Source: an uncultured Bacteroidales bacterium (GTDB lineage: Bacteria; Bacteroidota; Bacteroidia; Bacteroidales; UBA932). From it: a stretch of DNA of 35,301 bases. The DNA is taken from the NCBI GenBank assembly GCA_905235535.1, contig CAJOLS010000013.1, forward strand, positions 1-35,301. Direction: 5' to 3'. The position numbers and the translations under genes were made by a program. Within the stretch, counting starts at the first letter, position 1. Every line of letters begins with the position of its first letter. Below are positions 1-35,301 of the stretch, piece after piece. Below the pieces are notes generated by a model. The model worked only from the letters and a program-made list of their open reading frames with translations. It did not search any database and had not been told where the DNA came from.

Positions 1-94
1 CACCCATAGGAACCCCTATGGCCAAAAATTTTCAAGAAAAATTTCCACAAAAATAAACTATAAATAAAAATATCAATCATTTCAAAACAGACTC
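1..94. mobile_element. Right half of a palindromic MITE-like element, truncated by the window start
   Basis: cacccataggaacccctatggcc...aatcatttcaaaacagactc; same as the right half of the copies at 11690-11851 and 33611-33758. Confidence 0.8.
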
Positions 95-150
95 TAAAAA
101 TCGTGACACCTTTTTCCGGGCAAAGGTAAGGCTTTTCCGTCAAAATAGAG

Positions 151-158
151 TATATTTG
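151..158 (+). promoter_or_regulatory. Bacteroidetes-type -7 element (TATATTTG) upstream of glyA
   Basis: TATATTTG matches TAnnTTTG, 28 nt before the glyA ATG; no good -33 TTTG seen. Confidence 0.5.
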
Positions 159-185
159 CAGCCTTGAAGAGATACGAAAAACTAT

Positions 186-1529
186 ATGAAGCAGGATTTA
201 CAGATCTTTGACCTTATTAAGAAGGAGCAGGAACGCCAGTCTTCCGGTTTGGAACTGATTGCTTCCGAAAACTATGTGTCGGACCAGGTTCTCGCAGCCA
301 TGGGTTCCGTTTGCACCAACAAGTATGCGGAAGGCTATCCCGGCAAGCGCTATTACGGCGGTTGCGAGGTGGTGGACCAGATTGAACAGCTGGCCATAGA
401 CCGTCTCTGCGCCCTCTTCGATGCAGAATATGCCAATGTGCAGCCGCACTCCGGCGCCCAGGCCAACATGGCCGTGACCATGGCCATCCTCAAGCCCGGA
501 GACACCTTCATGGGACTGGACCTGTCCATGGGCGGTCACCTCACCCACGGTTCCCCCGTCAATGCCAGCGGCCTGCTGTACCACCCCGTGGCATACGGCC
601 TTGATCCCGAAACCGGCCGGGTAGATTACGACGAGATGGAGCGCAAGGCCCTTGAGTGCAAGCCCAAGCTCATCATCGGAGGAGCATCGGCCTATTCCCG
701 CGAGTGGGACTATGAGCGTATGCGCGCCATTGCAGACAAGGTGGGTGCCATCCTCTGGATTGATATGGCCCACACCGCCGGCCTCATCGCCGCCGGTCTG
801 CTGAAGAACCCTGTCAAATATGCCCACATCGTCACTTCCACCACCCACAAGACCCTCCGCGGTCCCCGGGGCGGTATCATTCTCATGGGCAAGGACTTCC
901 CCAATCCCTGGGGCCTCACCACTCCCAAGGGGGAGGTAAAGATGATGAGCGCCATCCTCAATTCCAGCGTATTCCCCGGCATCCAGGGCGGTCCGCTGGA
1001 GCATGTGATTGCCGCCAAGGCCGTGGCCTTCTTCGAGGCCTCCCAGCCCGAATATGGGGAATACCAGAAGCAGGTGGTGGCCAACGCTGCCGCCATGTGC
1101 CAGGCTTTCACGGACAAGAATTACAAGATTATCTCCGGAGGCACTGACAACCACCTCATGCTCATAGACCTTCGCACCAAGTTCCCGGCCCTCACCGGCC
1201 GCGTGGCAGAGAAGGAACTGGTAAGGGCCGATATCACCGTGAACAAGAATATGGTGCCCTTCGACAGCCGCAGCCCCTTCGCCACCAGCGGTCTCCGCGT
1301 GGGAACGCCCGCCATCACTTCCCGTGGCTTTGAGGAAAAGGACATGCTGGCCATCGTGGAGCTGATAGACGCTGTGCTCTCATCGGCCAACGAGCACTTC
1401 GATGCCCTCACCGCCAAGGAACCCACCGAAGCCCAGGCAGCCGAACTGGTTACCCACAAGCAGGTGCTGGAAGAGGTGAAGCGCAAGGTGCACATGATGA
1501 CGGCCGGTCGCCCCCTGAACCGGTATTAG
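186..1529 (+). CDS. glyA: Serine hydroxymethyltransferase
   Basis: 447 aa; [37 protein letters not shown] (PLP lysine) motifs. Confidence 0.97.
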
Positions 1530-1562
1530 AAGGCTGCCTGATAGGTGCTGATAGTCACTTAT

Positions 1563-1608
1563 TTACGCAAAAGGGGGTGCACCTGAAGGTGCACCCCCTT
1601 TTGCGTAA
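1563..1608. terminator. Bidirectional hairpin between convergent glyA and the DUF1015 gene
   Basis: TTACGCAAAAGGGGGTGCACC-TGAA-GGTGCACCCCCTTTTGCGTAA: perfect 21-bp stem, 4-nt loop. Confidence 0.85.
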
Positions 1609-1614
1609 GTGGCT

Positions 1615-2913
1615 CTAAACCAGGCTGTGAATGGCCAGGCCGCTTCGGAGCTTGGGTTCGAACCAGGAGGTCTTGGGCGGCATGATGTTGCCGGTGTCGG
1701 CAATGTCCATCAGTTGCTGCATGGACACCGGATAGAGGGCGAAAGCCACCTTCATCTCTCCGGAATCCACGCGGCGGGAAAGCTCCCCGAGGCCACGGAT
1801 ACCTCCCACGAAATCAATGCGGTTGGAGGTGCGCAGGTCTTTGATTCCCAGGATTTTGTCCAGTACCAGGTTGGAAAGGATGGTTACATCCAGTACGCCG
1901 ATAGGGTCGTTGTCGTTGTAGCGGCCGGGCTTGGCGGTGAGGCTGTACCATACGCCTTCGATGTACATGGAGAAGTTGTGCAGGCCACAGGGGTGGTAGA
2001 TTTGGCTGCACTTGCAGTGGCAGGGATATTCGCACTCGCACTTGCCTCCGTCCTGGGTGCAGTCGCACTTGCATTCGATGACGAAATCCTCTTCCAGGGC
2101 CTTGAAGAAGTCCTTGGTGGAAAGGCCGTTGAGGTCCTTCACCACGCGGTTGTAGTCTATGATGGCCAGCTGGCTCTGAGGGAAGCATACGGCCATGAAG
2201 AAGTTGTATTCCTCGCTGCCGGTGTGGTGGGGGTTCCGGGCCTTCTTTTCCGCACCCACGCGGGCGGCGGCGGCCGTGCGGTGGTGACCGTCGGCCACAT
2301 AGAAGGCGTCTATGTCCTTGGTGAATATTTCCGTGATGCGGGCGTTGACGGCATCGTCTTCAATGACCCAGAACGTATGGGTGAACTGGTTTTCGTCCAC
2401 AAACTTGTACTCCGGATTGCCGGCGGCGGTTTGGGCTATGATTTCTCCCAGCTCCGCGTGGTCCTTGAAGGCGAAGAAAACCGGCTCTATGTTGGCATTC
2501 TGGATGCGCACATGCACCATGCGGTCGTCTTCCTTGTCCTTGCGGGTGAGTTCGTGCTTCTTGATGATGCCGTTGGCGTAGTCGTCCGTATGGGCGCAGA
2601 GGACTATGCCGTACTGGGTACGCTCTCCCATGGTCTGGGCATACACATAGTACTTTTCCTTGTCTTCCCGTACCAGCCAGCCGTTTTTCTGCCACAGCCG
2701 GAAGTTCTCCACGGCCTTGTCATAGGTGCGCTGCTCGTGCTCCCCGGCAATGGGGTCGAAGTCAATTTCGGGCTTGGTGATGTGCAGGAGGCTCTTTTCT
2801 CCGGCCATGGCTTTGGCTTCGGCCGAATTCAGGACATCGTACGGCGGAGCCGCCACTTCCGTCACCAGATTCTTGGGCGGCCTGATGGCCGCAAAGGGTT
2901 TCACTCTTACCAT
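1615..2913 (-). CDS. DUF1015 family protein with an internal Cys-rich segment
   Basis: MVRVKPFAAIRPPK...VAAPPYDVLNS and YVADGHHRTAAA motifs of DUF1015; sits with serA/serC. Confidence 0.88.
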   Translation of the reverse strand: MVRVKPFAAIRPPKNLVTEVAAPPYDVLNSAEAKAMAGEKSLLHITKPEIDFDPIAGEHEQRTYDKAVENFRLWQKNGWLVREDKEKYYVYAQTMGERTQYGIVLCAHTDDYANGIIKKHELTRKDKEDDRMVHVRIQNANIEPVFFAFKDHAELGEIIAQTAAGNPEYKFVDENQFTHTFWVIEDDAVNARITEIFTKDIDAFYVADGHHRTAAAARVGAEKKARNPHHTGSEEYNFFMAVCFPQSQLAIIDYNRVVKDLNGLSTKDFFKALEEDFVIECKCDCTQDGGKCECEYPCHCKCSQIYHPCGLHNFSMYIEGVWYSLTAKPGRYNDNDPIGVLDVTILSNLVLDKILGIKDLRTSNRIDFVGGIRGLGELSRRVDSGEMKVAFALYPVSMQQLMDIADTGNIMPPKTSWFEPKLRSGLAIHSLV

Positions 2914-2916
2914 GGC

Positions 2917-3837
2917 CTACTTGTTTACTTGGAACTTGGTATTGCCGGTGGCGAAGAAGTCCACTATCTGTCGGGCGGCGGCCAGGCCGGCGTTCACGTT
3001 GGCTTCGGCCGTCTGGGCGCCCATCTTCTTGGGCGTGGCAAATACGCGGGTGCCGAAGTGCTTGGTGAGCTTGTCGTAGTTGTCCGGCATTACATCGGCC
3101 ACGTATTTAAGGTCTGTACGCTCTTCCAGGGCTTTGAGAAGGCCCTCTTCGTCAATCACTTCCTTGCGGGCAGTGTTTACCAGCGTGGCGCCCTTGGGCA
3201 TCTTGGCGATGAGGTCGTAGCCGATGCTCTTGATGGTGGCGGGAAGGGCGGGGATGTGGATGGAAAGATAGTCCGAGTTGGCGTAGAGTTCTTCTACGGA
3301 GTGGACGGGCTGGGCGCCTCCGGCGATAATCTGTTCGTCCGTGAGGAAGGGGTCCAGGGCGCAGATTTCCATGCCCAGGGCCTTGGCCTTCTGGCCCACC
3401 AGGCGGCCCACATTGCCGTATGCCTGAACGCCCAGGCGCTTGCCCTGGAGCTCGGAACCGGTGGCTGGGGTGAAGTGCGTGCGGGCCATGAAAATCATCA
3501 GGCCCAGCGCCAGTTCTGCCACAGCGTTGGAATTCTGGCCGGGGGTGTTCATGACCACGATGCCACGGGCGGTGGCGGCGGAGAGGTCCACATTGTCGTA
3601 ACCGGCGCCGGCGCGTACCACTATCTTAAGCTTGGGGGCGGCGGCCATCACCTCTTCCGTCACTTTGTCGGAGCGGATGATGAGGGCTTCGGCGTCTGTT
3701 ATGCTGGCTGCCAGGGCCTCCTGGCTGGCGTAGTTCTCCAGTTTTTCAACCTGGTGCCCGGCCTGGGTGAGGATGGACACGATTCCTTCGACGGCCTTGG
3801 CGGCGAAGGGCTTCTGGGTGGCAAGCAGTACCTTCAT
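2917..3837 (-). CDS. serA: D-3-phosphoglycerate dehydrogenase-like 2-hydroxyacid dehydrogenase
   Basis: 306 aa; VRAGAGYDNVDL, NTPGQNSNAVAELALGLM, LVNTARKEVIDEEGL; adjacent to serC. Confidence 0.9.
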   Translation of the reverse strand: MKVLLATQKPFAAKAVEGIVSILTQAGHQVEKLENYASQEALAASITDAEALIIRSDKVTEEVMAAAPKLKIVVRAGAGYDNVDLSAATARGIVVMNTPGQNSNAVAELALGLMIFMARTHFTPATGSELQGKRLGVQAYGNVGRLVGQKAKALGMEICALDPFLTDEQIIAGGAQPVHSVEELYANSDYLSIHIPALPATIKSIGYDLIAKMPKGATLVNTARKEVIDEEGLLKALEERTDLKYVADVMPDNYDKLTKHFGTRVFATPKKMGAQTAEANVNAGLAAARQIVDFFATGNTKFQVNK

Positions 3838-3858
3838 TTCACGAAATATAAAATGTTC

Positions 3859-3904
3859 AACGTTACCCCCTCCCGAAACCCCTCCCCTCGGGGGAGGGAC
3901 TTAC
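3859..3904 (-). repeat. GC-rich hairpin/G4 repeat, copy 1 (serC-serA intergenic)
   Basis: aacgttaccccctcccgaaacccctcccctcgggggagggactt; about 12 nt after the serC stop on the minus strand. Confidence 0.9.
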
Positions 3905-3915
3905 AGGGGGCTTAT

Positions 3916-4992
3916 CTATTTTTTCAGGGTTTCAAAGGTTTGCATGCAATTTACCAGGGCCTGGACATCCTCTACGGTGCAGGCGTTGTACAGGGAGGCG
4001 CGGAAGCCGCCCACGGAGCGGTGTCCCTTGATGCCCGCCATGCCCTGCTCCTTGGCAAAGGAGAGGAACTCGTCCTGCAGGGTTTCGTAGCCGGGTGCCA
4101 TCACAAAGCACACGTTCATCAGGGAACGGTCTTCATTGGCGGCCGTGCCCACGAACAGCGGGTTGCGGTCAATCTCGGCATAAAGCATATCGGCCTTCTT
4201 CCTGTTGATTTTCTGGATGGCCTCTACGCCGCCCACGCTCTTGAGCCACTTGAGGGTCTCGTTCATGACGAAGATGTTGAACACGGGAGGGGTGTTGAAC
4301 ATGGAGAGCTTGTCAATGTGGGTGCGGTAGTCCAGCATGGTGGGAAGGTGACGGGTGACTTTGCCCAGGGCGTCCTTGCGGATGATGGCGAAGATAACAC
4401 CGGCAGGGCCCACATTCTTCTGGGCGCCGCCATAGATGAGGGTGTATTTGCTCACGTCCACGGGGCGGGACATGATGTCGGAGGACATATCGGCAATGAG
4501 GGGGCAGGGGCAGTCCATGTCCGTCTTGATCTCCGTGCCGTAAATGGTGTTGTTGGTGGTGATGTGGAGGTAGTCCAAATCGGCCGGAATTTCGAATCCC
4601 TTGGGGATATAGCTGTAGTTCTTGTCCTTGGAGCAGGCGATGGCGTATGCCTCGCCTATGCCCTGGGCCTCTACAAGGGCTTTGTGGGCCCAAACGCCGG
4701 TATCCAGGTAGGCGGCTTTCTTCTCCAGGTAATTCATGGCCACATAGAGGAACTGCAGGGAGGCGCCGCCGCTCAGGAACACCACCTCGTGGGTGTCCGG
4801 GATATGGAGGAGCTCCTTCCACAGGGCGCGGCATTCATCCATGACGGCGTCCCATTCCTTGGTGCGGTGGGAGATGGAAAGGACAGAGATACCGGTGCCG
4901 CTGAAATCCTTCAGGGCTGCAATGGCGTTGTCGATGGCCACCTGCGGCAGAAGGCAGGGGCCGGCGTTAAAGACATGAACTTTTTTAGACAT
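3916..4992 (-). CDS. serC: Phosphoserine aminotransferase
   Basis: 358 aa; [32 protein letters not shown] motifs. Confidence 0.95.
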
Positions 4993-5059
4993 GACGTTAC
5001 TGGGTTGTTAAATTGCAACAGGTTTGGTTTCGAAAGTTATGAATTTTTATTTAAAAAAC

Positions 5060-5659
5060 CTATATTTCTTCCAATTTCGCAGTATTTCCTATCCTCTGAA
5101 TGAAATCTTCTACCGAGGCCAGCCTTACGCTGGTTTCCAAGGAGCAGCTTTCCCCGAAGTTTTGCGCCCTCTGGGGCAGGTCCATGTCCTTGAGCACCTT
5201 CATCACGGCATTCATGGAAAGGTATTCAAACTGCAGCCGGAAATGCCGGGAGGCAATCTTGTCCACTATCCGGGCCGATGAAAGGGCATCGGCCGTGGAA
5301 GTCTTGTACGCCCTTATGAGGCCGGGGATGCCCAGCTTGATGCCTCCGAAATAGCGCACCACCACCACCAGGATGTCGCTCAGCCCTATGGAGTCTATCT
5401 GCCCCAGGATAGGACGGCCGGCGCTGCCGGATGGTTCCCCGTCGTCGCTGGCGCGCCAGAGGTCTCCCTTGTACCCCAGCCTGTATGCGTAACAGTGGTG
5501 CCGGGCGTCGTGGTATTCCTTCCTCAGGCCCGCCACGATGGACCTCACTTCCTCCTCCGTTTCCACGGGGTAGGCCAGGGCGATGAAGCGCGATCCGTTG
5601 TCCTTGAAAAGGCCTTCGGAAGGGGCTGCGATGCTCCGGTATTGGTCCTGCAATTCCAT
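5060..5659 (-). CDS. YigZ/IMPACT family protein
   Basis: DDGEPSGSAGRPILGQI and VVVVRYFGGIKLGIPGLIRAY motifs. Start set at MELQDQY because a promoter-like TACTTTCG lies in the longer ORF extension (to 5695). Confidence 0.85.
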   Translation of the reverse strand: MELQDQYRSIAAPSEGLFKDNGSRFIALAYPVETEEEVRSIVAGLRKEYHDARHHCYAYRLGYKGDLWRASDDGEPSGSAGRPILGQIDSIGLSDILVVVVRYFGGIKLGIPGLIRAYKTSTADALSSARIVDKIASRHFRLQFEYLSMNAVMKVLKDMDLPQRAQNFGESCSLETSVRLASVEDFIQRIGNTAKLEEI

Positions 5660-5714
5660 TCCCGCGAAAGTAGTGTTTTTTACGATAATTTGCAACGGAA
5701 CCGGAAAAAAGCAG

Positions 5715-5722
5715 TATCTTTG
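5715..5722 (+). promoter_or_regulatory. -7 element TATCTTTG upstream of the 5741 CDS
   Basis: TATCTTTG matches TAnnTTTG; TTTG at 5689-5692 is a possible -33 with a 22-nt spacer. Confidence 0.5.
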
Positions 5723-5740
5723 AATTCATAAGCTTTCATT

Positions 5741-6280
5741 ATGGTATTCAAGATAAGAGTCACCCTTTCGGGTATAAAAGGTTTTTTCAGAGTCTATCAC
5801 GTGAACGGCGCCACCACGCTGTACACCCTTCATAAACAGTTAAGGTCGGACCTGGAGTTCCCCCAGGACCAGCTCATCATGTTCAAAGGCCTGGATTTCG
5901 AAGGCGCGGTCGTGGGCCGATGGGGCCTCTTCGACCTGGGCAGCGGCACCGTGGACCAGGTTTCCCTGGAGAAGGCCATCAAGGCCGGAACGGACAGTTT
6001 CGTCTATTTCTACGACGTCACCAACAAAAAGAGCGTGAATATCCAGGTGGAAGGGGAGGCCGAAGGCGTAAAAGTGCTGCCGGATTTCCCGGTATTGGCA
6101 GAAACCAAGGGCCCCAACCCCATCGAGTTCGAGAACGGATACGTGGCCTTTGAAGACCTCCCGGACACGCAGCGCCACCTTCCCGGAGAAGAGGAAGACT
6201 TCGATGACGAAGACCTGGATGAAGAGGAAGAAGAGGAAGACGAGGACGGAAAGGAAATCTACGACGATCAGGAGCAGTAG
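5741..6280 (+). CDS. Plasmid pRiA4b ORF-3-like (IS1096 TnpR-like) protein with an acidic tail
   Basis: 179 aa; IKGFFRVYHVNGATTLYTLHKQL...; C-terminal run of about 30 mostly Asp/Glu residues; starts 4 nt upstream of miaA. Confidence 0.6.
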   Translation: MVFKIRVTLSGIKGFFRVYHVNGATTLYTLHKQLRSDLEFPQDQLIMFKGLDFEGAVVGRWGLFDLGSGTVDQVSLEKAIKAGTDSFVYFYDVTNKKSVNIQVEGEAEGVKVLPDFPVLAETKGPNPIEFENGYVAFEDLPDTQRHLPGEEEDFDDEDLDEEEEEEDEDGKEIYDDQEQ

Positions 6281-6283
6281 CCC

Positions 6284-7147
6284 ATGCCCCGGCGCCTTGA
6301 GATTATACTGGGTCCCACCGCTGTCGGTAAAACCGGCTATGCCATCCGGCGCGCCCTGGAGGCAGGGTCTCCCGTCATATCCTGCGATTCCCGCCAGATT
6401 TTCAAAGAACTGAGGATAGGCACGGCAGCCCCCTCCCGCAGGGAGTTGGCCGCCGTGAAGCATTATTTCGTAAGGACGGTTCCCGTTACCCGCAACTATA
6501 CGGCCGGCATCTATGAGGCCGAAGCCCTGAACCTGGTGAACCAGCTTTTTGCCCAGGGACACGAAACCCTGGTGATGTGCGGCGGCTCCATGTTATATAT
6601 AGACGCCTTCTGCTACGGCCTGGACGATTTCCCGGAAGTGCCCCTCCAGCTGAGGGAGCACCTGATGGAATGCCTCAGGGACGAAGGTGTGGAATCCCTG
6701 GCCAATCAGCTCAAGGAACTGGACCCCGTGAGTTATGAGGAACTGGACCTTTCCAACGGGCAAAGGGTTATCCGCGCCCTGGAGGTGAGCATGTACACCG
6801 GCCAGCCCTTCTCCTCCTTCAAAACCCGCCGGTTCAAGGAAAGGGATTTCGAGATAGTGAAAATCGGCCTGGAACGGCCCAGGGAGGAGCTTTATGAGCG
6901 CATCAACGCCCGCGTGCTCAAGATGATAAGCCACGGTCTGGAGGAAGAAGCCCGCAGGATGCTTCCGTTCCGGGACCTTCCCGCCCTGCAGACGGTGGGG
7001 TACCGGGAAATGTTCGAATATTTTGACGGCAAGTACGATATGGATACCACCATTGCCCACATCCAGGCCAATACCCGCCACTACGCCAAACGCCAGCTCA
7101 CCTGGTGGCGGCGGGATGCCGCTATCCAGTGGATAAAGGCAGAATAA
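6284..7147 (+). CDS. miaA: tRNA dimethylallyltransferase
   Basis: 287 aa; ILGPTAVGKT P-loop, SCDSRQIFKELRIGTAAPS. Confidence 0.95.
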   Translation: MPRRLEIILGPTAVGKTGYAIRRALEAGSPVISCDSRQIFKELRIGTAAPSRRELAAVKHYFVRTVPVTRNYTAGIYEAEALNLVNQLFAQGHETLVMCGGSMLYIDAFCYGLDDFPEVPLQLREHLMECLRDEGVESLANQLKELDPVSYEELDLSNGQRVIRALEVSMYTGQPFSSFKTRRFKERDFEIVKIGLERPREELYERINARVLKMISHGLEEEARRMLPFRDLPALQTVGYREMFEYFDGKYDMDTTIAHIQANTRHYAKRQLTWWRRDAAIQWIKAE

Positions 7148-7150
7148 ACA

Positions 7151-7176
7151 GAAAGCCTCCCGTCCGGGAGGCTTTC
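7151..7176. terminator. Bidirectional terminator between convergent miaA and metG
   Basis: gaaagcctcccg-tc-cgggaggctttc: perfect 12-bp stem followed by T-rich sequence. Confidence 0.85.
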
Positions 7177-7177
7177 T

Positions 7178-9361
7178 TTATCCTATGCAGGCGCCGTTGG
7201 TAACGGCTTCCTGAGGCGTTATGAAGCGCATCTTTCCGTCTCCCTGCTTGGCCATGAGAATCATGCCCTTGCTCTCGATGCCGCGGATGGTGCGGGGAGC
7301 CAGGTTGGCCAGGATGCAGATTTGCCTGCCCAGCATATCCTCGGGGCTGTAGTACTCTGCAATGCCGGACACGATGGTGCGCCGGTCTATGCCCGTGTCG
7401 ATGGTGAGCTTCAGGAGCTTGTCCGTCTTGGGCACCCTTTCGGCGGCCAGCACCGTGGCGGTGCGGATGTCCATGGCGCCAAACTGGTCAAAGGTAACCT
7501 CGGCCTTCTGGGGCTCTACCCTGGCGGCGGCCTCTTCGGCGGCCTTGGCGGCTTCGGCCGCTTCCCGCTGGGCCTTGATGGCCTGCAGGCGGGCAATCTG
7601 GGCTTCCACCTCCGCGTCTTCAATCTTGCGGAAAAGCAGTACGGCTTCTCCCAGCCGATGGCCGGCGGGGAGGAGTTCGGCCTGGCCCAGCATGTCCCAA
7701 TTCAGCACGATGTCGGCCTTAGGCACGCATGCACCGAAGTCTCTTGTATGCACGGCCTTGCCTTCGCCCGGCTTGTAGAAATTGACGGTGGGGGTTCCTT
7801 CTCCGGCACGGTGGTCGCAGCCGGCGTCAATGCCCACGCGGAGGATGTTGCGCAGCTTCTGGGCGCTGAACGGGGTGAAGGGCTCGAAGGCGATGGCCAG
7901 GTCTGCACAAATTTGCAGGCAGGTGTACAGGATGCTGGCCGTACGGTCCATGTCTTCCTTGGCCACCTTCCAGGGCTCCATGTCGGAGATATATTTGTTG
8001 CCGATACGGGCCATGTTCATGGCTTCCTTCAGGGCCTCGCGGAAGTGATAAGTCTCCATGTATCTCTCCAGGGCTTCCTTGCAGGGCCTCAGTGCCTCTA
8101 AGGTTTCGGCGTCAATGGCTTCCGGCTTGCGGTTTTCCGGAACGGCGCCGCCGAAATACTTGTGCGTGAGCACCACGGCGCGGTTGACGAAGTTGCCGAA
8201 CACGGCCAGCAGTTCGCTGTTGTTGCGGTTCTGGAAGTCCTTCCAGGTGAAGTCGTTGTCCTTGGTTTCCGGGGCGTTGGCGGTGAGCACGTAGCGCAGC
8301 ACGTCTTCGCAGCCGGGGAACTGTTCTTCGTATTCGTGCACCCACACGGCCCAGTTGCGGGAAGTGGAGATTTTATCCCCTTCCAGGTTGAGGAACTCGT
8401 TGGAGGGCACGTTGTCCGGGAGAATGTAGTCCCCGTAGGCCTTGAGCATGGACGGGAACACGATGCAGTGGAACACGATATTGTCCTTGCCGATAAAGTG
8501 TACCAGGCGGGTCTCGGGGTCTTTCCACCATTTCTCCCAGCTTTGGGGCAGCAGCTCCTGGGTGTTGGAGATGTAGCCGATGGGGGCGTCAAACCACACG
8601 TAGAGCACCTTGCCCTCGGCCCCTTCTACCGGAACGGGCACGCCCCAGTCCAGGTCTCTGGTAACGGCGCGGGGCTGCAGGCCGCCGTCCAGCCAGCTCT
8701 TGCACTGGCCGTACACATTGGTCTTCCATTCCTTGTGCTGCTCCAGGATCCAGTCCCGGAGCCAGGGCTCGTACCGGTCCAGGGGCAGGTACCAGTGCTT
8801 GGTCTTCTTCTTCACGGGCGTGGAGCCGGAGAGCTTGGACTTGGGGTCTATGAGCTCTTCGGGGCTCAGGGTGCTGCCGCACTTCTCGCACTGGTCCCCG
8901 TATGCGTGGGGGTTGCCGCATTTGGGGCAGGTGCCCTCGATGAGGCGGTCCGTGAGGAACATCCTGGCCTCCTCGTCGTAGAGTTGCTCGCTCTCCTGGG
9001 TTATGAAATTGTCCTGGTCGTACAGTTTGCGGAAGAACTCGGAGGCGTTCTTCTCATGTACGGCCGATGAGGTGCGGGAATAGATGTCAAAATTGATTCC
9101 CAGGCCCGTGAAGGCATCTTTCATCACCTTGTGGTAGCGGTCCACGATATCCTGGGGGGTAACCCCCTCCTTGCGGGCCTTGATGGTGATGGGCACGCCG
9201 TGCTCATCGCTGCCGCACACAAACACTACATCCTCCCCGCGCATGCGCAGGTAGCGGACATAGATGTCTCCGGGAATGTAGGCGCCGGCCAGGTGGCCGA
9301 TATGGACGGGACCGTTGGCATAAGGGAGCGCGCAGGTCACAAGGGTTCTGGTGTAGCTCAT
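7178..9361 (-). CDS. metG: Methionyl-tRNA synthetase with C-terminal tRNA-binding domain
   Basis: 727 aa; [31 protein letters not shown] (KMSKS-like), C-terminal [18 protein letters not shown]... Confidence 0.97.
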
Positions 9362-11305
9362 TGTTTCAGTCTTCCGAGTTTGATATTGATGGTCTTTTTG
9401 ATTTCGTTGAGGCGGGTGAGGCGGCCCATCAGGTCCATGACTTCTTCGGGGGAAGCCTCTCCTATCTTGCGTTTGATGTCGGCCTGCCGGGCCGATATGC
9501 GTTTGTCGTGATACACCAGGATGGCGCGGGGTACGTAGGTTACCAGCCAGGAATCCGTGGTGGTGAGGGCGTCGGAGAAGTTGTGGACGGTGAGTTCGTA
9601 CTTTTCCGACGAGAGGTTGGCGGTTACTTCGGCCACCATGCGGTCTTCTCCGTTGAGGAGGGCCAGCACAATGGCATCCTGCTCCATGCCCTGGTCGTAC
9701 AGGTTGAAATAGGCGTTGTACGTGGCCTCGAGGGCCTGGTTGGCAAAATGGATGTTGTCTGCAGCGAGGGCGGCGTCTATGAATTCCGCCACGGTCTGGG
9801 AGCCTTCCGGGTCGTAAAACTCCGAGTCTGTCTCAAACTGCAGGGGAGAGCGCCCATAGCGCAGGACAAAGCCCAGCAGTTCCTCTTCCGAAGGCCTCAG
9901 AATCTGGTCCTGTGCCAGCAGACGGCGCGTTGCGGGCTCCGGTGAAGAAGAGGGTACCTCCGGATGGACGGGCGTCTCCCGACGGGGCTGCTCCTTGGTG
10001 CGGTTCTGTTCCCGGGTCTTTCGCACGCGGTCCTGGATGATGTCGCTCTCTATTTCAAACTGCTTGGCCACGGTGTCCACATACACCTGGCGCTTGATGG
10101 CGTCGGGAATATCGGCTACCGTATCGGCCATCTCGTTAATCAGGTTGGCCTTCTTGAGGGGGTCTTCCCCGGCGTCTTTCAGCAGAAGTTCCGTTTTGAA
10201 AAGGATTCCGTCCTGCTCGTGGTCCCGGATGAAGTCCCGGATCTCTTCCCGGGTGTGTTTCCGGGAGAAGGAGTCCGGGTCGTCCCCGTCCGGGAGGAAC
10301 ACCACGCGGGGGTTCATGCCTTCCTTCAGGATGAGGCTGATGGCGCGGATGGCGGCATGGAGGCCGGCCTTGTCCCCGTCATACATGATGGTGACGTTCT
10401 CCGTGAACTTCTTGATCAGGCGCACCTGCTCTTCGGTGAGGGAGGTGCCGCAGGAGGCCACTACGTTGGTGATGCCCATCTGGTGCATCATCACCACGTC
10501 CACATTGCCTTCCACCAGGATGCAGCGGTCCTGCCTGGCCATTTCGGCCTTGGCGAAATAGATGCCCAGGAGGTTCCGGCTCTTGATATAGATTTCCGTT
10601 TCCGGGGAGTTCACGTATTTGGCCGGGTTGTCGGCCTTGAGGGTGCGGCCGCTGAAAGCAATCACACGTCCGCTTACGGAGTGAGTGGATGGGGAACATC
10701 ACCCTTTCGCGGAACTTGTCAGTGAGCGTGCCGTCTTCCTGCTGGATGGCCAGGCCGGCCGCCACCAGGTATTCGTCCTTGTAACCGGCGGCGCGGGCCG
10801 CATCCACCAGGGAGGTTTTTCCGGAAGGCGCCCAGCCCAGGCTCCACTGTTCCAGGGTGGTGTCCTCGATGTGGCGGGCGCGGTAGTATTGATAGCCCAC
10901 AGCCCGGCCTTCCCCGGCTTTGAGCTGGTCGCAGAAGTACTGGCGGGCGAATTCGCTCACGGCCATGAGGCTTTCGCTGCGCTGGCGGGCGGCAATCTGC
11001 TCGGCCGTTTCCTCCTCTTCCTTTACCTCTATGTTGTATTTGCGGGCCAGGTACCGGAGGGCTTCGGGGTAGGTCATGTGCTCGTACTCCATCACAAAGC
11101 CCACGGCGCTGCCGGCCTTTCCGCAGCCGAAGCACTTGAAGATGCCTTTGGAAGGGGTTACGTGGAAAGACGGGGTTTTTTCGTTGTGGAAAGGACAGCA
11201 GGCCACATAGCTGGAGCCGCGGCGCCTCAGCGTCACGAAATCTCCCACCACCTCTTCAATGCGGGCGGTGTCCAGAATCTGGTCAACGGTCTCTTTCGGT
11301 ATCAT
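9358..11305 (-). pseudogene. dnaG: DNA primase, reading frame interrupted by an apparent 4-bp tandem duplication
   Basis: N-terminal ORF (ends at 10379): CCPFHNEKTPSF zinc finger, KFRERVMFPIHS. C-terminal ORF (from 10665): IAFSGRTLKADNPAKYVNSPETEI, LVEGNVDVVMMHQMGI. The two join at GAGTGAGT (10679-10686). 'Pseudogene' is only a label; the gene is probably intact in the organism. Confidence 0.9.
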
Positions 11306-11320
11306 AAATAAATTTATTTC

Positions 11321-11365
11321 TACGTCACCCCCTCCCGAAACCCCTCCCCTCAGGGGAGGGACTTA
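11321..11365 (-). repeat. GC-rich hairpin/G4 repeat, copy 2
   Basis: tacgtcaccccctcccgaaacccctcccctcaggggagggactt; about 12 nt after the minus-strand stop at 11377. Confidence 0.9.
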
Positions 11366-11376
11366 TTCAAGGCCCT

Positions 11377-11673
11377 TTACTCTTTAGTGAAATCTACCTC
11401 TTTGGCGTCTGTGGAAATGGTGATTTTTCCCCCGTCGGCCGAAGTTTTGGGGGCCGATGTCTCCTGGGCCCGGGGCTCGAAATGTTTGCCCTGCCAGAGG
11501 ACTTTGGCCTGGTAGTAGGCGTCGCGGCCGTACCAGACCAGGGCGAAGATGCCCAGCAGGGTTACCAGGAAGCCGCCCCTCCAGACGAGGAAGAAGCCAA
11601 ATGCCGCAAAAACCAGGTCCTTGAACAGGCGGACCCACCGGTTGTTATATCCCATAGATGCCATGTCTGTCAT
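11377..11673 (-). CDS. Small membrane protein (possibly DUF4834-like)
   Basis: MTDMASMGYNNRWVRLFKDLVFAAFGFFLVWRGGFLVTLLGIFALVWYGRDA; the extension to 11760 in the ORF track is read from the MITE-like element. Confidence 0.6.
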   Translation of the reverse strand: MTDMASMGYNNRWVRLFKDLVFAAFGFFLVWRGGFLVTLLGIFALVWYGRDAYYQAKVLWQGKHFEPRAQETSAPKTSADGGKITISTDAKEVDFTKE

Positions 11674-11689
11674 TTTGTCAGAAAACTTA

Positions 11690-11851
11690 GAGTCTGTTTT
11701 GAAATGATTCAATAAATTCTTTATGTTTCTTTTTGGTAAATTTTCCTCAAAAATTTTCACCCATAGGAACCCCTATGGTCAAAAATTTTCGAGAAAAATT
11801 TCCACAAAAATAAACTATAAATAAAAATATCAATCATTTCAAAACAGACTC
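11690..11851. mobile_element. Palindromic MITE-like element, full copy (162 bp)
   Basis: GAGTCTGTTTTGAAATGATT ... AATCATTTCAAAACAGACTC terminal inverted repeats; central CCATAGG-AACC-CCTATGG hairpin; AT-rich. Confidence 0.85.
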
Positions 11852-11869
11852 TACAAATATACAAAGAAA

Positions 11870-11901
11870 TCTCCGGAAAACCGCTGTTGGTTTCCCGGAG
11901 A
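11870..11901 (-). terminator. Terminator of the FKBP-DUF3127 operon
   Basis: tctccggaaaacc-gctgtt-ggtttcccggaga hairpin, one mismatch, then T-rich sequence on the minus strand. Confidence 0.7.
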
Positions 11902-11923
11902 CGCCTTTAGGTCAAAAACCGTA

Positions 11924-12328
11924 CTAGAACGGCATATCGTCATCCGACGTATCTGCCGGCATGTCATCCAGCGTGGGGGCCGGAGCCTGATTCGCGGCAG
12001 GGGCCGGTGAAGCGGGCTGCGCATAGGCGGGTGCGGCAGGCTGGGTTTCGCCGGCGGGGGCGATGCGCCAGATCTGGAGGTCGTTGTACCATCGGCCGTT
12101 GAATTCACGGCTCTTGAGGTTGAAGGAAACCTTTACGCGGTCTCCAACCTGGTACTTGTCCAGTTCCTGCACCTTGTCCTGGCCCCATGCGGTGAAGCAG
12201 GCCTGGGAGGTGAAGTTTCCGTCGGAGAAATCTACCACGAACTCCTGCTTGGCCCACGGGCCCCGCGTGGAGGTCCCGGACTGTACGCCCATTTTCTGGC
12301 GGATGGTGCCTTCCAGTTCCAGTGCCAT
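11924..12328 (-). CDS. DUF3127 domain protein
   Basis: 134 aa; MALELEGTIRQKMGVQSGTSTRGPWAKQEFVVDF...NGRWYNDLQIWRI. Confidence 0.8.
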   Translation of the reverse strand: MALELEGTIRQKMGVQSGTSTRGPWAKQEFVVDFSDGNFTSQACFTAWGQDKVQELDKYQVGDRVKVSFNLKSREFNGRWYNDLQIWRIAPAGETQPAAPAYAQPASPAPAANQAPAPTLDDMPADTSDDDMPF

Positions 12329-12330
12329 GA

Positions 12331-13104
12331 TTACTTCTTCTTGGCAGGCTTGGCGGGCTCTTCCGCAACCTTCTCCACGTAAGGGTGAACCTCCAGGAGT
12401 TCTACGTCGAAGATGAGGGTGGAGTTGGCGCCGATTTCACGGGGACCACGCTCACCGTATGCGAGGTTGGCGGGAATCACGAGGGTGATCTTGCCGCCTT
12501 CGCCTACAAGCTTCATACCCTCGGTCCAGCCGCGGATGACGCGGTTCAGGGGGAACTCGATACCGTCGTTCTTGTCGAACTCCTTGCCGTCGATGAGGGT
12601 GCCGCGGTAGTTCACCTTCACGGTGTCGCGGTCGTCGGTGGCGCGGACGCTGCTGCCGGAATCCTGGATGAGGTAAACGATACCGGAAGCGGTGGAATCG
12701 GCATTGTTCTTCACGGCGAATTCGCGACGGAACTTGTCACCCTTCTCCTGGTTCAGGGCACCTTCGTAAGCGGTGCGCTTCTGCAGGAAGGAGTTGATGA
12801 CGGCGTTCATGTCGGAGGGGTCAATCTTGAACTGCTTCACGAAAGCGGAGTCCATGGGCTGGCCTTCCTTGGCGTTGATGGCGTCCTTCATACCCTTTTC
12901 AATCTGGGCCATGTTCAGTTCGCCGAAACCGTTCTGGGACATAACCAGACCAAAGTTGACACCGAGGAGATAGGAAGTGGTATCGATCTCGCCCTTGGTG
13001 GGGAGGAGGGAACGCACTGCCTTGGAGCCTTCCACCTGGGAAGAGCCGCAGGCCACCACCATCATAGCGGCGGAAGCCATGACAAAGAGTTTTGCGAGTT
13101 TCAT
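12331..13104 (-). CDS. FKBP-type peptidyl-prolyl cis-trans isomerase lipoprotein
   Basis: Lipobox MMVVACG; C-terminal VNYRGTLIDGKEFD...VIRGWTEGMKLVGEGGKITLVIPANLAYGERG. Confidence 0.92.
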   Translation of the reverse strand: MKLAKLFVMASAAMMVVACGSSQVEGSKAVRSLLPTKGEIDTTSYLLGVNFGLVMSQNGFGELNMAQIEKGMKDAINAKEGQPMDSAFVKQFKIDPSDMNAVINSFLQKRTAYEGALNQEKGDKFRREFAVKNNADSTASGIVYLIQDSGSSVRATDDRDTVKVNYRGTLIDGKEFDKNDGIEFPLNRVIRGWTEGMKLVGEGGKITLVIPANLAYGERGPREIGANSTLIFDVELLEVHPYVEKVAEEPAKPAKKK

Positions 13105-13161
13105 TATAACTAAAGTTTAATAATTAAAATCTTTTAATAGAGCTTTCTTGCGCTCAATCTG

Positions 13162-13169
13162 CAAATATA
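13162..13169 (-). promoter_or_regulatory. -7 element TATATTTG upstream of the FKBP gene
   Basis: Minus strand TATATTTG matches TAnnTTTG. Confidence 0.45.
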
Positions 13170-13279
13170 CGCATTTTTTTGTGAATTATCATAAATTGAC
13201 CGTCCGGGCTCCCGAAATGGTCCGCCAGGGGATACTTTTATTTGCATAATTGACTTTATTTTGTTAAATTAGAGCCCGG

Positions 13280-15499
13280 ATGCGAACAACTTGTCAAAGG
13301 ATGCGCGCAGATTCTGTCATATTGCATGAGAAACTGAAGACCTTCTTTGGTTACGATTCGTTTAAAGGTGATCAGGAAAAGATCATCACCCATCTCGTAG
13401 AGGGAAACAACGCTTTCGTGCTCATGCCCACCGGCGGCGGCAAGTCCCTGTGCTACCAGTTGCCTGCCCTCATCATGGAAGGAACGGCCATCGTTATCTC
13501 GCCGCTCATCGCCCTCATGAAGAATCAGGTAGATGCCATCCGGGGCTTCGAGGCCGGGGATATCGGCATTGCGCATTTCCTCAATTCTTCGCTCAACCGC
13601 ATCCAGCTCTCCGAGGTGCAGGAAGACCTCCGGCGCGGCGTTACCAAGCTCCTGTACGTGGCTCCCGAATCCCTTACCAAGGAGGAGAACATAGCCCTCC
13701 TGAGGGATGTGAAAATCTCTTTCTACGCCGTGGACGAGGCCCACTGCATTTCCGAGTGGGGGCACGATTTCCGCCCGGAATACCGGAAAATCCGTTCCAT
13801 CGTGGAAGAAATTCAGCCGGCGCCCATCATAGCCCTGACGGCCACCGCCACTCCCAAGGTCCAGAGCGATATCCTCAAGAACCTCCGCATCCAGGATGCC
13901 CGTGTCTTCAAGTCCTCCTTCAATCGGCCCAACCTTTATTATGAGGTGAGGGACAAGGTGGAACCGGAGAAAGACATCATCCGCTTCATCCGGCAGAATC
14001 CCGGCAAGTCGGGTATTATTTACTGCCTCAGCCGTAAGAAGGTGGAGGAAATGGCCCGGATGCTGGCCATCAACGGCATCAAGGTGCTGCCCTACCACGC
14101 CGGCCTGGACGCCAAAACCAGGGCCGATAACCAGGACAAGTTCCTCCTGGAGGAAATAGACGTCATTGTGGCCACCATCGCCTTCGGCATGGGCATTGAC
14201 AAGCCGGACGTCCGTTTCGTCATCCATTACGACATTCCCAAGAGCATAGAGGGCTATTACCAGGAAACCGGACGTGCGGGCCGGGATGGCCAGGAAGGCC
14301 GATGCATCACCTATTACAGCTACAAGGATATCCAGAAGCTGGAAAAGTTCATGCAGGGAAAGCCCATCGCGGAACAGGAGATTGGCAAGCAGCTGCTCAA
14401 CGAAACGGTGGCCTATGCCGAATCCAGCCAGTGCCGCCGCCGGCTCCTCCTCAATTATTTCGGGGAAGACTATCTGCAGGACAACTGCGGCGCTTGCGAC
14501 AACTGCATCCATCCCAAGAAACGCTTCGACAGCCAGGAACAGCTTTGCCTGGTAATAGAGCTCATCCAGTCCCTGCCGGAGCGTTTCAAACTGGAGCATC
14601 TGGCCTCCATCCTCTCAGGTGTTGCCACGGCCCTCATCAAATCCTACAAGCATGACGAACTGCCCCTTTTCGGCGCCGGAAAAGACCACGACATCCGCTT
14701 CTGGGCTGCCGTCATCCACCAGGGACTCATCTATCATTTTCTGGACAAGGACATAGAGAATTACGGCCTCATCTTCGCCACGGAAGCCGGGCAGGAGTTC
14801 CTGCGGCATCCGCATGAGGTACTCATGGTGGAAGACCGCACCTTCTCCGAGGGAGAGGACGATGAGGAAGACGACGGCGCCGCCGTACGCGGGGGAGGAG
14901 GGGGAGACCCTGTCCTTCTCTCCATGCTCAAGGACCTCCGCCGGGACGTGGCCCGCAAGCTACGCCTGCAACCCTGGGTAGTGTTCTCGGACCCGGCCCT
15001 GGAAGACATGACCATCATGTACCCCCTAAGCCTGAAGGAGATGTCGGAAAAGTGCCAGGGCGTAGGGGAAGGCAAGGCCCTCAAGTTTGGGAAACCCTTC
15101 GTGGACCTCATTGCCAAGTATGTGGAAGAGAATGAGATAGAGCGCCCGGACGATTTTGTGGTCAAATCCGTGGGCCCCAAATCCAGCAACAAGGTGTACA
15201 TTATCCAGTCCATAGACCGCAAACTGGATCTGGAAGACATCGCGGCCGCCCGGGGCCTGGACATCCACGAGCTTCTCACAGAGATAGAAGCCATCGTTTC
15301 CAGCGGTACACGTGTCAATGTCAATTATTACATAGAAGAAGAGCTGGACCCGGACGTGGTGGAGGAAATCTTTACCTGGTTCAAGGAAAAGGCCACGTCA
15401 GACTCTCTCCAGGAAGCCCTCGACGCCCTGCAGGACGAGTACGAGGAACTGGAGATTCGCCTGGTTCGCATCAAATTTCTTTGCGAAGTCGCAAATTAA
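13280..15499 (+). CDS. recQ: ATP-dependent DNA helicase RecQ
   Basis: 739 aa; MPTGGGKSLCYQLPAL, DEAHCISEWGHDFRPEY, GRAGRDGQEG, zinc-binding Cys cluster GACDNC, HRDC-like C-terminus; start not resolved. Confidence 0.95.
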   Translation: MRTTCQRMRADSVILHEKLKTFFGYDSFKGDQEKIITHLVEGNNAFVLMPTGGGKSLCYQLPALIMEGTAIVISPLIALMKNQVDAIRGFEAGDIGIAHFLNSSLNRIQLSEVQEDLRRGVTKLLYVAPESLTKEENIALLRDVKISFYAVDEAHCISEWGHDFRPEYRKIRSIVEEIQPAPIIALTATATPKVQSDILKNLRIQDARVFKSSFNRPNLYYEVRDKVEPEKDIIRFIRQNPGKSGIIYCLSRKKVEEMARMLAINGIKVLPYHAGLDAKTRADNQDKFLLEEIDVIVATIAFGMGIDKPDVRFVIHYDIPKSIEGYYQETGRAGRDGQEGRCITYYSYKDIQKLEKFMQGKPIAEQEIGKQLLNETVAYAESSQCRRRLLLNYFGEDYLQDNCGACDNCIHPKKRFDSQEQLCLVIELIQSLPERFKLEHLASILSGVATALIKSYKHDELPLFGAGKDHDIRFWAAVIHQGLIYHFLDKDIENYGLIFATEAGQEFLRHPHEVLMVEDRTFSEGEDDEEDDGAAVRGGGGGDPVLLSMLKDLRRDVARKLRLQPWVVFSDPALEDMTIMYPLSLKEMSEKCQGVGEGKALKFGKPFVDLIAKYVEENEIERPDDFVVKSVGPKSSNKVYIIQSIDRKLDLEDIAAARGLDIHELLTEIEAIVSSGTRVNVNYYIEEELDPDVVEEIFTWFKEKATSDSLQEALDALQDEYEELEIRLVRIKFLCEVAN

Positions 15500-15648
15500 A
15501 ATTTGCGACTGTTTTATTTGCCTCCACGTTACCCCCTCCCGAAACCCCTCCCCTCGGGGGAGGGACTTTATATTAAAATTTGCGACTGTTTTATTTGCCT
15601 CCACGTTACCCCCTCCCGAAACCCCTCCCCTCGGGGGAGGGACTTTAT
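15495..15648. repeat. Perfect 77-bp tandem duplication (2 units) containing GC-rich repeat copies 3a and 3b
   Basis: attaaaatttgcgactgttttatttgcctccacgttaccccctcccgaaacccctcccctcgggggagggactttat at 15495-15571 and 15572-15648. Confidence 0.95.
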
Positions 15649-16812
15649 AGATAAATCAAAGAGGAAAGGTTTTCCGGGGCAAAAAGCCTTTCGGCCATTT
15701 TTTGCAGGTCTTCCGGGCTGATGGCCTCTATTTTGGCACGTGTCTGCTCGGGGGAGAGAATCTCGCCCCAGGCCAGCATGCTCTTTCCCATGGAAAGGCA
15801 CTGGGCCTCTCCGGCCTCGGAGCTGATGGCCAGCTGTCCCAGCAGCTGCTTGCGGAAGGCCTTCACCTGCCGTTCTGTAAACGGAACCTCGCGAAGGCGC
15901 CTGAGCACCTTGTGGATGGCCTGGAGGCAGTTGTCCAGATTGGGCTTGTCGCAGCCGAAGGTGATGGCCAGGACACCCGTATCGGCATATTGCGTGTAAG
16001 AACACTCTATTCCGTACACCCAGCCGCGTTTTTCCCGCAGTTCCGCGTTCAGGAGGGAATTGGAGGCCGGTCCGCCCAGGATGTTGGCCAGCATGGCGCA
16101 CACCAGCCTGTCCGGCGTTTCGTACAGCGAAGGCGCCAGGCAGCCCAGGACGGCGTTCACCTCGTGGTGCCGCTTATCTACTACTTTGTGGAAAGACATG
16201 GCCAATCAGTTTTAAAACCCGCTTTTCCAGCTGCTCCTCGGCAATATCGGCCACCACGGTGAACACCATGTTCTGCGGGACAAACTTCCGGGCCACGAAG
16301 CTGCGGAGCATATCGGCCGATATCTTTTTCACCGAAGCCTGGGTGCCCAGGATGGGGCGGGAGAGGGGGGAACCTTCAAACAGGAGGGTTTCGAAGCGGT
16401 CGTACACGTCCTCGGCCGGATTGTCCTTGTAGGAGATAATCTCGTCCAGGACCACGCCCCTTTCCGTTTCAATCTCTTTCTCGGGGAAGGTGGACTCGGT
16501 GGCCAGCTCAAACAGGAGCCCCGCCGCTTTGGGGAGGTCTTCCTTGAGGACGGTGGCGTGCAGCACAATCTCCTCCTTGGTGGTATAGGCGTTGAGTTCT
16601 CCTCCCAGGCGGTCCAGGTAGCTGGAAATGACCGCCGCGCTCTTGCGGCGGGTGCCGCGGAACAGGTTGTGTTCCACAAAATGCGCAATGCCAACAGGAT
16701 AGGGAGCCTCGTCGCGGGTTCCGGCGCCTATGGTTAAGGCGCAATAGGCCACGGCGCGCCCGCTCCGGCGCACGGCATATCTGAGCCCTTGGGGGGAGGT
16801 TCCGGTAATCAT
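15645..16812 (-). pseudogene. M16 family zinc metallopeptidase, split into two overlapping frames
   Basis: N-domain ORF 16174-16812 with HxxEH (HFVEH) and ERGVVLDEI; C-domain ORF 15645-16205 with LANILGGPASNSLLNAELREKRGWVYGIE. Could be a frameshift or a true split protein. Confidence 0.8.
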
Positions 16813-16813
16813 G

Positions 16814-17659
16814 CTATCTGCCCAGCGGTTTCAACTCGGAGGCCAGGAAGCCTTCGCTCCTTTTCTCGTTGATTTTGTGGCGTTCCAAGTAGCAGAGGCG
16901 GTGGGTATCGGCCTCAAAGAGAAGCTTGTAGCACACCGAGCCCTCGCTGGGGAAAATGGGGGCGATTACATAGCCCACCACCGTCTCCGGGCTCTGGTTC
17001 ACGTACTGCCAGTCGGACTCTGTGGAAGGGACCAGGTGCAGCGAAAGGTTGTTCTCCAGCTTGGCCAGGGCATTTTCGTCCACCTCGGAAGAGAGGTCCT
17101 CCCGGGCTATATAGACTTTTTTGCCGTTGATGGATTTTTTGAAACGCCCGTTGAACCACTCGCTCATCTTGTACGCGGCCTTTTCAGACTCCATGGCGGC
17201 CAGGGTGAAATCCTGAATGGCCTGGATGATGCCTCCCAGATAGACCAGGTCCCGGTCTCCGGAGCCCATGGCGGCCGATACGGGCAGGCTCACCACCTCG
17301 TGCATGGCGCTTATCCCGTCTTTGGCTTCCGGACCGCCCTTGACCAGGGTGAGGAAGCGGATGCCGGGCTCCTCTTCGCCTTTGAAGATGCTTTCGGCCG
17401 GGATGAGGAAGTAATACTTGTCCTGGGTCTTGATTTTTTCGAACTGCTCCAGCGAGCAGAACTCAAAAGTGGAGGAAGTCCAGATGTACGGGATTTCCTT
17501 CTGCAGGGCGGCGTTGAGGATGGGATCTCCGCTCAGGACCACCTGGGTCATCTTATCGGTAAAATCGGCCAGGCGATGCTTGCGCGTAACCACTTGCCCC
17601 TGGGCAAAGAGGGGCAGGCCGATGAAAAGGGTCAAAAGAACAGTCGTTATCTTTTTCAT
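16814..17659 (-). CDS. Exported hypothetical protein (signal peptide)
   Basis: Start set at MKKITTVLLTLFIGLPLFAQGQ; overlaps the upstream TonB-like gene. Confidence 0.7.
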   Translation of the reverse strand: MKKITTVLLTLFIGLPLFAQGQVVTRKHRLADFTDKMTQVVLSGDPILNAALQKEIPYIWTSSTFEFCSLEQFEKIKTQDKYYFLIPAESIFKGEEEPGIRFLTLVKGGPEAKDGISAMHEVVSLPVSAAMGSGDRDLVYLGGIIQAIQDFTLAAMESEKAAYKMSEWFNGRFKKSINGKKVYIAREDLSSEVDENALAKLENNLSLHLVPSTESDWQYVNQSPETVVGYVIAPIFPSEGSVCYKLLFEADTHRLCYLERHKINEKRSEGFLASELKPLGR

Positions 17660-18375
17660 TGGGCGATGAATGCGTAAGTTATGGTTCCCATCTGCCGGGC
17701 CGGAGCCGTGGCGGAAGAGGAGAATTTGGACAGGCGGGCGGCGCGGATGGCGAAGTTTCGCAGGCATCCGTCGGAAGAGGAAACGCTTTCGTCCACCTTG
17801 GCGTTCACCACGTCTCCGCGGTTGTTTACGGCAATAATCACCACCACTTCACCGGCGCCGTAGCAGCGGTAGGCCGGGATGGGAAGGTGGCTGGCCTTGC
17901 GGCCGTCCAGGCTCCAGGAGAGGACGGAAGGGCCGCTGTAGGGTTTGTCCTGGACCTTCTTCTCCGGCTGGGGTTTTACGGGCTCTTCGGCCGATGCAAA
18001 GGCTTCCGGGTCTTCCACCTGTCGGCTCTGTCCTTCCTTCAACTCCTGTGCCAAGCGCTCGGCCTCTTTGTACAATTGGTCGGCATCGGTTCCGCGGTCG
18101 TCCTTGAGGGAACTGCGGTCCACGGCCACATTGCGGATGGGGATGGCTTCCGCCGCCGAGATGAGCCTGTCCAGCTGTTCGGCGGTGAGCTGCTGCAGCT
18201 GGGCTTCTTCCCGCTTGCGCTCCATCTCTTCCTGCTGGGTGAAGTCCAGAAGGAAGCTGTTTTCCCGCTTGATTTCCTGGCCGATCCGGATGAGCAGCAA
18301 TACGATAATCACCGCGAGATGGACGCTCACGGTGATGTACAATCCTGCTTTCTGATCCGGGGTCAGTCTTTTCAT
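17656..18375 (-). CDS. TonB-like energy transducer
   Basis: N-terminal TM anchor, charged/Pro segment, C-terminal AGEVVVIIAVNNRGDVVNAKVDES...; overlaps udk. Confidence 0.7.
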   Translation of the reverse strand: MKRLTPDQKAGLYITVSVHLAVIIVLLLIRIGQEIKRENSFLLDFTQQEEMERKREEAQLQQLTAEQLDRLISAAEAIPIRNVAVDRSSLKDDRGTDADQLYKEAERLAQELKEGQSRQVEDPEAFASAEEPVKPQPEKKVQDKPYSGPSVLSWSLDGRKASHLPIPAYRCYGAGEVVVIIAVNNRGDVVNAKVDESVSSSDGCLRNFAIRAARLSKFSSSATAPARQMGTITYAFIAQ

Positions 18376-19007
18376 TTCTTGCGTTTGGCTTTCTTTTTCT
18401 GGCTCAGTGCTTTCTCCACCGTATTGGTGATGATGTCAATGGCCACCTTGTTGTGCCCGCCCTGGGGGACGATGACGTCTGCGTAGCGTTTGGACGGCTC
18501 GATGAACTGCAGGTGCATGGGCTTCACGGTGTCGCAGTAATGCTCTATAGCTGTTTCGATGGTGCGGCCGCGTTCTGCAATGTCCCTCAGGATGATGCGC
18601 ATGAGGCGGTCGTCATCGTCGGCATCCACGAATATCTTGATGTTCATCTGGTCCCTCAGCTCCTTGCAGGTGAAGATGAGGATGCCTTCCACGATGATGA
18701 CATCGGCCGGCTCCACCGTAATGGTTTCCGTGGTGGAACGGGAGCAGGTAATATAGGAATAGACGGGTTGCTCTATGGTTTTGCCGCTTTTGAGCTCACG
18801 CACCTGCTGGCACATGAGCTTCCAGTCAATGGCGTCCGGGTGGTCGAAGTTGATGTTCTTCCTTTCTTCTACGGGGACGTGGCTGGAATCTTTGTAGTAA
18901 GAGTCCTGGGGAATCACTACTACACGTCCCTGAAGCTGGTTCACAATGGCTTTCACCACGGTGGTCTTACCTGAACCGGACCCTCCGGCGATACCTATTA
19001 CGAGCAT
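18372..19007 (-). CDS. udk: Uridine kinase
   Basis: 211 aa; GIAGGSGSGKTTV P-loop, NFDHPDAIDW, VIVEGIL. Confidence 0.95.
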   Translation of the reverse strand: MLVIGIAGGSGSGKTTVVKAIVNQLQGRVVVIPQDSYYKDSSHVPVEERKNINFDHPDAIDWKLMCQQVRELKSGKTIEQPVYSYITCSRSTTETITVEPADVIIVEGILIFTCKELRDQMNIKIFVDADDDDRLMRIILRDIAERGRTIETAIEHYCDTVKPMHLQFIEPSKRYADVIVPQGGHNKVAIDIITNTVEKALSQKKKAKRKK

Positions 19008-19089
19008 AATCGAAACTTATCAAATTATTGGACTCACCTCTTTATTCATCTTTTTTCCCTCTCCACGGACCCACGCACAGTATTTATCC

Positions 19090-19134
19090 TACGTTACCCC
19101 CTCCCGAAACCCCTCCCCCCGGGGGAGGGACTTA
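19090..19134 (-). repeat. GC-rich hairpin/G4 repeat, copy 4 (asnS-udk intergenic)
   Basis: tacgttaccccctcccgaaacccctccccccgggggagggactt; about 20 nt after the asnS stop. Confidence 0.9.
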
Positions 19135-19154
19135 TTGATAAGGAGGGTAAGGTG

Positions 19155-20558
19155 TTAAAACTCTGCGTTTTTGGGTGTTCTCGGGAACGGAATCACGTCA
19201 CGGATGTTGGACATGCCGGTGACGAACAGGAGCAGGCGCTCGAAGCCCAGGCCGAATCCGCTGTGCGGAACGGAACCGTAACGGCGGGTGTCTATGTACC
19301 ACTCCAGATTCTTGCGGGACATGCCCAGCTCTTCGATGCGGGCTTCCAGTTTCTCCAGGGATGCCTCACGCTCGGAGCCGCCGATGATTTCTCCAATCTT
19401 GGGGAAGAGGACGTCCATGCCACGAACCGTGCGTCCATCTTCGTTCTGCTTCATGTAGAAGGCCTTGATATCCTTAGGGAAATCTATGAGGATGACGGGC
19501 TTGCCGAAGTGCTTTTCCACCAGATAACGCTCGTGCTCGCTCTGGAAGTCCGTGCCCCAGTGGACGGGATACTCGAACTGGACGCCATCGGCAATGGCCT
19601 TTTCCAGAATTTCCACCGCCTCGGTGTACGTGACTTTCTGGAAGGCGATGCCCAGGACGCTTCTCATGCGCTCGATGAGGCCGTCGTCGTATTTGTCATT
19701 GAGGAACTGGAGGTCTTCCAAGCAGTGGTCTAGGGCCCACTGAACCAGGAATTTGACAAATTCCTCGGCCAGTTCCATGTTGTCGTTGATGTCGTAGAAG
19801 GCCATTTCCGGCTCAATCATCCAGAACTCTGCCAGGTGGCGGGGCGTGTTGGAATTCTCTGCGCGGAAGGTGGGGCCGAAGGTGTAGATTTCTCCCACGG
19901 CGGTGGCCCCCAGTTCACCTTCCAGCTGGCCGGAAACGGTGAGGGAGGTCTTCTTGCCGAAGAAGTCCTTGCTGAAGTCCACGTTGCCCTTCTTGTCTAA
20001 CGGGATGTTTTTCAGGTCCAGGGTGGTTACCTGGAACATGTCTCCTGCGCCCTCGGCATCACTTTCGGTGATGAGGGGGGTGTGGAGATACACGAAGCCC
20101 TTCTGGTTGAAGAAGGTGTGGATGGCATAGGCCATCTGGTTGCGGATGCGCAGGACGGCTCCGAAGGTGTTGGTCCTCATGCGCATGTGGGCTACGCTGC
20201 GAAGATACTCCAGGGTGGTGTCCTTCTTCTGGAGAGGGAAGCGCATAGGGTCACACTCTCCCATGACCTGGATGTCCGTGGCCTGGATCTCAACGTCCTG
20301 GCCGCCGCCCATGGATTCCACCAGTTTGCCCCTTACGCAAAGGGAGGCGCCGGTGGTAATCTTTTTGAAGAGTTCTTCGTCGAAGAGCTCGGCATTGGCT
20401 ACAATCTGGATATTATTGATGGTAGAACCGTCGTTGAGGGCGATGAACTTGACTTGTTTGTTGCCTCGTTTGGTGCGCACCCAACCTTTGGCGAGCACCT
20501 CTGCACCCGGCTTGGCGGCCAGGAGATCCTTGATTTTGGTTCTTTTTAGAGTTTCCAT
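19155..20558 (-). CDS. asnS: Asparaginyl-tRNA synthetase
   Basis: 467 aa; class II motifs [29 protein letters not shown] and [17 protein letters not shown]. Confidence 0.96.
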
Positions 20559-20574
20559 AGGGTATTTGCTTCAA

Positions 20575-21114
20575 TCATGCAAATATAGCATTTCTTTGCC
20601 AATTCGGCAACTGCCGGGCGGGCAAGTAGGGCAGGATCTCCAGATACTCGAACTTGAAGGGAGAATTAAGCCGAAGGAATTCGTCCTTGAGCCGGGATTT
20701 GACCGAGGAGGCCATCTTGTCGGAAGGAAGCCCCACCAGATATGCCACCATCCGGTTGTCAAAACCGGCGATGAAATAAGTGTAGGCGTAATACTCTTTT
20801 TCCGGAATATAGGGGATGTCGTTCTTGAGCCGGACGAGGAGGTTGTCCATCCTTTCGTTGATGAGTTCCTGCAGGTATCCGTGTCCATGTCCTGGCCCGC
20901 CCAGGATCTGATGCCGGATTTTCGTCCACCGTTTCATCCGGAATTCGGGGTCTTTATACTGTTCATTTTCCTTCATGGCCTGGTTCTGCCAGTACCATTC
21001 TTCCATGAAACAGGAGAGCAGGAAGATTTCCTCGCGGATCAGGACACGCTGCTTGTTGCGGAGTTTGAGGAGGGTTGCGCTTCCGAGAGGTCGTTTGGCC
21101 TTAATTCTTTTCAT
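20575..21114 (-). CDS. Hypothetical protein, possible C-terminal HTH
   Basis: 179 aa; C-terminal YFIAGFDNRMVAYLVGLPSDKMASSVKSRLKDEF resembles a LuxR/sigma-like HTH; homology not confirmed. Confidence 0.5.
   Translation of the reverse strand: MKRIKAKRPLGSATLLKLRNKQRVLIREEIFLLSCFMEEWYWQNQAMKENEQYKDPEFRMKRWTKIRHQILGGPGHGHGYLQELINERMDNLLVRLKNDIPYIPEKEYYAYTYFIAGFDNRMVAYLVGLPSDKMASSVKSRLKDEFLRLNSPFKFEYLEILPYLPARQLPNWQRNAIFA
20580..20587 (-). promoter_or_regulatory. -7 element TATATTTG upstream of asnS
   Basis: Minus strand TATATTTG about 22 nt before the asnS ATG, overlapping the upstream ORF's 3' end. Confidence 0.5.
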
Positions 21115-21314
21115 AATGGGGGGAGTAATAGTGAATTTCCATGCCTGCTAAAATAAGAAGCGGACAGGGGATTATGAAGAATTAGGGCGTTTAAAAATCC
21201 TCGCCTTATTACGTTGATTATAAGATAGTTGTGCGAGGTCCTAGTGTTGCTTTCCTACATGTATTCCCTTGATGTGGTGTGATTTATGGGAAGGATTTTT
21301 TTTCTTCTGGATAA

Positions 21315-21347
21315 TAAAAAAAGCAGCCTGAAACAGACTGCTTTTTT
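21315..21347 (-). terminator. Terminator of the exbB/exbD operon
   Basis: aaaaaagcagcctgaaacagactgctttttt hairpin, downstream of the stop at 21370 on the minus strand. Confidence 0.75.
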
Positions 21348-21369
21348 AACAAATAAGCGATGCTCTGAA

Positions 21370-21840
21370 TTATTCCGCAGGCTTTCTGGCCGCGTACATA
21401 ATCTTGAGGGCGGAGCAGCGACGCAGCTCCTGCTTAACATCGGACACAATACCCATGCGGACGTCCTGGTCCACGCGCAGATTCACGGTCATGAGGGAAC
21501 GCTCTGCTTCGGACATGGCGTCACGCTCGGCGGCGATGAAGTCACGGATGTCATTTACGCTCTTGAAAGAATCGTTCAGCTGAATGCGGGCATCGGTACC
21601 GAATTTAGCCTGGTACTGGAGAGTAGGGCTACCGATATTGATGTTGGCACTCAAGTCTTTGCGCTCCAACTTGGCAACCTCGGATGCAACGGGCATGGTG
21701 ATTTTCACTTTCTGCTCGGTTTCACGCATCTGGGTGGTTACCATGAAGAAGAACAGGAGCATGAACACGATATCGGACAGGGAGTTGGATGATGCCTGCG
21801 GGACTTCCTTCTTATTATTGGAATTTCCAAATTTTGACAT
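21370..21840 (-). CDS. exbD: ExbD/TolR biopolymer transport protein
   Basis: SNSLSDIVFMLLFFFMVTTQMRETEQKVKITMP. Confidence 0.85.
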   Translation of the reverse strand: MSKFGNSNNKKEVPQASSNSLSDIVFMLLFFFMVTTQMRETEQKVKITMPVASEVAKLERKDLSANINIGSPTLQYQAKFGTDARIQLNDSFKSVNDIRDFIAAERDAMSEAERSLMTVNLRVDQDVRMGIVSDVKQELRRCSALKIMYAARKPAE

Positions 21841-21855
21841 AATTCTTACCTCCTA

Positions 21856-22422
21856 TTATTTTTTACCGGTATCCTTAGGCTCTGCCTCGGAAATGTTCTG
21901 AGGTATGACCTGTTTCACAAGTTCCTGCTCCTCCTCGGAGAGGCGGGAGAACTTCTTGCCGAAGTTGGCTCTGGAGAAATCGTCTCGGAGTTCGTTCACG
22001 GCCTTCACCAATTCGTTCTGGACGGCGATATAAGCCTGATAAGAAGTACCACGGTCGTTCTGCAGGGAGATAACGCCCTTGGACTTGATATAGGTTTTTC
22101 CGTCTACCTCAAGGGGTTCCTTTTCGGGGAGGTTGGGGTCGTTGGTGGGGTTGGTGAGGAACTCTTTGATTTTGTCTTTCAAGAGGGTGATATCCATGGC
22201 TTCGCTACCGGCAAACAGCTTATCGGCAGAGTTGATTCTGACGATGATGATGTTACGGCGGTTAACCTTCTGGTCCTTAACTTGTTCAGTGTCCGGGATA
22301 GGGGGAAGGCGGCGCTGCAGACCTGACTGTTCTCCCATGGTTGTAGTCATGAGGAAGTAGCACAGGAGCAGGAATGCAATGTCAGCCGTAGAACCGATTG
22401 CTTCAAATTTTCTTCTTGCCAT
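21856..22422 (-). CDS. exbD: ExbD/TolR biopolymer transport protein
   Basis: MARRKFEAIGSTADIAFLLLCYFLMTTTM...LQRRLPPIP. Confidence 0.85.
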   Translation of the reverse strand: MARRKFEAIGSTADIAFLLLCYFLMTTTMGEQSGLQRRLPPIPDTEQVKDQKVNRRNIIIVRINSADKLFAGSEAMDITLLKDKIKEFLTNPTNDPNLPEKEPLEVDGKTYIKSKGVISLQNDRGTSYQAYIAVQNELVKAVNELRDDFSRANFGKKFSRLSEEEQELVKQVIPQNISEAEPKDTGKK

Positions 22423-22430
22423 GGTTACCT

Positions 22431-22889
22431 TTACTTTTTGTTGCGGATGGTCATCAGCACTTCACCGCAGATGATGGACAGGATAGCTGCAGCACCAACG
22501 ATGTATGCCATGTTGAGGATGGTATCGGTCATCTTGAGCTCGGTAGCGGTGGGAAGCTTGGCGCCGGAGTAACCCACTGCGGGATTACCGGAAGCCAGCA
22601 CGTAGCAGATGCCGAACAGAGCGGCGGCAGCAACCACGGCGATGCCGATCTTAACAAGTCCCTTGGGATTTGTCGTGGCCGTAATGTACAGGCCCAGGCA
22701 AATCACGGACGCAAGAGCGATGCCCAGCACGATGTATGCCCAGTACAGGAGCGGGTCCACAGTGCCGTTGTCTTCAGCCACCGTGGCCGGATATCCCTTA
22801 AACATACCCCAAAGCAGAACCGCAACGCTCAGAATCATCAAGGCCCAAAGGACGATCTTGAATATTTTAGCGTATTTCTGGTTTTCCAT
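22431..22889 (-). CDS. Hypothetical multi-pass membrane protein in the exbB/exbD operon
   Basis: 152 aa with several hydrophobic segments; between exbB and exbD. Confidence 0.75.
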   Translation of the reverse strand: MENQKYAKIFKIVLWALMILSVAVLLWGMFKGYPATVAEDNGTVDPLLYWAYIVLGIALASVICLGLYITATTNPKGLVKIGIAVVAAAALFGICYVLASGNPAVGYSGAKLPTATELKMTDTILNMAYIVGAAAILSIICGEVLMTIRNKK

Positions 22890-22914
22890 TATATACTGGA
22901 ATTAAAGGGGTTGA

Positions 22915-23700
22915 TTATTTATTGTTGTATTTGACCATGGTGTCCACGAAGCGGATGGAAGAGTCTTCCATATCGATGGACAGAGCGTCGATCTTGGCGA
23001 TGATGTAGTTGTAGAAGATCTGGAGGATCATAGCAACGATAAGACCACCCACGGTGGTGATGAGGGCGACCTTCATACCGCCAGCCACAACGTTCGGGGA
23101 GATATCACCGGCAGCCTGGATAGCGTCGAAGGCCTGGATCATACCGATAACGGTACCGAGGAATCCGAGGGACGGGGCGATGGAGATGAACAGGCCAATC
23201 CAGCTGAGGCCGTTCTCCATGAGGCTCATCTGAACGCCGCCATAGGAAACGATGGTCTTTTCCACTACGTCCACACCCTGGTCTGCACGGAGGAGACCCT
23301 GGTAGAAGATGGAGGCCACGGGGCCACGGGTTTCACGGCAAACCTTCTTGGCTTCTTCGATGCCACCCTTTGCAAGAGCAGCCTCTACATTTTCGAGGAG
23401 CTTGGTGGTGTTGGTCTTGGAGAAGGCCAGATAAAGGATGCGCTCGATAGCAAGGGCCATACCGAGGATCAGGCAGATGATGATCAGGGACATGAAGCCG
23501 GCGCCACCTTCGATGAATTTGGTCTTGAGAGCCTGGTGGAGGGGAACTTCCTCACCGGAACCGGCGAAAAGGTCCACAACCTCTTCGGCTTCTTCAACCT
23601 GCTGAGCGGCGGGAGCGGCACCCTCGTCCTGAGCGGAAGCAATGTTTGCAGTGAAGGTCATGAGACCGGCGACTGCCAAAAACATGAAAAACTTTTTCAT
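22915..23700 (-). CDS. exbB: MotA/TolQ/ExbB proton channel family protein
   Basis: 261 aa; IAPSLGFLGTVIGMIQAFDAI, VAGGMKVALITTVGGLIVAMI. Confidence 0.92.
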   Translation of the reverse strand: MKKFFMFLAVAGLMTFTANIASAQDEGAAPAAQQVEEAEEVVDLFAGSGEEVPLHQALKTKFIEGGAGFMSLIIICLILGMALAIERILYLAFSKTNTTKLLENVEAALAKGGIEEAKKVCRETRGPVASIFYQGLLRADQGVDVVEKTIVSYGGVQMSLMENGLSWIGLFISIAPSLGFLGTVIGMIQAFDAIQAAGDISPNVVAGGMKVALITTVGGLIVAMILQIFYNYIIAKIDALSIDMEDSSIRFVDTMVKYNNK

Positions 23701-23802
23701 AATCGTTTTTGTGTTGTTAGTTATAAATTGAATTTAGTTAGTAAAAATTATCTTCTACCTTTGGTCGTGCAATTTAGGAAGAAAAATCGGGTTTTCCAAA
23801 GA

Positions 23803-24846
23803 TTATTTGCTTATTTCACCGCACAGGTCTTTTTCCAGAAGAGTTTTGACACGGGTGTTGTCCGGGGTCCGTCCCATGAGGCAAAACAATTTTCCAAGGG
23901 CCGCTTCGGTGGTAATATCGCCCCCTGAGAGCACTCCAGCGTGTTTGAGGCGGGAACCGGTGGCATACAGATCCATGTTCACGGTTCCGGATTTACACTG
24001 GGTTACATTCAGCAGCACCTTGCCGCCGTCGCAGGCTTCCCTTAGAATATCTATAAACCAGTCCTTGGACGGAGCGTTCCCGCTGCCGTAGGTTTCCAGG
24101 ATTACGGCGCGGGTGTGAGGGTCGCTCACCACCGAGCGCATGACCTGCGGAGTGATGCCGGGATGCACTTTCAAAATGGCCACGCTGGTGTCCAGCCGGG
24201 TCTGCACGCGCAGCTGGGAATCCCAGTACACGGGTTTGCGGATGATATCCGTGTTGTAGCGGATGTTGATGCCGGCCTCGGCCAGGGGTGGGCAGTTGGG
24301 GGAGGCGAAGGCGTTGAAGGCCTCGGCGCTGTATTTGGTGGAGCGGTTGCCCCGCAGGAGCTTGGAGTCGAAGAAAATGGACACTTCCGGCACGCGGGCA
24401 TGGCCTTTTTCGTCTTTGGCGGCGGCAATTTCCACGGCCGATATGAGGTTCTCCTTCCCGTCGGTGCGCGGCACTCCTATGGGCAGCTGGCTGCCGGTGA
24501 ACACCACCGGTTTGGCCAGGCCTTCCAGCATGAAACTGAGCGTGGAGGCGCTGTAGGCCATGGTGTCCGTCCCGTGCAGGACCACAAATCCGTCATAATC
24601 CTCATAGCGCTCCAGGATGAGCCGCGCCAGGGAAATCCAGAGCGAGGGCTCCACGTCGGAGGAGTCGATGAGCGGGTCGAAGGTGTAGGAATCCAGCTTG
24701 ACGGCAAACTTGTTCAGTTCCGGGACTTCCTCCTTGATCTGGCTGAAGTCGAAGGGTTTGAGGGTGCCGTCGGAAGGGTCTTCCTTCATGCCGATAGTGC
24801 CGCCGGTGTAGATAATCAGTATAGAAGAGCTCATTTCATGAACCAT
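23803..24846 (-). CDS. ansA: Type I L-asparaginase
   Basis: IIYTGGTIGM, VVLHGTDTMAYSASTLSFML, PVVFTGSQLPIG motifs. Confidence 0.95.
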   Translation of the reverse strand: MVHEMSSSILIIYTGGTIGMKEDPSDGTLKPFDFSQIKEEVPELNKFAVKLDSYTFDPLIDSSDVEPSLWISLARLILERYEDYDGFVVLHGTDTMAYSASTLSFMLEGLAKPVVFTGSQLPIGVPRTDGKENLISAVEIAAAKDEKGHARVPEVSIFFDSKLLRGNRSTKYSAEAFNAFASPNCPPLAEAGINIRYNTDIIRKPVYWDSQLRVQTRLDTSVAILKVHPGITPQVMRSVVSDPHTRAVILETYGSGNAPSKDWFIDILREACDGGKVLLNVTQCKSGTVNMDLYATGSRLKHAGVLSGGDITTEAALGKLFCLMGRTPDNTRVKTLLEKDLCGEISK

Positions 24847-25691
24847 TAAATGTTAAAGAGTGTAATGGCGTTGTTTGTTGTAATGTTTTCTATTTCCTGT
24901 AGGCTTTTTCCCTTGATTTCGGCCACTTTGGCGGCCACGTAGGGGAGGTAGGCGCTCTCGTTGCGCTGGCCGCGGAAGGGAACGGGGGCCAGGTAGGGAG
25001 CGTCGGTTTCCAGCAGGATTTTCTCTATGGGAATGCGCTCCAGCGTCCTGGCTATGGAGGCGTTCTTGAAGGTGACCACCCCGCCGATTCCCACGGAGAA
25101 ATCCCCGTACTTGTCGGCCCTCTGAAAAATCTCGTAGCTGGAAGTGAAGCAGTGGAGATTTCCTCTCAGGTTCAGGTGTTTACAATCGGCCAGAATGGCT
25201 AAAAAGTCTTCCCATGCATCCCTCAGGTGGATGTTTACCGGCAGGTCCAGGGAAGCGGCCAGCTCCAGCTGCAGCCTCAGCACCTCCTTCTGCTCCTGGA
25301 CATAGTCCAACCCTTCGTGATAGTCAAGGCCGATCTCGCCGATAGCGACGACCGTTGCTATCGGTGAAATATTCGTTTCACTCACCGGGGGCCTGATTCC
25401 CCGGGCCCCCGGGGTTGCATCGCTCCGGATCTGTTGGTTTTTTGCAAGGGAGAAAACCAGGTCCAGTTCCTCCCGCCAGTCGGCCGCTACGGAGCCGGGA
25501 TACAGGCCCAGCATCTGGAAGAGGACCCCGGGATGCCTCCGGCCGATTTCCCACATGGCGGGGCGCTCGCGGGAGTCCACATCGGCCTGGATCATCCTGC
25601 CCACACCGGCTTCCAAAGCACGCTGAATGGCCGCCTCCGCATCCGGCAGCAGCCACTTGTCGTAAAAGTGCGTATGGGTGTCCACGAACAT
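24846..25691 (-). CDS. tatD: TatD family hydrolase with an in-frame inserted segment
   Basis: MFVDTHTHFYD, VAIGEIGLDYHEGLDYVQEQKEV, LETDAPYLAPVPFRGQRNE; start placed after the TATCTTTG at 25698-25705. Confidence 0.92.
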   Translation of the reverse strand: MFVDTHTHFYDKWLLPDAEAAIQRALEAGVGRMIQADVDSRERPAMWEIGRRHPGVLFQMLGLYPGSVAADWREELDLVFSLAKNQQIRSDATPGARGIRPPVSETNISPIATVVAIGEIGLDYHEGLDYVQEQKEVLRLQLELAASLDLPVNIHLRDAWEDFLAILADCKHLNLRGNLHCFTSSYEIFQRADKYGDFSVGIGGVVTFKNASIARTLERIPIEKILLETDAPYLAPVPFRGQRNESAYLPYVAAKVAEIKGKSLQEIENITTNNAITLFNI

Positions 25692-25697
25692 ACCCTG

Positions 25698-25705
25698 CAA
25701 AGATA
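25698..25705 (-). promoter_or_regulatory. -7 element TATCTTTG just upstream of tatD
   Basis: Minus strand TATCTTTG, 6 nt before the proposed ATG; implies a very short leader. Confidence 0.45.
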
Positions 25706-25866
25706 CGCAAAAATCCCTCATCTTGGGCCAGGTGGGATTTCATGTGGCCCACCGCGCCCGCTTTTTTTGCACAGCAGGTTCTGAAAGGCCAAAATGATGG
25801 GCCAGGAGGTACATATAAAAGAGGCCGCTGCAAAACTCAGAATGACCTGCAACGGAAAGGGCTGGA

Positions 25867-25898
25867 ACCGGCGACGCTGCGGCCGATGACCGGCGACG
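25867..25898 (+). repeat. 32-nt dispersed motif, copy A
   Basis: ACCGGCGACGCTGCGGCCGATGACCGGCGACG; 29/32 identical to the reverse complement of 30134-30165. Confidence 0.8.
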
Positions 25899-25916
25899 GA
25901 GGCATATATCAGAAAA

Positions 25917-25946
25917 CACCCCCGGGCCACTGAGCGTCCGGGGGTG
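25917..25946 (-). terminator. Terminator downstream of the long pspC-like gene
   Basis: CACCCCCGG ... CCGGGGGTG: 9-bp perfect stem, then TTTT on the minus strand. Confidence 0.7.
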
Positions 25947-25972
25947 CATGAAGATATTTAACAAACAACTAC

Positions 25973-26995
25973 TTAGATGAAAAATCCTTCTGAGGAGAGG
26001 AGTCCGGCGAAGCCCAGCACGCCCAGGACCACCAGGATGATGAGCCACAGGACAAAGATGACCAGCCCGGGTTTCCAGGAAGGGGACTTGAAGCCGAAAA
26101 TCATCTGGATGCCGCCGTACAGGATGCCCACGAAGGGGAGGATGACGGCGAGGGCCAGCAGGACCACCACCCAGGTGGTGTCCAGCAAGTCCATGAAGAC
26201 CGGGGCGTGCTCCGAGAGTTCCTCCATGAAGCGGGTGTAGGGAATGCCGAATAGCTGCGTTCCCTTGATGCTGAGGACCGATATGGAGGCCAGGCCCGAG
26301 GTTCCTATAATGAGCAGGACAATGCCGATGACCAGCAGGAAGATTCGGCCGAACTGCTTGAAAAAGTCGGAATGGGCCACTTCGCGGGCGGCGTCTCCCA
26401 TTTCCTGGATGCCGGCCTGCACGTTGCGGCGGATTTCATCGGCCGTGCCGCTGTCTCCCTTCATGGCCCAGCGGTCCTGGGCCGTGCGGGCGGCGGGCAT
26501 GGCCACCCAGAGGATGCAGTAGAAAAAGGGGATGGAGAGGCCCCAGACGCCCCGTTCCACTCCGGCGAAAAAGATCACCAGGGCAAGGATGGCAAAGCCC
26601 AGGCGAAGCCAGGCCACGTCAATGTTGAAGTAAGTGGCCAGGCCGCTGCAAACACCGCCCAGGCGCTTGTTCACCGGGTCCCGGTAGAGTTTCTTGCGGG
26701 CTTTTTCCCCATCAGCCGTCTGAGGTTCGGGGTCATCGGCCTCTATGCGCTCCGGCCTTCCGATAACCTGGATGACGGACTGGACATGGGCTTCCGTAAC
26801 CACGGTTCCGTTCCCGCACTTGTCCAGCAGGAGTTCGGCCACCCTTTCCTCAATTCCTTCCATGATTTCCTTGCCTCCCTGCTGGGGGAGGTAATGGGCT
26901 TCCAGTTCCTTGAGATAGGCCTCCAGGGCCTCTGCGGCCACTTTTTCCAGGATGAAGGCGTATCCTCCAATGCTCACTTGTTCTGTCTGCGTCAT
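25973..26995 (-). CDS. PspC domain membrane protein (long)
   Basis: 340 aa; LYRDPVNKRLGGVCSGLATYFNIDVAWLRLGFAI and C-terminal TM segments. Confidence 0.88.
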   Translation of the reverse strand: MTQTEQVSIGGYAFILEKVAAEALEAYLKELEAHYLPQQGGKEIMEGIEERVAELLLDKCGNGTVVTEAHVQSVIQVIGRPERIEADDPEPQTADGEKARKKLYRDPVNKRLGGVCSGLATYFNIDVAWLRLGFAILALVIFFAGVERGVWGLSIPFFYCILWVAMPAARTAQDRWAMKGDSGTADEIRRNVQAGIQEMGDAAREVAHSDFFKQFGRIFLLVIGIVLLIIGTSGLASISVLSIKGTQLFGIPYTRFMEELSEHAPVFMDLLDTTWVVVLLALAVILPFVGILYGGIQMIFGFKSPSWKPGLVIFVLWLIILVVLGVLGFAGLLSSEGFFI

Positions 26996-26998
26996 GGC

Positions 26999-27331
26999 TT
27001 ATGTGTTTTTGAGGGTTTCAATGCTCTGGACCATTTCTTGCCAGGCGGCGTCCATCTCGGCCAGCTGGGCACGGCCCTTTTCGGTTATCACGTAATACTT
27101 GCGGGGCGGACCCTGCGGGGACTCCTCCCAGCGGTAACTGAGCAGTCCCTGGTTTTTCTGGCGGATCAGGAGCGGGTACAGCGTTCCTTCAACCACCAGC
27201 ATGTTGGCCGCCTTGAGCTCTTCCAGAATACTGGAGGCATAGGCTTCCTTGCGGCTCAGAATACACAGGATGCAGTATTCCAGCACACCTTTGCGCATCT
27301 GTGCGCGTACGTTCTCGTTACTGTTCTCCAT
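26999..27331 (-). CDS. PadR family transcriptional regulator
   Basis: 110 aa; MRKGVLEYCILCILSRKEAYASSILEELK...VVEGTLYPLLIRQKNQGLLSYRWEES..GPPRKYYVITEKG. Confidence 0.93.
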   Translation of the reverse strand: MENSNENVRAQMRKGVLEYCILCILSRKEAYASSILEELKAANMLVVEGTLYPLLIRQKNQGLLSYRWEESPQGPPRKYYVITEKGRAQLAEMDAAWQEMVQSIETLKNT

Positions 27332-27337
27332 AATTTA

Positions 27338-27898
27338 CTATCTATAGGTGGAAAAACGGGACATGTTCTCGGCTGTGGGGGCCAGGCCCCGGAGTTCGCA
27401 TTTCTTGGCAGGCGTATCCGCCACCGGCACCACAATCCACAGAATCACATAGACCCAGAAACCGGCGCTGCCGAAGATGAGGGCGGCCAGCATGAGCACA
27501 CGCACCAGCGTCACGTCCACATCCAGGTACAGGGCCAGGCCGGAGCAGATGCCGGCAATCTTCTTTTCGTCCGTGTCCCGATACAGTTTCCGGGGCTGCC
27601 GAGGCGCATCGGCCGCAAAGCCGGTGAAGCCCTCTTCACTGGAACCGTCCGGCATTCCCAGCGTGGAAACGGCCCTTTGCACCATGTCTAAGGAAACCAC
27701 GCGGCTGCCGTTCCCCACCTCCCGGGTGAAGAGCTCTGCCAGACGGCCTTCAATTTCTTCCATTACCTCTGCCTTCTGGCTTTCCGGAACGGAGAGTTTG
27801 GCCCTGAAGTGGTCCAGATAGCTTCCCAGGCGCTGGTAGGCGTCTTCCTCAAGGGTGAAATTGCGCCCGCCCAAAGCAACACTTACTACTTTTTTCAT
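27338..27898 (-). CDS. PspC domain protein (short)
   Basis: Start MKKVVSVALGGRNFTLEE; LYRDTDEKKIAGICSGLALYLDVDVTLVRV; the ORF-track extension to 28045 reads through the GC-rich repeat. Confidence 0.88.
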   Translation of the reverse strand: MKKVVSVALGGRNFTLEEDAYQRLGSYLDHFRAKLSVPESQKAEVMEEIEGRLAELFTREVGNGSRVVSLDMVQRAVSTLGMPDGSSEEGFTGFAADAPRQPRKLYRDTDEKKIAGICSGLALYLDVDVTLVRVLMLAALIFGSAGFWVYVILWIVVPVADTPAKKCELRGLAPTAENMSRFSTYR

Positions 27899-27936
27899 TC
27901 CATGAAAAATTTTTCGCACAAGTCCCTCCTCTTTTC

Positions 27937-27975
27937 TTACCCCTTCTCGAAACCCCTCCCCTCGGGGAGGGACTT
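27937..27975 (-). repeat. GC-rich hairpin/G4 repeat, copy 5 (diverged)
   Basis: ttaccccttctcgaaacccctcccctcggggagggactt; hairpin kept, G4 tract interrupted. Confidence 0.85.
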
Positions 27976-28006
27976 GTAATATTAAACAATAAAAAATATT
28001 TTCCGA

Positions 28007-28014
28007 TGCAAAGA
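28007..28014 (-). promoter_or_regulatory. -7 element TATCTTTG upstream of the short pspC gene
   Basis: Minus strand TATCTTTG; TTGC 20 nt upstream as a weak -33. Confidence 0.5.
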
Positions 28015-28147
28015 TATAAATTATTTTTGGTACTTTGCAACACAAGGTACTAAAATTTCAAAAATTATTGCACAGGCAGGTGTCCTGTCATCCGGCTGAT
28101 TGCGTATCGAAACCCTGTTTCCCTGTTCCCGTAAACATCACAAAAGA

Positions 28148-28179
28148 TTTGCGGGGGTTGGAGGGATTGATTATCTTTG
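28148..28179 (+). promoter_or_regulatory. Fumarase promoter, TTTG-N20-TATCTTTG
   Basis: TTTG 28148-28151, 20-nt spacer, TATCTTTG 28172-28179; matches the Bacteroidetes -33/-7 consensus. Confidence 0.7.
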
Positions 28180-28217
28180 CCTGAAGAGAATCGCTGCATC
28201 AGTAAAATATCATAATA

Positions 28218-29849
28218 ATGGCACAAGAATTCAAATACGCTCCTATGTTTCAGCTGGGTAAAGATACCACTGAATACTACAAGATTCCCGGTTCCGAGAA
28301 ACTGGTAAAGACCTCACAGTTTGGGGATAAAACCATCCTGGAAGTGTCTCCGGAGGCCCTTACGCTGGTGGCCCAGCAGAGTTTCCACGACTGCCAGTTC
28401 ATGCTTCGCCGCGCCCACAACGAGCAGGTGGCGGCCATCCTGAAGGACCCCGAGGCCTCCGATAACGACAAGTATGTGGCCCTGCAGTTCCTGCGCAATG
28501 CGGAAACTTCCGTCAAGGGCGTGCTCCCGTTCTGCCAGGACACCGGCACCGCCATCATCCACGGAGAGAAGGGACAGCGCGTATGGACGGACTTCGAGGA
28601 CGAAGAAGCCCTGAGCCTGGGCGTTTTCAATACGTACACCCGGGAGAATCTCCGCTACAGCCAGAACGCTCCGTTAGACATGTACAATGAGGTTAATACC
28701 AAGTGCAACCTGCCCGCCCAGATTGACATCGAGGCCACGCAGGGCAGCGAGTACCGCTTTGTCATGGTAGCCAAGGGCGGCGGCAGCGCCAACAAGACGT
28801 ATTTTTATCCCATGACCAAGGCCACTATCCAGAACGAAGGCACCCTCATCCCCTTCTTAGTGGAAAAGATGAAATCCCTGGGTACGGCAGCCTGCCCTCC
28901 CTATCACATTGCCTTTGTGATTGGCGGCACATCGGCCGAAAAGAACCTCCTCACCGTAAAGCTGGCCAGCATCAAGTTCTATGACAACCTGCCCACCACC
29001 GGCGACGAGACCGGCCGGGCATTCCGTGACATCGACCTGGAGGAAAAGCTTCTGAAGGAAGCTCAGAAGATTGGCCTGGGCGCCCAGTTCGGCGGAAAAT
29101 ACCTGGCCCACGACATCCGCGTGGTGCGCCTGCCCCGCCACGGTGCCAGCTGCCCCATCGGCATGGGTGTGAGCTGCAGCGCAGACCGCAACATCAAGTC
29201 CAAGATCAATGCCGACGGCGTCTGGATTGAGAAGATGGACACCAATCCCTCCGAACTCATCCCCGAAGCTCTCCGCCGTCCCGGCGAGGGCCCCAAAGGC
29301 ATTGAGATAGACCTGGACAAGGGCATTGACGCCGTGCGTGCAGAACTCACCAAATACACCGTGGGCACCCGCGTAAACCTGAAGGGCACCATCATCGTGG
29401 CCCGTGACATCGCCCACGCCAAGCTGAAGGCCCGTCTGGATGCCGGCGAAGGCATGCCCCAGTACTTCAAGGACCATCCCATCCTGTATGCCGGCCCGGC
29501 CAAAACCCCGGAAGGATATCCCTGCGGCTCCATGGGCCCCACCACGGCCAACCGCATGGACCCGTATGTGGACGAGTTCCAGGACCATGGCGCTTCCCTG
29601 GTGATGATTGCCAAGGGCAACCGCTCCCAGGTGGTGACGGATGCCTGCAAGAAGCACGGCGGCTTCTACCTGGGCACCATCGGCGGCGTGGCCGCCGTCC
29701 TGTCCCAGAGCAGCATCCGCAGCATCGAGTGCGTGGAATATCCGGAGCTCGGGATGGAAGCCATCTGGAAAATCACGGTGGAAGACTTCCCTGCCTTCAT
29801 CCTGGTGGATGACAAGGGAAACGACTTCTTCAAGACCATCGGCCTGTAA
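28218..29849 (+). CDS. fumA: Class I (iron-sulfur) fumarate hydratase
   Basis: 543 aa; [50 protein letters not shown] motifs. Confidence 0.95.
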
Positions 29850-29861
29850 TCCCCCAACAAT

Positions 29862-30023
29862 ATGAAAAAATACGTTTGCAACATCTGCGGGTACGTTTAC
29901 GACCCCGCCACGGGAGACCCCGACAGCGGCATTGCTCCCGGAACTGCCTTTGAAGACATCCCTGCCGACTGGGTCTGCCCCGTCTGCGGAGTAGGCAAGG
30001 AAGATTTCTCCCCCGCCGAATGA
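29862..30023 (+). CDS. Rubredoxin (53 aa; absent from the supplied ORF track)
   Basis: [53 protein letters not shown]; two CxxCG motifs. Confidence 0.95.
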
Positions 30024-30032
30024 CGAGCCACG

Positions 30033-30061
30033 AAAAAGCTGACCGGAAGGCCAGCTTTTTT
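30033..30061 (+). terminator. Rho-independent terminator of the fumarase-rubredoxin unit
   Basis: aaaaagctgacc-ggaa-ggccagcttttttt. Confidence 0.85.
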
Positions 30062-30087
30062 GATGATATCCGGGAATGGGAGGGGAC

Positions 30088-30255
30088 TCCGTCGCAGGTC
30101 CCAGCCTTTGACGTCCCCAGCCCCAGCCTTTGACGTCCCCGGTCATCGGCCTCAGCGTCCCCGGTCTGCATTTTTGTCGGGGACCTGCGACGGCAGAGCG
30201 CACAGAACGGCGAAAGCTGTCCCCGGTCCCCGCACTTTTTGCGGACCTGCGACGG
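30088..30255. repeat. Intergenic repeat cluster: 22-bp-period units, inverted and direct GGACCTGCGACGG, 62-bp imperfect repeat
   Basis: GTCCCC at 30113, 30135 and 30157 (22-bp spacing); GGACCTGCGACGG at 30181-30193 and 30243-30255, inverted at 30089-30101. Confidence 0.85.
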
Positions 30256-30331
30256 GGAAAGAAGGGAAGGCACTCCCGGGAGCACCTTCCCTTCCTTCTA
30301 TGAACAGGGACGGGGGCGAAAGCGGAGGGAA

Positions 30332-30940
30332 TCACTTCAAATACCCCTTCACCAGCTTCCACTTGCCGGCGGCGAAATCGGCCGGGGCGTAGAGGAAGGA
30401 GAGCGAGCCGCCCTCCGGGAAGTGGAGGCCGGCGGTGCCGGAGGCGATTTGCAGGAAACAGGGCAGCCCCTCTTCGGGGGACTTGCCCAGGAGGCAGGTG
30501 CCGCCGGCCTCGTCCTCACAAGGCTCGAAAGTCATCTTGAGGGCGGGCTGGGTGAGGGACTGGTCCTCGTCGTCCACCAGGATGGCGCTGCGGAAGGTTT
30601 CGAAGTTGATGGCCTTGGTGTACTTGACGGCCACCATCTTTTTGGGCCAGGGACCGGGGCCGTTGTGGAAGGGGCTCCCAAACTGGTCCAGGTATTCGTC
30701 CAGGCCGGCGAAGACGTAGAACATGCCCTGGTGGGGGAGAAGGCCTTCCGGGTCCAGCGGGGCTATGTCTTCGCAGTCTATCTGGCAAACGAAGGTGAGT
30801 GGATAGTCGTAGGTGCCGTCTTCGTCCGTCACTTCCACCGTGGGATATTCCATATCGGAGGGCAAATCCGGGTCTCCCCACCATTTGGAGGAGCAGAAAA
30901 GGTTGGCCTCGGAGGCCTGGAGATTGATTTTGATGGCCAT
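30332..30940 (-). CDS. DUF1963 (YwqG-like) protein
   Basis: SSKWWGDPDLPSDMEYP, LTFVCQIDCEDIAPLDPEGLLPHQGMFYVFAGL. Confidence 0.8.
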   Translation of the reverse strand: MAIKINLQASEANLFCSSKWWGDPDLPSDMEYPTVEVTDEDGTYDYPLTFVCQIDCEDIAPLDPEGLLPHQGMFYVFAGLDEYLDQFGSPFHNGPGPWPKKMVAVKYTKAINFETFRSAILVDDEDQSLTQPALKMTFEPCEDEAGGTCLLGKSPEEGLPCFLQIASGTAGLHFPEGGSLSFLYAPADFAAGKWKLVKGYLK

Positions 30941-30946
30941 AGGAGC

Positions 30947-31771
30947 TTATTCGTCCAAAGGATGCAGGGCGCCGTCCTTATACATAAAACTATAATAGCA
31001 GAAATCGGAGGTGATGGCTTCTTTCCGGGTGTCGTAGGCGGCGCCTATGGCCTCGAAGGTTGTTCCGTCTTTCAGGTTGTTGACGGGAACTTCCAGTTGC
31101 TGCGGCCCCTTCACGACCACGTTACCCATAAAACCGTAGGTTTCGTACATGTCTACCAGAAAGTAGAAGTACAGTTTCGGGTTGAGGTAGTCGTCGTAAA
31201 TCCTTATTTGCGTGTCAAAGTCCCAGAAATAGGTCCTTTCATTGTCCTCAGGCGTAACGGTAAGGGTGTTCCCTTTTACCGAAAAGGCAAGCGGAAACTC
31301 TTTTATATCTACAAACTGGGTTTGGAAGGACTCTCCCTTAACTTCCCCCAGCACGGTGAAAGTCTTGGGATTCACTTGGAAAACGACAAGCCGATAGCGT
31401 GTGCCCATGCTAAGCAGGACCTGCTTGAGGCTGCGGCTGCCTCTGAAGCAGGATATGTCGGCAATGGAGCTGCTGATGCCTTTGTTCTCTTTCCGGATCT
31501 TGTAGTTCTCTTTCATGATATCCAGGCTGTAGTGGGCCAGTTCCAGGTCTGTCATCTTATCGAAAGGGACGCTGTCCAAATCCAGGTTGGCTACATAGTA
31601 GGCGTAGTAGGCATTGGGGTTCTCACTGGTCACGGTAAAGAAGACCTTGGAGCTTTTCACTTTGTCTATCCGGAAGCTGATGGCTGCAGGGTCTGTGACC
31701 AGGATATCCTTGGGTGTGCAAGCGGCCAGAACCAGCATGGCCGATGCCAGGAGGGACAGGACTTTTCTCAT
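30947..31771 (-). CDS. Lipoprotein of unknown function
   Basis: Signal plus lipobox MLVLAACT; beta-rich FN3-like start RIDKVKSSKVFFTVTSENPNAYYAYYV. Confidence 0.7.
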   Translation of the reverse strand: MRKVLSLLASAMLVLAACTPKDILVTDPAAISFRIDKVKSSKVFFTVTSENPNAYYAYYVANLDLDSVPFDKMTDLELAHYSLDIMKENYKIRKENKGISSSIADISCFRGSRSLKQVLLSMGTRYRLVVFQVNPKTFTVLGEVKGESFQTQFVDIKEFPLAFSVKGNTLTVTPEDNERTYFWDFDTQIRIYDDYLNPKLYFYFLVDMYETYGFMGNVVVKGPQQLEVPVNNLKDGTTFEAIGAAYDTRKEAITSDFCYYSFMYKDGALHPLDE

Positions 31772-32991
31772 GGCAGGTCTTTGTAAACGGTGAGGATGAA
31801 ACGGACAGCGCCCATGCCATGGGGGCCATAGTCCCCGAAGTCGCAGCGGATGTCATTGCCCTTGAAGTAAGCCTCGGCACTCAGGGCATTGACAAAGGGG
31901 ACCGTCTGGTCGTTCCGGCTGTGGAAGAGGAAGATGGGTGCGTAAGGAATAAAATTGAGCGTGGAGTTCTTCAGCAGGGCCTTGTACAGGATGGCGGTTT
32001 CCCCTTGGGTGCGGTCTCTACCGGCTTCGGTCATAATATTCCGGAGGTCGTTGCTGCCGATGAGCTGGTTGATCTGCTTCACTGTGTATTGCTTGGAATT
32101 GATCCACTCGTTGTAGTGCTGCAGCAGGTGGGGTTTGAAAAAGAGTTCTATATCCAGTCCCAGCTTTTCTCCCTCGTTCACGCCCTGGACAATCATGGGG
32201 ATGGCACAGGGAATGCCGGTGCGGCCCAGTTCCATGGATACGTCAAAGGTGGCGGCCAGGTCGTAGGGACCTCCGCCGGCGTACACCTGCTTGATAGGGA
32301 AGGAATTCGAATACTCGTCCTGGATCATATCCATCACGGCCATGGTGGTGGCGCCTCCCTGGGAGTATCCCACCAGGATGACTTCTTCGCTTTCCGGTTC
32401 CCGGCCGATGTGCTTGAGATACGGTTTCACGGCCACTCCCATATCTACAACGCTGCGGGCGGTGCTTTCCGTGTGCATATAAGGGTGGATGCGGTTGGCC
32501 GTTATGCCGAAGCCGATGTAGTCTGCAATGACGACGGCATAGCCTTTCATGGCCAGCATGGCCTCCAGCGGGAAGGTCTCGGACGGACATTCATAATTGG
32601 CGCCGATGGTGTAGTGGCTTACCAGAATCATATTCTTCACGGGCCCTTTGGCGGGAACCACCACCTTCCCGGAGAGTTTGAGCGGGGAACCGTCCGTGTC
32701 GTGCCCATTGTAGATGCCGGCGATGTGGATGAGGCTGTTGCTGTTCACTACCCCCAACAGGTCCCTTACCAGGGTTGCGGCCTCGGTGCTGGCCACCTTG
32801 GTATCCGGCTCCCAGTCGGTTTCTCCCATCAGGGCCACTTCCGGGTTCAGGGAGCCGTCCTCCAGGAAGTAGTTGGAAGTTTTGACGGAGAGGACCTGGA
32901 AGGTGTCAAAATCTGTGTACTCCACATCCGGGTGCTGGCAGGCCGCCAGGCCCAGGACCACGAGTAACAGGCTGAATTTGAGTCTGTTCAT
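31768..32991 (-). CDS. Secreted alpha/beta hydrolase lipoprotein
   Basis: Lipobox LGLAACQ; nucleophile elbow VGYSQGG; FHSRNDQTVPF. Confidence 0.82.
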   Translation of the reverse strand: MNRLKFSLLLVVLGLAACQHPDVEYTDFDTFQVLSVKTSNYFLEDGSLNPEVALMGETDWEPDTKVASTEAATLVRDLLGVVNSNSLIHIAGIYNGHDTDGSPLKLSGKVVVPAKGPVKNMILVSHYTIGANYECPSETFPLEAMLAMKGYAVVIADYIGFGITANRIHPYMHTESTARSVVDMGVAVKPYLKHIGREPESEEVILVGYSQGGATTMAVMDMIQDEYSNSFPIKQVYAGGGPYDLAATFDVSMELGRTGIPCAIPMIVQGVNEGEKLGLDIELFFKPHLLQHYNEWINSKQYTVKQINQLIGSNDLRNIMTEAGRDRTQGETAILYKALLKNSTLNFIPYAPIFLFHSRNDQTVPFVNALSAEAYFKGNDIRCDFGDYGPHGMGAVRFILTVYKDLP

Positions 32992-32994
32992 ATT

Positions 32995-33606
32995 CTACCA
33001 GGAGTAATTGACGCTTACGGATACCAGGCGGGAGCCCAGCATATACACTTTGTTGGCGCCCATGAGGGAAGTGAGGCCACCCAGTTCCAGGGTGCCGCTC
33101 CAGGCGTCTTTCCCCACCTGGACGCCCAGCGGGGTTATGTTCACAACCGGGGCCAGTTCGGTGTGCCGGCTGTTGTCGAAAGCCACCATCAAACCGGCGG
33201 CAAAACCTCCGTACAGCTGAACGTAACGGCTGTTGAGGAAAGTGAGACGGAGGGTGGGGAGGATGCTAAGGTCGTAATTGCGGGAAGGGACGGACGCGCC
33301 CGTGGGCTTGTGGTAGGTATCTACCGGAGTCTCTTTCCAGAAAATGCCTTCGATGTCGGTCTGGATGCCCAGGCCCACCACCCGGTTCAGGCGGTACTGG
33401 TATTCAAGGAAGAAGTGTCCGGTGTAACAGAAATGGTCTTTGCGCACAAAATCTTGGGCGGCTCCTTCGTGGAAGGCCAGGGTTTCGAAAAGCGGGTCTC
33501 CCCAGCCCAGACGGACCAGGTGGTGCCTGAGGGGAGGGTTTTTGGCCTCTGCCTGGCACAGCAGCACTGTGCCAAGCAGGACGCCGAGTAAAAGATTTTT
33601 AATCAT
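32995..33606 (-). CDS. Probable outer-membrane beta-barrel protein
   Basis: Signal peptide MIKNLLLGVLLGTVLLCQAEA; alternating beta strands; terminal aromatic ...VSVNYSW. Confidence 0.6.
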   Translation of the reverse strand: MIKNLLLGVLLGTVLLCQAEAKNPPLRHHLVRLGWGDPLFETLAFHEGAAQDFVRKDHFCYTGHFFLEYQYRLNRVVGLGIQTDIEGIFWKETPVDTYHKPTGASVPSRNYDLSILPTLRLTFLNSRYVQLYGGFAAGLMVAFDNSRHTELAPVVNITPLGVQVGKDAWSGTLELGGLTSLMGANKVYMLGSRLVSVSVNYSW

Positions 33607-33610
33607 TTAA

Positions 33611-33758
33611 GAGTCTGTTTTGAAATGATTCAATAAATTCTTTATGTTTCTTTTTGGTAAATTTTCCTCAAAAATTTTCACCCATAGGAACCCCTATGGC
33701 CAAAATTTCCACAAAAATAAACTATAAATAAAAATATCAATCATTTCAAAACAGACTC
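33611..33758. mobile_element. Palindromic MITE-like element, full copy (148 bp, about 14-bp internal deletion)
   Basis: Same terminal inverted repeats and CCATAGG-AACC-CCTATGG core as the 11690 copy; lacks the 'aattttcgagaaa' stretch. Confidence 0.85.
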
Positions 33759-33772
33759 TAAGTTAATCATCA

Positions 33773-35185
33773 TTATTTGATGAATTCGTGGGAGGCGGTC
33801 ATGGCCTTGGGATCCAGGGCCTCGTCCAGTTTCTCCTTGGTCATGAGCCCGTGCTCCAGGACCAGGTCATAGACGCTTGCGCCGGTTTCCAGGGCTTCCT
33901 TGGCCACCTTGGTGGAGGCCTTGTAGCCTATGTAGGGGTTAAGGGCAGTGACAATGCCGATGGAATTCTTCACCATCTTCTGGCAATGGTCTGCATTGAC
34001 GGTGATGCCGTCCACGCACAGGGTGCGGAGGGTGTTCATCACGTTGACGAGCCAGGTCTGGCTTTCCAGGATGCACTCCACAATCACGGGTTCCATCACG
34101 TTCAGCTGGAGCTGGCCGGCCTCGGCGGCAAAGCACACGGCAGTGTCGTTGCCGATGACCTTGAAGCACACCTGGTTGGTGACCTCGGGAATGACGGGGT
34201 TCACCTTTCCGGGCATGATGGAGGAACCGGGAGCCATGGCCGGGAGATTGATCTCGTGCAGGCCGCAGCGGGGACCGGAAGCCATGAGGCGGAGGTCGTT
34301 ACAGGTTTTGGAGAGCTTGACGGCCAGGCGTTTGAGCGCGGCGGAGTAGCTCACATAGGCGCCGGTATCGGGTGTGGCTTCCACCAGGTCCGGGGCTTTC
34401 TCAAAGCTGTCTCCGGTGAACTCGCTCATCTTCCTGGTGCAAAGCTCTGCAAAGCCGGGAACGGCGTTGAGGCCGGTGCCGATGGCGGTGCCGCCCATGT
34501 TGATCTCCTTCAGGAGGACGGCGTTGCGGTTCAGGTTGGCCAGTTCTTCCTCCAGGTTGTTGGCAAAGGCGTTGAATTCCTGGCCGGAGGTCATGGGAAC
34601 GGCATCCTGCAGCTGGGTGCGGCCCATTTTGATGATGTCCTTGAATTCCTCACCCTTGGCGCGGAAAGAGGCAATAAGGTCTTTCAGGGCCTTCTCCACG
34701 TGCTTGTTCATGCGCACGAAAGTATAGCGGAAGGCCGAAGGATAGGCGTCGTTGGTGCTCTGGGCGCAGTTGACGTGGTCGTTGGGGGAGCAGAACTGGT
34801 ATTCTCCCTTCTTGTGTCCCATGATTTCCAGGGCGCGGTTGGCGATGACCTCGTTGGCATTCATGTTCACGGAGGTGCCGGCGCCGCCCTGCATCATATC
34901 CACGGGGAACTGGTCCCACAGCTTGCCGGCAACGATTTCCTTGCAGGCCTCGATGATGGCGTCTCCGATTTTCTTGTCCAGCACACCCAGTTCCGTGTTG
35001 GCTGCTGCTGCGGCCATCTTGACATAGGCCATGGCAATGATATACTCCGGATAGTCGCACATCCGGGTGTTGGAAATCTTGTAATTGTTGATGGCCCGCT
35101 GGGTTTGCACTCCGTAGTAGGCATCAATGGGAACCTGAAGTTCTCCAATAAGGTCGCTTTCGACTCTGAATTTTTGTTCTGACAT
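33773..35185 (-). CDS. aspA: Aspartate ammonia-lyase
   Basis: 470 aa; GSSIMPGKVNPVIPEVTNQV signature; MQGGAGTSVNMNANEVIANRALE. Confidence 0.96.
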   Translation of the reverse strand: MSEQKFRVESDLIGELQVPIDAYYGVQTQRAINNYKISNTRMCDYPEYIIAMAYVKMAAAAANTELGVLDKKIGDAIIEACKEIVAGKLWDQFPVDMMQGGAGTSVNMNANEVIANRALEIMGHKKGEYQFCSPNDHVNCAQSTNDAYPSAFRYTFVRMNKHVEKALKDLIASFRAKGEEFKDIIKMGRTQLQDAVPMTSGQEFNAFANNLEEELANLNRNAVLLKEINMGGTAIGTGLNAVPGFAELCTRKMSEFTGDSFEKAPDLVEATPDTGAYVSYSAALKRLAVKLSKTCNDLRLMASGPRCGLHEINLPAMAPGSSIMPGKVNPVIPEVTNQVCFKVIGNDTAVCFAAEAGQLQLNVMEPVIVECILESQTWLVNVMNTLRTLCVDGITVNADHCQKMVKNSIGIVTALNPYIGYKASTKVAKEALETGASVYDLVLEHGLMTKEKLDEALDPKAMTASHEFIK

Positions 35186-35206
35186 GATGTTTGGTTAAGA
35201 TATTTA

Positions 35207-35301
35207 GAGTCTGTTTTGAAATGATTGATATTTTTATTTATAGTTTATTTTTGTGGAAATTTTTCTTGGAAATTTTTGGCCATAGGGGTTCCTATGGGTG
35301 A
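35207..35301. mobile_element. Half of the palindromic MITE-like element, truncated by the window end
   Basis: GAGTCTGTTTTGAAATGATTgatatttttatttatag...ccataggggttcctatgggtga, reverse complement of window positions 1-94 with few differences. Confidence 0.8.

Follow-up and report, generated by a model that had tools for sequence, protein, structure and literature searches.

An in-frame insert in tatD of a rumen Bacteroidales bacterium belongs to a dispersed palindromic repeat family with a site-specific hairpin on its 3' side

The tatD gene of an uncultured Bacteroidales bacterium is interrupted, in frame, by a copy of a palindromic mobile repeat, about 75-110 bp long and non-autonomous. The gene lies in the window, which is the whole stretch of 35,301 nucleotides that was analysed. 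Copies of the repeat are dispersed both within and between genes, orthologous sites without it are found in related genomes, its core hairpin covaries among the copies, and the frame of interrupted genes is kept. The newly seen feature is a coupling to a hairpin on the 3' side of the element: the repeat is found at a nearly fixed distance from a DNA stem-loop and in a fixed orientation relative to it.

The insert is carried by a minus-strand ORF listed at 24846-25721 (291 aa). The ORF opens at 25721, and the probable start of the protein is the ATG of MFVDTHTHF (Table 1). The extra residues are located between LAKN and VVAIGEIGLDYH. Nearly all congeneric TatD proteins are without the segment, such as that of genome G028, which reads LAKEKADAVVAIGEIG. 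This makes a net difference of about 24 aa, or 72 nt, with LAKNQQIRSDATPGARGIRPPVSETNISPIATVVAIGEIGLDYH in the window versus LAKEKADAVVAIGEIGLDYH or shorter in the genus, close to the 25 or so extra residues before VAIGEIGLDY estimated from the sequence-only reading. TatD proteins of solved structure align on either side of the segment, not through it, and in an AlphaFold2 model built from four sequences the segment is predicted as low-confidence coil (pLDDT about 24-43; mean 62). The strand folds more stably than its own shuffles (z -2.2). An Rfam scan of 24800-25800 gave one chance match below the gathering score and no known RNA family; no ribozyme domain of the kind found in group IIC introns was recognised in that scan.

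Table 1. Features of the tatD insert (positions in the window; inverted repeats are given as read on the plus strand)
Feature	Position	Strand	Evidence
tatD (TatD-related DNase), carrier of the insert	24846..25691	-	ORF list; Pfam TatD_DNase, E 5.8e-65; congeneric orthologues
Whole inserted segment	25353..25432 (either end approximate by a few bases)	-	TatD proteins without the insert (G028 and others)
Conserved core of the repeat, 46 nt, peptide (R)SDATPGARGIRPP	25384..25429	-	27-copy alignment; covariance model match C13:25369-25429
Core hairpin CCGGGGGCC..GGCCCCCGG, with compensatory changes among copies	25385..25412	-	Pair counts
Short variable tail GAGTGAAACGAATATTTCA from the core to the terminal hairpin; a mini-hairpin in many copies	25365..25383	-	Copy sequences
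Terminal hairpin, insert-side arm, inverted copy of native tatD, CCGATAGC on the minus strand	25357..25364	-	
Terminal hairpin, native arm, GCTATCGG on the minus strand, encoding AIG of VAIGEIGLDY	25339..25346	-	
First inverted repeat, CCGATAGC with GCTATCGG	25339-25346 with 25357-25364	+	
Middle inverted repeat, GTGAAA-TATTCG-TTTCAC	25364-25381	+	
Third inverted repeat, CCGGGGGCC with GGCCCCCGG	25385-25393 with 25404-25412	+	

The three consecutive inverted repeats described in the sequence-only reading are all present, and the placement of the last two inside the insertion holds. The placement of the first does not: one of its arms is native tatD, and the insert holds the other arm only. The middle hairpin corresponds to the variable mini-hairpin, while the third is a part of the dispersed repeat and covaries between copies.

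Further copies were located by BLAST and HMM searches. A 131-bp query revealed two more copies on other contigs of the same genome (E 1.7e-15 and 1.3e-10), a pattern search of this genome found six more family-like copies, and a covariance model recovered 10 copies in it. Because these searches recover further copies in the genome, the hairpins of the window are not due to chance. With the covariance model, copies were found from 53 of the 101 genomes of the genus, up to 25 in one relative; judging by their record titles these are metagenome assemblies of rumen-type Bacteroidales, and the numbers of copies are lower bounds. Aligned with one another, 27 copies share a conserved 5' part in addition to the hairpin with compensatory changes. 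About two thirds of the copies are outside genes, and the intergenic ones often adjoin terminator-like hairpins. The ends of the element, including the left end, are not sharply defined, and no target-site duplication was recognised by eye at the empty sites.

An exact 29-base pattern matched 81 stretches among 84,980 species genomes. These belong to uncultured Bacteroidales/Bacteroidia bins, many of them with titles that name rumen, reticulum or omasum, with the single exception of one core copy on a short contig in a Clostridia bin (L275; CAMVNL010000349.1, 3,250 bp), perhaps misbinned or else acquired by transfer. No Rickettsia record was among the matches. Phage, plasmid and viral collections contained no copy, and an origin from phages or plasmids was rejected on this basis. 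No linked mobilising gene was found in a partner search that covered Y1 transposases: none of the 20 Y1 transposase loci examined is flanked by the core, and two have a copy kilobases away. Co-occurrence of the core and Y1 transposases is weak (33 of 53, p 0.047) and confounded by genome completeness. RAYT was rejected as the linked mobiliser, since Y1 transposases are common yet the core does not flank the loci examined.

In the genome of the window, the genes interrupted in frame are tatD, pmbA/tldE, rlmN and a CBM9-like gene. The PmbA/TldE protein and RlmN carry RSEATQGARGIRPPVSETN and RSEATQGGRGIRPPDCETD in a frame identical to that of the tatD copy; the copy in the CBM9-like gene is in antisense orientation and also in frame. 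One RlmN (L007, G000:C63, 786..1952) has the C-terminus GDSSLRSE, the peptide of a widespread TCATTCTGAGCG..GAAGAATCT repeat, so that its end and stop codon come from a second repeat.

The survey of coding copies drew on 162 distinct copies, and 40 ORFs spanning a copy were run against Pfam. A named Pfam family was assigned to 37 of the 40 (no match for L209, L221 and L237). About 30 families are represented, many of them housekeeping: TatD, PmbA/TldD, RlmN, CBM9, MnmA, TsaB, PurL (at two sites), PurH, DnaG, an ArgD-type aminotransferase, DnaX, RsmA, AtpG, HydF, RdgB, an HrpB-like helicase, a YgiQ-like radical SAM protein, a HemW-like protein, 5-FTHF cyclo-ligase, chorismate synthase, an RND pump, a PBP, an ABC exporter, and others. 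Names finer than the Pfam family were assigned from conserved motifs. The three unmatched ORFs were dropped from the list of spanning ORFs, together with three more: L240 is a two-gene junction, L044 adjoins a tRNA, and L204 was judged to be spurious. Both orientations and all six frames are in use among the coding copies. Selection of the repeat for openness in six frames was considered and rejected: 24% of the cores are open versus 22% of shuffled sequences of the same composition, and the openness follows from the high G+C content.

Spanning ORFs are in frame by construction, and a test based on codon usage was therefore performed on copies with a coding signal on both sides. Among the 39 copies with same-strand coding on both sides, 24 are within one open ORF. 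The other 15 are located at the end of a gene or between two intact-looking genes (tyrA|aroG, speA|methyltransferase, fucI|fucP, rsgA|MATE). No frame-broken gene was found in these 39 cases, nor in four weaker cases that were inspected; selection therefore keeps the frame. Judging from the kept frame, the repeat is very probably translated within the host protein. At one locus, the HemW-like gene of L196 (G080:C49:1-2900), two tandem cores 75 nt apart and a third similar unit are in frame, and thus multiplication keeps the frame as well. The proposal of an in-frame, protein-coding palindromic element comparable to those of Rickettsia was accordingly supported by the dispersed copies and by the other host genes interrupted in frame.

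Core-free orthologues were examined for tatD, mnmA, tsaB, pmbA, rlmN, purL, purH and hrpB, and empty orthologous sites were found for tatD, mnmA, tsaB, purL, rlmN, hrpB and pmbA. The comparison shows solely in-frame gains, located in tolerant loops. The outcome that had been named as speaking against the element, a segment conserved in most related TatD proteins with no dispersed DNA copies, is the opposite of what the orthologue alignment and the genome search revealed: most TatD proteins of the genus lack the segment, and DNA copies are dispersed in genes and intergenic regions.

The loops hosting the core tolerate insertion, and other repeats are found in the same loops. In tsaB of the same genome, repeats of the TGTCATTCTGAGCGCAGCGAAGAATCT type are in frame in the same loop with the peptide CHSERSEES, and both mnmA of this genome and rlmN of G005 carry GTCAT-hairpin repeats in frame. 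More widely, GTCAT-hairpin-ATCT repeats (CHSERSEES, GVMAGPDRPS and similar peptides) are in frame in the same loops of mnmA, tsaB, pmbA and rlmN, both in this genome and in relatives; the loci are L304 (G000:C40, mnmA), L307 (G000:C37, tsaB), L300, L308, L314 and L319. A further palindromic family, with the peptide ATLGTLRGGT..GGAERSEAVEPPE, is in frame in purH of several other genomes (L327, L329, L330, L331; L192 is listed with these loci) and likewise in a phospholipase-D-like gene. A PTPDGAGPSRSRGHGRPR-like peptide recurs in several genomes within rsmA, and also within a penicillin-binding protein (L201, L360, L361, L362, L124) and is probably one more in-frame repeat family. The tatD loop of G034 (L074) contains a long in-frame tandem repeat rich in Thr, Ala and Pro, unrelated to the core. 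At L157 (G028:C18:19500-23500), a Y1 (RAYT-like) transposase gene is located between inverted GTCAT-type repeats near 1323 and 2659, an arrangement that looks like a REPtron.

A hairpin with a score of at least 8 is found on the 3' side in 75% of the copies, versus 4.8% of control windows. On the 5' side, the same threshold is reached in 7% of coding copies and 24% of other copies; a two-sided hairpin was rejected, as the 5' side of coding copies is near the background. In 600 kb of unique coding DNA, 17 hairpins with a score of at least 10 are located 3' of a core, none is located 5' of one, and about 16 are found elsewhere. The spacing between core and hairpin is 11-21 nt (10th-90th percentile), with a second subtype at 26-44 nt. 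The terminal hairpin is near-perfect, its loop is mostly 3-5 nt, and its sequence is unique to each site. In genes, the distal arm consists of native codons and the core-proximal arm is their inverted copy. About a quarter of the copies are without a clear terminal hairpin, including the rlmN copy of the genome of the window.

The purL gene illustrates this relationship. The hairpins are GAACATCAACAAC..GTTGTTGATGTTC in G090, GAACATCAGGAG..CTCCTGATGTTC in G033, and GAACATCAGC..GCTGATGTTC in a third genome; each fits the synonymous codons of its own gene, and five empty purL genes are without a hairpin. Where the arms of orthologous inserts differ in a base pair, the difference is compensated in 15 cases and uncompensated in 2, in registers trimmed by hand and among sequence pairs that are not independent. 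A hairpin with one native arm, joining the insert to the host sequence, is the general rule of the family.

Two processes can be considered for the origin of this hairpin. The preferred reading, held with moderate confidence, joins a mobile palindromic repeat with insertion guided by stem-loops and later upkeep of the hairpin by template switching. Copies of the repeat would travel as single-stranded DNA, for example at replication forks, with a stem-loop serving as the landing mark and terminators as the usual one. Stem-loops within tolerant gene loops would be hit as well; only in-frame, stop-free insertions would survive, so that the host protein would gain from the repeat a translated loop of about 20-40 aa. 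DNA template switching, by which perfect hairpins are known to arise and be maintained (PMC8794818), may then create or maintain the coding hairpins, one arm staying an inverted copy of native codons. The main rival reverses the order: the hairpin is a product of the insertion itself, in which either the inserted single-stranded element, at its 3' end, or a nascent strand at the target folds back and copies about 8-19 nt of the right flank before joining. Inserts would then end in an inverted copy of their own target flank, and sites with a hairpin only would be scars of core loss. Such a route, in which a strand primes a short fold-back copy of the target and every insert builds its own near-perfect hairpin in gene and in frame, would be undescribed; it is regarded as possible, though doubtful. 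The two differ in the order of events. Hairpin scores are 7-16 at occupied coding sites and mostly 4-6 at empty ones (p 3.5e-8, with related rows and with the core's own hairpin as the best at a few occupied sites), which favours a hairpin made with the insertion. Most empty coding sites, rlmI and rsmA among them, are without a hairpin, so the preferred reading must assume hairpins that arose in single lineages. Where empty sites were compared, the non-native arm adjoins the core and the native arm is distal, as expected from fold-back copying; among three tsaB and four tatD inserts, the hairpin differs from insert to insert and matches the insert's own flank. In addition, rsmA of G008 retains a core-like peptide remnant (DRSEATQ) with a 7-bp hairpin, so partial loss of the core can happen. 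Against fold-back, coding hairpins without a core are not very rare, and those in hrpB of G156 and tatD of G028 contain no recognisable core remnant. At tRNA-Leu, G005 and G019 have the core beside a terminator-like hairpin, and core-less relatives have such hairpins too. Stem-loop guidance with template-switch maintenance is kept as the preferred reading.

It is improbable that the arms stay complementary through selection on an RNA structure, be it for termination, mRNA stability or attenuation, and not through a DNA process. The compensatory arm changes and the many intergenic copies adjoining terminator-like hairpins would fit such selection, but template switching accounts for compensatory multi-base changes without selection (PMC8794818), and a shared RNA role is unlikely for a pattern that recurs deep in unrelated genes, whichever way the element is oriented to transcription. 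Removal of the insert as a mini-intron or by translational bypass, which would leave it absent from the protein, is suggested by its location in conserved enzymes, for example immediately ahead of MFKNETHNHPTEI of PurL, and by strong hairpins typical of such elements. This is very improbable: splicing or bypass would not need the frame that is kept in every in-gene case tested, the in-gene copies are stop-free, their gains at empty sites are solely in frame and in tolerant loops, and Rfam gave no match. An explanation of the segment as an ordinary lineage-specific protein loop, or as a functional peptide module, is hardly credible. One peptide does recur across several proteins; nevertheless, six frames and both orientations give unrelated peptides, most copies are outside genes, it is the DNA structure that is conserved, and the same loops of other species hold unrelated repeats or nothing.

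Among known systems, Rickettsia palindromic elements (RPEs; Ogata et al. 2000, 2002), in the descriptions given in PMC10969869 and PMC3767692, provide the nearest precedent: they are in-frame palindromic inserts in many genes, and one site of orthologous genes can hold different RPE families (PMC3767692). By comparison with these descriptions, the repeat analysed here works like an RPE. It is a dispersed palindromic family with many copies per genome and a covarying core hairpin, inserted in pre-existing ORFs with the frame unbroken and with empty orthologous sites present. Like RPEs and the Wolbachia palindromic elements (about 100-150 bp), several such families occur per genome, and as with RPEs they are in frame in many unrelated genes and also intergenic. 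The hosts differ, being apparently free-living rumen bacteria of another phylum, and all six frames are used here. The one-sided, site-specific hairpin with a distal arm of native host sequence also differs from RPEs as described in these two papers.

REP elements are classified into GTAG and CGTC classes with RAYT/TnpAREP transposases; the CGTC class has been reported from Bacteroidetes among others, intragenic REPs of both classes are already known, and no Y1 transposase flanked by CGTC units is reported in that work (PMC3733652). The repeat shares with REPs its short palindromic form and its mainly intergenic, at times intragenic location. Its core is longer, however, has no GTAG or CGTC tag at the ends of its consensus, and, unlike GTAG-class REPs, is not adjacent to Y1 transposase (RAYT) genes. 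It is the GTCAT repeats of the same loops, not the core, that resemble CGTC-class REPs. Group IIC introns insert after terminators, and some insertion sequences target REP or attC stem-loops. The repeat resembles these elements in adjoining stem-loops with fixed spacing and orientation, but it is far shorter, has no ribozyme domain recognised by Rfam and no reverse transcriptase or transposase, and is in frame in genes. Template-switch hairpins (PMC8794818) and the coding palindromes of Nematomorpha mitochondria (PMC6649704) are similarly near-perfect, with compensatory arm changes and in coding sequence too, but no mobile repeat is linked to them. In the open-access literature, no named Bacteroidota equivalent with hairpin coupling was found, and no description of such coupling was found for RPEs or REPs.

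In-frame palindromic inserts have so far been described mainly from Rickettsia and relatives. Here they are found from a rumen Bacteroidales genus, in gene families that include purL, purH, mnmA, tsaB, rsmA, dnaG and atpG and extend to highly conserved enzymes, and several unrelated repeat families land in the same loops. Empty and filled sites across dozens of related genomes provide a system for asking how selfish repeats become protein and which protein loops tolerate them, and the mechanism of insertion can be tested directly through the one-sided coupling to a hairpin. These observations suggest that DNA stem-loops act as landing marks or arise during insertion, and that parasitic DNA is repeatedly able to become part of working proteins.
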